From an uncultured Granulosicoccaceae bacterium (GTDB lineage: Bacteria > Pseudomonadota > Gammaproteobacteria > Granulosicoccales > Granulosicoccaceae), in assembly GCA_937922675.1 (NCBI GenBank), contig CALAJN010000001.1, positions 1-64,000 of the forward strand: a stretch of DNA of 64,000 bases, given 5' to 3'. A program made the translations under genes and the position numbers. Shown here in pieces: positions 1-64,000 of this stretch (the stretch's first letter is position 1; every line of letters starts with the position of its first letter). The notes beneath the pieces were generated by a model that did no database searches, was not told the origin of the DNA, and worked only from the letters and a program-made list of their open reading frames with translations.

Positions 1-141
1 GAGATGGTGATGCCGGGGGATAACGTGAAGATCACGGTAGCGCTGATCAACCCGATTGCGATGGAAGACGGGCTTCGCTTTGCGATCCGCGAGGGTGGCC
101 GAACCGTTGGCGCCGGTGTGGTTGCCAAGATCCTCGAATAA
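1..141 (+). CDS. tuf: Elongation factor Tu, C-terminal end (partial)
   Basis: The reading frame is open from the first base and ends at the TAA at 139-141, giving the last 46 residues. It reads as the third beta-barrel domain of EF-Tu, including [30 protein letters not shown] and the terminal [12 protein letters not shown]-Tu delivers aminoacyl-tRNA to the ribosome in a GTP-dependent way. The start lies outside the window. rpsJ follows 14 bases later, so the two are very probably co-transcribed as in the usual str operon (rpsL-rpsG-fusA-tuf). Confidence 0.97.
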
Positions 142-155
142 GGCGATATCTGACC

Positions 156-470
156 ATGGCTACCAGTCAAACCATACGTATTCGTCTGAAGGCTTTTGAT
201 CACCGACTGATCGATCGCTCTGCAAAGGAAATCCTCGAGACTGCTCGCCGTACTGGCGCGCGTGTTCTTGGCCCGATTCCCTTGCCGACAAAGAAAGAGC
301 GCTTCACTGTTCTGATCTCACCCCACGTCAACAAGGACGCGCGTGATCAGTACGAGTTGCGCACCCACAAGCGCCTGATGGACATCGTCGACCCAACCGA
401 GAAGACGGTTGATGCGCTGATGAAGCTCGATCTCGCTGCGGGTGTTGACGTTCAGATCAAGCTGAACTGA
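156..470 (+). CDS. rpsJ: 30S ribosomal protein S10
   Basis: This 104-residue protein has the S10 signature ([13 protein letters not shown] near the start, then [27 protein letters not shown] in the middle) and the normal family length. S10 is part of the head of the 30S subunit and, as NusE, also joins NusB in antitermination complexes. It follows tuf closely. In most gammaproteobacteria rplC follows directly; here a terminator follows and rplC lies about 7.8 kb downstream, so rpsJ appears to be the last gene of a tuf transcript. Confidence 0.98.
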
Positions 471-518
471 TCAGAAGCTGCCGTGTCAGGCGCTGCTAGT
501 GCCTGATCTGAATCGAAG

Positions 519-552
519 CCCGCCCGGTGATTGTGTCGCCGGGCGGGTTTTT
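519..552 (+). terminator. Intrinsic terminator after rpsJ
   Basis: A perfect 9-bp stem, CCCGCCCGG (519-527) with CCGGGCGGG (539-547), closes an 11-base loop and is followed directly by TTTTT (548-552). This is a classic Rho-independent terminator 48 bases after the rpsJ stop. It would end transcription coming from tuf and separates rpsJ from its usual operon partners. Confidence 0.93.
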
Positions 553-591
553 GCGTTGACGGTTCTATAAAGCCGAGATGGGAAAACCCGG

Positions 592-1539
592 ATGACAAGC
601 CCTGAGGCACCCGCGCCAGCATGCTCTCAAGAGGCACGCACGGGCGTGCTTGCGGGCATTGTGGCGTACACCGCTTGGGGCCTGTTTCCGATCTACTTCA
701 AGCAGCTTGGCGAGGTGGCCGCACTCGATGTTCTCGCTTGGCGGATCGTGTTGAGTGCAGCGCTATTGTTTGTTGTCATGTGCTTGCGCGCTGGGCTGGT
801 GCGCCTGTGGCAGCAGCTGAAAGCTTGCAGTGACTGGCCGCTGGTGTTCGCCGCAACCGTGGTCATCTCCATCAACTGGTTGACCTTTATCATGGCTGTC
901 GCGGCTGGCGAGGTGTTGCAGTCCAGTCTTGGCTATTTTCTGGTCCCTCTGGTCAATTCGCTGTTGGGCATGCTGGTGTTTCGCGAGCGGCCCAACCGTT
1001 GGAAGCAATCGTCGCTGTGGGTAGCTGCCGTTGGCTTGTCAACGACTTTCATCATCGCGGGAGTCGTCCCGTGGTATGCGTTGGTGATGGCCTTGTCATT
1101 TGGTCTATACGGGATGTTGCGCAAGCGTATGTCGCTTGACAGCACTGCGGGCCTGCTGGTGGAGACCTCGCTACTTACTCCGCTGGCTATCGGTTGGTTA
1201 CTGATTGCAGGTACCGCGCTGGGGGATCACGCGCCTGCGGTAGGTGGTTGGTTGATGCTCTCGGGTGTGATCACATCAATTCCCTTGTTGCTGATGGGCT
1301 TTGCGGTTAGGCGCATCGAGCTAGGCACCCTCGGTGTGTTGCAGTACATCGCGCCAATCATGCATTTTGTCGTTGCAGTATGGGTGTACGACGAACGCAT
1401 GAGTCCCGCACTCGTCGCTGCGTTCCTGACGACAGTGCTCGCCATTATCTGCTGGATGATCGGCACTTTTTATCGGGCCAGTGCAAGCAACGGCTCGAGT
1501 GTCGGTCCAGGTGCTTGCAAGTCAACGCAATCGGTGTGA
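592..1539 (+). CDS. rarD: EamA-family permease, RarD type
   Basis: This 315-residue integral membrane protein has about ten predicted hydrophobic segments and two EamA repeats. RarD-family features are the N-terminal YTAWGLFPIYFKQLG, LAWRIVLS near residue 50, INWLTFIMAV and SLGYFLVPLVNSLLG in the middle, and LGVLQYIAPIMHF near residue 250. RarD was named in chloramphenicol-sensitivity work in Pseudomonas, but the substrate of the family is not established. It sits just after the rpsJ terminator and its stop lies one base before the ATG of a second EamA gene, so the pair is probably one operon. The symbol is given on family resemblance. Confidence 0.88.
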   Translation: MTSPEAPAPACSQEARTGVLAGIVAYTAWGLFPIYFKQLGEVAALDVLAWRIVLSAALLFVVMCLRAGLVRLWQQLKACSDWPLVFAATVVISINWLTFIMAVAAGEVLQSSLGYFLVPLVNSLLGMLVFRERPNRWKQSSLWVAAVGLSTTFIIAGVVPWYALVMALSFGLYGMLRKRMSLDSTAGLLVETSLLTPLAIGWLLIAGTALGDHAPAVGGWLMLSGVITSIPLLLMGFAVRRIELGTLGVLQYIAPIMHFVVAVWVYDERMSPALVAAFLTTVLAIICWMIGTFYRASASNGSSVGPGACKSTQSV

Positions 1540-1540
1540 C

Positions 1541-2425
1541 ATGAGACGCTCAACGGCTAACGCACTGCTGCTGATTGCAGGTGCGATATGGGGTATGGGC
1601 TTCGTTGCTCAAAGCACGGCCATGGAGCACCTGGGGCCACTGGTATTTGTCGCAGCACGGTTTGCGATAGCGTCGTTGGTGTTGCTGCCGTTCGCGGTGT
1701 ACGAGGCCCGACGTTCCAATCAATCAGACCCGGTCACCTGGGGAGTACTGGGGCGCTTCGTGCTGATTGGTACTGCCATGTTCGCCGGTATGGCTCTGCA
1801 GCAGGTTGGGCTACTGACCACGACGGTATCCAACTCCGGTTTTCTCACGGGGCTGTATGTCGTTTTCACACCGCTAGTGGCAGTAATGCTGTTTCGTGAC
1901 TTTCCGCATCCGGTCGTCTGGCCGGGTGCTGCGCTTGCGTTTGTCGGAATCTTCATGCTGAGTGGCGGAGATCTCGCTCAACTGACATTCGGTGACCTGC
2001 TCACCATTGGCAGCGCATTTTGCTGGGCCGTGCAGGCTGTGTTGATTGGTCGATTTGTGCTCTCGTCTGGGCGCCCCTTGTTGTTAGCGGCCGTACAATT
2101 CACGACCGTCTGTGTGTTTGCCTGTATTGCCGTTGTAATCCTTGGGGAGACTCTCAGTATCAGTGCCTTGATCGGTGCAGCACCGGAGTTGTTGTATACC
2201 GGTATCGTTGCGGGAGCCTTGGCCTTTACCTTGCAGATTGTCGGTCAGCGCTACACCAGTGCCTCGCAGGCAGTGATCTTCTTGTCGTCTGAAGCGCCGT
2301 TTGCCGCGCTCTTCGGTGTGTTGCTGTTGGGTGAGCGTTTGTCCAGTCTGGCGGTGACGGGGTGTATCGCAATTCTGGCTGCGATGTTGTTGGTGGAGCT
2401 GGTGCCAGGGTGGCGCAAGCACTAA
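1541..2425 (+). CDS. EamA/DMT-family transporter
   Basis: This 294-residue inner-membrane protein has the drug/metabolite transporter layout: two EamA repeats and about ten helices. ALLLIAGAIWGMGFVAQS opens helix 1, PLVAVMLFRD lies in repeat one, and ASQAVIFLSSEAPFAALFG is the typical repeat-two motif. The ATG at 1541 was chosen because it is one base after the rarD stop and gives a normal N-terminus; the frame stays open 60 bases further upstream inside rarD. The substrate cannot be predicted. It is probably co-expressed with rarD. Confidence 0.87.
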   Translation: MRRSTANALLLIAGAIWGMGFVAQSTAMEHLGPLVFVAARFAIASLVLLPFAVYEARRSNQSDPVTWGVLGRFVLIGTAMFAGMALQQVGLLTTTVSNSGFLTGLYVVFTPLVAVMLFRDFPHPVVWPGAALAFVGIFMLSGGDLAQLTFGDLLTIGSAFCWAVQAVLIGRFVLSSGRPLLLAAVQFTTVCVFACIAVVILGETLSISALIGAAPELLYTGIVAGALAFTLQIVGQRYTSASQAVIFLSSEAPFAALFGVLLLGERLSSLAVTGCIAILAAMLLVELVPGWRKH

Positions 2426-2504
2426 CGGGGCTGTCAAGTTGCCTGGCCTATGACTAGCCCAAGGGCCTTTCGCGACTAATGGCTGTGCTGGGGTGTCCGG
2501 TACG

Positions 2505-3965
2505 CTAGTCCAGCACACTGTTTCCCTGCAGCACGGCGCCTTCGAGACGCCAGTCACCGCCATTGCTGCGCAAGCGATTGTTGGTCACTCGCACACTGTT
2601 ATCTATCGGAGAGGAAGTATTCGCCGCAACTGCATAGGCATCGTTGTTCTCGATGACATTGTTATTGATGAGTATGTCGCTGACAGTACGCGCCCCAGGT
2701 TTGCCAAGCTCGATGCCGGTTACACCTGTGCCCAGTCGGTTGTGTATGTAGCAATTGTTACAGTACCCGTCGACAACGCGGTTGTTCTCCATACGTACTC
2801 CTGAGGCCCGTGCGATGTAAACCTGGCCGCCTCCGGTCATGCCGGTTCCAAATCGCGGGGCTACCGGCCATTGGCCAAAGGCGTGGTTACGTTCGAACAC
2901 GTTATCGGTGATGACGACAGGTCCGGTTACGCCGAGCAAGGCCAGTGCATTGGTCGAGTTGTCGGAAAACCGCGAGCGGGCGACCGTGACATTGCGAGAG
3001 CTATCATCCTCGTGGCCGATGTACAAGCCCAGTACCCCACTGTTTTCAAGCGTGCTGTCTTCGAAACGGAAGCCATCGCTGGCCCTGACGTAGATGGCGT
3101 AACCTTTTGAAAACCGTACGCTTGAATTGAGCAACGCGACATTCGTGGCGTCACTCATATGCAACATGCGAGGGCAGCGATCAGTGACCGAGCACGCAGC
3201 CACCGTTTCATCGTCATCCAGGACGATGTTGCTGACGGTGATATTCGATGCGTTGTGCGCGGTTAGCAGGCTGCAACTACGCTGACCAGCCCTGCGCAGT
3301 ATCCGAAAACTGCCCCCGTTCAGCTCGATTGAGTTCGTGCCAGAAAGGTTCAGCAGGGCTTGTCCCGAGGGGCAGCAGTTGCCATCGCAAGTGATGTCGG
3401 AAGACAAAGCGATGTGGGCAATGCCCCTGTCGTCGCGCTCCAATGTGTTGCTGCGTGCGGCCTGTATGCAGCTGGACAGGCTGGACACGGTATTCGCAAC
3501 ACAGGCTTCTGGATCAACAGACTCGCTCGATGTGACGTTATCGTCTGGTGTTAGATCGGTAGGCGGCTCGAGTTCAGGCGGTACCTCTGCACCTGGTGCC
3601 GCTGGTGCTTCGGCAGTAGGCTGTGCCGAAGATACGCGGTCGGGCGGGATGGGCGTCTCCGTGGCGGCGGTTGCCTCTGTTGCCGTAACGACCACCGGTT
3701 CGGAGGGTGCGTCGACGGGCTCATCGATCGAGACGGTTTGAACAGTGTCAGGCTCGGGTGCAGCGAGTGCCTGTCCGGATGCCGGTTCGGGCTCGGCAGC
3801 AGCGGGCGCAGGTTCTACTGTTACGACAGGTACCACTTCGGTAGAGACCGAAACGGGCCCGAGCAGCTCTGCGCCAGTGTCACCCCCACTGTTATCCCCA
3901 CAGGCAACCAGGATGAGAGACGCGATGGTCGCGATAACACAAGTGCGTGAATGCATCTGGATCAT
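2505..3965 (-). CDS. Right-handed beta-helix lipoprotein
   Basis: This is a 486-residue exported protein. The first 22 residues form a lipoprotein signal with the lipobox LVAC, so Cys22 should be lipidated. A long Pro/Ala/Glu/Val-rich, probably unstructured linker follows to about residue 150. The rest is a repeat domain of Asn/Asp-rich turns (for example NASNITVSNIVLDDD, NVTVARSRFSDNSTNALAL, ISDNVFERN-like segments) typical of pectate-lyase-like PbH1 parallel beta-helices. Several Cys pairs (CDGNCC, CNNC) could form disulfides. Such folds often bind or cleave polysaccharides, but no catalytic site can be named. A start three codons later is equally possible. A second beta-helix gene lies at 5160-6443 on the same strand. 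Confidence 0.8.
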   Translation of the reverse strand: MIQMHSRTCVIATIASLILVACGDNSGGDTGAELLGPVSVSTEVVPVVTVEPAPAAAEPEPASGQALAAPEPDTVQTVSIDEPVDAPSEPVVVTATEATAATETPIPPDRVSSAQPTAEAPAAPGAEVPPELEPPTDLTPDDNVTSSESVDPEACVANTVSSLSSCIQAARSNTLERDDRGIAHIALSSDITCDGNCCPSGQALLNLSGTNSIELNGGSFRILRRAGQRSCSLLTAHNASNITVSNIVLDDDETVAACSVTDRCPRMLHMSDATNVALLNSSVRFSKGYAIYVRASDGFRFEDSTLENSGVLGLYIGHEDDSSRNVTVARSRFSDNSTNALALLGVTGPVVITDNVFERNHAFGQWPVAPRFGTGMTGGGQVYIARASGVRMENNRVVDGYCNNCYIHNRLGTGVTGIELGKPGARTVSDILINNNVIENNDAYAVAANTSSPIDNSVRVTNNRLRSNGGDWRLEGAVLQGNSVLD

Positions 3966-4304
3966 GCTGGTATGTCGGCATTGAACGGCGCCGAATTAAA
4001 GCATGTGTCAACAATGCGTCACGCAAGATGGTGCGTACATGGCGAATTTGTACTTAAAAGGCACTGCGCGCGTGTTCGAACCGCCGCCCTGGTGCAGCAG
4101 CGAAGGCCATTCCGGGCATGGTTTTCCGGTGGCAGAGCGCGGTTGAAGCGCTGATTTGCACAGCCATCACTCGATCCAGTGCGCGAGTAGTGGCCTATCT
4201 GAAACGCAACATTCACAAGGATTGCGTCAGTGTCGTTGTTCTCATTTACCTGAACGTACTGGATTGGCGCTCAATGACGTAGCGCCTTGGCCGATCAAAC
4301 CGTC
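3966..4304. other. Divergent intergenic region with no gene seen
   Basis: About 340 bases separate the leftward beta-helix lipoprotein from the rightward lipoprotein gene. Promoters for both should lie here, but no convincing -35/-10 pair, operator or RNA gene was found by eye. Short reading frames in the region look like random open stretches. Confidence 0.5.
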
Positions 4305-5144
4305 ATGAGAGCGTCTTTACTCTGGCTAGCGCGTTATGTGGGGCTCGGCGTGGTGCTTGTCGGCTGTGGTGGGGGCAGCGGTGGGGCAAAGTCTGTATCC
4401 GCTGGCGATCAGGACAGTGCTCTCGATCCCTCGGAGCAGACAGTTTCTGGTATGCAGGGAAACGTGGTAATCGAGGAGCGCTCCGGACGCTACTACCTGG
4501 ATGCCTGGTTCTCTGTCGATACGAGTACGGCTGGTACGCCAGGTGCACCCCCGGAGCTCTTGTACACATCGCATGGCGAAACCTGCGAGCGGGTCAATAC
4601 CGCTGCTATCGACCCCGCAGCAGAGCCGCCACTTGTAACGGTTTCCGCCGGTGAGTCGCTCGAGTTGATCACGCGTGCTGGCGTCTGGGCTCAACTGGCA
4701 CTGCAGTCAGGTTGGGGTATGCCAGTGTATGCGAGCGAGCTACGCTCGATTCGTCAGGCATGGCCGGAGGATGTGATGCTTGACGTGCCGGGGGATGATT
4801 TTCCGGCAGTGGCGTCGACCGCACTGGACCCGCTCGCTCCACTGGCTCTGGTCGCGCCGGTAGACAGCCGCAGCATTCCAGACGATGGCAAGCTGGTCTG
4901 GGAAGCGTCCATTGACGAGCGTGACCTGATCACGCTGGTGCTACGTGAGGAGCGCGTCGCGCCCAACGAGGCGAGTGACACGCGCTTCAGTGTCATCTGT
5001 CAGTTGGAAGACGACGGAGAGTTTCTCGTGCCCGATGAGGTCACTGAGTACGTAGACTGGATCGCTCGGGCAGCTCGTGTGCGTACTACCACCGTTGCAG
5101 CTGAAGACTCGGTTCTCACGGTTGTACAGGTGAGTGAACGCTAG
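4305..5144 (+). CDS. Hypothetical lipoprotein
   Basis: This protein of about 279 residues carries an N-terminal lipoprotein signal (MRASLLWLARYVGLGVVLV followed by GCGGGSGG) with the lipobox LVGC. An ATG six codons upstream (4287) is possible; the later one gives a cleaner signal peptide. The mature part is acidic and soluble-looking, with no recognised domain. Its position between two beta-helix genes of opposite strand suggests an envelope role, but that is inference only. Confidence 0.72.
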   Translation: MRASLLWLARYVGLGVVLVGCGGGSGGAKSVSAGDQDSALDPSEQTVSGMQGNVVIEERSGRYYLDAWFSVDTSTAGTPGAPPELLYTSHGETCERVNTAAIDPAAEPPLVTVSAGESLELITRAGVWAQLALQSGWGMPVYASELRSIRQAWPEDVMLDVPGDDFPAVASTALDPLAPLALVAPVDSRSIPDDGKLVWEASIDERDLITLVLREERVAPNEASDTRFSVICQLEDDGEFLVPDEVTEYVDWIARAARVRTTTVAAEDSVLTVVQVSER

Positions 5145-5159
5145 AAACAGAAGTAACGC

Positions 5160-6443
5160 TCAGTCGACGAGCATCCCCTCCGGAAGGTTTCTGATACGCG
5201 GCGGTCGAACTGTTTCAACCGTGTTGCCGCGAAAATGAAGGCCGTTGAGTATGTGGGCAGCTTCGCGACCCAGGCCTCCGGTAGACACCTCAAACGGTAC
5301 GCAACGATTGCGTGCTGTAATTGTGTTGTCACTGACTTCATTAGGTCCATCCATCACGACTAGCGCTGTGCCTTCATCGCAAACGAAAGTGTTGTTTGTG
5401 ACAACGTTATTCTCGGATGTATCGGTAAAACGACCTGCCTCTCCATCAAGGGTTGCGCACCAGTCTGTGCCGTGAAGTCGTCCCTGACGAGAGGCCAGTT
5501 GGAGCCCGGTGATACCGTTGTCGATAAAGCGATTGCCTGTGATGCGGTTACCACTCGGTGGTGTATCCCGCACGATAGGGCACACTTGCCCCTTTAGCTC
5601 ACCGCAGTTCTGGTAAAGATTGACTGCACCTTCGCGGTTGTCAATAAACAGATTGTTCTCGATCACGCTGTTGTAGGCGGAGTCGAAGGCCAGGGCCTCG
5701 CGGGTGTGATTGTTGGTAAACACAGAGTTTTTCAGGGTCAGCTCTCTGGAGCCAGCTTCGATGTAGACAGCGATACGATCAGTGCCGTCGAACACGAGAT
5801 TGTCCATGACGATGTTGCGGGAAAAATTGCCAAGATACAGGCCGGTCTTGACATTCTCGACGTAGAGATTTCGGAGCAGCACGTCGTGATGGCCGAGAGG
5901 TTCTTCTGCGCTGTGTGTCAGCCCGTCAGGTCCGAGCTGTCCGTTGAAGTAACGAAACATACCGATGCCGCGTTCGCCGGTTCTCCGAATGCTGCAGTTT
6001 TCGATACTTATGTTTGACAGAGAACGATCATGTAGAAACCATATCGCCGGCGCGTAGCGCGCCGGGTTGTCGATTGCAGGCTCGGCCTGAGGTGCGGAGC
6101 GTCCGCCACCATTGGTATCTACGCCGTGATCGATGTACCCACCAGCACAGTTCAGCGCGACGTCATTGCGGTCAAAGACTGCGGTGATGGCCGTTGAAGT
6201 CTCTGCATCGCAGAAATTCAGATCAGCGTCCATGAGTACGCAGGCGTGCCCTTGGATATCGTCGCCACCGAGGCAGTCGGTGAACTCGCTGGCTCGGTGG
6301 ACAGTGCTGCAACGATGTTCGAGGAAGCGATCGGGTGTCGCTATGCTGCAGTCCAGGAATTCTTCGTTAGCCGTTGCACAGCCTGCAGCAGCCACGATTG
6401 ACAGAAGCACCAGGTTTCTCGAGGCAAGGGATGAGTCAGGCAT
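5160..6443 (-). CDS. Exported right-handed beta-helix protein
   Basis: This is a 427-residue protein with an N-terminal signal (RNLVLLSIVAAAGCATA) that contains a possible lipobox AAGC, so it may be a lipoprotein. The body has repeated beta-helix rungs such as SNISIENCSIRRTG, RNIVMDNLVFDGTD, ELTLKNSVFTNNHT, NSVIENNLFIDNREGAV and GNRITGNRFIDNGITGL. These are the periodic N-x-I/V patterns of the PbH1/NosD-like family. About a dozen Cys residues suggest disulfides. The function is unknown; polysaccharide binding or lyase activity is the usual guess. It resembles the 2505-3965 protein in fold and export but lacks the Pro/Glu linker. Confidence 0.8.
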   Translation of the reverse strand: MPDSSLASRNLVLLSIVAAAGCATANEEFLDCSIATPDRFLEHRCSTVHRASEFTDCLGGDDIQGHACVLMDADLNFCDAETSTAITAVFDRNDVALNCAGGYIDHGVDTNGGGRSAPQAEPAIDNPARYAPAIWFLHDRSLSNISIENCSIRRTGERGIGMFRYFNGQLGPDGLTHSAEEPLGHHDVLLRNLYVENVKTGLYLGNFSRNIVMDNLVFDGTDRIAVYIEAGSRELTLKNSVFTNNHTREALAFDSAYNSVIENNLFIDNREGAVNLYQNCGELKGQVCPIVRDTPPSGNRITGNRFIDNGITGLQLASRQGRLHGTDWCATLDGEAGRFTDTSENNVVTNNTFVCDEGTALVVMDGPNEVSDNTITARNRCVPFEVSTGGLGREAAHILNGLHFRGNTVETVRPPRIRNLPEGMLVD

Positions 6444-6596
6444 TGCATTTCAATCCTGCTTTGCGCCTGCGGTTCAGGGTGCAGGCGGCTAGGTGGCAGC
6501 AATATCCGGACCGGTGATTGTGACTGAGTCACGCACAGCAGCGATCGCAGTTTATGACTCATAATCAAGCGTCATCGTTGCGCAAGCACAGAGAGC

Positions 6597-7091
6597 ATGA
6601 CACTACCCGAGCCCACCCTCAAACGAACACTGTGGGTAGACGCCGACGCCTGCCCACTCGCCACTCGCGGCATCCTCAACAAGGCTGCGCGGCGTACGGG
6701 CGTGTCTCTTGTCTACATCGCCAATCACGCGATACCCGTGCCGGCCGACGCCAATATCACCAGTGTGCAGGTCTCGTCGGGTTTTGATGTGGCCGATGAT
6801 GAGATCGTGCGCCGTGCTCAGGCCAATGATCTGGTCATCACAGCAGACATTCCGCTTGCTGCCGAAGTGATGGCCAAGGGCGCACATGCCTTGAGCGCAA
6901 GGGGGGAGGCTTATGACCCCGAGACCATAGGTCAGCGACTCAATCTCAGAGACTTCATGGACACAATGAGATCGAGCAATGTGAAGGGGCAGGCGGGCCC
7001 TGTCGGTGGTGGCCCGCCGCCCATGGGCGCCAGGGAAAAGCAGGCTTTCGCCAACCACCTGGACCGGTGGCTGCGCTCGGTGACGCCGTGA
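6597..7091 (+). CDS. DUF188 (YaiI/YqxD family) protein
   Basis: This is a 164-residue cytoplasmic protein. It starts with the family hallmark LWVDADACP (Asp15 and Asp17 form the acidic pair of the PIN-like/NYN-type fold). It continues with VSSGFDVADDEIV and NDLVITADIPLAAE, and ends with GGPPPMGAREKQAFANHLD, all typical of E. coli YaiI and B. subtilis YqxD. The biochemical activity is not established; the acidic residues suggest a nuclease-like active site. It is convergent with tag downstream. Confidence 0.93.
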   Translation: MTLPEPTLKRTLWVDADACPLATRGILNKAARRTGVSLVYIANHAIPVPADANITSVQVSSGFDVADDEIVRRAQANDLVITADIPLAAEVMAKGAHALSARGEAYDPETIGQRLNLRDFMDTMRSSNVKGQAGPVGGGPPPMGAREKQAFANHLDRWLRSVTP

Positions 7092-7168
7092 ATGCGTCAG
7101 GCGCTGCGGCTGTTGAGAATGGCGCGTTGATGTGAGTCTGCTGAGGCCGATCTGCCGAGAGGCGTCAT

Positions 7169-7807
7169 CTAAAGCTGTGGGCGATCAAATCTGTCTCGTG
7201 CCTTCTCGCAGGCGTCGCGTACGCAGCAGTGCTGTACATGATCGTTGACCATCCCAAGTGCCTGCATCAGCGCGTACATGCCTGTGGGGCCAACAAAACG
7301 CCAGTCGCGCGTCTTCAATGCCTTGGCAAGCGCGGTGGAAGCGGTGGTCACAGGGTTCTCCCGCAGCCACTCGCTGGTGACTGCGACGGGGCGTTCGTCC
7401 TGCGGGGGCTCAAATGACCAGAAAAAGACGCCCAGAGAGCCGAACTCTTCGCGCAGCGCTTGTGCTCGGCGAGCATTGTGGATGCTCGCCGTGATCTTGC
7501 GGCGATTGCGGATGATGCCAGGATTTTTCATGAGCCGCGATACATCGCGCTCATCGTAGGCGGCGACAGCGTCGATATCGAAATCACTGAAAGCGAGGCG
7601 AAACGCGGGGCGTCGATACAAGATGGTGGACCACGACAAGCCTGCCTGAAAGCCCTCGAGGCAGACTTTCTCATACAACTTGCGATCGTCACTCACCGGG
7701 CGACCCCATTCACAGTCGTGGTAACTCAGATAGCGAGGGTCCTGCGTCGGCAGAGGGCATCTACGCGGTGCGATGGCATCGGTACATCGGTCATGGTCCT
7801 GTGCCAT
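7169..7807 (-). CDS. tag: DNA-3-methyladenine glycosylase I
   Basis: This 212-residue base-excision repair enzyme removes 3-methyladenine from alkylated DNA. It has YHDCEWGRP near residue 29, EKVCLEGFQAGLSW containing the catalytic Glu, the GIIRNRRKI segment and VNDHVQHCC near the C-terminus. The structural zinc ligands of E. coli Tag (Cys4, His17, His175, Cys179) are matched by Cys17, His30 and the His and Cys of NDHVQHC. It has about 13 extra residues at the N-terminus and a longer tail than the E. coli enzyme. It is transcribed toward the DUF188 gene and away from the rplC leader. Confidence 0.95.
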   Translation of the reverse strand: MAQDHDRCTDAIAPRRCPLPTQDPRYLSYHDCEWGRPVSDDRKLYEKVCLEGFQAGLSWSTILYRRPAFRLAFSDFDIDAVAAYDERDVSRLMKNPGIIRNRRKITASIHNARRAQALREEFGSLGVFFWSFEPPQDERPVAVTSEWLRENPVTTASTALAKALKTRDWRFVGPTGMYALMQALGMVNDHVQHCCVRDACEKARDRFDRPQL

Positions 7808-8246
7808 GTCTTGTGGCCTGCGTTGTTGGATCGGGGCGATCTCACGCTATTTTGCAGCGCCTTGCAGCCGCGGGTTACACCAGCGCTAAAAAAAGCTGTC
7901 GACTGATGTGGCTCACGCGATGTTTTGTTGCTATGATGACGGGCTACCCAGCGCAGGGTGTACGTAGTCACCGCGCGGCGGTAGTGACCTGGCTGTCAAT
8001 TCCACGCGTCTGTCCCTCTCAAGCGGGTCTGGACGTTTTGCTCTTCACGCCTCGGATAACTCCGGGAGGTGAAAGGCGACCGGATGCGGCGCACTGCGTC
8101 AGCTCGAGCCCGTACAGGACCTTTGTTGGTTCTTTGTCGGGGACCTTGCTGCGTTGTGCCGCGCCGGGTGTTGGCGGTCGGGTTATCTGGCTGGCCTCTC
8201 ATGGTTGGCTGCAAGGCTGGCAGACGTTCTGGAGAATCCCCGAAAA
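7808..8246 (+). promoter_or_regulatory. Long leader region upstream of rplC
   Basis: These 439 non-coding bases lie between tag (leftward) and rplC. A candidate extended -10 box sits at 7929-7937, which would give a leader of about 300 nt. The leader can fold: AGGACC (8116-8121) pairs with GGTTCT (8128-8133), with one G-U pair, inside an outer helix formed by 8086-8094 and 8156-8162 with a short bulge. A Shine-Dalgarno-like GGAGA lies at 8231-8235. In E. coli the S10 leader lies before rpsJ and is the target of L4 autoregulation. Here rpsJ is elsewhere, so this leader may have taken over that role. That is inference. Confidence 0.55.
7929..7937 (+). promoter_or_regulatory. Candidate extended -10 promoter for the rplC operon
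   Basis: TGCTATGAT matches the extended -10 consensus TGnTATAAT with one mismatch. The -35 position (17-bp spacing, 7909-7914, TGGCTC) is weak, as is common with extended -10 promoters. It is the best promoter-like element between tag and rplC. The rpsJ terminator makes an independent promoter for the ribosomal cluster necessary. Confidence 0.5.
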
Positions 8247-8891
8247 ATGGCTCTTGGTGTGGTTGGCCGCAAGGTCGGCATGACGCGTGTGTTTGACGAA
8301 TCCGGGTTATCGACGCCCGTGACCGTCATCGAGGTGCCCAAGAACCGCATCACTGCGGTGAAAAGCGCCGAGTCCGACGGCTATGAGTCTGTGCAGGTCA
8401 CTGCGGGCTCGAAAAAGACAAGCCGGCTGAGCAAGGCTGAGGCAGGTGTGTTTGCCAAGGCGGGTGTTGAGGCGGGTCGCGGGCTCTGGGAGTTTCGACT
8501 GGAAGCCGCTGATGAGGCACTTCAGGTCGGCGGAGAAATCGGCCTCGAGCTGTTTGAGTCAGGTCAGAAGGTCGATGTTACCGGCACCAGTATAGGTAAG
8601 GGGTTTGCCGGCGGCGTCAAGCGGCACAACTTCACCATGCAGGACGCAACGCACGGCAACTCCTTGTCTCACCGCGCTCCTGGCTCCATCGGCCAGAACC
8701 AGACGCCGGGTCGGGTCTTCAAGGGAAAGAAAATGGCGGGTCACATGGGTAGCGTCCAGGTCACCACGCAGAACCTGGTGGTCGTACGAATCGATGAGGA
8801 GCGCGATGTCATTCTCATTCGTGGCGCCGTGCCGGGTCCGGAGGGTGGCGACGTCGTCATTCGTCCGGCTGTCAAGCAACGCAACAAGTAA
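8247..8891 (+). CDS. rplC: 50S ribosomal protein L3
   Basis: This 214-residue protein starts [18 protein letters not shown], as L3 should; the open frame extends 31 codons upstream but without family similarity. The signature [13 protein letters not shown] and the central segment with [21 protein letters not shown] (part of the loop that reaches toward the peptidyl-transferase centre) are intact. L3 is an early assembly protein of the 50S subunit. It is the first gene of the interrupted S10 operon and follows a leader of about 300 nt. Confidence 0.97.
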
Positions 8892-8897
8892 TTGATC

Positions 8898-9503
8898 ATG
8901 GATCTCGCGACTCATGGCGGCGGGTCGGTGTCAGTAAGCGACACCGTCTTTGGCAAGCCTTACAACGAAGGTCTGGTACACCAGATCGTGACTGCCTACC
9001 TTGCCGGTGGGCGGCAGGGTACCAAGGCGCAAAAGACGCGGTCCGACGTGTCTGGCGGTGGTGCCAAGCCTTGGCGTCAGAAGGGCACAGGGCGTGCTCG
9101 TGCAGGCACCATTCGTAGCCCGATCTGGACCGGCGGTGGCGTAACATTCGCTGCTCGCCCGCGCGACTACACCCAGAAGGTCAACAAGAAGCAGTACCGC
9201 GCAGCGATGCGATCAATTCTGTCGAACGCGGTGGCGACTGGGCAACTCGTGATTCTGGACTCGTTTGACATTGCCGAGCCCAAGACGCGTCTGTTCGTCG
9301 AGAAGCTGGCGGAATTCAATGCGACCCGTGGCGCGCTCATCCTGCTTGATGACGTGAGCGACAACGTGTGGCTGGCGTCTCGTAATCTTCCCCGTGTTCA
9401 GGTACTGGATGTCGATGGTATGGACCCGGTAAGCCTGGTGCGTCATGAAATCATCCTGACAACCACAGCTGCTGTCCGTCGTCTTGAGGAGCGATTTGCA
9501 TGA
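8898..9503 (+). CDS. rplD: 50S ribosomal protein L4
   Basis: This 201-residue L4 protein has [20 protein letters not shown], the conserved basic loop that lines the peptide exit tunnel, and [13 protein letters not shown] after it. The ATG at 8898 gives exactly the E. coli length; a TTG two codons earlier is open but less likely. L4 is also the autoregulator of the S10 operon in E. coli, binding its own mRNA leader, which bears on the long leader before rplC here. Its stop overlaps the rplW start by four bases. Confidence 0.97.
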
Positions 9504-9796
9504 ACGACCAACGCCTCTATTCAGTGTTGCTCGCGCCGCACATCAGCGAAAAGACCGCGATGGCTGCAGAGATGGAAGATCGTCACACGTTCAAGGTGGC
9601 CAACACAGCGACCAAGCTCGAAGTGCGTCGCGCAGTCGAGAAGCTTTTTGATGTCAAGGTCAAGAGCGTCCAGATTGTCAACGTGCGTGGCAAGACCAAG
9701 CGTTTTGGTCAGGTCGAGGGCAAGCGCTCCGACTGGAAGAAAGCGGTCGTTCGGCTCGTCGAGGGTCAAGACCTCGACTACATGAGCCTCTCTTGA
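9500..9796 (+). CDS. rplW: 50S ribosomal protein L23
   Basis: This 98-residue protein has the L23 pattern: [10 protein letters not shown] near the N-terminus, [22 protein letters not shown], and the [10 protein letters not shown] loop. L23 sits at the tunnel exit and docks trigger factor and SRP. It overlaps the rplD stop in an ATGA arrangement, which suggests translational coupling. Confidence 0.97.
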
Positions 9797-9813
9797 GTCA
9801 GGACTGAAAAGAC

Positions 9814-10644
9814 ATGGCACTCGTCAAATCCAGGCCGACCTCTCCCGGCAAGCGCTTTCAGGTTCGCGTCCAGAACCGTGAGCTCTCCAAAGAGGGTCCG
9901 TACGAGCCCCTGGTTGAAAAGCTCACCAAGTCTGGCGGGCGTAACAACAAGGGGCGTATCACTCAGCGCCACATCGGTGGTGGGCACAAGCAACGCTACC
10001 GGATCGTCGATTTCCGTCGCAACAAGGACGGAATCCCGGCAACCGTCGAGCGCCTTGAATACGATCCGAATCGTACCGCCAACATCGCGCTGCTCAAGTA
10101 TGCAGATGGCGAGCGTCGCTACATCATTGCGCCCAAGGGCGTGTCGGCCGGCGACAAGCTCATGAGCGGTCGTGAGTCGCCGATCCGCGCAGGCAACTGC
10201 CTGCCATTGAGCAACATTCCAGTCGGTACGACGGTGCACTGCATCGAGCTCAAGCCCGGTCGCGGTGCCCAGGTGGCCCGTACCGCAGGCGCCGCGGTAC
10301 AGGTTGTGGCTCGGGAAGGTCAGTACGCCACGTTGCGGCTACGCTCCGGTGAGATGCGCCGTGTTTTGTCTGACTGCCGTGCTACGGTCGGCGAGGTCGG
10401 TAACGCAGAGCACGCTCTGCAGAAACTTGGCAAAGCCGGCGCCACGCGCTGGCGTGGTGTCCGACCGACCGTCCGTGGTGTGGCGATGAATCCGGTTGAT
10501 CACCCGCACGGCGGTGGTGAGGGTCGTACCTCCGGTGGTCGCCACCCGGTCAGCCCATGGGGTACACCTACCAAGGGCCACAAGACTCGCTCTAACAAGC
10601 GCACCGACAACATGATTGTCCGTCGGCGCAGCCGCAGGAAATAA
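9814..10644 (+). CDS. rplB: 50S ribosomal protein L2
   Basis: This 276-residue protein has the L2 signatures [34 protein letters not shown]-like text ([17 protein letters not shown]) and the highly conserved [14 protein letters not shown] near residue 225, whose His is important for peptidyl-transferase function. It has the normal length and basic C-terminus. It lies 17 bases after rplW in the continuous S10 order. Confidence 0.98.
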
Positions 10645-10656
10645 GAGGTCTAGACG

Positions 10657-10929
10657 ATGCCACGTTCACTCAAGAAAGGCCCGTTCGTCGATCACCACCT
10701 TGTCAAAAAGGTGGATGAGGCGCGCGCGGCCAACAGCAAGCGTCCCATCAAGACCTGGTCGCGCCGTTCAATGATCCTCCCGGACATGGTCGGGTTGACA
10801 ATAGCGGTGCACAACGGACGTGTTCACGTACCGGTGCTGGTTTCCGAGAACATGGTCGGGCACAAGCTCGGCGAATTCGCCGCAACGCGTACCTACAAAG
10901 GTCACGTTGCCGACAAGAAGGCGAGGTAA
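10657..10929 (+). CDS. rpsS: 30S ribosomal protein S19
   Basis: This 90-residue protein starts [15 protein letters not shown] and contains the S19 signature [29 protein letters not shown] and the [16 protein letters not shown] segment. S19 lies in the 30S head next to S13. It is preceded by an AGAGG-like ribosome binding site and followed six bases later by rplV. Confidence 0.98.
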
Positions 10930-10934
10930 TTCGC

Positions 10935-11264
10935 GTGCAAGTTGAATCCAAACTCAAGATGGCGCGTATTTCAGCGCAGAAAGTACGACTGGTTGCGGAT
11001 CAGATCCGCGGTCTGCCGGTAGAGAACGCACTCGAAGTGCTTACCTTCAGTGACAAGAAAGCGGGCGCACTGATGAAGAAGCTTGTCGATTCAGCGATCG
11101 CCAATGCCGAGCACAACGAGGGTGCTGACATCGACGAGCTGAAGATCGCAGCGGTACAAGTCAACGAGGGTCCGACAATGAAGCGGCTCCGTGCACGGGC
11201 CAAGGGGCGAGCCAACCGCATCCTGAAGCGCACCAGCCACATCACCGTAACCGTTTCGGACTGA
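10935..11264 (+). CDS. rplV: 50S ribosomal protein L22
   Basis: This 109-residue protein has the L22 pattern: [19 protein letters not shown] near the start and [20 protein letters not shown] at the end, which forms the tunnel-lining hairpin. The start is a GTG at 10935, five bases after the rpsS stop; it gives the family length (110 in E. coli). It lies in the standard order between S19 and S3. Confidence 0.96.
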
Positions 11265-11271
11265 GACACGC

Positions 11272-11955
11272 ATGGGCCAGAAAGTACATCCGATCGGAAT
11301 TCGCCTTGGCATCAGCCAGGACTGGAACAGCACGTGGTACGCGGGTTCCGAGGACTACGCGAACTACCTGAACGACGACATCAAGATTCGTGAGTTTCTG
11401 AAAAAGGAACTCTCACACGCATCGGTCAGTCGTATCCAGATCCAGCGTCCGGCCAAAAGTGTGGTCATCACCATTCACTCTGCTCGGCCAGGCATCGTCA
11501 TCGGTAAGAAAGGTGAGGACGTCGAGCGTCTGCGCCGCAAGATTGCGCCGATGACGGGTATCAACATCAATAACGTCAAGATCAATATCGCCGAGATCAG
11601 AAAGCCCGAACTCGACGCGCAATTGGTCGCTGAAGGCGTTGCACAGCAACTCGAACGACGCGTGATGTTCCGACGGGCGATGAAGCGTGTGTTGACGAAC
11701 ACCATGCGCATCGGGGCCCAGGGCGTGAAGATTGCCGTATCCGGTCGCCTGAACGGCGCGGAAATCGCCCGTCGCGAGTGGTACCACGATGGTCGTGTAC
11801 CGTTGCACACGTTGCGTGCAGATATCGATTACGGCACCGCCGAAGCCAAGACCACTTACGGGGTTATTGGTATCAAGGTATGGATTTGCCACGGCGAGGT
11901 CTTTGACCTTGAAGACAAGCGCGCCAAGAGCGTTGCTCCTACAGCCGGGAAGTAA
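11272..11955 (+). CDS. rpsC: 30S ribosomal protein S3
   Basis: This 227-residue protein starts [14 protein letters not shown] and has the KH-type motif [13 protein letters not shown] (near residue 77), the [23 protein letters not shown] segment and the C-terminal [10 protein letters not shown]3 forms part of the mRNA entry site and helicase activity of the 30S subunit. It lies seven bases after rplV. Confidence 0.98.
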
Positions 11956-11964
11956 GCGACAGAG

Positions 11965-12378
11965 ATGCTTCAACCGAAACGCACCAAATTCCGGAAGCAA
12001 CACACCGGACGCAATCGTGGTCTTGCCCAGAACGGCAACCGCGTCAGCTTCGGCGAGTATGGCCTGAAAGCGGCTGACCGAGGTCGGCTGACAGCGCGCC
12101 AGATCGAGGCCGCTCGACGTGCCATGACCCGCCACATCAAGCGTGGTGGAAAGATCTGGATCCGAATTTTTCCTGATACCCCTGTGACCAAGAAGCCCAT
12201 TGAAGTGCGTATGGGTAAAGGTAAAGGTAACGTCGAGTATTGGGTAGCCAAGATTCAGCCTGGCAAGATGCTCTACGAGATGGAAGGTGTCAGCGAGGAA
12301 GTCGCTCGAGAGGCCTTTGCTCTGGCAGCTGCCAAGCTTCCTTTCAAGACAACCTTTGTCTCGAGGACAGCGGCATGA
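11965..12378 (+). CDS. rplP: 50S ribosomal protein L16
   Basis: This 137-residue protein starts [19 protein letters not shown] and contains the L16 signatures [20 protein letters not shown] and [17 protein letters not shown]. It has the normal length. L16 organises the A-site region of the 50S subunit; in E. coli the Arg in the GKGKG loop area is hydroxylated by RoxA. Its stop overlaps the rpmC ATG in an ATGA arrangement. Confidence 0.98.
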
Positions 12379-12593
12379 GCGCGTCAAGCAGCAACAAGTT
12401 GGCAACAGACCTCAGGACCAAATCGGTTGCCGAACTCGAGACTGAGCTTTCCGGTTTGTACCGCGAGCAGTTCAATCTGCGAATGCAGCGTGGTTCTGGA
12501 CAGGACGTCAAGCCGCACGACTTCAAACGTGTGCGACGACAGATTGCACGTATCAAGACCATCATGAGCGAACAGACGGCGGCGAGTGCCTGA
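12375..12593 (+). CDS. rpmC: 50S ribosomal protein L29
   Basis: This 72-residue protein overlaps the rplP stop by four bases. The L29 core is [20 protein letters not shown], then [10 protein letters not shown] and [14 protein letters not shown]. It is slightly longer than the 63-residue E. coli protein because of a Ser-rich N-terminus ([10 protein letters not shown]) and a short tail. It lies near the tunnel exit. Confidence 0.96.
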
Positions 12594-12594
12594 C

Positions 12595-12870
12595 ATGAGT
12601 ACTGAGACAGCAGGCACTGACAAGAAAAGCCGTACCGTTATCGGGCGGGTAACAAGCAACGCAATGGAGCAGACAGCAACAGTGTCTGTGGAGCGTCGCG
12701 TGAAACACCCGATGTATGGAAAGTACGTTCGTCGCAGCAAGAAGTTTCACGTGCACGATGAGAACAACGAGCTCAATGTGGGCGACACCGTGCAGATCCG
12801 TGAGTGTCGGCCCTTGTCAAAGACCAAATCCTGGACACTGGACAAGGTACTGACGGCATCCAGCGAGTAG
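12595..12870 (+). CDS. rpsQ: 30S ribosomal protein S17
   Basis: This 91-residue protein contains the S17 core: [41 protein letters not shown] and [18 protein letters not shown]. The ATG at 12595 is one base after the rpmC stop; a GTG three codons earlier is open but lies inside rpmC. It is the last gene of the S10-type block; a 122-base gap to rplN follows. Confidence 0.97.
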
Positions 12871-12992
12871 TTGGCGGCTCAGCTGAGGCGTTGTAGTACA
12901 AGTTCGGCAGTTCAAACACAAGTAGTAAAGACACTTTTAGCCGTGTCGACACACCGTCGGCCAGGCACAGGAATCGATACAGGTAGCACCCG

Positions 12993-13361
12993 ATGATCCA
13001 GATGCAGACCGTCCTCAATGTGGCGGACAACAGCGGAGCCAGACGCGTTCAGTGCATCAAGGTGCTGGGTGGCTCGCACCGCCGTTACGCCCGTGTCGGT
13101 GATGTGATCAAGGTCAGCGTCAAGGATGCAATCCCCCGCGGCAAGGTAAAGAAGGGTGAGGTTTACAACGCGGTTGTTGTGCGTACCGCCAAGGCGATAC
13201 GTCGCGGCGATGGTTCGGCGATTCGTTTTGACGCGAACGCTGCCGTGATCCTCAATGCAAAGCTCGAGCCAGTGGGTACGCGTATTTTTGGGCCCGTGAC
13301 TCGCGAGTTGCGTTCCGAGCGTTTTATGAAGATTGTCTCACTCGCTCCCGAGGTGCTCTGA
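12993..13361 (+). CDS. rplN: 50S ribosomal protein L14
   Basis: This 122-residue protein starts [22 protein letters not shown], which is nearly invariant in L14, and continues with [23 protein letters not shown]. It has the exact family length. It begins the spc block. The 122-base gap before it could hold a promoter, but no convincing box was seen. Confidence 0.98.
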
Positions 13362-13410
13362 CAAACGGCGCAAGCCGGATGCCAGACAAGAGACTCCAGG
13401 TACACAAGAC

Positions 13411-13725
13411 ATGCAAAGAATCAGACAGGGCGACGATGTGATCGTGCTCGTCGGCAAGGATAAGGGCCGACGCGGCAAGGTCGAGGCTGTGCACGAGGAT
13501 CGAGTGATCGTCGACGGCGTCAATCTCGTCAAGAAGCACACCAAGGGTAATCCTCAGATGGGTGATCCAGGTGGTATTCAAGAGAAAGAAGCTTCCATCC
13601 ATATCTCGAATGTAGCGCTGTTCAATAGCGCCACGAGCAAGGGTGGTCGTATCGGATACCGCGTTAGTGACAGCGGCAGCAAGGAGCGGTTCTTCCGCGC
13701 CGACAACTCAAAAGTGGACGTCTGA
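13411..13725 (+). CDS. rplX: 50S ribosomal protein L24
   Basis: This 104-residue protein starts [22 protein letters not shown], the KOW motif region of L24, followed by [18 protein letters not shown]. The ATG at 13411 matches the family N-terminus; the open frame reaches further upstream into the rplN tail without similarity. L24 is an assembly initiator of the 50S subunit. Confidence 0.97.
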
Positions 13726-13726
13726 C

Positions 13727-14266
13727 ATGACCCGTCTGCAAGACACATACAAGTCGACCATCGTGCCCGCCATGATGGAAGAGCATGGCTACAAGAGCAT
13801 CATGGAAGTTCCTCGGATCGAGAAGATCACGATCAACATGGGGCTCGGTGAGGCGGTAGGCGACAAGAAGGTGTTGGAAAACGCTGTCGCTGACATGACT
13901 GCCATCAGTGGGCAAAAGCCTGTTGTCACGGTAGCTCGCAAGTCAATCGCGGGTTTCAAGATACGTGACGGTTATCCGATTGGCGCGAAGGTGACTCTGC
14001 GCCGTGATCGTATGTATGAGTTTCTCGACCGTCTCGTGGCGGTGTCGATTCCCCGAATTCGCGATTTTCGTGGCATCAGTCCAAAGAGCTTTGATGGACG
14101 CGGTAACTACAGCCTGGGTGTCAAGGAGCAGATCATCTTCCCCGAGATTGAATACGACAAGGTGGATGCGATGCGAGGCATGGACATCACCATCACGACT
14201 TCGGCCAAGTCCGACGACGAGGCTCGTTCGTTACTCAAGAAGTTCAACTTTCCGTTCCGGCAGTAG
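13727..14266 (+). CDS. rplE: 50S ribosomal protein L5
   Basis: This 179-residue protein, identical in length to E. coli L5, contains [20 protein letters not shown], the L5 signature, plus [21 protein letters not shown] and [19 protein letters not shown]5 binds 5S rRNA and contacts the P-site tRNA. The ATG lies one base after the rplX stop. Confidence 0.98.
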
Positions 14267-14275
14267 GGCAGCATC

Positions 14276-14581
14276 ATGGCGAAGAAATCGATGATCGCGC
14301 GCGAAAAGAAACGCGCCAAGCTTGTCCGTCTTCACGCGGCCAAGCGTGTGCAACTCAAGAAGATTATTGCCTCCGAGGAGTCGAGCTTCGAAGAGAAGAT
14401 GGTTGCTGTTACTGCTCTGCAGAAGATGCCGCGAGATTCATCTGCGGCTCGTCAACGCAATCGCTGTCGTATTACAGGTCGTCCGCACGGGTATTACCGC
14501 AAGTTCGGACTTTCACGTAACAAGCTGCGTGAAGCGGCGATGCGCGGCGATGTGCCGGGCCTCGTCAAGGCTAGCTGGTAA
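14276..14581 (+). CDS. rpsN: 30S ribosomal protein S14 (C- type)
   Basis: This 101-residue protein is of the long, zinc-free S14 type: no CxxC pair is present. The conserved C-terminal block [20 protein letters not shown] is intact. The N-terminus [17 protein letters not shown] is normal. It follows rplE after nine bases. Confidence 0.98.
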
Positions 14582-14608
14582 CCCGCAGACGCGAAGGAGA
14601 ACTGACTG

Positions 14609-15004
14609 ATGAGCATGTCCGATCCCATCGCCGATATGTTGACCCGTATTCGTAACGGTCAGCAGGCTAGGAAAGTCACGGTTTCCATGCCGGCGGCAAA
14701 GATGAAGTCCAGCATCGCAGACGTTCTCGTCAGCGAGGGCTATATCCAGAGTCACAGTACCGCTGATGTTGACGGTAAACCAACATTGACGGTCACCTTG
14801 AAGTACTTTGACGGCAAGCCCGTGATTGACACGCTCAAGCGCGTCAGCCGACCGGGATTGCGTCGCTATGTCGGGCGGGACGATATGCCGGAGGTCTTGA
14901 GCGGCCTGGGGATTTGTGTCGTTTCCACATCACACGGCGTGATGACCGGCTCCAGTGCCAAGGCTCAGGGATATGGCGGTGAGGTCATCTGCACCGTCAG
15001 TTGA
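14609..15004 (+). CDS. rpsH: 30S ribosomal protein S8
   Basis: This 131-residue protein starts [18 protein letters not shown], very close to E. coli S8, and ends with the S8 signature region [14 protein letters not shown] and GGEVICTVS. In E. coli S8 represses the spc operon by binding the rplE mRNA. An AAGGAG ribosome binding site precedes the start. Confidence 0.98.
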
Positions 15005-15093
15005 CCGTGCATTGTCTTCAGATCCTTTGAATTAATCACAGATAAACCTACCGAGTGCCGCAACTGGCACTCGACACGAGACCGGATACAAGC

Positions 15094-15627
15094 ATGTCAC
15101 GCGTCGCCAAAGAACCGATTGAAGTGCCGAAAGGCGTGGAGATCAAGATCGACGGTCAAACCGTTAGTGCCAAGGGCCCGAAGGGTCAGATGGCTGTTGT
15201 CGTGCACGATGACGTCGAGATCAACCGTGATGACGCGGTGCTCGGGGTCAGTGCGCGTGGCAAAGGTCAGGGCTCTGTTGCCATGGCAGGTACCATGCGC
15301 GCACTTCTGGCCAATTTGGTTACAGGGGTCAGTGCCGGTTTTGAAAAGAAACTTGAGCTACGCGGCGTCGGTTACCGCGCTCAGGCTCAGGGCAGCTCGG
15401 TGAATCTGACCCTGGGTTTCTCTCACCCAGTGGTTCACCAGGTACCTGATGGCATCAAGGTAGAGACTCCCAGTCAGACTGAAATTGTCATAAGTGGTAT
15501 CGACAAGCAGGTGGTTGGTCAGGTCGCTGCAGATATACGATCCTATCGTCCGCCTGAGCCTTACAAGGGCAAGGGTGTGCGTTACGTCGACGAGTACGTC
15601 GCGATGAAAGAAGCGAAGAAGAAGTAA
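15094..15627 (+). CDS. rplF: 50S ribosomal protein L6
   Basis: This 177-residue protein starts [17 protein letters not shown] and ends with the L6 signature [14 protein letters not shown]. It has the same length as the E. coli protein. The open frame continues 13 codons upstream without family similarity, so the ATG at 15094 is chosen. Its stop overlaps the rplR start by one base (TAATG). Confidence 0.98.
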
Positions 15628-15980
15628 TGGACAAGAAGACGACTCGACTAAGACGTTCCAAGCGCACGCGTGCGAAGATACGCGCGCTGGGTGTTCCGCG
15701 TCTGACTATCCACCGCACCCCGCGGCATATCTATGCGCAGGTCATCGATTCCGATGGTGCGCGCGTGATTGCTGCCGCATCGACCGTACAGAAAGATATC
15801 CGTGGCGATGTCAAGCACGGTGGCAACGTGGACGCGGCGACTGCTGTGGGCAAGGCGGTTGCGGCCAAGGCCACCGCGGCAGGCGTAAGTGCGGTTGCTT
15901 TTGATCGATCCGGGTTCAAGTACCACGGACGCGTCAAGGCGTTGGCAGATGCAGCTCGCGAGGGCGGGTTGCAGTTCTGA
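15627..15980 (+). CDS. rplR: 50S ribosomal protein L18
   Basis: This 117-residue protein has the L18 pattern: [17 protein letters not shown] and [27 protein letters not shown]18 binds 5S rRNA with L5 and L25. It starts in the rplF stop codon. A gap of 98 bases without an obvious element separates it from rpsE. Confidence 0.98.
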
Positions 15981-16078
15981 ATAAATATCGCTCGATTCGC
16001 TCTATTGACTTGGGCGTCTTGCGACACACGTCTGGCGAGTCTTGAGCTCGCTGACGGCACAGAATCATTGGAAGGCAC

Positions 16079-16615
16079 ATGGCACAGAACGATTACAACC
16101 AGAGCAGCGACGGCTACATCGAGAAGCTTGTCACCATCAATCGCGTAGCGAAGGTGGTCAAGGGCGGGCGCCAGTTCGGATTTACCGCATTGACTGTCGT
16201 GGGTGACGGCAACGGGCGTGTGGGTCTGGGTTATGGCAAGGCCCGCGAGGTGCCGTTGGCTATCCAGAAGGCGATGGAGAAGGCGCGTCGCGATATGCGC
16301 ACAGTCAACCTCGACGACGGAACCTTGCAGTACGCCTTGACCGGACGCCATGGCGCTGCGCGCGTATATATGCAGCCGGCGTCGGAAGGTACCGGGATCA
16401 TAGCCGGTGGTGCTATGCGAGCCGTGTTCGAGGCGGTTGGCGTGCGCAACGTGCTAGCCAAGATTATCGGTACAAACAACCCGATCAATGTGGTGCGGGC
16501 CACGATCAACGGGCTCTCTGGTATGCACAGCCCCGAGGCGATTGCCGCCAAGCGTGGCAAGACGGTCGCCGAGATTCGCCCGCAGACACAGACGGCGCGT
16601 GAGGTATCAGCATGA
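16079..16615 (+). CDS. rpsE: 30S ribosomal protein S5
   Basis: This 178-residue protein has [20 protein letters not shown], the S5 RNA-binding signature, then [17 protein letters not shown] and [18 protein letters not shown]. Both S5 domains are complete. S5 contributes to decoding accuracy and mRNA unwinding. Its stop overlaps the rpmD start by four bases. Confidence 0.98.
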
Positions 16616-16836
16616 GCGTTCCTCACTACCCGAGCAGTCAGGCTACTGGTGGAACCCTCAAGGTGACTTTGGTCAAGAGTCTTGCAGGGCGCCTGAAGAA
16701 TCACCAGGCATCTGTGCGTGGTCTGGGTATTCGTCGTATCCACCAGTCAGTGGAAGTGAAGGACACACCCGAAAATCGCGGCATGATCAACACCGCCCAC
16801 TATCTGCTGCGCGTCGAAGACGCGGCAGCGAACTAA
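16612..16836 (+). CDS. rpmD: 50S ribosomal protein L30
   Basis: This 74-residue protein has the L30 core [43 protein letters not shown]-type text and [11 protein letters not shown]. It carries about 13 extra N-terminal residues ([13 protein letters not shown]) relative to the 59-residue E. coli L30. It is coupled to rpsE through an ATGA overlap. Confidence 0.96.
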
Positions 16837-16849
16837 GTACGTACCGACT

Positions 16850-17329
16850 ATGGCACTCAATCAATTAAAGCCTGCTCCTGGCCAGCGCCGCGCGTCCAAT
16901 CGCGTTGGCCGTGGTATCGGGTCAGGTAGTGGCAAGACCTCGGGTCGTGGCCACAAGGGTCAGAAATCACGTTCTGGTGGCTGGCACAAGGTCGGGTTTG
17001 AAGGCGGCCAGATGCCGATTCAACGCCGGCTTCCCAAGTTCGGGTTCACCTCTCGCATGGCGCGGCATTACGCAGAAGTTCGCCTGCATGAGCTTGCGGC
17101 GGTTGAAGGCGAGGTAACACCCGAGTCTTTGACGGCTGCTGGTATCGTTCCGTTGGGCACAAAGACCGTCAAGATCATTCTGTCTGGCGAGCTTGCCGGG
17201 CCGGTAAAGATTGCGGGCTGCCGTGTCACCAAGGGAGCCCGCGAGGTTATCGAGAAGGCGGGTGGTCAGATCAGCGATGCGGTACCTGCGGCTAAGACTG
17301 CACCCGCTGAAGACGCCCCGGCTAGCTGA
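16850..17329 (+). CDS. rplO: 50S ribosomal protein L15
   Basis: This 159-residue protein begins with the Gly-rich L15 region ([20 protein letters not shown], then [15 protein letters not shown]). It ends with an Ala/Pro-rich tail of about 15 residues beyond the usual end. It directly precedes secY, as in E. coli. Confidence 0.97.
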
Positions 17330-17359
17330 GTCTAGTCAAGCCGAAACCGGAAAAGCATC

Positions 17360-18757
17360 ATGGCAGCAGACAAGAACGGAGTAGCAGCGCTGGGAAGCGG
17401 CATCGGCGGATCGTCCGAGCTGCGCTCGCGTCTGCTGTTCGTGTTGCTAGCGCTGGTGATTTTTCGAATTGGTTCGCACATCACCATCCCGGGCGTTGAT
17501 CCGCGGGTCATGGCCCAGTTGTTCCAATTACAGAGCGACGGCATCCTCGGGATGCTCAACATGTTCGGTGGTGGCGCTTTGTCACGCATGTCACTGTTTG
17601 CTCTGGGCGTGATGCCATACATTTCCGCCTCGATCATCATGCAGCTCATGACTCACGTCATCCCGTCGCTCGAGCAGTTGCGCAAGGAAGGTGAGTCCGG
17701 GCGGCGAGTCATTACGCGCTACACACGCTACGGTACGCTGCTGCTTGCCACGATCCAGTCCGTGGGCATCGCGATCGCGTTGCAGGGGCAGGGTACCGGT
17801 GGCCAGAGCGTCGTATTCCTGACTGGGCCGGGCTTTGTTCTGACCGCGGCGATCACCTTGATCACCGGCACCATGTTCTTGATGTGGTTGGGCGAGCAGA
17901 TCACCGAGCGCGGCATCGGCAACGGGATTTCGATCCTGATCTTTGCCGGTATCGTGGCAGGATTGCCGCAGGCGATCGGCGGCACGCTGGAGCTGGCACG
18001 AACTGGTGAGCTTTCAGCTTTCACGGTCATCCTGCTGTTCTCGATGGTGATCGCGGTCACCGCATTTGTCGTCTTTGTCGAGCGCGGGCAGCGGCGCATT
18101 ACCGTGAACTACGCCAAGCGCCAGCAAGGGCGCAAGACCTATGCAGCTCAGTCAAGCCACTTGCCGCTTAAACTGAATATGGCCGGAGTCATCCCTCCGA
18201 TCTTCGCCTCGAGTATCATCCTGTTTCCGGCCACCTTGGGCGATATCGCCACAGGTAACGGAAACTCACTTCTGAACACCATTGTGTCGACGCTGCAGCC
18301 CGGGCAACCGCTCTACATTTTGCTGTATGCGTCTGCCATCATCTTCTTCTGCTTTTTCTATACGGCCCTTGTCTTCAACGCCAAGGAAACAGCCGACAAC
18401 CTCAAGCGCTCTGGTGCGTTCATACCTGGCATTCGTCCCGGTGAACAAACGGCCCGCTACATCGACGGTGTACTCACCCGCCTGACGTTGTACGGGGCGA
18501 TGTACATCACCTTTGTGTGCTTGATGCCGGAGTTTCTGATCCTGTTCTGGAACGTGCCTTTCTACTTCGGCGGCACGTCCTTGCTCATTATCGTGGTGGT
18601 TGTCATGGACTTTGTCGGGCAGGCGCAGGCTCACATGATGAGCCACCAGTACGACGGAATCATGAAGAAACAAGGCGGTCAAAAAGGCGGCAAGGGCGGG
18701 CCCAAGGGTGGGCGCGGTGGTGCCGGTGGCAAGCTGTCCCCCAAGGGTGCTGGTTGA
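17360..18757 (+). CDS. secY: Protein translocase subunit SecY
   Basis: This 465-residue, ten-helix channel protein of the Sec translocon in the inner membrane has [14 protein letters not shown] in TM4 and a cytoplasmic loop with the TMs typical of Sec[14 protein letters not shown]-type helix 8 text, [24 protein letters not shown] and a final helix pair are present. The last 30 residues form a Gly/Lys-rich tail ([19 protein letters not shown]) that is longer and more basic than the E. coli C-terminus. It lies between rplO and rpmJ. Confidence 0.98.
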
Positions 18758-18856
18758 TAAATACGCGGCAGCACACACATCACATCATCGCGAGGCCTGT
18801 CGAGATGCAGGCCGCGCAATAGAAGACAGCCTGGGCAGCAGCCCCGGAGACAAAGT

Positions 18857-18970
18857 ATGAAAGTCAGAGCATCAGTCAAGAAAATCTGTCGCAACTGCAA
18901 AGTTGTAAAGCGCAAAGGCGTGATTCGCGTCATTTGCACAGACACTCGCCACAAGCAGCGTCAGGGTTGA
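18857..18970 (+). CDS. rpmJ: 50S ribosomal protein L36 (zinc type)
   Basis: This 37-residue protein begins [19 protein letters not shown] and ends with DTRHKQRQG. Zinc ligands Cys11, Cys14, Cys27 and His32 are all present, so it is the C+ form. It is one residue shorter than E. coli L36. It lies in the classical secY-rpmJ-rpsM position. A small hairpin, GGCCTG (18794-18799) with CAGGCC (18808-18813), precedes it. Confidence 0.97.
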
Positions 18971-19019
18971 CCCCGGACGTTCTCTTCGATCACTGCACGT
19001 ATACCGTTAGAGCACTCGA

Positions 19020-19376
19020 ATGGCCCGTATTGCCGGCATCAATATCCCGGTCCAGAAGCACACCTGGATCGCCCTTACATCGATTTACGGAATCGGACGC
19101 ACCCGTGCGTACCAGATCTGCGACACTGCTGGCGTAGCGCCGGATACGAAGGTGCGCAACCTATCCGAGTCCGAGGTCGAGAACTTGCGTACCGAAGTAG
19201 GCAAGTTCACGGTCGAGGGTGATCTTCGCCGTGATATCTCGATGAACATCAAGCGTTTGATGGACTTGGGCTGCTACCGCGGTATACGTCATCGCCGTGG
19301 GTTGCCGCTGCGAGGACAACGAACAAAGACCAACGCGCGTACCCGCAAGGGCCCGCGTCGTCCGCTCAAGCGTTGA
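19020..19376 (+). CDS. rpsM: 30S ribosomal protein S13
   Basis: This 118-residue protein starts [19 protein letters not shown] and ends with the S13 signature [21 protein letters not shown]13 sits in the 30S head and contacts the P-site tRNA and 50S bridges. It begins the alpha block. Confidence 0.98.
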
Positions 19377-19432
19377 TAGGCCTTTAGCCGACAACGCGCC
19401 GGACATATTCAAGACAACCAGACGACACCTGC

Positions 19433-19813
19433 ATGGCCGCCAGCACCAAAAAGAAGGTACGCCGAACCGTTACCGACGGGATCGCGCACATTCACGCTTC
19501 GTTCAACAACACGATAGTGATGATCACCGACCGCCAAGGCAACGCCTTGTCCTGGGCGACGGCAGGTGGATCTGGATTTCGTGGTTCGCGCAAGAGCACG
19601 CCTTTTGCTGCGCAGGTCGCGGCTGAGCGGGCTGGCGAGGCGGCCAAGGAATACGGGCTGAAGAACATCGATGTACACGTCAAGGGCCCGGGTCCGGGAC
19701 GTGATTCAGCTGTACGTTCATTGAACAATGTCGGCTTCAAGATCGCGAGCATCATCGATGTGACGCCGATCCCGCACAACGGCTGCCGTCCGCCTAAGAA
19801 GCGCCGCGTATAA
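19433..19813 (+). CDS. rpsK: 30S ribosomal protein S11
   Basis: This 126-residue protein has [37 protein letters not shown] and the signature [18 protein letters not shown] at the C-terminus. S11 lies on the 30S platform at the mRNA exit. It has normal length and position. Confidence 0.98.
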
Positions 19814-19846
19814 CGCGCGCTCAACTGAAAGAGAGAGAAAACAGAT

Positions 19847-20473
19847 ATGGCGCGTTATATCGGCCCCAAGTGCAAACTGAGTCGTCGTGAAGGCACGGAC
19901 CTGTACCTGAAGTCAGGCATTCGACCGCTTGAGTCCAAGTGCAACCTGGAGACACCTCCGGGCCAGCAAGGCACGGGCAACAAGCGTGGTCGGCCTTCCG
20001 ACTACTCCATTCAGTTACGTGAGAAGCAAAAGGTGCGCCGTATGTACGGGGTGCTGGAGAAGCAGTTTCGTAATTACTACAAGGCGGCAGCCTCTCGGAA
20101 GGGATCAACGGGTGAGAATCTGTTGTCGATGCTCGAGCAGCGGCTTGACAACGTTGTGTATCGCATGGGTTTTGGTTCCACACGGGCTGAGGCTCGCCAG
20201 TTGGTCTCGCACAAGGCGATTCTCGTGGATGGGCAGGTAGTCAATATAGCCTCCTACCAGGTGCAGCCCAACCAGACGATCAGCGTTCGAGAGAAGGCAA
20301 AGAAGCAGGCGCGTATCGCTGATTCGCTGCAGCTCGCTCAGCAGCGCGGCGTGCCCGGTTGGATTGAAGTCGATCAGAAGAAGTTCGAAGGGCTGTTCAA
20401 GTCTGTCCCGGACCGAGCTGAACTGCCGGCTGAGATCAACGAGTCCCTCGTTGTCGAGCTGTACTCGAAGTAA
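19847..20473 (+). CDS. rpsD: 30S ribosomal protein S4
   Basis: This 208-residue protein has [14 protein letters not shown] near the start, [20 protein letters not shown], and the S4 domain [20 protein letters not shown] (near residue 98). It lacks the N-terminal zinc knuckle seen in some phyla, as in E. coli. In E. coli S4 autoregulates the alpha operon. It is preceded by a good ribosome binding site (AAAGAGAGA). Confidence 0.98.
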
Positions 20474-20497
20474 GGGTACCCCTACCGCTTGAATGCC

Positions 20498-21502
20498 ATG
20501 GCCAATTCTATGCAATCGGAATTTCTGAAACCCCGCATCGTCGACGTATCTGCGTCCAGTGCTAACCATGCGAAGGTCACACTCGAGCCTCTGGAGCGAG
20601 GTTTCGGGCATACGCTCGGCAATGCCTTGCGACGCATCTTGCTGTCGTCCATGCCGGGTGCCGCCTTCTATGAAGCGGAGATCGAAGGCGTGTTGCACGA
20701 GTACTCCACAATGGAAGGCGTGCAGGAAGACGTGCTCGACATACTGCTCAATCTCAAGGGTGTCTCGATCGTGATGCACGCCAAGGAAGAAGCCACGTTG
20801 AAGCTGGTCAAGCAAGGTCCTGCGGTCGTGACGGCAGCGGACATCATGCTCGACCACGACATCGAGCTGATCAACCCTGATCACGTCATCTGTCACTTGA
20901 CGGGCGGGGTCAACCTCAACATGACGCTGCGAGCGCGTGTTGGGCGTGGTTATGAGCCTGCCTCTGCGCGTACGCTCGACGAAGGCGAGAGCCGACCCAT
21001 CGGTACGCTGCAAATCGACTCTTCGTTCAGCCCGGTCCATCGCGTGGCCTACATCGTTGACAGCGCTCGAGTTGAGCAGCGCACCAACCTCGACAAGCTG
21101 ATCGTCGACCTCGAGACCAATGGCACCATTGACCCTGAGGAGGCGATCCGTAAGGCGGCAACGATCCTGCAGGAGCAGCTGTCAGTCTTTGTAGACCTGA
21201 AGGCAGAGACCAGCCAGCAAGAGGAAGAGACAGCGTCGGATATCGATCCGATCCTGTTGCGACCGGTTGATGATCTTGAGCTGACGGTACGTTCTGCGAA
21301 TTGCCTGAAGGCGGAGAACATCTACTACATCGGTGATCTTATCCAGCGTACCGAGGTTGAACTGCTCAAGACCCCGAACCTTGGCAAGAAGTCACTGACC
21401 GAAATCAAGGACGTGCTTGCACAACAGGCACTGTCGCTCGGTATGCGTCTGGAGAACTGGCCGCCGCCAGAGCTTCAGAAAGCGCGCGAGCTAGGTAAGT
21501 AA
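20498..21502 (+). CDS. rpoA: RNA polymerase alpha subunit
   Basis: This protein of about 334 residues has the alpha N-terminal assembly domain ([40 protein letters not shown]) and the C-terminal DNA/activator-binding domain with [20 protein letters not shown] and [13 protein letters not shown]. The start is uncertain: a TTG at 20489 (12 bases after an AAGGG), the ATG at 20498 or the ATG at 20510 all precede the conserved [10 protein letters not shown]. It lies between rpsD and rplQ as expected. Confidence 0.96.
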
Positions 21503-21541
21503 GCAACCCGCTGACTTGCCCCCTACTCAAGAGACAGGATA

Positions 21542-21913
21542 ATGAGACACCGCAAAAGCGGGCGAAAGCTCAATCGTAATTCCAGCCACCGCGACGCCAT
21601 GTTTCGTAACATGGCGGCTTCTCTGGTCGAGCACGAGTCAATCAAAACCACATTGCCCAAGGCAAAGGAACTTCGCCGGCTCGTAGAGCCTTTGGTAACG
21701 CGTGCCAAGACAGACGGTGTTGCCAACCGTCGTATTGCCTTCGCGCGCCTGCGCGACAAGGCGGCGGTAGGCAAGCTCTTTACCGATATCGGCCCGCGTA
21801 TGGCAGCCCGACCTGGTGGCTACACGCGTATTCTCAAGTGTGGACCGCGCCCGGGCGACAATGCTCCGATGGCGATCATCCAGTTTGTGGATGCCGGCCC
21901 GTCTGACGATTAA
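21542..21913 (+). CDS. rplQ: 50S ribosomal protein L17
   Basis: This 123-residue protein starts [20 protein letters not shown], the L17 signature, and has [19 protein letters not shown]. It has the usual gammaproteobacterial length and is the last gene of the ribosomal superoperon. A strong terminator follows about 40 bases later. Confidence 0.98.
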
Positions 21914-21950
21914 AGCCTTGTCCCCTGTGGGGGGAACCAGGTAGCTTGAT

Positions 21951-21992
21951 GAAGGCCTGGCCTCCGGAGACGGGGGCTGGGCCTTCGTCTTT
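21951..21992 (+). terminator. Intrinsic terminator of the ribosomal superoperon
   Basis: A 16-bp stem pairs 21951-21966 (GAAGGCCTGGCCTCCG) with 21971-21986 (CGGGGGCTGGGCCTTC), with three G-U pairs and a GAGA tetraloop. It is followed by GTCTTTT. A smaller hairpin, TCCCC with GGGGA, lies just upstream at 21921-21935. Together they close the rplC-rplQ unit. Confidence 0.88.
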
Positions 21993-22006
21993 TGTGAGCG
22001 GCCTAA

Positions 22007-23800
22007 ATGAGCACAAACCCTGATAGCCACAGCAGCTTTGGCGCGCTGCTTCGACTGTTGCGCTACGCGCGGGGCTACAGGGCTCGCATTGTGTTGGCAA
22101 GCCTGTGTTCGATACTCAACACCTTCTTTGATGTGCTGCCCGAGGTGCTGATCGGCGTCGCCATTGATGTGGTCGTCAACCGTGAAGACAGTTTTCTATC
22201 GGCTCTGGGTGTTGTTACTCCCGAGTCGCAGATCGTGGTTCTGGGCGCTCTGACGTTGGCCGTGTGGCTGTTCGAGTCGGTGTTCCAGTTTCTGTACTCG
22301 GTGCTCTGGCGCAACCTTGCGCAGGATCTGCAGGCTGATCTCAGGCAAGAAGCCTACGAGCAAGTGCAGCGCCAGGACATGGGGTTTTTCGAAGGGCGCA
22401 GCTCAGGCTCACTGACATCAGTGCTTAACGATGATGTCAATCAGCTTGAGCGATTTCTCGACAGCGGTGCCAACGACATTCTGCAAGTGTTCATGACAGT
22501 GCTGTTCGTCGGCGCTGTGTTCTTCATCGTGAGCCCAAGCATAGCCCTGATGGCTATCACGCCGATCCCGGTAGTGGTGTGGGGTGCGTTCTTCTTCATG
22601 CGTCGGCAGTCTCCGCTGTATGCCCGTGTGCGTGAGGAAGTCTCGAGCCTGGCCAATCGACTGGCAGGCAATATCGGAGGCATGGCGACGATCAAGTCGT
22701 TTACCGCCGAGGCGCGCGAGTCGGAGCGCCTGGCTACAGTCAGCGCCTCCTATGTGGCGGCCAATCGGGCTGCTATCCGCATGAGCTCGGCCTTCGTTCC
22801 GTTGATCCGGATGGCGATTCTTGTTGGATTCCTGGCGACTTTCGTCGTGGGTGGGTTGCGAGCGCTTGAGGGCACGTTGAATGTCGGTTTGTATGGCATG
22901 CTCGTTTTTCTGACGCAGCGTCTGTTGTGGCCTTTGACGCGGCTTGCACAGACGGTGGATCTATACGAGCGGGCGATGGCGAGCACGCGACGTATACTTG
23001 GTTTGATCGAAACACCTGTGCAGGTACGCGATGATGGGGGCAGGGGACTGGAGCTCGGGCGAGCCGCTTCCTTGTCGTTTCGCGACGTCAGTTTTCATTA
23101 CCCGGGGACAAAAGCGGGGCTCAACGGGGTCAGCATTGATGTACCTGCCGGCAAAACGCTTGCCTTGGTGGGTCAAACAGGTTCCGGCAAATCCACGCTG
23201 ATCAAGCTGCTGTTGCGCTTTTATCCGGCACGGATGGGCGACATACAGATTGATGGAGTCCCGATTGAGTCCGTGTCACTTGCCAGCCTTCGCGAAGCCA
23301 TTGGTCTTGTAAGTCAGGATGTCTTTCTGTTTGAAGGGACGGTGCGTGACAACATTGCTTACGCGGATCCGAGTGCCACGATGGAGCGTGTGCAAGAAGC
23401 GGCAATAGCAGCAGAGGCGCATGGCTTCATCGAGAACCTGCCTGAGGGTTATGCCACCCTGGTCGGTGAGCGCGGCGTCAAGCTGTCTGGTGGTCAGCGC
23501 CAACGACTATCGTTGGCGCGAGCGATACTCAAGGCGCCACCTATCCTGATTCTGGATGAAGCCACCAGTGCTGTAGACAACGAAACCGAGGCGGCTATCC
23601 AGCGTTCACTGGCACGGGTGTCTTCAGGGCGCACCGTTGTGATGGTGGCGCATCGCTTGTCTACAATCGTCAATGCTGATGAGATCGTCGTGTTCGAGGA
23701 GGGGCGGGTAGCGGAGCGCGGTACGCACGCTGAGCTGGTAGCACTGGCCGGGCGCTATGCAGCGCAATGGGCAGTACAGACTGGTGGCGTTGTCGGTTGA
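22007..23800 (+). CDS. ABC exporter, MsbA/multidrug type (fused TMD-NBD)
   Basis: This 597-residue half-transporter has a six-helix membrane domain (residues 1 to about 320) followed by a nucleotide-binding domain. The latter has the Walker A motif LVGQTGSGKST (near 385), the Q-loop in GLVSQDVFLFEGTVRDNI, signature LSGGQRQRLSLARAIL, Walker B ILILDEATSAVD with catalytic Glu, and H-loop MVAHRLSTI. It should work as a homodimer, exporting a lipid or drug-like compound. MsbA itself is only one option, since no lpxK is next to it. It starts just after the ribosomal terminator and is probably transcribed independently. Confidence 0.9.
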   Translation: MSTNPDSHSSFGALLRLLRYARGYRARIVLASLCSILNTFFDVLPEVLIGVAIDVVVNREDSFLSALGVVTPESQIVVLGALTLAVWLFESVFQFLYSVLWRNLAQDLQADLRQEAYEQVQRQDMGFFEGRSSGSLTSVLNDDVNQLERFLDSGANDILQVFMTVLFVGAVFFIVSPSIALMAITPIPVVVWGAFFFMRRQSPLYARVREEVSSLANRLAGNIGGMATIKSFTAEARESERLATVSASYVAANRAAIRMSSAFVPLIRMAILVGFLATFVVGGLRALEGTLNVGLYGMLVFLTQRLLWPLTRLAQTVDLYERAMASTRRILGLIETPVQVRDDGGRGLELGRAASLSFRDVSFHYPGTKAGLNGVSIDVPAGKTLALVGQTGSGKSTLIKLLLRFYPARMGDIQIDGVPIESVSLASLREAIGLVSQDVFLFEGTVRDNIAYADPSATMERVQEAAIAAEAHGFIENLPEGYATLVGERGVKLSGGQRQRLSLARAILKAPPILILDEATSAVDNETEAAIQRSLARVSSGRTVVMVAHRLSTIVNADEIVVFEEGRVAERGTHAELVALAGRYAAQWAVQTGGVVG

Positions 23801-23887
23801 TATCGTGGGATCAAACATTCGGATAGCAGGGGCAGACAACGGGGTCAGGCAACGGTGCCAGGCGCCAGCACTCCAGAGCAGATGCGC

Positions 23888-24922
23888 ATGAAGAAAGCGA
23901 GTGTCGTGGTTTTTGGTGCTGGATCCTGGGGCACCGCGCTTGCCATGCAGGCAGCTCGAGTGGCCGAGCAGAATGATCATGTTGCGCATTTGAATGGCCG
24001 TGACGAAACTGCCATGAGGGCGATGCAGGTTGACCGCGAGAACGAGCGCTACCTGCCCGGCATTCGTTTTCCTGATGCACTCCGGATCGCCATTACCTTC
24101 GATGAAGCGGTAGCGGCTATTGCAGACGACACCCTGGCCTTGGTGTCAGTGCCGAGCCACGCATTCAGGCAAACGCTTGAAGCATTGAGAGATGCGCGTG
24201 AGGGTCATCTGCCGGGCGGTCTTGCCTGGGCTACCAAAGGACTGGAGTTGAGTACCGGGCGTATGACGCATGATGTGGCAGCGGATGTGTTTGATTCATC
24301 CAGCGTCCCGATGGGCGTGCTTTCGGGGCCAAGCTTTGCACTTGAGGTGGCTCGCAACCTGCCGACCTCGATTACTGCCGCCTCGCAGGACCCCGACTAT
24401 GCGGTGGCCATGGCGCGCGCATTCACCACCGATCGCTTTCGGGTGTACACGGTAAGCGATATCGTTGGTGTTGAGATAGGCGGGGCGGTCAAAAACGTTA
24501 TCGCGATTGCCGCTGGTTTCTCTGATGGTGCAGGGTTTGGCGCTAACACACGTGCGGCGCTGATAAATCGTGGTCTTCGTGAAATGCTTAGACTGGGGCG
24601 TGCCCTGGGCGCGCGAGACGACACCTTTCAGGGGCTGGCATGCATGGGGGACCTGGTGTTGACCTGTACCGATGATTTGTCACGTAATCGACGCTTTGGT
24701 CGTGCAATAGCATCAGGCGAGACTCCTGAGCAAGCGGCCGCGGAAATCGGCCAGGCTGTAGAAGGTGTGCATGCAGCACGAGCGGTGCATCAAAAAGCGC
24801 AGGCACTTGGTATTGATATGCCGATAACTCAGGCCGTGTACGATGTTGTCCATGGTGGTGTTGCACCAGAACGTGCCATGCAGAGACTTATGGCCCGTCC
24901 GCCTGGCGAAGAGAGTAGCTAG
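23888..24922 (+). CDS. gpsA: Glycerol-3-phosphate dehydrogenase [NAD(P)+]
   Basis: This cytoplasmic enzyme of about 344 residues reduces dihydroxyacetone phosphate to sn-glycerol-3-phosphate for phospholipid synthesis. The N-terminal VVVFGAGSWGTALA is the dinucleotide-binding GxGxxG. WATKGLE, LSGPSFALEVA, GGAVKNVIAIAAGFSDG (catalytic Lys) and MGDLVLTCTDDLSRNRRFG follow. ATGs at 23882 and 23888 and a GTG at 23855 are in frame; 23888 has the better spacing to AGAG. It lies downstream of the ABC exporter with an 87-base gap. Confidence 0.95.
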   Translation: MKKASVVVFGAGSWGTALAMQAARVAEQNDHVAHLNGRDETAMRAMQVDRENERYLPGIRFPDALRIAITFDEAVAAIADDTLALVSVPSHAFRQTLEALRDAREGHLPGGLAWATKGLELSTGRMTHDVAADVFDSSSVPMGVLSGPSFALEVARNLPTSITAASQDPDYAVAMARAFTTDRFRVYTVSDIVGVEIGGAVKNVIAIAAGFSDGAGFGANTRAALINRGLREMLRLGRALGARDDTFQGLACMGDLVLTCTDDLSRNRRFGRAIASGETPEQAAAEIGQAVEGVHAARAVHQKAQALGIDMPITQAVYDVVHGGVAPERAMQRLMARPPGEESS

Positions 24923-25068
24923 CAGGCGTCTCTCGCACTACATCCCCGGCCGGGCAGTAGCTCTGGTGACGTGAGTCAATACAAAAGCGTATGTTTGGGG
25001 AAGGCTCGCGAGCCGAACCATCGGCCATTTATGGCGTCTGTTCTATAAGCTCACAAGAGAACAGAACA

Positions 25069-25272
25069 ATGTCCATCAAACATCACAAGCTGTACGGCCT
25101 CGGAGAACGTATTTCCTGTAGCTCTGATCTTGAGATTCGTGTGAAGAACGGCAGGGCAATTGTCTCCGGCACTGCGTGCTCAACAAACGACATCAGACAG
25201 GCTGAAGCCGTCTTGTATGCGTTGCCAGGAGTCTCCAAGGTGTACAACCTGATCAAGGCGCCAACGAGCTGA
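25069..25272 (+). CDS. Small BON-like protein
   Basis: This 67-residue protein has no signal peptide. The pattern LEIRVKNGRAIVSGTACSTNDIRQAEAVLYALPGVSKVYNLI matches one BON repeat (strand, G-x-V/I-x-L-x-G turn, helix, then GVxxVxN). BON domains bind phospholipid or act as partners in envelope proteins, but here the domain stands alone and in the cytoplasm. The start at 25069 is preceded by AAGAGA. It is convergent with the DUF11-like gene. A pure assignment by pattern, so moderate confidence. Confidence 0.6.
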   Translation: MSIKHHKLYGLGERISCSSDLEIRVKNGRAIVSGTACSTNDIRQAEAVLYALPGVSKVYNLIKAPTS

Positions 25273-25305
25273 ACCTTCTCGTCCGGTTTCTCTTTGATAG
25301 TGGTT

Positions 25306-26409
25306 TTATTTGATTCTGGCTCGATACTCGAGGCGTACTTCTACCGGGTCGATATTGGCATCACGCATTGCGCCTGTCGGTGAAATACGAATGTAGGTGA
25401 TGTTGGGATCGTAGGGTTGCTCAGGAATATAGCCAAACACCGGAGGCTTGGTGTCGCTGTTTGAAAATTCGTAGGAGTCAGCATGGCAGCAAGACAATCC
25501 TGATGACGGTGTGGAATCGTCAATGAAGACGAAGGGATTGCCATATCCGTCCAGATCACCCGTGTAGAGCTCAAGCTCGGGTGGAAAGTCATCAAGTAAA
25601 ATTATGGAATCCGTTTTGGTCTCGCTACCGCTACCTGAGAGCCTTATCGTGTATTGCAGCTCGCTACCCGGTATGGCAGTAGCATCCGGCCCCAGGCTAC
25701 TCAACACGATCACTTCCTTGTGCAACTCGAGATTGGGCGGTACGTCCACTGCGGTGACCCGCATGTTGTCATAACCGGCAGACTCGTCATTGCCACCCTG
25801 ATTGATATTAGCGCGCAGCGTGAGCGTCAGGCTGGGCCCAGGCGAATACACAGTGATCGTGAAACGGTGCTTTTGATCCCGCCAATAGATACCGGTGCCA
25901 AACGCAAACTCCTGCGCGTCGGATAAAGGGTAGTGCGCCCACTCGACCAGACCAGAAACGCCAGAGCGAGCTTCTTGAGTATGTCCAAACGGCAGTGAAA
26001 AAATGTCACGCCCGTCAATATCTATCTCGAATCGGTCAAAGCCCCAACGTGCGTTGTTGTCCCAACTGTCCATACGATAAAAGTCAAACTCGATCTCGAC
26101 ACGGTCAGAGCCAGGAGGAACAGTGAACGTGCGTTCGGTCTGCGTGGGGCTATTGTCAAAGCGCCCGAGAAAGCGCGTGGTGTCCGGATCGTACTCGGTA
26201 CTGTTGATCGACCACCCGGTGACCGGACCCTCGAAGTCGTCGTTGTAGAGCACAGTGTCTGCCGCCTCGAGCAACATTGGCTGTAGCGAAAGTACAACAA
26301 TGGCTGCACGCGCACAAAGGTGGCGCTCCGTGACAATCACGGAGCGCAGCACTGACTTGGCTTGTGTGCTGCAATAGCCTGAAACCCTCAGGCATCCACT
26401 CACTATCAA
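25306..26409 (-). CDS. Exported DUF11-like protein
   Basis: This protein of up to 367 residues has a hydrophobic signal segment (AAIVVLSLQPMLLEA, cleaved near ADT). A sugar-binding-like jelly-roll region follows (YNDDFEGPVTGWS; VEIEFDFYRMDSWDNNARWGFD). The C-terminal DUF11-type Ig-like domain has LELHKEVIVLSSLGPDATAI, PGSELQYTIRL, then DSIILLDDFPPELELYTGDL. DUF11 proteins are usually cell-surface or secreted. The 26409 start is a TTG; GTG codons at 26403 and 26340 are alternatives, and the last one lies inside an 11-bp inverted repeat. It is convergent with the BON-like gene. Confidence 0.68.
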   Translation of the reverse strand: MIVSGCLRVSGYCSTQAKSVLRSVIVTERHLCARAAIVVLSLQPMLLEAADTVLYNDDFEGPVTGWSINSTEYDPDTTRFLGRFDNSPTQTERTFTVPPGSDRVEIEFDFYRMDSWDNNARWGFDRFEIDIDGRDIFSLPFGHTQEARSGVSGLVEWAHYPLSDAQEFAFGTGIYWRDQKHRFTITVYSPGPSLTLTLRANINQGGNDESAGYDNMRVTAVDVPPNLELHKEVIVLSSLGPDATAIPGSELQYTIRLSGSGSETKTDSIILLDDFPPELELYTGDLDGYGNPFVFIDDSTPSSGLSCCHADSYEFSNSDTKPPVFGYIPEQPYDPNITYIRISPTGAMRDANIDPVEVRLEYRARIK

Positions 26410-26589
26410 GGTTCCGTCCAGATCTACGTACAGGCGGTCGTACGTTGGTGAGGTTAGCGACCCGGATGGTCTGATATGCAGCTGTTGTTGGGGCTATTGT
26501 CGACCCGCCGCAATGGTAGCTTTGGAATTGAGTAGCATCTCGCAATTTGCCGACAGTGGCTGTCGATCTGGGGCGCACCGGCCATTGCG

Positions 26590-26916
26590 CTAGCGTCGAG
26601 CAGCAAACCAGGCATGCACAATACTCAGCAGCCACGTTCCAATCAGTACAAGGATCGCCGCTGATGGTGAGCGTAGTTCGTCAGAGACGATGCCATGCAG
26701 GCTAGCGACAAGATCAGCATTCAGCTCGCGTTCTCCTGTCTGAATTTGCTCTGCCAGATGTACTGATGCAGACATCACGGGCTCAAGAGCAACGATCAAT
26801 GCTGCAAGGTACACGATGAACATCGCAGCAGCCATAGTGCGCAGCTGCAGATACCATTGCCCGGCGCCGGGAACAACCAGGGCAGACAACATCATGGCCT
26901 TTGCGGCAGACTTCAT
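26590..26916 (-). CDS. Small hypothetical membrane protein
   Basis: This 108-residue protein has an amphipathic N-terminus ending in ALVVPGAGQWYL, a hydrophobic helix MFIVYLAALIVALEPVM, a polar stretch with many acidic residues, and a final helix ILVLIGTWLLSIVHAWF before a basic end. It is therefore likely an inner-membrane protein with two or three helices. No family was recognised. It follows the BKACE remnant on the same strand. Confidence 0.6.
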   Translation of the reverse strand: MKSAAKAMMLSALVVPGAGQWYLQLRTMAAAMFIVYLAALIVALEPVMSASVHLAEQIQTGERELNADLVASLHGIVSDELRSPSAAILVLIGTWLLSIVHAWFAARR

Positions 26917-26949
26917 GGGAATACGTTGCTGTTCAGAAGAGGTTGCTCA

Positions 26950-27288
26950 TCAGCATAGAACATGAACGCCGCGCTCCTCACCGGCACCCGATCTCCCTCC
27001 GGTTGAGAACTGGATGACAACTCCGGGGCAATGCGCCTCGAGTCCTTCCTTCAATCGGGCGAGCAGCTCTGGATCGCTAGCAGGTGTTGCATCAGCCTGG
27101 CGAACCTGAGCGTAAATGATTGATGCACCCACCTCAACCGCTGCATGGCTACTCTCCACCTGCTCATTGAATGATATCGGGACAGCGGGGTTGTCAGACT
27201 TTCTGGGGAGAGAGCCTGGGATAGCACAACACAGAATGCAGGGTTTTCCAGAGAGTGATTTCCGGCTCTCAATTGAATACTCAGACAT
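26950..27288 (-). pseudogene. Truncated DUF849/BKACE (beta-keto acid cleavage enzyme) remnant
   Basis: The 112-residue product matches the N-terminal third of DUF849 (BKACE) enzymes: DNPAVPISFNEQVESSHAAV, SDPELLARLKEGLEAHCPG and VIQFSTGGRSGAGEERG. It then ends abruptly, whereas family members run to about 300 residues. The metal-binding His-x-His expected in the VHxHVR segment is replaced (IYAQVR). Loss of both the ligands and two thirds of the barrel makes it a pseudogene. Its ATG overlaps the end of the dioxygenase remnant, so the two were once a coupled operon. Confidence 0.75.
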
Positions 27289-27673
27289 CAAACAATACCG
27301 TCTCATCAGAGCCTTGTAGAACGACACGGTGGATGTAGCCCGTGTCAGTTGCTCTGGCGATCAAGGTGCTTGCGCGCACTGCTGCCAATTGAAGCACAGG
27401 GTCCTTGGCATGAGCTGATACATCATCGGAAAAATAGAAGCGCGTTGTCAGTCCAAGATTGCCGCCATTGGGCCAGGGGTAAGGGCCTGGTTGCACTGTG
27501 CCGAACCTGTAGCGCCCATGCTCGTCAGTCAGGCAGCGGCCGCAGCCTCCAAAATCAGGGTCAAGCGGTGCAAGATAGCTATCGTTGCGATGACGGTGGC
27601 GACCGCCGGCATTGGCCTGCCATATCTCTATCAGTTTGCCTGCCAGGGGGCCTCCGCTCTGGTCACTGAGCAT
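27281..27673 (-). pseudogene. Degenerate intradiol dioxygenase (protocatechuate 3,4-dioxygenase beta-like)
   Basis: The 130-residue product carries PcaH-like text: LIEIWQANAGGRHRHRND, LAPLDPDFGGCGRCLTDE, HGRYRFGTVQPGPYPW and a C-terminal IHRVVLQG. The segment that follows YPW in active enzymes (WRPAHIHFS, with the two His iron ligands) is missing, and the sequence jumps to the FYFSDD strand. The N-terminal 60-70 residues are also absent; the frame is blocked by a TAG at about 27755. It is therefore judged non-functional. It follows an EamA transporter and leads into the BKACE remnant. Confidence 0.75.
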
Positions 27674-27717
27674 GTCGTGAACTTGAATGCGCGGCCCAAG
27701 TGCACTCTGTCCCTGCG

Positions 27718-28665
27718 CTACGTGCTTGAAGACCTGAGCGTGCGTTCTCTAAAGAACACGTAAAACCCACTTGCGACAATGATGATAATCCCGAGCCACG
27801 TCCAGGCATCTGGCCAATCCTGAAAGAACAACCAGCCCAGGAGTGTTGCAGCCACAATCTCAACATAGCCGAAGGGTGCAAGTAGTGATGCAGGTGCGCG
27901 GTCTGTCCCGTGGACAATCAACAAGTGACCGAGCGCTGCAATAAATCCGATGCCGATCAAACCCACCCATTGCACCGTGTTTGGTAGCTGGGGTGCGAAG
28001 GATCCAGAAGGATCGACCGTATGGGCAATCACAAGAGCCAGTGTTACAGCGGCACAGGCAAAGATACCGGACGTGAACTGCATCGTGAGTGGAGAATCAA
28101 CACCACGTACAGCGCGCGTGCACACGATGTAGAGTGAGTAAAAGAACGCTGCACCGAGAGGAAGAAGTGATGCAGGTGTGAAATTCACGGAGCCTGGCTT
28201 GATGATGAGCAAGGCGCCCATGAACCCGATGGCGACGGCTGCGCGTCGATGCCATCCAATTTTTTCGCCCAACAACAAGGCAGACCACAGAGTCAGCAAC
28301 ATCGGTTGCACGAAGAAGATGGCAATAGCGTCTGCCAACGGTAGCCAACGCAGAGAGAAGAAGAAACAGGCTGTGGCTACCGCGAGTAACAGCCCACGCA
28401 ACGCGTGAACAGTCGGCCGACGTGAGCGCAGTTGTGCAGGGCCCGAGCTCATCAGAATAGCGATGCCGATGATGGTGAACTGGAACAGGAATCGTCCCCA
28501 AGTGACTTGCAGCGGCGATAGCTGATCGCCGAGTGATTTTGCGATCGCATCCATTACCGGCACGATGGCTGTGCCCAGAATCATGAAGATAACGCCGCGC
28601 TGCTCGTCGTTCGCATGACCCTCACCGTCACCGAGGCGCAAGGCCTTGTGCCAATTGGGATTCAT
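27718..28665 (-). CDS. EamA/DMT-family transporter
   Basis: This 315-residue membrane protein has two EamA repeats: MDAIAKSLGDQLSPLQVTWGRFLF in the first repeat (typical of the SAM/riboflavin-like DMT subgroup), then CFFFSLRWLPLADAIAIFF, LLLGEKIGWHRRAAVAIGF and APFGYVEIVAATLLGWLFF in the second. The ATG at 28665 gives a normal N-terminus; longer open frame upstream runs into uvrA. It may have moved substrates or products of the decayed catabolic genes downstream. Confidence 0.87.
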   Translation of the reverse strand: MNPNWHKALRLGDGEGHANDEQRGVIFMILGTAIVPVMDAIAKSLGDQLSPLQVTWGRFLFQFTIIGIAILMSSGPAQLRSRRPTVHALRGLLLAVATACFFFSLRWLPLADAIAIFFVQPMLLTLWSALLLGEKIGWHRRAAVAIGFMGALLIIKPGSVNFTPASLLPLGAAFFYSLYIVCTRAVRGVDSPLTMQFTSGIFACAAVTLALVIAHTVDPSGSFAPQLPNTVQWVGLIGIGFIAALGHLLIVHGTDRAPASLLAPFGYVEIVAATLLGWLFFQDWPDAWTWLGIIIIVASGFYVFFRERTLRSSST

Positions 28666-28714
28666 CTGAAATGCAGGTGTCGATAGTGGTTGTGCAGCAT
28701 GAAGTTGTTCGCTC

Positions 28715-31684
28715 TCAGTTCGAACGCGTTGCCACTTTTTTGCTGGCACGCTTGCGCGCTTGTGCTGCAGGCTTCTTGGCTGACGTCTTTTTTTGCGAGT
28801 TGTCTTGTTTCCTGGGTTGGGTCTTGGCTCGAACCTTGGTTTGCGGCCTCTTGTCATCACTCAGCAATCGGGACAAATAGCGGCCGGTATGTGAGGCATC
28901 ATTGTCAGCCACTGACTCAGGTGTGCCCGCGGTGACTAGCTCGCCCCCACCGGCCCCTCCCTCAGGTCCCATGTCTACAATCCAGTCAGCTGTCTTGATC
29001 ACATCCAGATTGTGTTCAATGATGATGACGGTGTTGCCCGCATCACGCAGACGCGCCAATACCTTCAGCAAGGCTGCGACATCTTCAAAGTGCAAGCCTG
29101 TCGTCGGCTCATCGAGCACGTAAAGCGTTTGTCCGGTGTCTCGTTTGGAGAGCTCACGGGCCAGTTTGATACGCTGAGCTTCTCCCCCGGAGAGGGTCGT
29201 CGCGTTCTGACCGAGCGTGATATAGCTCAGGCCGACATCCATCAAGGTCTCCAGTTTGCGTGCGAGCACAGGCACGGCACTGAAGAACTCAAGCGCGTCT
29301 TCCACTGTCATTTCCAGCACGTCGTGAATGTTCCGGCCCTTGTAGCGGATGTCGAGCGTCTCCCGGTTGTAGCGTTGTGCCTTGCACACGTCACAGGCCA
29401 CATACACGTCGGGTAAAAAATGCATCTCGACCTTTACAAGGCCATCACCCTGACAGGCCTCACAACGACCGCCCTTGACGTTGAAGCTGAAGCGTCCAGG
29501 TTCGTAGCCACGTGAGCGCGCTTCAGGTGTGCCTGAGAACAACTCGCGTATCGGTGCAAACAGTCCGGAATAGGTAGCAGGGTTGCTGCGAGGAGTCCTG
29601 CCGATTGCGCCTTGATCAATAGCCACAACCCTGTCAACAGCGTCGAGTCCGGTAATCGCTTGCACATTACTGGCGCGTTCGCGGGCCCGGTTGATGATGG
29701 CGGTTGCCTCGGCTAACAAGGTGTCATTGACAAGGGTTGATTTGCCGGAGCCTGAAACCCCGGTCACACACGTCATCAAGCCAACCGGGAATTGCACATC
29801 AACCGACTTCAGGTTGTTGCCAGTGGCTTTCTCAATACCGATCCATTGCTTGCCAGGCTCGCGCCTTGGCGGGATATCAATGCGTCGTGTGCCCGACAAG
29901 TATTGGCCGGTCAGCGAGTGTTTGCTGGACATGATGTCCTTGGGTGTGCCTGAGGCCACTATGTGACCCCCATGTACCCCGGCTCCTGGCCCAATGTCGA
30001 TGACGAAGTCAGCGGCGCGAATCGCATCCTCGTCGTGCTCCACCACGATCACGGTATTGCCAAGATCACGCAGAAAAGTCAGTGTGGCGAGTAGGCGATC
30101 GTTGTCTCGTTGATGCAGTCCAATCGAGGGCTCGTCGAGTACATACATCACTCCCTGCAGGCCCGCGCCTATTTGACTGGCCAGGCGTATGCGTTGCGCC
30201 TCGCCGCCGGAGAGCGTCCCGGCGCTTCGCTCAAGCGACAGGTAGTCAAGGCCCACATTGACCAGAAAACTCAGGCGTTGTGTGATTTCCTTGGTGATCT
30301 TGTCGCCGATTTCCTTCCTGGCGCCTTTGAGTGGCAAGGCTTCAATGAGCTGTCGTGCCTCGTCGATCGAGGCACTCACAATCTCTGGCAGGGTGCGGCC
30401 AGCGACACGCACATGGCGGGAAGCTTCATTCAGCCTCGCACCGTTGCATGTCGGGCACACACGACTCGAGGCAAGTTTGGCCAGTTCCTCGCGTACGGAG
30501 TTGGATTCGGTTTCCCGAAAACGTCTCTCCAGATTAGGTATGACACCTTCGAAGCGGTGTACGCTCTCGCGCGCCGTGCCGCCAGTCTCTGCATCACGGG
30601 CGGTCAGGTGACTGAAGCGAATCTCTTCATCGCCACTGCCGTACAGTATGGCTCGTCGAATGCGTTCGGGGAGCTCATCGAACACGGTCTCGACATCAAA
30701 CTTGTAGTGCCTGGCGAGCGACTGGAGCATTTGAAAGTACCAGCCGTTACGTCGGTCCCAGCCGCGCACGGCTCCGTCGGCGAGGCTGATGCTGCTGTCG
30801 GTGACGACGCGCGCCGGATCAAAATACTGGCTGACCCCAAGCCCGTCGCAGTCTGGGCAGGCACCTTGTGGGGCATTGAATGAAAAACTGCGTGGTTCGA
30901 GCTCGGGCATGGAATAGCCGCAACGCCTGCAGGCATAGCGCGTTGAAAACACCAGATCCTCACCACTGTTGTCCAGCGCTGTCACGTAGGCGGTGCCCTC
31001 GCCGAGCGTGGTCGCTGTTTCGAAAGACTCTGCCAGTCGCAGCGACAGGTCCTCGCGCACCTTGAAGCGGTCTACAACGACATCCACGTCGTGCTTTTTG
31101 CGTGCGTCGAGCTTGATCTCGCCGTCGAGTTCGGTCAGCGTGCCATTCACTCGGACGCGCAGATAGCCTTGCGCGCGCAACCGATCAAATACCGTCGCAT
31201 GGTCGCCCTTGCGGCCCTGCACAACTGGAGCAAGAAGCGCCAATGCCTTCCCCTGGGGTTGGGCCAGGACCGCGTCAACCATCTCGCTGATCGTCTGGGC
31301 ATCGAGCGGCTCGCCATGAGTCGGGCAGTGTGGTGTGCCGACCCGCGCGAACAACAGGCGAAGGTAGTCGTGGACCTCGGTGATCGTGCCGACGGTGGAC
31401 CGAGGATTGTGGGAAGTCGACTTCTGTTCGATTGAGATGGACGGCGACAGGCCGTCGATCAAATCGACATCAGGCTTTTCCATGACCGACAAAAACTGTC
31501 GGGCATAGGCGGACAACGACTCCACGTAGCGCCGCTGACCCTCCGCGAACAAAGTGTCAAAGGCGAGCGACGACTTCCCGCTTCCCGATAGGCCGGTTAT
31601 CACGATCAGCGCATCGCGCGGCAGATCGATGTCAACGTCCTTCAGGTTGTGAGTCCGCGCGCCGCGGATGCGAATACTGTCCAT
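28715..31684 (-). CDS. uvrA: Excinuclease ABC subunit A
   Basis: This 989-residue damage-recognition ATPase of nucleotide excision repair has two ABC modules. The first has [20 protein letters not shown] and zinc cysteines in [18 protein letters not shown]...ACPDCDGLG. The second has [17 protein letters not shown] and [16 protein letters not shown]...[10 protein letters not shown], with two LSGGEAQRI signatures. The ATG at 31684 gives [18 protein letters not shown], the family start; 51 open codons upstream have no similarity. The last 45 or so residues form a Lys/Arg-rich tail ([19 protein letters not shown]) that E. coli UvrA lacks. Confidence 0.98.
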
Positions 31685-31827
31685 CTGGCGGGCCTGTGAT
31701 GCGTCTGTGGATGGTACCGTGACGCCCGCACAAGGGCGAGGATTCCGACTTGAGTACTGAGACTGCCGTCGTCGGCGTAACCGATTCTGAAGCAATGGCT
31801 GCCACGCAGGTCGTAGAGGGGGGCGCG

Positions 31828-33162
31828 ATGAACGCAACCGAGCGTCGTGCGGCCTGGTCTTTGACCCTTATCTACATCGTCAGAATGATGGGTCTGTTCT
31901 TGATCCTGCCCGTCTTTACCCTGTTCGCTGGCGACTACACCGCAAGCACCCCTCTGCTGGTAGGGCTCGCCATCGGCATCTATGGCCTGATGCAGGCCGT
32001 GCTTCAGATCCCTTTCGGCATGATGAGTGATCGTATCGGGCGCAAACCGGTGATTGCTGCCGGGCTGCTGTTGATGCTCGTCGGCAGTGTGGTCGCAGCG
32101 ATGGCAGATCATATCGCTGTGGTGATTCTGGGCCGGGCTCTGCAAGGCGCGGGCGCAGTGGCCGCAGCCTTGATGGCGTTGGCAGCGGACCTGACACGGG
32201 ATGAACAACGCACCAAGGTCATGGCTATGCTCGGTGCGAGCATCGGTCTTGCCTTTGTGCTGGCATTGATCGTCGGGCCTGCGCTGCTGACCTGGTTCTC
32301 GATCGATGGTTTGTTCTGGTTGACTGCCGGCTGTGCGGCTGTAGCGCTTGCCTTGTTGTTTCTTGCGGTGCCTGATCCGGAGCGTTGCCACTACAACGCG
32401 GATACCGGCGCCAATGTGGCGACCATGAAGCGTTTGCTCGGTCACCGTGAACTACTGCGCCTTGATGCGAGCATATTCATGTTGCATCTGCTGATCACGG
32501 CAACTTTCTTCGCGGTCCCTCTGGCCTTGCTTGATACAGGTATTGGTCAAGCCGAGCAGTGGAAGGTATACCTGCCAACGGTGCTGCTATCGGTTGCGAT
32601 CATGGTGCCGCTTGCGATGATTGCAGAAAAGTGGGCCATGCGCGGTGTATTACTCGCGTGTATCGCGGCATTGTCCTTGTTGCAGCTCTACTTCGGTTTT
32701 GCCGGCGCGGGTCTCATGACTCTGGCGGTAGGTGTCACTCTGTTTTTTGGGTGCGTGAACACGCTTGAGGCCCTGTTGCCCTCTTTGGTGTCGCGGATGG
32801 CGCCTGCGGCCGCAAAAGGTAGCGCCATGGGTATCTACTCCAGCAGCCAGTTTCTGGGTGCTTTTGTTGGCGGAGTCGGGGCGGGTTTCATGTACGGCAG
32901 CGTCGGGCCGCGCGGACTTTTCATTGTGCTTGCGGTGCTCGGCCTGCTTTGGTTATTGGCTGTGTCCGGTTTTACGCCACCCCGTAAGGTGTCGACATTG
33001 CGTCGTAGCTTGAGTGAGGAGGATCTCACACAGCCAGATCAGACGATCGCTCGCTTGTCGGCGACGCGCGGAGTAGATGAGGTGGTGCTCGCGATTGATG
33101 AGGGTGTTGCCTACATCAAGGTCGACCCTGAGGTCTATCACGGTGAGCGGAGCAAGGACTGA
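31828..33162 (+). CDS. MFS transporter, YajR-like
   Basis: This 444-residue protein has 12 predicted helices. [21 protein letters not shown] leads into [10 protein letters not shown], the A-motif is [13 protein letters not shown], and [22 protein letters not shown] follows, all as in YajR and related MFS exporters. The C-terminal 60 residues ([18 protein letters not shown]) resemble the ferredoxin-like YAM domain of YajR. The ATG at 31828 has a strong AGGGGGG ribosome binding site; a TTG at 31750 is open upstream. It is divergent from uvrA, and its stop overlaps the SDR start by one base. Confidence 0.88.
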
Positions 33163-33866
33163 TGGAAACCGTACTGGTCACCGGTGCCAATCGTGGTATC
33201 GGGCTGGAGCTCGTTAAAGAGTTCCTGAGGCGTGAGTATGACGTCCTCGCTACCTGCAGAAGTCCCGCCAATGCTGATGCGCTGACAGACTTGCAGCGCG
33301 CCGCAGGCAGCATAGGCTCTGAAAGCGGCCTCGATGTCCTCACGCTGGATGTCGCTGACTCCGCATCGATCAGCGCCTGCGCGCAAGCCTTGGGTGGGCG
33401 CACAATCGATGTGCTGGTGAACAACGCCGGTGTCATGAAGCGCGAGGCGGGCATAGCAGATATCGACTATGAACATTGGCTGCAGGCATTCTCCATCAAC
33501 ACTCTGGCGCCGATGCGGCTTGCTGGCACTCTCAAGCCGAATCTGTTGACTGCCAGCTGTCCACGAGTGGCAACGGTGTCCAGTCAGATGGGGTCGATCT
33601 CACGCGGCCGTGCAGGATGTGTCGCTTACCGCAGCTCCAAGGCAGCGGTGAATATGGCCATGCGCTCGCTCGCTGATGAATGGCGGGAGGACGGTATTAC
33701 CGTCTGCACCTTGCACCCCGGCTGGGTGCGCACGGATATGGGCGGCAGTGACGCGGATCTGACGCCAGAGCAAAGCGCCGCGGATCTGGTCTGCTTGATT
33801 GCCGGGCTGGATATGGCAAAGACTGGCAGCTTCTTGAATCACGATGGCACGGTGATGCCCTGGTAG
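33162..33866 (+). CDS. Short-chain dehydrogenase/reductase
   Basis: This 234-residue Rossmann-fold oxidoreductase has the cofactor motif VTGANRGIG at the N-terminus, DVLVNNAGV near residue 85, the active-site pattern Ser (VATVSSQMGSIS) and YRSSKAAVN, and PGWVRTDMGG, which is typical of the carbonyl-reductase/CsgA-like SDR group. Its substrate is unknown. It is translationally coupled to the MFS gene through a TGATG overlap. Confidence 0.9.
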   Translation: METVLVTGANRGIGLELVKEFLRREYDVLATCRSPANADALTDLQRAAGSIGSESGLDVLTLDVADSASISACAQALGGRTIDVLVNNAGVMKREAGIADIDYEHWLQAFSINTLAPMRLAGTLKPNLLTASCPRVATVSSQMGSISRGRAGCVAYRSSKAAVNMAMRSLADEWREDGITVCTLHPGWVRTDMGGSDADLTPEQSAADLVCLIAGLDMAKTGSFLNHDGTVMPW

Positions 33867-33895
33867 GGTTACCGCAATCGTGGCTACAGCGACCG

Positions 33896-33931
33896 TACAC
33901 AGCGTCTCGAATACTGTATATAATCCCTGTG
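33896..33931 (+). promoter_or_regulatory. Candidate ssb promoter with LexA-like half-site
   Basis: A -10 box TATAAT (33919-33924) lies 17 bases from TACACA (33896-33901, four of six matches). The -10 overlaps TACTGTATATAATCCCTGTG (33912-33931). Its left half is a perfect match to the SOS-box half-site TACTGTATATA, while its right half departs from the ACAGTA consensus. E. coli ssb and uvrA are LexA-controlled. A weak LexA site here is plausible but unproven. Confidence 0.45.
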
Positions 33932-34082
33932 TAGTTTGAGGAGGTGTAAACCAGTCGCCGTTTCAGCTCAGGCGCTGGCGGTATCGCCCATCGGGCAGCG
34001 ATCCTTGGGATACACTGCCGCCTCACGATCAATGATGAGCCGCAAGGAATGTGGCTCGACGACATCCAGAGAGGAGCAAGTC

Positions 34083-34544
34083 ATGTCACGTGGTGTAAAC
34101 AAGGTAATATTGTTGGGGACACTGGGCGCAGATCCGGAAGTGCGCAAAATGCCGAACGGCGGGGCGGTGACCAACATCAGCCTTGCAACCAATGAACAAT
34201 GGACGGACAAGCAAACCGGACAGCCGCAGGAGCGTACGGAGTGGCATCGGGTGACGCTGTTCAATCGGCTGGCGGAGATTGCCGGTGAGTACCTTGCAAA
34301 GGGACGTCAGGTATACATCGAAGGGGCCTTGCGCACGGAGAAGTATCAGGACAAGGAGACAGGTCAGGACCGCTGGTCGACTTCTATCATCGCGCAGAAC
34401 ATGCAACTTCTGGGAGGGTCGGGTGACGCTCGCCAGGGTGGTGACAACACCGCGCAAAGTGGCTCTCGCGCCAAGCCGATGCAAGCAACGCCAGAGCCTG
34501 CTCTAGCTGGTGATGATGGTTTTGATGACGACGTGCCGTTCTGA
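34083..34544 (+). CDS. ssb: Single-stranded DNA-binding protein
   Basis: This 153-residue protein has an N-terminal OB fold starting [20 protein letters not shown], with [35 protein letters not shown] and [17 protein letters not shown] Gly/Gln-rich linker follows, then the acidic tip DDDVPF that recruits repair and replication partners. The start is set by the AGAGGAGCA ribosome binding site and the family N-terminus; the frame is open 49 codons upstream. The nearby leftward uvrA mirrors the common uvrA-ssb neighbourhood, here separated by an MFS and an SDR gene. Confidence 0.97.
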
Positions 34545-35159
34545 CAGCCCGTACTGGCAAGGTGGTGGTGCTGCGTAGCAACGTTCCCGATAGCGTGGCA
34601 ACGGCGATAAACAATGCTGAGACCAGGCTTGCGCCGCCGCCCTGATCCTGTTGCCTGACCGCCGGCGAGGTCGTAGCGTGCGCCTTTGATTCCTCGCTCT
34701 CCAGTTCGGTAGTCAACGCTCCTGTGATGTTCAGCTCCAAAGGTTGTCAGGTTGTGGGATTTGGGGACACTATTGCAGTATCAGCAGGCCAGGCAACGGC
34801 ACGCCGGACAGCAGCAAGCGATGTGGCAAGCGCACGTTCACGTCCTCAAGGCGACCAACAGGCCGGAGGTGGATAACGAGAAGTGTCTTCGCGACCGAAC
34901 GGAGCCAGCGGCGCGATCACGTCAGGATTTCAGTGCTGCTGTCTTTTGAGGCAGAAACCTTGTTTGCCTCACACGTGGGCTCGCAAGGTGTTTCCACAGA
35001 GTCGTTGTGGGTCGGTGGAAGTCATTTGAGGTGGCGCGGGTTCTCGTAAAACGAGACTGACCTCTCGGTCGACCAACTGTTTCGTCGCAGCGGTACAAAT
35101 ATAAAGAAATCTTTATGTGCTTATGTGTAAAATGCCGCCTCCACCGAGGCAAGAGCAAC
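34545..35159. other. 615-base intergenic region between ssb and metK
   Basis: No convincing gene is seen. Several short frames exist on both strands, none with a recognisable family. One leftward frame starting with a TTG at 34740 has a Gly-rich stretch followed by a hydrophobic helix, but runs antisense into ssb and is closed just upstream. No strong terminator was found. The right end holds the metK promoter with an inverted repeat at 35101-35116. GAGGTGGATAAC at 34866-34877 recurs inverted at 38010-38021. Confidence 0.5.
35101..35133 (+). promoter_or_regulatory. Inverted repeat and promoter of metK
   Basis: ATAAAGA-AA-TCTTTAT (35101-35116) is a perfect 7-bp inverted repeat around two bases. 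It lies where the -35 region would be for the -10 box TAAAAT (35128-35133). The position suggests a repressor operator. The arms resemble the operators I recall for the SAH-sensing ArsR-family repressor SahR in front of metK and ahcY in other Proteobacteria. That link is from memory and inference; no similar site was found before ahcY. Confidence 0.5.
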
Positions 35160-36329
35160 ATGGCACAGGACTACATTTTTACTTCCGAGTCAGTCTCCGA
35201 GGGTCACCCGGACAAGATGGCTGACCAGATTTCAGACGCGGTACTCGACGCAATTCTTGCAAAGGATGCGAGCGCGCGTGTGGCCTGCGAGACCTTGGTC
35301 AAAACTGGACTGGTCATCGTGGCCGGTGAAATCACCACAACGGCCTACGTGGATCTTGAAGACCTTGTCAGAACCACGGTCAAGGACATCGGCTATGACA
35401 GCTCGGATGTGGGGTTTGACGGTGAGACCTGTGCGGTTCTCAATGGCATCGGCAAGCAATCGCCCGATATTGCTCAGGGTGTGGATCGAACAGCCCCCGA
35501 AGATCAGGGAGCGGGCGATCAGGGTCTTATGTTTGGCTACGCCACCAATGAGACTGACGTCCTCATGCCGGCCCCCATCAGCTACGCCCATAGGCTGGTT
35601 GAACAGCAATCGCGACAACGTCGTTCGGGGAGCCTGCCGTGGTTGCGACCGGATGCCAAAAGCCAGGTCACCTTGCGCTACAAAGAGGGCAAGCCCGTTG
35701 GGCTTGATGCGGTTGTCCTGTCAACGCAGCATGATCCGGACATCTCACTGTCTGATCTGCGCGAAGCGGTGATGGAAAACATCCTGAAGCCTGTGTTACC
35801 TGCGAGCTGGCTTGCCGAGTGTCCGGCTGAAAAAATACATATCAACCCGACGGGCAACTTTGTCATCGGCGGGCCGGTGGGTGATTGCGGATTGACCGGT
35901 CGCAAGATCATTGTTGACACCTACGGCGGTATGGCTCGCCACGGTGGTGGCGCATTCTCGGGTAAGGACCCCTCCAAGGTAGATCGCTCAGCAGCCTACG
36001 CCGGTCGTTACGTGGCCAAGAACGTGGTCGCTGCGGGTCTTGCCGAGCGTTGCGAAATTCAGGTGAGCTACGCGATTGGTGTGGCCGAGCCGACCAGTAT
36101 CAGCATCGACACCTTCGGTACCGGGGCGGTGGATGATCGTCGTATCGAAGCGATCGTTGCTGATGTATTTGACCTGCGCCCCTACGGCATAGTCAGCATG
36201 CTCGACCTGATTCGCCCGATCTATCAGCAGTCAGCAGCCTTTGGCCATTTTGGGCGTGAGCTCGATGACTTCACCTGGGAGAAGACCGACCGTGTCGATG
36301 CGTTAAAGCAAGCTGCAGGCATCAGTTGA
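35160..36329 (+). CDS. metK: S-adenosylmethionine synthetase
   Basis: This 389-residue enzyme makes SAM from methionine and ATP. The start gives [27 protein letters not shown] is the ATP-binding hexapeptide region, and [19 protein letters not shown] is the phosphate-binding loop. Metal and substrate residues in these motifs are intact. It is preceded by a GAGG-type ribosome binding site, a short leader and a palindromic site in the promoter. ahcY follows 136 bases downstream, giving a SAM-to-SAH cycle module. Confidence 0.98.
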
Positions 36330-36465
36330 CGTTTATCCATTCGTCATCTCCTAATACCTCTACTCCGCCGGCGCTCGAATGGTAGCTGCGCGGAGTCAAT
36401 CACTTCAAAGGCGCATGTATAGCTGTGCCGAAATCTGTTTAACGTAAGTTCAAAAAAGACACATC

Positions 36466-37776
36466 ATGAGCGCAACTGCCGAAACACTTCAGGGCGACTA
36501 CAAGGTCGCTGACATCGGTCTTGCTGACTACGGTCGCAAGGAAATCCGTATGGCGGAACACGAGATGCCGGGCTTGATGGCCTTGCGCGAAGAATACGCA
36601 GGCAAGAAGCCGCTTGCCGGTGCTCGTATTGCCGGTTGTCTCCACATGACGATCCAGACTGCGGTGCTCATCGAGACACTGGCAGAACTCGGTGCGGAGC
36701 TTCGTTGGAGTTCCTGCAATATCTTCTCGACTCAGGATCATGCTGCCGCTGCCATCGCTGCTGCGGGTATCCCTGTGTTTGCCTGGAAAGGCGAAACTGA
36801 GGACGAGGCCGAGTGGTGCATTCACCAGACCATCAAGGGGCCTGACGGTTGGGTTCCCAACCTTATCCTTGACGATGGCGGTGATCTTACTGTCATGATG
36901 CATAACGACTACCCCGAACTGATGGCCGGTGTAAAAGGCCTCTCGGAAGAAACCACCACCGGCGTTCACCGCCTGGTGGAAATGGCCAAGAAAGGCACGC
37001 TCAAGGTGCCTGCGATCAACGTCAACGATTCAGTTACCAAGAGCAAGTTCGACAATCTCTATGGTTGCCGTGAGTCGCTGCTGGACGGTATCAAGCGCGC
37101 TACCGATGTGATGGTTGCCGGCAAGATTGCCGTTGTCCTTGGCTATGGTGATGTCGGTAAAGGCTGTGCTCAAGCGTTTCGCGGGATGGGTGCGACTGTC
37201 TGGGTCACTGAAATTGATCCGATCAATGCACTGCAAGCAGCGATGGAAGGTTTTCGCGTTGTGCGTATGGATGATGTTGCAGACCAGGTCGACATCGTGG
37301 TCACAGCTACTGGCAATGTGAACGTGGTGACGCACGATCACATGCAGAAGCTCAAGAATGAATCCATCGTCTGCAACATCGGTCACTTTGACAATGAGAT
37401 CGATGTGGCGGGGCTGCGCCAGTACACCTGGGAGAACGTGAAGCCTCAAGTCGATCAGGTGATCTTTCCCGACGGCAAGCGCGTCACGCTGCTTGCTGAG
37501 GGGCGGTTGGTCAATCTCGGCTGCGGCACTGGCCACCCGAGCTTTGTCATGAGCGCCTCATTCACCAACCAGGTGCTCGCACAGATCGAACTTTGGGAGC
37601 GTGCCGAAAACTACAGCGTAGACGTGCACGTGCTCCCGAAGGCCCTCGACGAGAAGGTCGCACGACTGCACCTTGCCAAGATAGGCGCACAGCTCACGGA
37701 GATGTCCAGCGAGCAAAGCGACTACCTCGGCCTCGACACCGACGGCCCTTACAAGCCTGACCATTACCGGTACTGA
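36466..37776 (+). CDS. ahcY: Adenosylhomocysteinase (SAH hydrolase)
   Basis: This 436-residue NAD-dependent enzyme cleaves S-adenosylhomocysteine to adenosine and homocysteine. [16 protein letters not shown] lies near the substrate site, [20 protein letters not shown] is the catalytic segment (Lys and Asp), [11 protein letters not shown] is the NAD-binding loop, and the C-terminus ends PDHYRY, which reaches into the partner subunit's active site. It lies downstream of metK. The 136-base gap shows no SAH riboswitch that I could recognise. Confidence 0.98.
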
Positions 37777-38182
37777 TGTCATGGGGTCGGACCCCATGAA
37801 GTAATTGATTTATAAGGAAAATGTGGTGAAATCCCCCTCGAATACATCGCTATTCGAGGGGTAATCGGGTGCTTTGGACTCGATTAGTGACCTGGGCACT
37901 GTTCCAGGCACGTGAGCGTGGTTGACGTCTGCCCGTTGCAATTGCCTCAAGTAATTGATAAATATAGTGAAATTTGTACATTTCGGGTAGCGGGGTGTGG
38001 CGATTTCAGGTTATCCACCTCATGTATCTGTTAGGGTTGTGGGTGAGAGGACGAAAGACAGCGCTGGTCGAAAGTCGGGCGCAAGCTCCACCGACATGTC
38101 TTCGTTAGTCCGGTTTTGTCCTGGCAGCGCCAGGGTTCGGAACGCTCGTCAATACTCCAAATACAAACACTAGAGGATTAGG
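37777..38182. repeat. Non-coding region with palindromes and related AT-rich repeats
   Basis: Directly after ahcY lies a near-perfect palindrome, CATGGGGTC-G-GACCCCATG (37780-37798). It is followed by AAGTAATTGAT (37799-37809) and an AT-rich stretch ending GGTGAAAT. The AAGTAATTGAT core returns at 37949-37959 with a similar AT-rich tail ending AGTGAAAT. Such GGGGTC-GACCCC palindromes with a following TTGATTTATAAGG-like stretch resemble the ends of REP/RAYT-type IS200-like elements in gammaproteobacteria. No transposase is present, so this would be a remnant or a non-autonomous unit. The rest of the region, up to proX, has no gene. A DnaA-box-like TTATCCACC lies at 38011. Confidence 0.55.
37834..37861. 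repeat. Perfect 11-bp stem-loop
   Basis: CCCCTCGAATA (37834-37844) and TATTCGAGGGG (37851-37861) are exact inverted copies around CATCGC. No T-run follows on either strand, so it is not a typical intrinsic terminator. It may be part of the REP-like element or serve as a transcript-stabilising hairpin after ahcY. Confidence 0.75.
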
Positions 38183-39181
38183 ATGCTGAGCAAGCGATAT
38201 ATCGCGAGTGCAATTGCGACCTTCGGGCTGATGGCCGGTAATCAGGCTGCTGCGGAGGACTGCGGCGAAGTCACGATCGCCAACATGAACTGGGCTTCTG
38301 CTGAAGTCATCGCAGAGATCGACAAGCTGATTTTATCTGAGGGCTATGGCTGCGACGCCACCTTGGTCGCCGGCGACACCATGCCGACGTTCACATCCAT
38401 GAACGAGAAAGGTGAGCCGGATCTGGCACCCGAGCTATGGGTCAACGCGGTGCGTGAGCCGCTTGATGCGGCCGTGGCTGAAGGCGAGATGATCATCGCC
38501 GCCGAGATTCTTTCGGACGGTGGTGAGGAAGGTTGGTGGATACCGAAGTACCTGGCAGAGGCCAACCCCGACATCAAGACGCCGGCCGATGCTCTTGCAC
38601 GCCCGGATCTGTTCCCCGGGCCAGAAGACAAGAGCCGCGGTGCTGTGCACAACTGCCCGTCGGGCTGGAACTGCCAAATCTCAACCGGCAATCTGTTTAC
38701 CGCCTATGACGGCGAAGGTGCCGGCTTTGACCTGATTGATACCGGCTCTGCCGCGGGTCTCGATGGATCTATTGCCAAGGCCTACGAGCAGAAGGAAGGT
38801 TGGCTGGGCTACTACTGGGCTCCGACCGCGATCCTCGGCAAGTACGAGATGGTCAAGCTGGATATGGGTGAGCATGACAAGGAGCATTGGGACGCTTGTA
38901 CCGTTGTGCTCGATTGCGAAGATCCCAAGCCGAATGGTTGGGCCAAGTCGGAGGTGTTCAGTGTCGTGACCAATGAGTTCGCCGAGAAGGCGGGTGTTGC
39001 GATGGAATACGTTGGTAAGCGCCAGTGGGACAACCCGACAGTCAACAAGCTTCTGGCGTGGATGGCTGACGAGCAGGCGACCGGTGAAGAAGCCGCTTAC
39101 TACTTCATCGAGAACTTTGAAGACGTCTGGAGCAATTGGGTTGACGCGGACGTAGCCGAGAAGGTCAAGGCTGCTCTTTAA
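38183..39181 (+). CDS. proX: Glycine betaine/choline ABC transporter, substrate-binding protein
   Basis: This 332-residue periplasmic protein has a signal peptide (cleaved after NQAAA, before EDCGE). It is an OpuAC/ProX-type binding protein: VTIANMNWASAEVIAEIDKLI at the start, DTMPTFTSM, GEEGWWIPKYL and GWLGYYWAPTAIL. The Trp/Tyr residues probably form the aromatic box for a quaternary amine. Cys pairs (CPSGWNC, CTVVLDC) suggest disulfides. Proteins of this type may bind betaine, choline or related compounds. A terminator lies between it and proW. Confidence 0.88.
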   Translation: MLSKRYIASAIATFGLMAGNQAAAEDCGEVTIANMNWASAEVIAEIDKLILSEGYGCDATLVAGDTMPTFTSMNEKGEPDLAPELWVNAVREPLDAAVAEGEMIIAAEILSDGGEEGWWIPKYLAEANPDIKTPADALARPDLFPGPEDKSRGAVHNCPSGWNCQISTGNLFTAYDGEGAGFDLIDTGSAAGLDGSIAKAYEQKEGWLGYYWAPTAILGKYEMVKLDMGEHDKEHWDACTVVLDCEDPKPNGWAKSEVFSVVTNEFAEKAGVAMEYVGKRQWDNPTVNKLLAWMADEQATGEEAAYYFIENFEDVWSNWVDADVAEKVKAAL

Positions 39182-39260
39182 CCGACGACGACGAGATTGA
39201 AGTGGAGGGTGGGCTGACCATGTTGACGGCAGCCCGCCCGCTCTGACATCTCTTCACAAG

Positions 39261-39287
39261 AGGCGACTTCGGTCGCCTTTTTTTTTA
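39261..39287 (+). terminator. Intrinsic terminator between proX and proW
   Basis: AGGCGAC (39261-39267), a TTCG tetraloop, and GTCGCCT (39272-39278) are followed by a run of about nine T. It would make most transcripts end after proX. Partial read-through would then give excess binding protein over membrane components, a known pattern for ABC importers. Confidence 0.9.
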
Positions 39288-39336
39288 TTTCACCGGTCAC
39301 GGGCGGGCGACACACCCGGGCAGAGAGGATATTTGA

Positions 39337-40230
39337 ATGGCGGAGTGGTACCAGGAATTCCCTGCAATGTCCCGAACCGGATTACGGGATCTTAAAAAGG
39401 GCATCGACAACGGTTTTCGCGAGTGGACGCGCGAGCACGGGGACACAGTCGAGTCCCTGTTTGATCCGATCAAGGAGCTGCTGATCTGGTCTGAGCGATT
39501 GTTGCTCAACACTCCCTGGCCCATCATCCTGATTGCTATCACGGCCATCGCGTGGTTGGGTAGTCGCAAGTTGTCGATCACGATTGGTACCCTGGTCACG
39601 CTCGTGCTGATCGGCTATTTCGATATGTGGGAGGACACGATGCGAACTGTGTCGATGATGTTCGTGTGCACTCTGGTGTCCATTGTCATTGGTATCCCCA
39701 TAGGTATTGCGATGTCCAAATCCAATGTGCTCGAACGCATGGTGACGCCGGTACTTGACATCATGCAGACCATGCCGGGCTTCGTGTATCTGATTCCGGT
39801 TGTCATGCTGCTAGGCATCGGTAAGGTGCCAGGACTACTGGCTGTGGTGGTCTACGCCATACCGCCGATCATTCGATTGACCAACCTTGGAATCAGATTG
39901 GTTGACAAGGAGGTGCTGGAAGCGGCGGACGCCTTTGGCAGCTCCTCGTGGCAACGCTTGAAGAATGTGCAGATACCGCTGGCCATGCCAACCATCATGG
40001 CCGGCATAAACCAGACGATCATGATGGCGCTGGCACTGGTGGTTATCGCATCGATGATTGGCGTGCAAGGTCTTGGTCAGCCAGTGCTCAAGGCTATCGC
40101 CAATCAGTACTTCACCCTGGGTGTGTTCAACGGTCTTGCGATCGTCGGTATTGCCATCATTTTTGATCGCGTGAGTCAGGCTTACGGTAAGCGATTGCAA
40201 GCACACTCTGAGGTAGTTCATGGCCACTGA
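39337..40230 (+). CDS. proW: Glycine betaine/proline-type ABC transporter permease
   Basis: This 297-residue inner-membrane protein has six or seven helices. The binding-protein-dependent transport motif is EAADAFGSSSWQRLKNVQIPLAMPTIMAGI, shown here in part as EAADAFGSS, and GVQGLGQPVLKAI follows; QTMPGFVYLIPVVMLLGIG is typical of ProW. The N-terminal 60 residues are cytoplasmic and charged. It ends 11 bases inside the proV start. Confidence 0.93.
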   Translation: MAEWYQEFPAMSRTGLRDLKKGIDNGFREWTREHGDTVESLFDPIKELLIWSERLLLNTPWPIILIAITAIAWLGSRKLSITIGTLVTLVLIGYFDMWEDTMRTVSMMFVCTLVSIVIGIPIGIAMSKSNVLERMVTPVLDIMQTMPGFVYLIPVVMLLGIGKVPGLLAVVVYAIPPIIRLTNLGIRLVDKEVLEAADAFGSSSWQRLKNVQIPLAMPTIMAGINQTIMMALALVVIASMIGVQGLGQPVLKAIANQYFTLGVFNGLAIVGIAIIFDRVSQAYGKRLQAHSEVVHGH

Positions 40231-41275
40231 AAATATTGAGATACGCGGCCTCTACAAGATCTTTGGCAAAAAGGCCAAGTCTTATGTGGACGCTGTACGC
40301 AATGGCATGTCCAAGCAGGAGCTTCAGGAGCAGCACGGCCATGTTCTAGGGTTGAAGGACATCAATCTGACCATGCCTGCTGGTTCGATTCAGGTGGTCA
40401 TGGGGCTCTCGGGCTCGGGTAAATCCACCTTGATACGGCATATCAATCGTCTGATCGATCCCACCGTTGGTGAGGTGCTCGTCGATGGCGATGACGTGTG
40501 CAAGATGGGCACGCGTGCACTCAGACAGTTCCGTCGCCACAAGACGGCGATGGTGTTCCAGAAATTTGCGCTGCTGCCGCACCGTACGGTCATCGACAAC
40601 GTCGTGTACGGGCTTGAGCTTCAAGGTGTTGACAAGGCCCGTCAGCAGGAAGCGGGTCGCCGCTGGATTGATCGCGTCGGCTTGTCCGGTTTTGAAGACA
40701 ACTACCCCAATCAGTTGTCAGGCGGTATGCAGCAACGTGTTGGCTTGGCACGTGCGCTGACTAACGATGCGCCTATCTTGTTGATGGATGAAGCCTTTAG
40801 TGCACTTGATCCGCTGATCCGTACGGATATGCAGTCGGTACTGCTCGAGCTACAAGCCGAGCTGAAGAAGACTGTTGTCTTCATCACGCATGATCTCGAT
40901 GAGGCTCTGCGCCTCGGTGATCGGATAGCGATTCTGCGCGATGGTGAAATCGTGCAGGAAGGTACCGGCCAGGATATCGTCTTGAGACCTGCTGATGATT
41001 ACATCGAGAGCTTTGTCAAAGAGGTCAACCGCGGGCGAGTCATTCTCGTTGAGAGTGTCATGCAGTCTGGTGAGGCTGCCAACGCATCTCTCGAGCTCAA
41101 GCAGAACACCCAGCTTGAGGATGCTGCACGCTCCATGACGCAAGCCGGCACCGATGTCGCCAATGTCATCGGCAAGGACGGTCAGTGCTGCGGCCACATC
41201 CAGATGGGGGCGGTCGTTTCTGCCATGGTGCGTCAGGATGATGAAGGGCCAGCCAGGCAAGCTAGCAGCTTGTAG
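40220..41275 (+). CDS. proV: Glycine betaine/proline-type ABC transporter ATP-binding protein
   Basis: This 351-residue ATPase has ProV features: IFGKKAKSYVDAVRNGMSK insertion at the N-terminus, Walker [33 protein letters not shown], signature LSGGMQQRVGLARAL, Walker B ILLMDEAFSALDPLIR and H-loop FITHDLDEALRLGD. The last 70 residues resemble one partial CBS domain, which in this family senses ionic strength. It overlaps proW by 11 bases and is followed 9 bases later by a glycosyltransferase gene. Confidence 0.94.
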   Translation: MATENIEIRGLYKIFGKKAKSYVDAVRNGMSKQELQEQHGHVLGLKDINLTMPAGSIQVVMGLSGSGKSTLIRHINRLIDPTVGEVLVDGDDVCKMGTRALRQFRRHKTAMVFQKFALLPHRTVIDNVVYGLELQGVDKARQQEAGRRWIDRVGLSGFEDNYPNQLSGGMQQRVGLARALTNDAPILLMDEAFSALDPLIRTDMQSVLLELQAELKKTVVFITHDLDEALRLGDRIAILRDGEIVQEGTGQDIVLRPADDYIESFVKEVNRGRVILVESVMQSGEAANASLELKQNTQLEDAARSMTQAGTDVANVIGKDGQCCGHIQMGAVVSAMVRQDDEGPARQASSL

Positions 41276-41284
41276 AAACAGGCT

Positions 41285-42103
41285 ATGACAGATCCGTTAG
41301 TGCGGCAGAGGAATGTGACTGCATCAGGTAGTGCCGTTGAACTCAGTGTGATCGTGCCAGCCTGGAATGAAGAGGCCTATCTCGGTACTACGCTTGCGAG
41401 CTTGAACGCTTGCTTGGGTAATATCGATGCAAGCTCCGAGCTCATCGTCGTTGACAACAACTCGACCGACGCGACATCAGCGGTGGCGAGTGACGCCGGT
41501 GCTATGGTCGTGTTTGAACCGATCAATCAAATCGCCCGCGCACGAAACTCAGGCGCTCGTACTGCGCGCGGCCAATGGCTGCTTTTTGTTGATGCGGATA
41601 CATCGGTATCGACCGAGTTGGTGTCTGCTGTGCTTGATCGACTTCGCTCAGGTGCGACGGTGGGTGGCGGGGCAACCGTCGAACTAGACCAACAGGTCGG
41701 GCGAGTGGCCAGAATCGGGCTCGATTTTTGGAACCTGATTAGCTCGCGCCTGAAGTTGGCAGCGGGCAGTTGTGTCTGGTGCAGGCGTGATGCTTTTGAG
41801 CAGGTCGGTGGCTTTCCTCAGTCACGTTATGCCGGTGAGGAGCTGGTGTTGTCGCGTCAACTCAAGCGGTGGGGGCGCAAGCGTGGCATGAACTTCCTGA
41901 TCTTGTCGCACGCGCCGGTCGAGACCTCTGCGCGTAAGTTGCAATGGTACGGCCCTTTGGATATCGCACGCCAAACCGTGCTTGCTCTGATACCGGGCGC
42001 GCTGGGTAGCAAGCGCATGATGCACACCTGGTACGACGATGCCGGGCGACGGGCAATGCGCAAGGAGCAATCCCGCCCCAAAACGAGAGCGGACGAACCT
42101 TAG
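41285..42103 (+). CDS. Family 2 glycosyltransferase
   Basis: This 272-residue protein has a GT-A fold: LSVIVPAWNEEAYLGTTLAS, IVVDNNSTDATSAVASDAG, QIARARNSGARTARGQWLLF and the DxD motif DAD (in FVDADTSVS). A GEELVLSRQLKRWGR segment follows. It lacks clear membrane helices. The acceptor and sugar are unknown. It sits nine bases after proV and may be in the same transcript, although no link to osmolyte uptake is apparent. Confidence 0.86.
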   Translation: MTDPLVRQRNVTASGSAVELSVIVPAWNEEAYLGTTLASLNACLGNIDASSELIVVDNNSTDATSAVASDAGAMVVFEPINQIARARNSGARTARGQWLLFVDADTSVSTELVSAVLDRLRSGATVGGGATVELDQQVGRVARIGLDFWNLISSRLKLAAGSCVWCRRDAFEQVGGFPQSRYAGEELVLSRQLKRWGRKRGMNFLILSHAPVETSARKLQWYGPLDIARQTVLALIPGALGSKRMMHTWYDDAGRRAMRKEQSRPKTRADEP

Positions 42104-42106
42104 GGC

Positions 42107-42750
42107 CTACGCCAGCGACTTTGTCAGTAGCGCTTTCCAGCGCTGGTTATCGATGGCAAACACAACTCGTGCATTGGGCTCCTGTTGGCTGGTACCCAGT
42201 TTGTCCACGAGGCTTTGACCGCGACCAGTCTCGTTACCACACACGATGTGCACAGCGTGTTCGCTGATATCAATGGCGATGGAAGGATCCAGTGCAACGG
42301 CCATGGCAACCGGATCCGCCAATGCCATGCCGGTTTGACCCTGAAGGGTCTGTGCCGCACGCAATGACGTCGCATTCGACTCGATAGCAATACGTGCGCG
42401 ATCAGTGCCCAAGGCGATGATGTCGCGGCGCTCATCTGTACTCAAGGCAGCCTCGCCACAGGAGTGTTCCCATCCGATCATCGTGATGGTCATACCTGAG
42501 TCGAATACGCGCGCTGCCGCTTCCGGATCAACCCAGAAGTTGTACTCAGCAGCTGGCGTCACGTTGCCGTGCGTGCATGCAGCTCCGCCCATGATCCAGC
42601 AATGCTTGATCCTTGAGGCAAGTTCCGGATCTACACTGAGCGCGGTGGCGATATTGGTGAGTGGCCCGAGCGTTACCAGCTCAAGTTGCCCATCATCAGC
42701 GCTACCGCATCATCAGAAGCGGTATCAGTATCGATCAGGAATCTGCGCAT
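42107..42750 (-). pseudogene. Nucleoside hydrolase, broken by internal deletion and frameshift
   Basis: A start at 42750 encodes RRFLIDTDTASDDAVALMM, the calcium-binding N-terminus of inosine-uridine nucleoside hydrolases. About 60 bases later, in a different frame, the sequence continues as ELVTLGPLTNIATAL, then CWIMGGAACTHGNVTPAAEYNFW and on to the normal C-terminal region, ending at 42107. Roughly 70 residues between the two parts are missing and the frames do not match. The longest intact frame (from 42592) lacks the metal-binding N-terminus. It should be inactive. It lies between a convergent glycosyltransferase gene and the cysNC end. Confidence 0.82.
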
Positions 42751-42794
42751 GAAGTCCTGCGGGTCAAAGAGGGTGACCCGCAGAACCTTACCGC

Positions 42795-44762
42795 TTATTC
42801 GCTCGCCGCGAGCGCCTCGAGCATACCGGCCTTGCGCAGTTCGGAGACGATGCGCTCGGCGGCCTGTTCAGCACTCAACGCGCCGGTGTCGACAAGAATT
42901 TCCGGTGATTCAGGCGCCTCATAAGGCGAATCAATACCCGTGAAGTTCTTCAATTCTCCACGACGCGCCTTCTTGTAGAGACCCTTGGGGTCTCTCTCCT
43001 CGGCAACGCTGAGTGGTGTCTCCACAAATGTCTCTATGAATTCACCTTCAGCGACCAGTGAACGCGCAAGGGCACGTTCGGAGCGAAAGGGTGAGATGAA
43101 CGCGGTCAACACGATCAGGCCAGAATCAGCCATGAGGCTCGCCACTTCACCAATACGGCGAATGTTTTCGACGCGGTCAGCATCAGTAAAGCCGAGGTCC
43201 TTGTTCAGACCATGGCGTACATTGTCACCATCGAGCAGATAAGTGTGGTGACCAAGTGCGGCGAGCTTCTTCTCAACAATATTGGCGATAGTCGATTTCC
43301 CCGAGCCAGAAAGACCTGTGAACCACACAACACAGGGCTTCTGCCCTTTCATCGTGGCGCGTGCAGTCTTGTCCACATCGACTGCCTGCATGTGAATGTT
43401 GTCTGCTCGACGAAGTGCAAAGCGCAACATGCCAGCGCCGACTGTGGCATTGGTAATGCGGTCGATGAGGATGAAGCCACCGAGACCCTTGTTGTCGGTA
43501 TAAGCCTCAAACGGGATTACGCGATCGGTCTTCAGGTTGCAGATGCCGATTGAATTGAGCTCGAGTTGCCTGGCTGCTGTTTCCTCAAGGGTATTGACGT
43601 TGACCTCGTGCTTGATGGAGGTGACAGTAGCCGTGACGGTCTGGGTACCGAGCTTCAAAAGATAGGGGCGACCTGCCAGCATGGGGTCGTCGTGCATCCA
43701 CACAATCGTGGTCTCGAACTGGTCTGCAGAACCTGCGGGCTCTTCACTGGTGGAGATGACGTCTCCTCGTGAGGCATCGATTTCGTCTGCCAGAGTGAGC
43801 GTTACTGCATCTCCGGCACGCGCTTCATCCTTGTCGCCATCCATCGTGACAATGCGTGCGATCTTGCTGGTACGGCCTGAGGGCTGAACTCGGATATCGT
43901 CTCCTGGCTTTACGATGCCAGCGCTAACCGTGCCGGCGTAGCCGCGAAAGTCGAGATTGGGTCTGTTGACCCACTGCACCGGCATGCGAAAAGGCGAGTC
44001 ATTGGCTGCTTCATCATCAAGCTTCAATGTCTCGAGCAGGCCAAGCAAGGTAGTGCCTCGATACCAGGGCATGTTGGTCGAAGGAGCGGTGACATTATCG
44101 CCCTCCAGTGCCGACATCGGAATCGCTGTAATGCTCTCGATACCCAGACCATGAGCAAACTCGCTGTATTCCTCGTAGATCGCGTTGAACACAGACTCAT
44201 CCCAGCGCATCAGGTCCATCTTGTTGACCGCGAGGACCACATGACGAATTCCCAACAGCGAGACTAGATAACTGTGACGCCGTGTCTGGGTGAGAAGACC
44301 CGCACGTGCATCACACAGGATGACTGCTGCATCGGCGCTTGAGGCACCTGTGACCATGTTGCGGGTGTACTGCTCATGTCCGGGCGTATCCGCGACGATG
44401 AACTTGCGTCTGTCGGTCGAGAAAAAGCGGTAGGCAACGTCGATGGTGATGCCTTGCTCACGCTCTGCAGACAAACCATCTACGAGCAGAGCGAAGTCGA
44501 TATTGCTGCCCTGAGTACCAAACTTCTTGGATTCTGCAGCGACTGTTTCAAGCTGGTCTTCGAACAGAACCTTGGACTCATACAGCAGGCGTCCAATGAG
44601 CGTGCTCTTGCCGTCATCCACGCTGCCGCAGGTGATGAAACGCAACAGGCTCTTGTGTTCGTGACGCTCGAGATAGGCGTTGATGTCGCCTGCAATCAGG
44701 CGATCTGATTCGTCCTGCATACCCGCTGTTTGCAGGCCCGTGTCTTTGATATTGGCGCTCAT
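42795..44762 (-). CDS. cysNC: Bifunctional sulfate adenylyltransferase subunit 1 / APS kinase
   Basis: This 655-residue fusion contains two enzymes. The N-terminal GTPase (CysN, about residues 35-455) has the G1 motif [28 protein letters not shown], and NKMDLM. The C-terminal APS kinase (CysC, from about residue 460) has [33 protein letters not shown] and the [13 protein letters not shown] segment. CysN couples GTP hydrolysis to APS formation by CysD, and CysC makes PAPS from APS. It overlaps the cysD stop by one base. The fusion is common in Proteobacteria. Confidence 0.97.
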
Positions 44763-45958
44763 CAGAAGTAACCCTCTTGCTTTTTCTTTTCCATCGACGC
44801 CGCTGCGTCATGATCGATCATTCGGCCCTGGCGCTCGCTGCTGCGAGCCAGGAGCATTTCCTGGATGATTTCCGGCAGAGTGGTAGCCGTTGAATCAACC
44901 GCGCCAGTCAGCGGGTAACAACCCAGGGTGCGAAAACGCACGCTTCGCATTTCAGGTACTTCACCGGGGTTCAGTGGCATGCGGTCGTCGTCGACCATGA
45001 TCATTGCGCCGTCGCGATGCACGATCGGACGCTGTGCCGCGTAGTACAAGGGAACGATCGGGATGTTCTCGCGATGGATGTACTGCCAGATGTCGAGCTC
45101 GGTCCAGTTCGAGAGCGGAAACACACGAATGGACTCATCGCGGCGTTTGCGCGCGTTGTACAGGTTCCAGAGCTCAGGGCGCTGTGCCTTGGGCTCCCAA
45201 CGGTGTTCGGCAGAACGGAAGCTGAATACGCGCTCCTTGGCGCGTGACTTTTCCTCATCACGTCGAGCGCCGCCAAAGGCGATGTCGAACTTGTGTTCGT
45301 TGAGTGCTTGTTTGAGACCCTCGGTCTTCATGATGTCGGTGTGCAGTGCCGAGCCGTGGGTGAAGGGATTGACGCCTTGGCGAAGACCTTCTGGGTTCAC
45401 GTGCCGAATCAGCTCCATCCCGTAATCGTCGACGATGGAGTCGCGAAACGCATACATCGCCTGGAACTTCCACGTGGTGTCCACATGCAGCAACGGAAAC
45501 GGCGGCGGCGCCGGATAGAATGCCTTGCGAGCGAGGTGCAGCATGACCGCGCTGTCCTTGCCCACCGAATACAACATGACCGGCTTGTCGGCCTCTGCCA
45601 CCACCTCGCGCATGATGTGCAGGCTCTCGGCCTCGAGGCGCTCAAGGTGGGTGCGACGCGCTGGGTCGATCGTGAACTCGGGCAACTCGTACTGCTGTTG
45701 TGCGGGAGCAATCTCGGGTGCTTCGGCCTGGTGCTGCCCAGCGTTGGCGGCGTCATCAGAGCCGGGGCTGCGGGGTCGCCCGCGGGGGCCAACCGGTACT
45801 GCCTCCCAGCCGCCCTCGCGGTAGGCCTTGGTGGCGGCAGTCACAGTCGGTGCACTGAGGCCAGTGCGCTCGGCAGTCTCTTTGACCGTGGTGCCGGCGA
45901 GGCGCAGCTCGACGGCCTGGCGACGCAATTGGTTGAGTGTTTCGACGGATTGGGACAC
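44762..45958 (-). CDS. cysD: Sulfate adenylyltransferase subunit 2 with N-terminal helix-turn-helix domain
   Basis: The C-terminal 300 residues are complete CysD, the ATP sulfurylase small subunit: [76 protein letters not shown] and the C-terminal KKKQEGYF. In front lies an HTH domain ([40 protein letters not shown]) followed by a PRGRPRSPG linker. That domain resembles the N-terminal HTH of IS630-like transposases and related proteins. The GTG at 45958 (398 residues, GGAA upstream) was chosen; a TTG at 46012 (416 residues) is open but has no ribosome binding site. It is the first gene of cysD-cysNC. An autoregulatory role is inference. Confidence 0.9.
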
Positions 45959-45980
45959 GGGATGTTCCGGTTTCTTGGCT

Positions 45981-46042
45981 AAAAAGTTTTTGTAGTATCG
46001 CTCATCTAACAAAAAAAGTTTATAACTTGTAAAAAACGTTTT
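45981..46042. promoter_or_regulatory. Three A-tract/T-tract sites upstream of cysD
   Basis: Three similar sites lie in the AT-rich cysD upstream region: AAAAAGTTTTT (45981-45991), AAAAAAAGTTTA (46011-46022) and AAAAAACGTTTT (46031-46042). Their centres are about 32 and 20 bases apart, close to three and two turns of the DNA helix. They could be operators for the HTH domain of CysD or for another regulator, or simply promoter A-tracts. No clear -35/-10 pair was resolved. Confidence 0.35.
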
Positions 46043-46202
46043 CTTGTTTTGACGTTCGCATCACACATCAGCCGCAGGCCATGCGCGGACCTGGTCAGGC
46101 GGTAGTGACCGTAAATCCCGGCGCAGACGCGGACGGTGTGGTCCTCACGGTGTACCCTGAGCGCCCGAAGCCTCTGCGCAATACGCCTTTTCCACCGTCC
46201 AG

Positions 46203-47573
46203 ATGACCCGAAAAGTATTCATCAAGACCCACGGCTGTCAGATGAACGAGTACGACTCGGCCAAGATGCTCGACGTCCTCGCCGACGCCGGGCCCGTCGA
46301 GTCAACCAAGGATCCGGCCGAGGCCGATATCCTGTTGCTCAACACCTGTTCGATCCGGGAGAAGGCGCAGGAGAAGGTGTTCTCGGAGCTTGGCCGATGG
46401 AGGCCGCTGAAAGAGGCTCGCGAAGCTGCCGGTGGCAAGCCCGTGGTTATCGGGGTAGGTGGTTGTGTGGCCAGTCAGGAAGGCGAGGCGATTCAACAGC
46501 GCGCGCCGTTCGTTGATGTCGTGTTTGGACCGCAAACCCTGCATCGCCTGCCAGAGCTGGTGTCTCAGACCGAGGCAGCCGGGGCTCCGGTCGTTGACAT
46601 CAGTTTTCCAGAAATCGAGAAGTTTGATCGCTTGCCCGAGCCTCGCTCCGAAGGGCCAGTGGCGTTTGTTTCCATTATCGAGGGTTGCAGCAAGTACTGC
46701 AGTTTTTGCGTCGTCCCCTACACCCGAGGCGAGGAGCTCAGCCGGCCACTCGATGATGTGCTTGCAGAGTGCATGAGTCTGGCGGAACAGGGCGTGCGTG
46801 AAATACATTTACTCGGGCAAAACGTTAATGCCTACCGTGGCCCGACTGGCGAGGAGGGTGAGGTGGCAGATCTTGCCTTCTTGATTCGTTGCGTCGCTGC
46901 TATCGACGGCGTCGACCGCATTCGCTACACCACATCGCATCCTGTGGAGTTCAGTGATGCCTTGATTGAAGCCCATCGTGATGTACCAGAACTTGTGAGC
47001 TTTCTGCATCTGCCAGTGCAAAGTGGCTCGGATCGGATACTGGCCGCGATGAAGCGTGGCCACACCGCGATTGAGTACAAGGCCAAGATTCGTAAATTGA
47101 TGGCCGCTGACCCCAGGCTGACCTTGTCGTCTGACTTCATTGTGGGTTTTCCAGGTGAAACCGACGCTGATTTTCAGGCCACCATGGACTTGATCGAGAC
47201 CGTCGGGTTTGATAACTCATTCAGCTTCATCTACAGTGCACGCCCCGGCACTCCAGCAGCTTCGCTGGCTGACGATACCGACATGTCAGTCAAGAAGGCG
47301 CGTCTTGCTCATCTGCAAGCAACGATTACACGACAGGCTGCTGCAATCAGTCAGGCGATGGTCGGCACGGTCGTACCTGTTCTGGTTGACCGCCCGTCAC
47401 GCAAGGACCCCGCACAAGTCAGCGGGCGCACAGAGAATAATCGCGTGGTGAACTTTACAGCTGATACCAGCCTGATCGGAAGTTTTGCCTCCGTCCGCAT
47501 CACCGAAGCCCTTCCGAATTCCCTGCGCGGTGAAATCGTCGATATAGAAGCTACCGCCGCCGCTGCATCGTGA
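46203..47573 (+). CDS. miaB: tRNA-2-methylthio-N6-dimethylallyladenosine synthase
   Basis: This 456-residue radical-SAM enzyme methylthiolates i6A37 in tRNA. The N-terminal MTTase domain has [13 protein letters not shown] and [14 protein letters not shown]; the radical-SAM cluster cysteines lie in [26 protein letters not shown] follows, and a C-terminal TRAM domain has [15 protein letters not shown] and [12 protein letters not shown]. It starts the conserved miaB-ybeZ-ybeY-corC-lnt run; its stop overlaps the next GTG by four bases. Confidence 0.98.
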
Positions 47574-48586
47574 ACATCGATTACTACGCTGAACCTGCAG
47601 ACAACGCGCGTCTTGCCAATCTCTGTGGTCAGTTTGACGAACACTTGAAGCTGATCGAATCACGCTTGGGTGTCGGTATCAGCCACCGAGGCAATCACTT
47701 CAGCATCGAGGGGGAGTCGGCGTCGCGCGCAGCCCTTCTGCTCGAACATCTCTACGCTCAGACCGAGTCCGTTGCGCTGGTACCCGATCAGGTTCATCTT
47801 GCCTTGCAGGAGTCCGGACTCGACGACATGGCCGAGCGTGCGAGTGCTCCGGGCGAGGGCGAGTCTTCACAGGATGAGTCGACAACATCGGCCCCTCGTA
47901 ATGACCAGATCATCAAGACACGGCGAGTTGCCATCCAGTGTCGTGGCAAGCGCCAGAGTGACTATGTGGCCTCGGTCAAGGCGCGGGACCTCACCTTTGG
48001 CATCGGCCCTGCGGGCACCGGCAAGACTTTTCTCGCGGTTGCCTGTGCTGTTGAGGCACTCGAGTCGGATCGTGTGCAGCGTCTGGTCCTGGTGCGCCCG
48101 GCAGTGGAGGCCGGTGAGCGCCTGGGTTTTCTGCCAGGTGACATGATGCAAAAGGTAGATCCGTATCTACGTCCCATCTATGACGCGCTGTACGAGTTCC
48201 TCGGTATTGAGCGCGTGGGCAAGCTTGTTGAGCGCAATGTCATTGAGATAGCGCCGCTCGCCTACATGCGAGGACGTACTCTGAACCACTCGTTTGTGAT
48301 CATGGACGAGGCGCAGAATACAACCGTCGAGCAGATGAAGATGTTTCTGACGCGTATCGGTTTTGGATCATCCGCGGTCGTCACAGGTGATACATCACAG
48401 GTGGATTTGCCCAAACATCAGTTAAGTGGTCTGAAGCACGTCCAAGGTGTGCTCGAGGGCGTGGACGGTGTCGGGTTTTGTCGCTTTACGGCTGCGGATG
48501 TGGTGCGCCACCCCCTGGTGCAACGCATCGTTGCAGCCTACGATCGCATTGAGCAGGACGAGGCCGGCTCGACGGATGCCAGGTGA
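47570..48586 (+). CDS. ybeZ: PhoH-like ATPase YbeZ
   Basis: This 338-residue protein has an N-terminal [14 protein letters not shown] (KH-like region of PhoH proteins), then the P-loop [38 protein letters not shown], and [20 protein letters not shown] (Walker B). It starts with GTG inside the miaB stop (GTGA). YbeZ works with the endonuclease YbeY in rRNA metabolism. Confidence 0.96.
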
Positions 48587-49140
48587 ACGTCACAGCAGGG
48601 CCTGATCTGTCGGTTGACTACTCAGTGGATGCAGCAGCCGTCGAGGGTGATTGCCTGACCAGCACCACGGCTGATGCTCTCCCTGACGAAGCCTTTGTCA
48701 AGCGTTGGGTTCAAATTGCCTTGCGGGCGCCTGAATCTCTCGATGCTGTCATGGCGAGTGCCGACAGGTCAGGCGAGACGCTGCGCCAGTGCTCAGTGTC
48801 TGTGCACCTGACGGGCGCGCCAACCAGCCAAGCGCTCAACCGCGAGCTGCGCGGTGCTGATCGACCGACCAATGTGTTGAGTTTTCCAGCGGATCTGCCG
48901 GTGCTCGATGGCACGCTCGCGCTTGGCGAGCTGGTGTTGTGCCCGGCTGTCGTGCGTCAGGAAGCTGTCGAGCAGCATAAGCGCCTGCCAGATCACTGGG
49001 CGCATCTTTTGCTCCACGGCACCTTGCACCTGATCGGCTTCGATCATGTGCAGGATGTGGATGCCGAGCTGATGGAGAGGCTCGAAACTCGGCTATTATC
49101 CGAGTCTGGTATTTCCGACCCCTATGAGGGGACGGTGTGA
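48583..49140 (+). CDS. ybeY: Endoribonuclease YbeY
   Basis: This 185-residue metalloprotein acts in 16S rRNA 3'-end maturation and quality control. The zinc motif HGTLHLIGFDH (near residue 144) is complete, and RPTNVLSFPAD precedes it. It starts at a GTG overlapping the ybeZ stop. The N-terminal 40 residues are an acidic extension without clear similarity. Confidence 0.96.
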   Translation: MNVTAGPDLSVDYSVDAAAVEGDCLTSTTADALPDEAFVKRWVQIALRAPESLDAVMASADRSGETLRQCSVSVHLTGAPTSQALNRELRGADRPTNVLSFPADLPVLDGTLALGELVLCPAVVRQEAVEQHKRLPDHWAHLLLHGTLHLIGFDHVQDVDAELMERLETRLLSESGISDPYEGTV

Positions 49141-49147
49141 GAGCTCG

Positions 49148-50047
49148 ATGAGTCACGACAGTACGGAGCCTGGTGGACGCGCAGTCAGCAGCGATCCCGA
49201 GCGCGCCGCAAATACACCGGATGGCGGTAACAACCCGTCCGGGCGCTCGATCATGGACCGGCTCGTGCACGCCATCGGCGGTGAGCCGCGCGACCGTGAG
49301 GAGCTGCTCGAGCTGGTACGCGACGCTCAGGCGCGTGAAGTGTTTGATGCCGAGACCTTGCAGATGGTGGAGGGCGTCTTCCACGTTGTTGAGCTGCGCG
49401 TCAGGGATATCATGATTCCGCGAGGGCAGATGGTCGTGATAGAGCACGACGCGACACTCGAGCAAATGCTACCGAGCATTATCGAGTCAGGTCACTCACG
49501 CTTTCCTGTCATCAACGAGGACAAGGACCATGTCATCGGTGTGCTGCTGGCAAAAGACATGCTGCGTTACGCAGGCGGTGACTCAGATGCAGATTTCAAG
49601 ATCGACGATATTTTGCGCGCTGCCACGTTTACGCCAGAGTCCAAGCGCGTCAACGTGTTGCTCAGGGAGTTTCGTACAGCGCGCAATCATATGGCGATCG
49701 TGCTCGATGAGTACGGCGGTGTTTGTGGACTGGTCACTATCGAAGATGTGCTCGAGGAAATCGTCGGCGAGATCGATGACGAGCACGACTCAGAGGACGA
49801 CCTGGATATCCGGGTGCACGGAGACGGGCGCTACTCGGTGCGTGCCCTGACGCCTATTGAGGATTTCAACAAGGCTCTGGGCAGTGACTTTGCCGATGAT
49901 GAGTTCGACACCATCGGTGGGCTTGTCATGCAGCACATCGGGCACATGCCGAGACCGGGGGAGAGTACTGTCATCGGCAATTGCCTGTTTCGTGTGTTGT
50001 CAGCCGATTCCCGGCGTCTGCACTTGCTGCAAGTCACGCATACCTAG
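49148..50047 (+). CDS. corC: CorC-family CBS-domain transporter protein
   Basis: This 299-residue cytoplasmic protein contains two CBS domains (VRDIMIPRGQMVVIEHDA; AIVLDEYGGVCGLVTIEDVLEEIVGEI) and a CorC/HlyC transporter-associated domain at the C-terminus. It lacks the membrane DUF21 part, like E. coli CorC (YbeX), linked to magnesium/cobalt efflux and ribosome maturation. An ATG at 49124 is in frame but overlaps ybeY; 49148 is preferred. Its stop overlaps the lnt GTG. Confidence 0.95.
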   Translation: MSHDSTEPGGRAVSSDPERAANTPDGGNNPSGRSIMDRLVHAIGGEPRDREELLELVRDAQAREVFDAETLQMVEGVFHVVELRVRDIMIPRGQMVVIEHDATLEQMLPSIIESGHSRFPVINEDKDHVIGVLLAKDMLRYAGGDSDADFKIDDILRAATFTPESKRVNVLLREFRTARNHMAIVLDEYGGVCGLVTIEDVLEEIVGEIDDEHDSEDDLDIRVHGDGRYSVRALTPIEDFNKALGSDFADDEFDTIGGLVMQHIGHMPRPGESTVIGNCLFRVLSADSRRLHLLQVTHT

Positions 50048-51597
50048 TGACTGCTGCCTTGCTGAGATTCAGTCGCGGTTGTGACGAGCACAGTCAACCG
50101 CGGCCCTGGTGCGGGCGCTTACTCGCATCGGCGCTGGCGTTGGCGGCAGGTCTAGCTCTGCCGTTTGCTTTTGCGCCCATCGAGTGGGTGTTCATCGCTC
50201 CGTTATCGATTGTCATCCTGTACGGCGCCATACACGCGCGTGCGCCGCGCGATGCAGCGCTCATGGGGTGGGTGTTTGGCGTCGGGTACTACGGGGTTGG
50301 CGTGCATTGGGTGTACCACAGTCTGCATATCTTTGGAGGGGCTGCAGAGGTGTTTGCAGGCCTGCTGACTGTGATCTTCGTGTTGGTCATGACGCTGTTT
50401 CCGCTGGCGACCTGTTGGCTGTTTGCAAAGGTGTCCACGCCACGTGCCTGGCTTACGAATCTATGGCTGTTTGCAGCACTCTGGACCTTGTCCGAGTTGC
50501 TGCGCAACGCCATTATGGGCGGCTTTCCGTGGCTGTTGCTTGGGTATTCTCAGACAAGTGCTTTGCTGGGAGGGCTGGCACCTGTCATTGGCGTCTACGG
50601 AATCGGCTTTGTCATCATTGTCGCGACTTTGTCGGCAGTCGAGGCCTTGTTGTTGTCACACCGTGCTTATCGCTGGCTGGCAGCGTCGACGACATTGGGT
50701 GTCGTGCTGCTCGCCGTGTGGGCGGGGCGTAGCGAGTTCTCTGAAGCCAAGCCGGACGCGCTCGGCGTGCGACTGGCGCAGGCCAACATTGCCCAGGAAA
50801 TGAAGTTCAGCCGCGAGCGCCTGATACGTTCGCTGGATACTTATCTTGAGTTAACCGAGACTGATCTAGGGCCGGACATCGATCTGGTCGTCTGGCCTGA
50901 AACAGCAATTCCCACAGGCTTTTCAAATGTCGATGCATACATTGCGCCGACGATTCAACGTCTGGATGCACGCGGTATTGACGTGCTGGCTGGGGGGTTT
51001 GATCGCGAAGGCGACAAAAGTTACAACGCCGTCCGGCAGCTTGGGGGCGAAAGACAGATGTACCGCAAGCGGCATATCGTGCCGTTTGGTGAGTATCTGC
51101 CACTGCGCGGGTTTCTCGAACTGTTCAGCGCCTTTATCGTCGTGCCGGGGTCTGACTTGTCACGCGGTGACGGCCCCCATGTTCCACTCTATGTAGCGGG
51201 CGAGGGTATAGGCGTATCGATCTGCTACGAAGACGTTTTCGGGGAGGAAATGCGCCCATTGCTGCCGGAGTCGACAGTGCTGGTCAACGTCTCGAACGAT
51301 GCCTGGTTTGGTGATAGCGCAGCGCCTCATCAACATGAACAGAAGGCGCGCATGCGAGCACGGGAAATGGCTCGGCCTATGGTGCGTGTCACCAACACCG
51401 GGGTTTCCTCAGCGATTCGTTATGACGGCAGTGTTGTCGGTCGCATTCCTCATGGGGTCAAAGGGGTGCTCGATGTGCAAGTGCAGCCGCGTACCGGGAC
51501 CACACCCTATGTGGTCCTCGGCAATTGGCCTGTTCTCGTGCTATCCCTGATCATTGTATTCTTTGGCGCTGTGCGGCGTCGCGCACAGGCCGACTGA
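50047..51597 (+). CDS. lnt: Apolipoprotein N-acyltransferase
   Basis: This 516-residue inner-membrane enzyme adds the third acyl chain to lipoproteins. It has about six helices, then a nitrilase domain with the catalytic triad: Glu in VVWPETAIPT, Lys in YRKRHIVPFGEYLPLR and Cys in GVSICYEDVFGEEMR. VSNDAWFGDSAAPHQHEQKARMRARE (in part) is diagnostic. The GTG at 50047 overlaps the corC stop (TAGTG) and gives the E. coli-like length. Confidence 0.97.
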   Translation: MTAALLRFSRGCDEHSQPRPWCGRLLASALALAAGLALPFAFAPIEWVFIAPLSIVILYGAIHARAPRDAALMGWVFGVGYYGVGVHWVYHSLHIFGGAAEVFAGLLTVIFVLVMTLFPLATCWLFAKVSTPRAWLTNLWLFAALWTLSELLRNAIMGGFPWLLLGYSQTSALLGGLAPVIGVYGIGFVIIVATLSAVEALLLSHRAYRWLAASTTLGVVLLAVWAGRSEFSEAKPDALGVRLAQANIAQEMKFSRERLIRSLDTYLELTETDLGPDIDLVVWPETAIPTGFSNVDAYIAPTIQRLDARGIDVLAGGFDREGDKSYNAVRQLGGERQMYRKRHIVPFGEYLPLRGFLELFSAFIVVPGSDLSRGDGPHVPLYVAGEGIGVSICYEDVFGEEMRPLLPESTVLVNVSNDAWFGDSAAPHQHEQKARMRAREMARPMVRVTNTGVSSAIRYDGSVVGRIPHGVKGVLDVQVQPRTGTTPYVVLGNWPVLVLSLIIVFFGAVRRRAQAD

Positions 51598-51629
51598 TGT
51601 CGCCCGCAACCTAGAGAGAAAATCGGTCC

Positions 51630-52022
51630 ATGGAGACACCTGGAGAGCTGTATTTTGCATCCTCGCACGAGTGGGTGCGTATTGAAGACGATGGCACTCT
51701 GACGATCGGCATCAGTGACTTTGCACAACGAGAACTTGGCGATCTGGTGTTTGTCGAAACCCCGGAAATCGATGCCAGGGTTGAGGCCGAGCAAGGCATC
51801 GCTGTGGTGGAGTCGGTCAAGGCGGCCTCTGACATCTTTGCACCGGTTGCGGGCACTGTGTCAGACAGCAATACAGCCCTAGCTGAATCCCCGGAGTTGG
51901 TCAATACCGATCCCTATGGTGAGGGTTGGATCTTCAAGATGACCGATGTGGAGGCTGGCGATGTGGTCGACGCCTTGATGAGCGCAGATGACTACGACGC
52001 ACGTGTCAGCGAGGACACTTGA
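51630..52022 (+). CDS. gcvH: Glycine cleavage system H protein
   Basis: This 130-residue lipoyl carrier starts METPGELYFASSHEWVR, and its lipoyl-lysine is in VVESVKAASDIFAPVAG. It shuttles the methylamine group of glycine between the P, T and L proteins. The other gcv genes are not in the window, so H stands alone after lnt. The family length is normal. Confidence 0.97.
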   Translation: METPGELYFASSHEWVRIEDDGTLTIGISDFAQRELGDLVFVETPEIDARVEAEQGIAVVESVKAASDIFAPVAGTVSDSNTALAESPELVNTDPYGEGWIFKMTDVEAGDVVDALMSADDYDARVSEDT

Positions 52023-52125
52023 GTCAGCAGACTGAACCAGGGCTCACGCGAGCCATACGAACGTTCAGACCGTGTTCAGGCAGGCTAGCGCAAGGTGTTG
52101 CTACGTTAGCTGAGTCTGGTATTAC

Positions 52126-52752
52126 ATGAATACGAACAAGCGCTTTCTAGCCATCACTCTTCTTTGGATGGGTGTGGCACTGACCTCCGCACCCGTCTTG
52201 GCGGATCACGATCGTCGTGGTTACAAGCGCGGCGGCAAAGTGGGTATTGGCCTTGCGGCTGTGGGAGCGCCTGGCTGGATCGGCCTGGATGGTCTGGCAC
52301 TGTCAGTCGGTGGGCAGAACGGCATCGACGCCGATACGCCTCAGCCGCGTGGCTTCCGAGTCAGGACAGGGATAGACCTCACGCCGCCATTGCCATTGAT
52401 TCCTTCACTCGGACTTGAGCTGCACGCAGGCTTCGGTAGGGACCGTGACGTCGGTGTATTTGATTTCTATGACACATGGGTCGTCGCGGGCTTTCTGCGC
52501 GGCAGCGTGCCGGTTGGTCCTGCCTTGCGTATCAGCGGACTCGCAGGTGTTGGCGGCGTGGGGATCGAGCAACAGACATCCGATGCGACCTTCAACGATC
52601 AAACCGCTGGAATGGCCTTTGGCGTCAGTGCTGATCTGAGGCTTGCGCCTCGAACGAGCCTGTCTGCCGGGTGGGCGCGCTACTCATCAGGAGGCGAGGC
52701 CTTTGCAGCCGTGTCGGGTTGGTCGCTGGGACTGCGCGTCGGTTTTTATTGA
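52126..52752 (+). CDS. Probable outer-membrane beta-barrel protein
   Basis: This 208-residue exported protein has a signal peptide cleaved after SAPVLA (before DHDRRG). The mature part alternates short Gly-rich strands (GIGLAAVGAPGWIGLD, LGLELHAGFGRDRDVGV, LRISGLAGVGGVGIEQ) and ends with GLRVGFY, with the terminal aromatic residue typical of outer-membrane barrels. No named family was recognised. It is convergent with a lipoprotein gene. Confidence 0.68.
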   Translation: MNTNKRFLAITLLWMGVALTSAPVLADHDRRGYKRGGKVGIGLAAVGAPGWIGLDGLALSVGGQNGIDADTPQPRGFRVRTGIDLTPPLPLIPSLGLELHAGFGRDRDVGVFDFYDTWVVAGFLRGSVPVGPALRISGLAGVGGVGIEQQTSDATFNDQTAGMAFGVSADLRLAPRTSLSAGWARYSSGGEAFAAVSGWSLGLRVGFY

Positions 52753-52795
52753 TTTTGCACCTGGGTGGCAAGTGATCGCTGCATCAGGTGTCGTT

Positions 52796-53284
52796 CTAGG
52801 ATTTGATGAACCGGGCCTTGGTCCTGCAGCCGTTGTTTGCAAACTGTTTGACCCCCGACCTGAACGTGCCGGAAGGCTGCTCACCATCGAGATCACCGGA
52901 AATGAAGAGCGTGATTTCGCCTTGCTGTATTGATGCCGCCGAACCTGCCTTTTCGCTTGACGCTGCAACCGTAGCTGCGACGAGCAGAAAGTTGCCATCG
53001 CTATCGACGTTGGCGGTGGACAGGATGCCGTCGATCGTTGCGCTTATCTCGCCGTTGCTGACAACGACCGGAAACTGCCAGGCCATACCCTCGCAGTTGA
53101 GTATCCATCTACCAAACGTTTGCCGCGTGTTGGGCGTGTCGAGTACTTCAACCAACCACTGGCCGTCGTAGGCCCCGCTGGTATCACGCTCGCTGTCGGG
53201 CACAAGCCCTGACGTTGCACAGGCACTGATAACGAACCCCGCGGCAAGGGCTGCACAGGTTCGCGCTAGCCCATTACTCATCAC
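52796..53284 (-). CDS. Hypothetical lipoprotein
   Basis: This 162-residue protein has a lipoprotein signal with the lipobox ISAC (Cys22). The mature part opens with an acidic linker (TSGLVPDSERDTSGAYDG). It then has a compact beta-rich domain containing WILNCEGMAWQFPVVVSNGEI and SGDLDGEQPSGTFRSG, a pattern seen in small periplasmic domains of unknown function. It lies upstream of hemL on the same strand but is separated by 77 bases. Confidence 0.7.
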   Translation of the reverse strand: MMSNGLARTCAALAAGFVISACATSGLVPDSERDTSGAYDGQWLVEVLDTPNTRQTFGRWILNCEGMAWQFPVVVSNGEISATIDGILSTANVDSDGNFLLVAATVAASSEKAGSAASIQQGEITLFISGDLDGEQPSGTFRSGVKQFANNGCRTKARFIKS

Positions 53285-53361
53285 AATTCACCATCCCTCG
53301 TTTGCCCGTCGGTGAGCTTGAGCGCGTGACCGACACCAACACAACAGTACCGCAGTGGGGC

Positions 53362-54678
53362 CTACATCACAGCAAGCGCCTCTTCCGCCGCTACCAGGGT
53401 CTGATCAATATCATCGTCGGTATGAGCCGCACTGGTAAAGCCGGCTTCAAAGGCGCTGGGCGCGAGCCAGACGCCGCGATCGAGCATCTGGTGAAAGAAC
53501 TGCTTGAAGCGTTCAGTGTCACAGGCCATCACCGCATCAAAACTCGACACGTGCTCAGCATCCGTGAAGAACAGGCCGAACATACCGCCTACATGATCGG
53601 CGACCATAGGTATGTTGTGCCTGGCCGCTGCGGCCACAACACCGTCGATCATGCGACCTGTTATGTCGTGCAAGCGGGCATGAAAGCCGGGCGCTGACAG
53701 CAGCTCCAGGGTTTTCAGCCCTGCCGTCATCGCAATCGGATTGCCGGACAGGGTGCCCGCCTGATAGACAGGCCCCACGGGGGCAACCACATTCATGATG
53801 TCCGCGCGTCCTCCAAAGGCACCGACCGGCATGCCACCGCCGATGACCTTGCCGAGGGTGGTCAGATCAGGACTGACTCCATAGTGCTCTTGAGCGCCAC
53901 CGGCGGCGACTCGAAAGCCTGTCATGACCTCATCAAAGATCAGCACACTGCCGTACTCGCTACACAGGCGTCGCAAGGCCTCGAGAAAGCCGGGCGCCGG
54001 TTGAATGAAGTTCATGTTGCCGGCGATGGGTTCAACGATGACCCCGGCGAGCTTGTCGCCGTGGGTTGCAAACAGCTGATCAACCGCATCGATATCGTTG
54101 AAGGGCAGCGTCAAGGTGTGTTTGGCGACGTCGGCAGGAATGCCGGGAGAACTCGGTACACCCAACGTCAAGGCACCGGATCCTGCCTTGACCAGTAGTG
54201 AATCCGAGTGACCGTGGTAACACCCCTCGAACTTAAGGATGTCATCGCGTCCGGTAAAGCCACGAGCCACTCGCAGGGCACTCATGGTGGCCTCAGTGCC
54301 AGAGCTGCACATTCTGACGCTTTGCATCGAGGGTACAAGGGCGCATATGGTCTCGGCCATGCGCGTCTCAAGTTCTGTTGGTGCGCCAAACGACAAGCCG
54401 GAAAAGGCGGCTTCGCGTACCGCCTCGATAACATCAGGATGGGCGTGGCCCAGGACCATCGGTCCCCAGGAGCCGACATAGTCAATGTAGCGGTTGCCAT
54501 CGGCGTCTACTACGTGAGCGCCTTGTGCCGATGAGACAAAGCGTGGCGTACCGCCAACGCTTCCGAAGGCGCGTACGGGGGAATTGACGCCGCCGGGAAT
54601 AACGCGGCGAGCGCGTTCGAACAACTCGGTAGAACTTGCAGACACGGTGTATGTGACATCAGGGAGACGAGGCTCCAT
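53362..54678 (-). CDS. hemL: Glutamate-1-semialdehyde 2,1-aminomutase
   Basis: This PLP enzyme of about 438 residues makes 5-aminolevulinate, the second step of the C5 heme pathway. It has [19 protein letters not shown] near the start, [36 protein letters not shown] and the PLP-lysine segment [17 protein letters not shown]. An ATG at 54774 is also open but would overlap the rubredoxin gene; the ATG at 54678 gives a plausible N-terminus. It is divergent from the rubredoxin gene. Confidence 0.97.
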
Positions 54679-54754
54679 TCTACGTGACTCGCCGGCAGTC
54701 AATCGCAGCGGGTGTCTGCGACAATAGCGAGTACTTTTCTCCTCATTCAATTTC

Positions 54755-54964
54755 ATGTCCTCTGCAGCCGACATTACTGATAGTTCAGTCCCCTACAAGC
54801 GCTGGTTGTGCAGCGTTTGCGGGATCATCTACGACGAGGCTGCAGGCTGGCCGGACGAGGGGCTGGCGCCCGGGACTCGATGGGACGATGTGCCGCTGAA
54901 CTGGACCTGTCCCGATTGCGGGGCTATCAAGGGCGACTTCGATATGATCGAAGTTGCCTCGTAG
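54755..54964 (+). CDS. Rubredoxin
   Basis: This 69-residue iron protein has its four Cys ligands in [20 protein letters not shown] and [14 protein letters not shown], and the conserved acidic turn between them. There is a short N-terminal extension of about 13 residues. It transfers electrons to partners such as alkane or other monooxygenases or oxygen-detoxifying enzymes; no partner is adjacent. It is divergent from hemL. Confidence 0.95.
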
Positions 54965-55043
54965 TGATTCAAAACCGAATGGCAACCCATTATGTCTGGA
55001 GCAATTCGATGGCCCAGGCATCTAAACAGACAGGAGTATGGGC

Positions 55044-56069
55044 ATGAGCCCCACCGATCACCCGGTTGGTACGACGCTGACCCGATTTCTGGCACATGAG
55101 CTCGCTCAGCGAGAGGGTGAGCACAGGGCAATCGAGACTCTGCTTGCAGGGGTTGCCCGTGCGTGTCAGCGAGTCTCCGATCTGGTCAGACGTGGTGAGC
55201 TTGCCGGTGTGCTCGGTGCCGCGGGTAGTGAGAATGTGCAGGGCGAGGACCAGAAAAAACTCGACATCATCGCCAATGATGTGTTTATCGAGTCATTGGA
55301 GCAATGCGGCTCTCTTGCCGCAATGGCCTCCGAGGAAATGGATGCGCACTATCCGATACCAGACGCCTTTACCAAAGGCGACTATCTGATTGCGTTTGAC
55401 CCTCTGGACGGTTCATCCAACATTGATGTCAATGGATCGACCGGGACAATTTTTTCGATAATGCGTGCACCTGACGTGCGTGTTGCGACAGATCAAGACT
55501 TCTTGCAGCCTGGTCGTGATCAGGTGTGTGCCGGTTATTGTCTGTATTCCTCGGCGACCATGCTGGTGCTGACGCTCGGTAATGGCGTCGCCGGATTCAC
55601 GCTTGACGACAGTGCAGGAGAGTTTGTCTTGTCACACCCGAGCATGCGCGTGCCGGCCTCTACCTCGGAATTTGCGATAAACGCGGCTTATCAGCGCCAT
55701 TGGTACCCTGCGGTGACCCGCTATATCGACGAGTGCGTCGCGGGCGAGAGCGGTGCGCGGGGCCGTGACTTCAATATGCGTTGGGCGGGCTCGATGGTCG
55801 GTGATGTGCATCGCATACTGTGCCGCGGTGGCGTCTTTCTCTATCCAATGGATGCCAAGCTCGACGCTGTTGGCCAGCAGGGCAAGTTGCGGTTGCTCTA
55901 CGAAGCCAATCCCATGGGACTGTTGGTCGAGCAGGCGGGCGGACGCGCACACACAGGCACCATGCCTATTCTCGATGTGGTGCCTGACGAACTGCATCAG
56001 CGCGTGCCGGTATTGATGGGGTCGGTTGAGGAAGTTGATCGGCTCGTCGACTACCACCAGAGAGGGTGA
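55044..56069 (+). CDS. fbp: Fructose-1,6-bisphosphatase class 1
   Basis: This 341-residue gluconeogenic enzyme hydrolyses fructose-1,6-bisphosphate. It has metal and substrate motifs GEDQKKLDIIANDVF, YLIAFDPLDGSSNIDVN and KLRLLYEANPMGLLVEQAGG. The ATG at 55044 has AGGAG at a spacing of 7; the in-frame ATG at 55038 lies almost on top of that site. ycgN follows seven bases later. Confidence 0.97.
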   Translation: MSPTDHPVGTTLTRFLAHELAQREGEHRAIETLLAGVARACQRVSDLVRRGELAGVLGAAGSENVQGEDQKKLDIIANDVFIESLEQCGSLAAMASEEMDAHYPIPDAFTKGDYLIAFDPLDGSSNIDVNGSTGTIFSIMRAPDVRVATDQDFLQPGRDQVCAGYCLYSSATMLVLTLGNGVAGFTLDDSAGEFVLSHPSMRVPASTSEFAINAAYQRHWYPAVTRYIDECVAGESGARGRDFNMRWAGSMVGDVHRILCRGGVFLYPMDAKLDAVGQQGKLRLLYEANPMGLLVEQAGGRAHTGTMPILDVVPDELHQRVPVLMGSVEEVDRLVDYHQRG

Positions 56070-56076
56070 CCCTCAT

Positions 56077-56559
56077 ATGTCGCCACGCCCTGATCATTTT
56101 TGGGAGAGCAAGACTCTTGAAGAGCTGAGCGACCAGGAATGGGAGTTGCTGTGTGACGGCTGCGGTCTGTGTTGCTTGCAGAAACTCGAGGATGAGGATA
56201 CCGGGGAGCTCTTCTACACGCGTATTGCTTGCCGGATGCTCGATGGTGGTACAGCCCGTTGTCGTGACTACAACAATCGGCTGGAGTCCGTGCCTGATTG
56301 CATCAATATGCGGCCCTTGACCGATGAAAAACGGAGGTGGTTGCCGGCGAGTTGTGCGTATCGGCGTATTGCGGAGGGGCGTGGACTCGCCAAATGGCAT
56401 CCCCTGATCTCCGGCAAGGCCGATTCGGTTGCTGCGGCTGGGCGATCTGTTGCCGGAAAGACGGTGGCTGAGTCCGAGGTGCCCCTCTATCAATGGCCGG
56501 ATTACGTAATCGATCTGGATGAACTTGTTGCAAGTTTGCATCGAGCCAAGCGGGCATAG
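56077..56559 (+). CDS. ycgN: YcgN-family Cys-cluster protein (UPF0260)
   Basis: This 160-residue protein has the family opening FWESKTLEELSDQEWELLCD, the Cys-rich motif CDGCGLCCLQKLED and later Cys residues (CRMLD, CRDYNNR, CIN, CAYR). The pattern suggests a metal or Fe-S site, but the function is not known. The ATG at 56077 follows GAGGGTGAC. It is probably co-transcribed with fbp. Confidence 0.95.
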   Translation: MSPRPDHFWESKTLEELSDQEWELLCDGCGLCCLQKLEDEDTGELFYTRIACRMLDGGTARCRDYNNRLESVPDCINMRPLTDEKRRWLPASCAYRRIAEGRGLAKWHPLISGKADSVAAAGRSVAGKTVAESEVPLYQWPDYVIDLDELVASLHRAKRA

Positions 56560-56761
56560 TCGAGCGCAGAAAAAAGTCAAGAATAACCGTGTTTAAATAT
56601 CAATGACTTATGAGCATTATTAAAACAATGAGTTCACAAACTTAGCGTAGGCTTGTGCTTTGCGTTGTGGTTAAATTGCAACGCACTTGGCGGGTTGATT
56701 GCATCTTTCCACACCGCCGCCCGCCACTTTTCGCATGCCACCGAGCCACGGAGCGTTCACT

Positions 56762-57247
56762 ATGTCGCAAGCTACCGCACACGCCGAGCCCACACCCGCC
56801 AAGGGGGTTGAACGCCGCGCCAGACTCAACCAGACAATAGACTCGTTAGTGCAGCTGCGACAGAACGTGATTGTTGCGTATTGCCAGTTGTCCGGGGTCA
56901 GCTCGTTTGAAGCGCGTGACCTTGAGGATCACTCGGTTGACCCGGATGCCCTGCGCCTGTTTTGCCAAATCATGGTGGACTACACCGCCATGGGGCACTT
57001 TGAGGTGTACCAGCGCATCATCGAGGGCAAGGAGCGTCGTCGGGCGGTTCAGGAAGTGGCGGCCAAGGTATACCCAGGTATTGCCGAGACAACCGATTTT
57101 CTGGTCGACTTCAACGACAAGTACGACGGATTTGATGGCACCGGAGAAGAGGTGATGCAGCTCGCGGCAGACCTCTCCCGGCTTGGTGAGATGATTGCTG
57201 TACGTGGCGAGCTGGAAGACCAGATTCTCGATTCGCTCAAGCGCTGA
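56762..57247 (+). CDS. rsd: Rsd/AlgQ anti-sigma-70 factor family protein
   Basis: This 161-residue helical protein contains the Rsd/AlgQ pattern: LVQLRQNVIVAYCQLSGV, DALRLFCQIMVDYTAMGHFE, VYQRIIEGKERR, and DLSRLGEMIAVRGELED, which align with E. coli Rsd. Rsd binds sigma-70 in stationary phase; AlgQ affects alginate and other regulation in Pseudomonas. The ATG at 56762 follows CGGAG. A 200-base AT-rich region upstream probably holds its promoter, but no clear box was found. Confidence 0.88.
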   Translation: MSQATAHAEPTPAKGVERRARLNQTIDSLVQLRQNVIVAYCQLSGVSSFEARDLEDHSVDPDALRLFCQIMVDYTAMGHFEVYQRIIEGKERRRAVQEVAAKVYPGIAETTDFLVDFNDKYDGFDGTGEEVMQLAADLSRLGEMIAVRGELEDQILDSLKR

Positions 57248-57253
57248 GCGCGG

Positions 57254-58432
57254 GTGAATGTACTGCGGCTCAAACGCCGTGAGGAACGTCGTGTACTCGC
57301 GGGTCATGGTTGGATATTCTCCAACGAGATTGACACTGCTGTAACACCCCTTAAAGGGCTGGAAGCTGGCAGCGATGTCGTCATCGAGGGATCGGACGGT
57401 CGCTTTTTGGCGCATGCCTACGTCAATCCCGCCTCGCTTATTGCCGCCCGTGTGACCGGCAGGCGGCGCAACCGGCAATTCGATGACGAGGCGCTTCGTG
57501 CACGACTGAGCAAGGCCCTCGCACTGCGTGAGCGGCGCTACGGCGGGCCGTGGTATCGCTGGGTCTACAGCGAGGCTGATGGCCTGCCTGGGTTGATTGT
57601 TGATCGTTACGACGATGTCGCTGTCGTACAGGTATCGACAGCAGGGATGGAGCAGCGCCTTGAGGCGGTGCTGGCAGCGATTGCAGATGTCGCAGGTATC
57701 CGCTCGGTCCTGCTGAGAAACGACGCTGCTGTGCGCGAGCTTGAGGGGCTTGCACGTTATCGGCGATGGGAAGGTGAGTCCCGCGAACTGTTGTCGGTGG
57801 TTGAAAATGATCTTCGGTTCGAGGTGCCTGCCGAGCTGTCACAGAAAACCGGCTGGTTCTACGATCACAGAGAGACCAGACGTGCGCTACACGACTGGGC
57901 CAAGGGGTGCCGGATACTTGATGTGTACAGCTACGCCGGCGCCTTTGCCATCAACGCTGCGGTTGCCGGAGCCAAAGACGTTTTGGCAATAGACAGCTCT
58001 GCGACTGCGACCTCTGCAATCGCCGCGAATGCTGCGCTCAATCAGGTGGCTGATCGTGTGACTGTTCGTACGGCTGATGCTGTGACCTGTCTGCGCGAGT
58101 TGCAAGAGGCCAATGAGGTGTTTGACCTCGTGGTTCTGGATCCGCCTGCTTTCGTCAAGCGCCGCCGCGATCGCGATGCCGGTATCAAGGAGTACGGTCG
58201 CGTGAACCGCCTGGCGATGAAGCTGCTGGGTCCTGATGGGGTGCTCGTGTCGGCATCCTGCTCTCAGTCGGTGGACGAGGACATGCTCGTCGGCGTGCTG
58301 CGTCGCAACCTGCCGCGTGACAGGGATCTGTTGCAGGTGCTCGGTAGCGTGACACAGGCACCTGACCATCCTGTTCATCCGGCTATGCCGGAGACTCGGT
58401 ACCTGAGCGGAGTCATCGCGCGCATCACCTGA
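57254..58432 (+). CDS. rlmI: Class I SAM-dependent rRNA methyltransferase, RlmI type
   Basis: This 392-residue protein has an N-terminal PUA-like domain (LRLKRREERRVLAGHGWIFS), then ADGLPGLIVDRYDDVAVVQ. The methyltransferase domain has QKTGWFYDHRETRR, ILDVYSYAGAFAINAA (SAM-binding), VVLDPPAFVKRRRD and VSASCSQSV (catalytic Cys). E. coli RlmI makes m5C1962 in 23S rRNA. The start is a GTG six bases after the rsd stop. The exact target base is inferred from the family. Confidence 0.92.
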   Translation: MNVLRLKRREERRVLAGHGWIFSNEIDTAVTPLKGLEAGSDVVIEGSDGRFLAHAYVNPASLIAARVTGRRRNRQFDDEALRARLSKALALRERRYGGPWYRWVYSEADGLPGLIVDRYDDVAVVQVSTAGMEQRLEAVLAAIADVAGIRSVLLRNDAAVRELEGLARYRRWEGESRELLSVVENDLRFEVPAELSQKTGWFYDHRETRRALHDWAKGCRILDVYSYAGAFAINAAVAGAKDVLAIDSSATATSAIAANAALNQVADRVTVRTADAVTCLRELQEANEVFDLVVLDPPAFVKRRRDRDAGIKEYGRVNRLAMKLLGPDGVLVSASCSQSVDEDMLVGVLRRNLPRDRDLLQVLGSVTQAPDHPVHPAMPETRYLSGVIARIT

Positions 58433-58477
58433 GTCCTTTCGCACAGCGCAAAGGCACAGCCCTTTATACTTCGTGCC

Positions 58478-59350
58478 ATGGCAAGCGAACCCTTGATGTA
58501 TCCGAATATCGATCCGGTAGCGATATCGCTCGGGCCGATCGACATTCACTGGTACGGCATTACCTACCTGGTGGCATTTCTGGCCGGTTGGTGGCTAGCC
58601 AAGTGGCGTGCCTCGCGCCCGGGCTCGGGCTGGATGCCTGAGGAAATCGGTGATGCGGTTTTCTATATCGTGCTCGGCGTCATCGCCGGGGGCAAGATCG
58701 GATCGCTCTTGTTCTACCAGACCGACACCTTGCTGTCCGACCCTCTGACTGCCCTCAATCCATTCGCTGCAGGCGGTTGGCGCGGCATGAGTTTTCATGG
58801 TGGTTTTATCGGCGTGCTGGTCGCATTCTGGATGTATGCGCGGCATACAGGACGTCACTTTTTTCAGGTCGCTGACTTCTTTGCACCGGCTTTCCCGATT
58901 GGCCTCGGGGCAGGGCGAATCGGGAACTTCATCAACGGTGAACTCTACGGGCGAACCACCGATGTACCCTGGGGCATGGTGTTTCCGCATGCGGGTCTAG
59001 AGCCTCGCCACCCCAATCAGCTGTACCAGTTCTTCTGTGAAGGCATCCTGCTGTTCATCATCATGTGGTGGTTCAGCAGCAAACCACGTCCTCGCATGAC
59101 AGTGGCTGGTCTGTTCGTGTTGTGTTACGGCGTATATCGCTTCTTTATTGAATTTGTACGTCAGCCCGATGATCATCTCGGATTCGTCGCCTTTGACTGG
59201 GTGACCATGGGGCAGGTGTTGTCGCTGCCCATGATCATCGCTGGCGCTGCGATCATGGTGATCGGATACAAGCGCGGCATCATGGATCGACCAGGTGAAG
59301 TACCTGAACTCGTGCGTGCGCGAGTGCAATCAGTCTCCACCACGAGTTGA
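58478..59350 (+). CDS. lgt: Prolipoprotein diacylglyceryl transferase
   Basis: This 290-residue inner-membrane enzyme attaches diacylglycerol to the lipobox Cys, the first step of lipoprotein maturation. It has seven helices, IHWYGITYLVAFLAGWWLA, MSFHGGFIGVLVAFWMY and the Lgt signature GAGRIGNFINGELYGR. HPNQLYQFFCEG and YRFFIEFVRQPD follow. An ATG six codons later (58496) is an alternative start. thyA follows eight bases later. Confidence 0.97.
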   Translation: MASEPLMYPNIDPVAISLGPIDIHWYGITYLVAFLAGWWLAKWRASRPGSGWMPEEIGDAVFYIVLGVIAGGKIGSLLFYQTDTLLSDPLTALNPFAAGGWRGMSFHGGFIGVLVAFWMYARHTGRHFFQVADFFAPAFPIGLGAGRIGNFINGELYGRTTDVPWGMVFPHAGLEPRHPNQLYQFFCEGILLFIIMWWFSSKPRPRMTVAGLFVLCYGVYRFFIEFVRQPDDHLGFVAFDWVTMGQVLSLPMIIAGAAIMVIGYKRGIMDRPGEVPELVRARVQSVSTTS

Positions 59351-59358
59351 GGTAGGTC

Positions 59359-60153
59359 ATGGAGGCGTATCACGCATTGCTTGCACACGTGTTGGCAAAC
59401 GGTGTTGAGCGTGGCGACAGAACCGGCACGGGTACCTTATCGGTATTCGGACATCAGACGCGTTATACGCTTGCCGATGGGTTTCCCCTGGTAACCACCA
59501 AGCGCGTGCATTGGAAGTCAGTTGTGCATGAGTTGCTGTGGTTTATCGCAGGTGACACCAATATTGCCTACCTGAATGAGAACGGTGTAAAAATTTGGAA
59601 CGAGTGGGCCGATGAGAAGGGTGAGCTTGGTCCTGTGTACGGATCACAGTGGCGCAGCTGGCCAACACCGAGCGGACAGCGCGTTGATCAGCTGAGAAAT
59701 GTAATCGAGTCGATACGCAACAACCCTGAATCTCGTCGTCACATTGTGTCCGCGTGGAATGTGGCGGATGTGGACGACATGGCGCTCCCGCCTTGCCATA
59801 CCATGTTTCAGTTTTATGTGGCGCAAGGAAAACTCAGTTGCCAGTTGTATCAGCGCAGTGCAGATCTTTTTCTGGGCGTGCCTTTTAATATTGCAAGTTA
59901 TGCCCTATTGACGATGATGATTGCTCATGCAACCGACCTTGAGCCAGGCGATTTTGTGCACACGCTCGGAGATGCCCACGTATATCTCAATCATACAGAG
60001 CAAGTAAAGGAGCAACTGGCTCGCACGCCCAAGCCACTGCCACAAGTGCACCTGAACGCAGATGTGAAAGATGTGTTTGCCATGGGCTTTGATGACATCG
60101 AGTTGCTTGGCTATGACCCTGATCCGGCAATCAGGGCGCCGATTGCAGTGTGA
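59359..60153 (+). CDS. thyA: Thymidylate synthase
   Basis: This 264-residue enzyme methylates dUMP with methylene-tetrahydrofolate. It has [36 protein letters not shown] with the catalytic Cys in [24 protein letters not shown] and [10 protein letters not shown]. It is exactly the E. coli length. GAGG precedes the ATG. The lgt-thyA pair is conserved in gammaproteobacteria. Confidence 0.98.
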
Positions 60154-60237
60154 TTCGCAAGGCCGGTGATGCAACATCAGTTCATCTTGATTACGATCGG
60201 AGATAAATTGATCCTGTTGCGCTCGGCTAAGACAGCT

Positions 60238-63144
60238 TCATGTCTGGCTTGTATCCAGAGATTGTTCGAGCAAGCGCGCCACGTGTAGTGGTTTTCTATG
60301 GGTCAGATCCGACACCTGATGGCGGCATGACGTCCCGTCAGCAACAATCAGGGTGTCAGGCTCTGCCTGCCTGACAGCCGGGGCCAAATCGAGCTCTGCC
60401 ATCTCGCGTGACACCTCGTGTGTGTCAACACCATAGCCAAAGGCGCCAGCCATACCGCAGCAACTGGACTCGACCAGCTCGATCTCGGTGTCAGGCAGGC
60501 GGGCCAGCGTTTTTTCAATCGACGACATCACCCCCATCGCTTTTTGATGGCAATGCCCGTGCAGCAATACCTTGGGTCCAGGGGACTTCAGGGGAAGCTT
60601 GAAGTCCTTGTTGTCCTGTTGATCAGCGATGTATTCCTCGAGCATTTTTGCCTGCTGTGCGAGTAGTGCCGAGTCCGCTCCGGGTAGCAGTGCCGGGATC
60701 TCATCCCGTAAGGTCAACAAACAACTGGGCTCGAGGCCGACGATCGGCAAGCCCTGTCGCGCATAGGGCAGCAGTGCATCGACCAGGCGCTGTGCCTCTT
60801 GCCGAGCCTGATCGACCATCCCGCACGCGAGGAATGTGCGCCCGCAACACAATGGCCGTCCACCGTCGGCTGCTGTGGCGACTTTCACAGGCACCTTCGC
60901 GGCGTGCAAGACTTTGACCGTTGCGCGCAGGTTCTCAGGCTCAAAGTAACGATTGAAGCTATCGGCAAACAAGACGACTCCCGGATCAGCTATAGCTGCC
61001 ACTTCGGTGTCCTTGAAAGAATGGCTGCTCCACTGGGGTAGCTGCCTGGTCGCTGTGAGGCCGGTCAAGCTCTCGGTCAATCTGGCAATGAAGGGCAGGC
61101 GATTGCGCAGATTGGCAAGCCACGGAACTTTGGAGATCCAGGGAGCGTAACGTGGCAGATACCCCACAAGTCGATCACGCACGCCTGGCCCGTGCTTGTT
61201 CACTCGTGCATGCTGAACCTCGATTTTCATGCGCGCCATGTCAACACCTGTCGGGCATTCACGCTTGCAGGCCTTGCAGGACACGCAAAGTTTCATGGAC
61301 TCCGCCATGTCATCCGACGTCAAGGCATCGGCTCCCAACTGCCCGGAAATCGCGAGGCGGAGTGTGTTTGCACGACCACGCGTTACGTCCTGCTCATTGC
61401 GCGTCACACGATAGGAGGGGCACATCACGCCGCCTTTCAGCTTTCGACAGGCACCATTGTTGTTGCACATCTCGACTGCACCTTGAAAGCCGCCGGCACT
61501 GCCGATCCACTGTGCCCAGTCAAGTCCTGTCTTGAACTCTGGTACGTGATAGTCCGGGCCGAAACGGAACAAGGATCTACTATCCATTTTCGGTGCATCA
61601 ACAATCTTTCCGGGGTTCAACAAGCTCTCGGGATCAAACCTGTGTTTTACCTCTGCAAAGTTAGCCACCATACGTGAGCCGAACATGCGTTCATGAAACT
61701 CTGATCGAACCAGACCATCGCCGTGTTCACCAGAGTGTGATCCCTTGTACTTGGCAACCAGCTCAAAGCACTCCTCGGCAATTGACCGCATCTTGACAAC
61801 GTCCTGATCGAGCTTCAAATTCAGCACTGGGCGTACATGCAGGCAGCCAACCGAGGCATGTGCATACCAGGTGCCACGTGTGCCGTGCTTGTCGAATATT
61901 TCGGTCAGGCCAGCTGTGTAGCCGGCAAGATCGGGTAGTTCAACGGCACAATCCTCAACAAAAGAGACTGGTTTTCCGTCTGTCTTCATCGACATCATAA
62001 TGTTCAAGCCGGAGCTTCTCAGGTCAGCAATCCGGGTTTGCATTGTGCTATCGGTAACCGCTTTGACACCGCCCCATTGCTTGCCGCTGCCGGCCCACGA
62101 AAACCCGAGATCGCCCATCATTTCTTCTAGCTGGGCAAGCTTTTGGGTGTGCCGGCTGGTGTCTTCTTCGGCAAACTCCACAAGCAACAGGGCATCGGGC
62201 TTGCCGCTGACAAATTCCTCAATGGTCTTGCGAAACATTGGAATGTCGCGCGCAAGGCCGATCATGGTGGCATCCACCAGCTCGACCCCCTGTGGCTTGA
62301 GCGTCACCAGATGCTGGGCTGCATCCATGGCCTGATGAAACGTCGGAAAGTGACAAACCCCGAGCACCTTGTCAGCGAGTAGCGGCCAAAGTTTGAGTTC
62401 GATCGCGGTGGAGTAGGCGAGGGTACCTTCTGATCCGACCAACAAGTGAGCAAGGTTGTTGGGACGATCCATCGGAACCAAGGCGTCAATATTGTAGCCA
62501 CCCACCCGGCGCATAACTTTGGGGAAGCGGGCGTCGATTTCTGCAGCTTCACGTACGCCTAACTGCAGCAAATCATCACGCAGTGCAACATGCTCGGGCG
62601 CTAGTTCCTCGCCTATCGGGCCAAAGTTGTGTTTGCTGCCATTGGCAAGAAAAGCATCGATAGACAGTACGTTGTCGCGCATCATTCCGTAACGCAGCGA
62701 CTTGCCTCCGCAGGAGTTGTTGCCAGCCATACCGCCAATGGTGGCGCGTGATGCGGTTGAGACGTCCACCGGAAACCATAAGCCATATGGTTTCAGTGCG
62801 CGATTCAGCGTGTCCAATACAATACCTGGTCTGACAACGCAACGCTGGCCGTCAACATCCAGCTCTAGAATGTCATTGAAGTGCGAACTGTTGTCGAGTA
62901 CCAGCCCGTTGTTGACTGTCTGCCCGCACTGCGACGTTCCGCCTCCGCGTGCCAGCAGCGGTACGCCGTGTTCGCTGCAGACGGTAATGGCTGCCTGAAT
63001 ATCGTCTTCAGATTGTGGCGCAAGCACGCCCGCCGGCATCATCTGATACAGCGATGCATCAGTGGCATACCGACCACGCGAGAAGCGATCGAACTGAAGC
63101 TTGCCTTGAACTCGTGGTTTCAGGGCGTCGTGTAGCTGCTGCAT
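60238..63144 (-). CDS. FAD-binding and Fe-S oxidoreductase, D-2-hydroxyacid dehydrogenase (YdiJ/DLD) type
   Basis: This large 968-residue protein has an N-terminal FAD-binding domain with LLARGGGTSQCGQTVNNGLV and IGGMAGNNSCGGKSLRYGM (about residues 60-170). A cap/oxidase C domain has GSHSGEHGDGLVRSEFHE-type text ending near residue 520. Fe-S parts follow: CNNNGACRKLKGGVMCPSYR, CVSCKACKRECPTGVDM and two CCG motifs (RPLCCGRTFL; SSCCGMAGAFGYG). The layout matches D-lactate or D-2-hydroxyglutarate dehydrogenases of the YdiJ group. The substrate is not certain. It is divergent from the aminotransferase gene next door, which hints at a 2-hydroxy acid or glyoxylate pathway. Confidence 0.9.
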   Translation of the reverse strand: MQQLHDALKPRVQGKLQFDRFSRGRYATDASLYQMMPAGVLAPQSEDDIQAAITVCSEHGVPLLARGGGTSQCGQTVNNGLVLDNSSHFNDILELDVDGQRCVVRPGIVLDTLNRALKPYGLWFPVDVSTASRATIGGMAGNNSCGGKSLRYGMMRDNVLSIDAFLANGSKHNFGPIGEELAPEHVALRDDLLQLGVREAAEIDARFPKVMRRVGGYNIDALVPMDRPNNLAHLLVGSEGTLAYSTAIELKLWPLLADKVLGVCHFPTFHQAMDAAQHLVTLKPQGVELVDATMIGLARDIPMFRKTIEEFVSGKPDALLLVEFAEEDTSRHTQKLAQLEEMMGDLGFSWAGSGKQWGGVKAVTDSTMQTRIADLRSSGLNIMMSMKTDGKPVSFVEDCAVELPDLAGYTAGLTEIFDKHGTRGTWYAHASVGCLHVRPVLNLKLDQDVVKMRSIAEECFELVAKYKGSHSGEHGDGLVRSEFHERMFGSRMVANFAEVKHRFDPESLLNPGKIVDAPKMDSRSLFRFGPDYHVPEFKTGLDWAQWIGSAGGFQGAVEMCNNNGACRKLKGGVMCPSYRVTRNEQDVTRGRANTLRLAISGQLGADALTSDDMAESMKLCVSCKACKRECPTGVDMARMKIEVQHARVNKHGPGVRDRLVGYLPRYAPWISKVPWLANLRNRLPFIARLTESLTGLTATRQLPQWSSHSFKDTEVAAIADPGVVLFADSFNRYFEPENLRATVKVLHAAKVPVKVATAADGGRPLCCGRTFLACGMVDQARQEAQRLVDALLPYARQGLPIVGLEPSCLLTLRDEIPALLPGADSALLAQQAKMLEEYIADQQDNKDFKLPLKSPGPKVLLHGHCHQKAMGVMSSIEKTLARLPDTEIELVESSCCGMAGAFGYGVDTHEVSREMAELDLAPAVRQAEPDTLIVADGTSCRHQVSDLTHRKPLHVARLLEQSLDTSQT

Positions 63145-63290
63145 GCTGACGTCAGGTGCTGTCTGAGTTTGATTTCAATTGACTTGAATATAGAAACACA
63201 CATACGATGTAAAGGCACGAGTTGTCCCTTTTCAACAATGTCTCGATCGTGGCTGCTCTGCGGTACACGCCGGAAAACCGACCCGTAGTC

Positions 63291-64000
63291 ATGAGAAAAG
63301 CCGGCCGTCATTTTTTACAGATCCCGGGACCTAGCGCCGTTCCCGATCGGATCCTCAGTGCGATTGGTCAACAGACCATAGATCACCGCGGCCCGTCCTT
63401 CGCCGATGTTGGTTTGCGCTCGCTTGAAGGTCTTAAAACTATCTTCAAGACCGAGCAGCACGTCGTCATCTATCCCTCGTCCGGTACGGGTGCATGGGAG
63501 GCGGCACTGGTCAATACGCTTTCCCGTGGTGATCGAGTGCTGATGTTTGAAACCGGCCACTTCGCCACGCTGTGGAAAAAGCTTGCAGAAAAGCTCGGCC
63601 TTCAAGCGGAATTCATTGAAGGTGACTGGCGTAGCGGTGCCGACGCGGAAGCGATTGAAGCGCGTCTTGCTGAAGACAAGACGCACGATATCAAGGCGGT
63701 GTGCGTGGTACACAACGAGACGTCGACCGGATCGGTATCTGATATTGCTGAAGTCAGGCAGGCTATTGATCGCACCGGCCATCCCTGCTTGTTCATGGTC
63801 GACACGATTTCGGGTCTCGCATCCCTTGACTACCGTCATGACGAGTGGGGCGTTGATGTGACGGTGTCTGGTTCACAAAAGGGTTTGATGCTCCCACCAG
63901 GCCTGTCGTTCAACGCGGTCAGCGAAAAGGCGCTTGCTGCAAACAAGAGCGCCGACTTGCAGCGTTCCTATTGGGACTGGACAGAGATGCTCGGCCCGAA
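63291..64000 (+). CDS. Serine-glyoxylate-type aminotransferase (partial, runs off window)
   Basis: The first 236 residues of a class V PLP aminotransferase are present: AGRHFLQIPGPSAVPDRILSA at the start (shown in part: AGRHFLQIPGPSAVPDRI), VVIYPSSGTGAWEAALVNTL, VCVVHNETSTGSVSDI, and GSQKGLMLPPGLSF with the PLP-lysine. The family converts glyoxylate plus serine or alanine to glycine plus a keto acid. The ATG at 63291 fits the family N-terminus; a GTG at 63249 is open. The stop lies beyond the window. Confidence 0.92.
   Translation, partial: MRKAGRHFLQIPGPSAVPDRILSAIGQQTIDHRGPSFADVGLRSLEGLKTIFKTEQHVVIYPSSGTGAWEAALVNTLSRGDRVLMFETGHFATLWKKLAEKLGLQAEFIEGDWRSGADAEAIEARLAEDKTHDIKAVCVVHNETSTGSVSDIAEVRQAIDRTGHPCLFMVDTISGLASLDYRHDEWGVDVTVSGSQKGLMLPPGLSFNAVSEKALAANKSADLQRSYWDWTEMLGP

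Follow-up and report, generated by a model that had tools for sequence, protein, structure and literature searches.

The cysD gene of the window, the 64,000-nucleotide stretch of Granulosicoccaceae DNA analyzed here, encodes an ATP sulfurylase small subunit (CysD) joined in one chain to an N-terminal helix-turn-helix (HTH), and this HTH-CysD fusion is real and conserved, as seen from a single open frame, homology, conservation, purifying selection and gene order. Sequence comparison and structure prediction indicate that the N-terminal module is derived from an IS630 transposase that has lost its catalytic residues. Our preferred reading, held with a little more belief than doubt, is that the captured and catalytically dead transposase would serve as a DNA-binding autoregulator of cysDNC, the fusion probably allowing the enzyme to bind DNA ahead of its own gene; this role, from DNA binding to sensing and regulation, is here deduced from sequence.

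The fusion gene and its neighbors

The fusion is encoded on the minus strand in a single frame, 44762-46012, that is open over 416 amino acids in the ORF list of the window. The protein consists, in order, of the HTH, a PRGRP hook (which we take to be an AT-hook/GRPR-like motif), a linker and CysD, and the CysNC gene comes next (Table 1). Residues 123-416 of this frame scored 500.6 bits against the CysD model TIGR02039 (cut-off 396.6), the frame scored 542.2 bits against NF009214, also above cut-off, and the solved CysD 1zun_A aligned with residues 119-416 (E 7e-146); CysD is full-length, with the GKDS PP-loop present. With cysNC directly downstream, its start overlapping the cysD stop, CysD and CysNC of the window are predicted to act together as an ATP sulfurylase enzyme. 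Residues 30-72 matched Pfam HTH_28 (E 1.8e-7, above cut-off) and also HTH_23. An HTH fused in frame to a complete CysD ahead of cysNC, as the earlier note had described it, was thus borne out. The window gene gave the only CysD match in the 3.63 Mb host genome.

Table 1. Features of the cysDNC region of the window
Feature	Position	Strand	Basis or remark
HTH-hook-CysD fusion gene	44762..45958	-	likely start GTG 45958, 398 aa; G003 coding similarity begins at the GTG
First HTH, IS630-type	45797..45925	-	Pfam HTH_28, residues 30-72 (frame numbered from TTG); three helices, mean pLDDT of 10-residue blocks 83-98
PRGRP motif (hook)	45773..45787	-	read from sequence; its G55 invariant in 33/33 long fusions
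Linker	45659..45769	-	where long relatives carry second HTH and RNase H-like core; pLDDT mostly <50
CysD, ATP sulfurylase small subunit, GKDS loop	44765..45658	-	TIGR02039 500.6 bits; 1zun_A
CysNC (GTPase subunit and APS kinase)	42795..44762	-	Pfam GTP_EFTU, APS_kinase; start overlaps cysD stop
MiaB-type radical SAM gene, divergent, common intergenic region	46203..47573	+	Pfam UPF0004, Radical_SAM, TRAM; no known tie to the fusion
Operator-like site 1, AAAACGTTTT	46033..46042	-	candidate; read from upstream sequence
Operator-like middle site, AAACTTTT	46014..46021	-	candidate; read from upstream sequence
Operator-like site 3, AAACTTTTTAG	45979..45989	-	candidate; pair with site 1 once in genome

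The gene start had previously been placed at TTG 46012. A sister species (G003, locus L002) has the same layout with 90% identity, and its coding similarity to the window begins at GTG 45958 instead, so the window protein is most likely one of 398 amino acids starting at that codon; the 18 residues following the TTG found no support in this comparison. Between the two species dN/dS was 0.10 for the HTH and hook, 0.03 for CysD and 0.20 for the linker, at a dS of 1.9 that is near saturation. No in-frame ATG or GTG is present between the hook and CysD in the window, where the sole start codon is a TTG with no Shine-Dalgarno (SD) match; in G003 a TTG ahead of CysD is accompanied by GGAG.

Downstream of cysNC (42107-42795, minus strand) the window contains pieces of a nucleoside hydrolase in different frames with stops, likely representing a decayed gene; in locus L031 the gene at this place is intact and encodes 308 amino acids.

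Distribution, selection and evolutionary stages

A survey of 36 Granulosicoccaceae genomes, the window's own included, identified the HTH in the same open frame as CysD in all 30 that bear CysD. Taken with the G003 layout, this rules out a chance fusion or misassembly, and where absence of the HTH from close relatives had been named beforehand as a refutation, conservation was found. The six genomes without CysD comprised one with the HTH alone, near a contig end (G005), and five with no HTH or CysD match, one of these, G031, matching the CysD part weakly (E 9.5e-4). The frame extends over 580-672 codons in 28 of the 30 fused genomes, that is, in all but the compact pair formed by the window and its sister G003. 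In all 25 long family fusions retrieved, the part that separates the first HTH from CysD contains another HTH region together with a degenerate RNase H-like core. The stretch from HTH to CysD core measures 270-347 residues in these loci compared with about 83-91 in G003 and the window, where only the first HTH and hook are kept, and the 25 family loci show 19 different HTH-to-CysD lengths, every one in frame.

A scan of a genome collection, from which the best 80 of 593 loci were taken, yielded 13 further fused loci among those 80, from Neptuniibacter, Methyloversatilis (2), a Rhodocyclaceae MAG, Marinobacterium (2), Marinimicrobium, Amphritea (2), Pseudomonas (3) and Comamonas. Two more of the 80 (L031 and L032) were repeats of family genomes, and a Ramlibacter locus truncated at a contig end (L054) gave a partial match. 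The fused form was also present in G192 and G395. Four genomes carry the module as a gene of its own immediately ahead of cysD (Marinomonas L037, together with G397, G474 and G776, which share one family). When 369 genomes of the class were screened, 25 had a match to the N-terminal part at E 1e-6 and at least six of these matches were at cysD (G000, G006, G014, G192, G395, G397); of the other 19, three (L116, L117, L118) were read and are true transposases, the rest being judged by frame length. A census of the phylum, which yields no frequency, produced matches in 286 of 398 genomes; 16 CysD loci were opened among the matches listed, and in two of these the module was a separate gene (G474 and G776, G397 having come from the class census). 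The architecture given in the earlier note was therefore confirmed as far as the fusion itself is concerned, whereas the larger form with its second HTH and dead transposase core, the separate-gene form and the occurrence in other families had been overlooked. Many CysD proteins lack the module, which makes it dispensable for catalysis.

Other N-terminal extensions of CysD were also observed. L028 and L099 carry a different long one (hhalign against the module: probability 40%, E 2.9e-4), which may be one more relative of the module in degenerate form, and a 496-codon frame in G095 (L206) matches this type of extension. In Parvularculaceae L078 and L088 a short in-frame extension ahead of CysD has the appearance of a small helical domain and gave no Pfam match.

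For the long forms, dN/dS was determined in five pairs. Values were 0.03-0.25 for HTH1, 0.07-0.39 for the second HTH and 0.07-0.39 for the core, the highest HTH and core values coming from the Methyloversatilis pair, with 0.33-0.85 for the tail and 0.005-0.09 for CysD. The nearly neutral tail keeps its frame, which in these comparisons is best explained by selection for one chain. Outside the family, 11 of the 13 fusions retain a start codon for CysD itself, placed two codons ahead of the core and accompanied by an SD match of 4-6 bases, so that these 11 probably yield free CysD as well; the two Methyloversatilis fusions have an ATG at -12. Each of the 25 long family fusions has an ATG in frame no more than 45 codons from the core, with an SD match of mostly 0-4 bases.

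The CysD frame from 106 of 110 loci was used for a quick tree, with 107 rows after three were added and two duplicates dropped. The window and G003 are sisters in this tree (support 99) and the compact pair is nested among the long fusions (support 80-85), which suggests that the compact form was probably derived by loss of the middle part. Module presence requires three changes on the tree; a single module clade was not rejected (p-AU 0.284), and module and CysD distances are correlated (Spearman 0.32, with 1 of 2000 permutations as high). The unfused CysD of L043, L058 and L060 lie amid fused ones, with the module undetected in the locus, and these appear to be module losses.

Relationship of the module to IS630 transposases

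The likeness of the HTH to that of IS630, remarked on earlier, extends to descent from a transposase: all eight long relatives tested matched the IS630 transposase model NF033545 (E 7e-10 to 9e-19, 38.9-68 bits), albeit none reached the curated cut-off of 100 bits, and the window form scored 25 bits. In tblastn searches, plasmid transposases annotated as IS630/IS1471 aligned over 75-90% of the N part with 27-33% identity, the best annotated transposase having an E of 3e-34, among the matches listed (20 of 87 records). Long and separate modules matched Pfam HTH_28/29/23, several of them also HTH_33 or HTH_32, and DDE_3 was weakly matched (E 0.005-0.007) in two of five long or separate modules scanned. 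A predicted model of the L055 N part (pLDDT 82) shows HTH domains and an RNase H-like core. Its best Foldseek match was the transposase TnsB (7svw_B, E 1.1e-4, TM 0.20), and the five matches with E 0.001 or better were TnsB and four reverse transcriptases, all at TM about 0.2; VIA-align gave integrase cores with Z up to 9.2 over residues 150-250, a modest value, and phmmer of the same N part against PDB sequences found no match at E 10.

With IS630-family transposases (NF033545; IS1471 on plasmids) the module shares HTH1, a GRPR-like hook, a second winged HTH and the start of the DDE domain. The full IS630 plan of two HTHs and an RNase H-like core is seen in the long forms only. The fusion differs from these transposases in scoring below the 100-bit cut-off and in being joined to, or lying beside, cysD, and the window form differs further in keeping HTH1, with the hook, alone. 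In an alignment of 33 long fusions with three true transposases, four fusions (L055, L046, L063, L009) kept the first catalytic D, the second had been lost in 33 of 33 and the third-residue motif NP(E/D)E was not recognizable, so that none of the 33 has the catalytic DDE/DDD triad of an IS630 transposase. All 11 N-part positions invariant in the long fusions (n=33) fall within HTH1 and the hook. No IS630 match over the cut-off was found in the host genome (20 contigs), which gives no support to a recent IS insertion.

Upstream sites and the proposed autoregulation

Three operator-like sites lie upstream of the window gene, and their sequences support them as candidate operators. The site strings, their pairing and their spacing were picked from the site itself after inspection and the loci are related, so that the following counts are a lead and not proof: the pair of sites 1 and 3 occurs once in the 3.63 Mb genome, upstream of the window gene (reversed control 0); AAAACGTTTT with up to one mismatch occurs five times in the 64 kb, two of them at this upstream region, and AAACTTTTTWR once, at the same region; and AAvGTTT is separated from AAACTTT by exactly 62 bp in six family loci (L003, L005, L007, L008, L010, L015), by 51 bp in the window and by 42 bp in G003, the pair being absent from the other 19 of 27 family loci. 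Spacing steps of 11 and 9 bp would place both sites on about the same helix face. These inverted sites are found upstream of the gene only and do not resemble the repeats flanking three true transposases; at these three transposases no link of the sites to the terminal repeats of true IS630 elements was found.

A shorter string, TTTAAYA, was one of 12 tried after the sequences had been read; with near-duplicate loci included, it was present within 150 bp upstream of 20 of 27 family and 11 of 17 other associated genes (shuffles 6.0 and 1.2), a total of 31 of 44 compared with 0 of 44 unfused cysD controls, which differ in composition from the associated genes (shuffle expectation 1.4). A cross-family motif, consensus ATGTTTAATA, was trained on 12 of the 17 other-family loci, five near-duplicates being left out, and exceeded the 95th percentile of its own shuffles in 41-44% of the 27 held-out family loci compared with 5-7% of the 44 controls. 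The upstream regions of the window and G003 scored low with this motif, which was learned from other families (1.9 and 3.9). The host genome also contains a match to NF009326 (PRK12681; 450.7 bits, cut-off 436), which we take to be CysB and which rules out the fusion as a replacement for a missing CysB.

We infer the following order of steps. An IS630-family transposase would have lost its catalytic residues, come to adjoin cysDNC directly upstream and then joined CysD in frame. Most relatives would have retained the whole binding part, comprising HTH, hook, second HTH and dead RNase H-like core, and the window lineage would have lost everything of the module except the first HTH and hook, its ATP sulfurylase apparently being produced only as a DNA-binding fusion. 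The paired, inverted AT-rich sites, some 20-85 bp ahead of the start, are where the HTH and hook may bind. Assembly of CysD with CysNC would gather the binding heads, so that promoter access would depend on how much of the complex there is or on its state, and plentiful ATP sulfurylase would hold the cysDNC operon down, both sign and signal of this control being presumed. Since a CysB match exists in the genome, control by the fusion would form a local layer beside CysB. A more specific version is tentative and receives somewhat less than even credence from us: in a bacterial parallel to the transposase captures of animals, an IS630 transposase would have been domesticated once as a private regulator of sulfate activation, and the fusion would yield free CysD beside the long form that binds DNA; in the window lineage the module would have been cut to the minimal HTH, making every ATP sulfurylase molecule a DNA-binding autoregulator that acts via inverted sites in helical phase (spacings of 62, 51 and 42 bp).

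Much of the same evidence bears on other explanations. The module might be translated and selected for another purpose, tethering ATP sulfurylase at other DNA sites or serving as an assembly domain, with cysDNC unregulated by it. We regard this as unlikely, though deserving of serious attention: the presence of PRK12681 and the poor fit of the cross-family motif to the window and G003 upstream regions agree with it, but HTH1 and the hook are the best-kept part and the sole part of the compact form, the module remains beside cysD in the four split genomes, and the upstream motifs are enriched. A second alternative would reduce the HTH stretch largely to a leader or upstream frame, with a minor long product and a working CysD that starts after the HTH (at the TTG in the window, at an SD-led ATG/GTG elsewhere). 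The start codons described above agree with it, both the SD-led ATG/GTG in 11 of the 13 fusions from outside the family and the in-frame ATG close to the core in all 25 long family fusions. Protein-level selection on HTH and core, length changes that are all in frame and a compact pair without ATG or GTG between hook and CysD make it improbable.

That the module is a decaying remnant of an IS630 insertion, joined to CysD by accident, is hardly credible. Its catalytic residues are gone and its core is divergent, as such a remnant would have it, but the low dN/dS contradicts decay, and the spread over families with one origin not rejected (p-AU 0.284), the correlated module and CysD distances (Spearman 0.32) and a genome without IS630 over the cut-off also count against it. 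It is very improbable that the fusion is an activator, or an APS/ATP sensor, instead of a repressor of excess.

Both halves of the proposed autoregulator are of known kinds, namely trigger enzymes and animal transposase-derived factors. NadR is presumably one trigger enzyme with a DNA-binding function. PutA and BirA are others, and both repress (PMC6978683); like the fusion they carry a DNA-binding part on a metabolic enzyme, within a single chain and at the operon in question, and the present case differs in that the binding part comes from a transposase, the enzyme is ATP sulfurylase and its regulatory role is presumed. Enzyme and nucleic-acid-binding part lie in one protein by domain match and prediction, and for direct metabolite-dependent control of expression there are candidate sites. 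Among transposon-derived proteins, SETMAR is an animal host-transposase fusion and TldR originates from TnpB. CSB-PGBD3 is another animal host-transposase fusion (PMC3459987), and transposon-derived transcription factors and host-transposase fusions are described in animals (PMC10027918; pogo, PMC7386202); in these cases a transposase part is joined to a host protein or made into a DNA-binding factor, as here, whereas those captures are eukaryotic and the present one is bacterial, of IS630 origin and pared down to a minimal HTH. PAPS reductase A of Tuber melanosporum is likewise a sulfur-assimilation enzyme with a transcription role, although this fungal enzyme acts by a C-terminal peptide and has no transposase origin (PMC4848566). 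TldR transcription factors are also bacterial regulators from a transposon protein, but are RNA-guided, non-DDE and not fused to an enzyme (PMC13418256). For prokaryotes, a review on the recruitment of mobile elements lists phage and antitoxin HTH regulators, and the term 'IS630' is absent from its text (PMC8987985). No description of an HTH-CysD fusion was recognized in the literature searched, mostly openly readable papers. Animals provide documented cases of regulators that arose by transposase capture; if our reading is correct, a bacterial example that is conserved in a core metabolic operon, and whose separate, fused and minimized stages are all living, would make the steps of domestication directly testable, and a sulfur-assimilation enzyme would join the trigger enzymes. 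For annotators, the extra N-terminal residues on such CysD proteins would then be residues under selection.

In some loci other than the window the divergent neighbor resembles a sulfur gene. In L055, L063 and L035 the divergent neighbor encodes an inositol-phosphatase family protein, which we assume to be CysQ-like, and in L033 and G397 it encodes a CitMHS/Na-sulfate-type transporter. A transporter-like gene divergent from the module or fusion together with a nearby inositol-phosphatase-like gene was observed in L033 and L142 by Pfam and in L037, L040 and L042 by resemblance of the translations, and these five loci apparently represent a compact sulfate-assimilation cluster.
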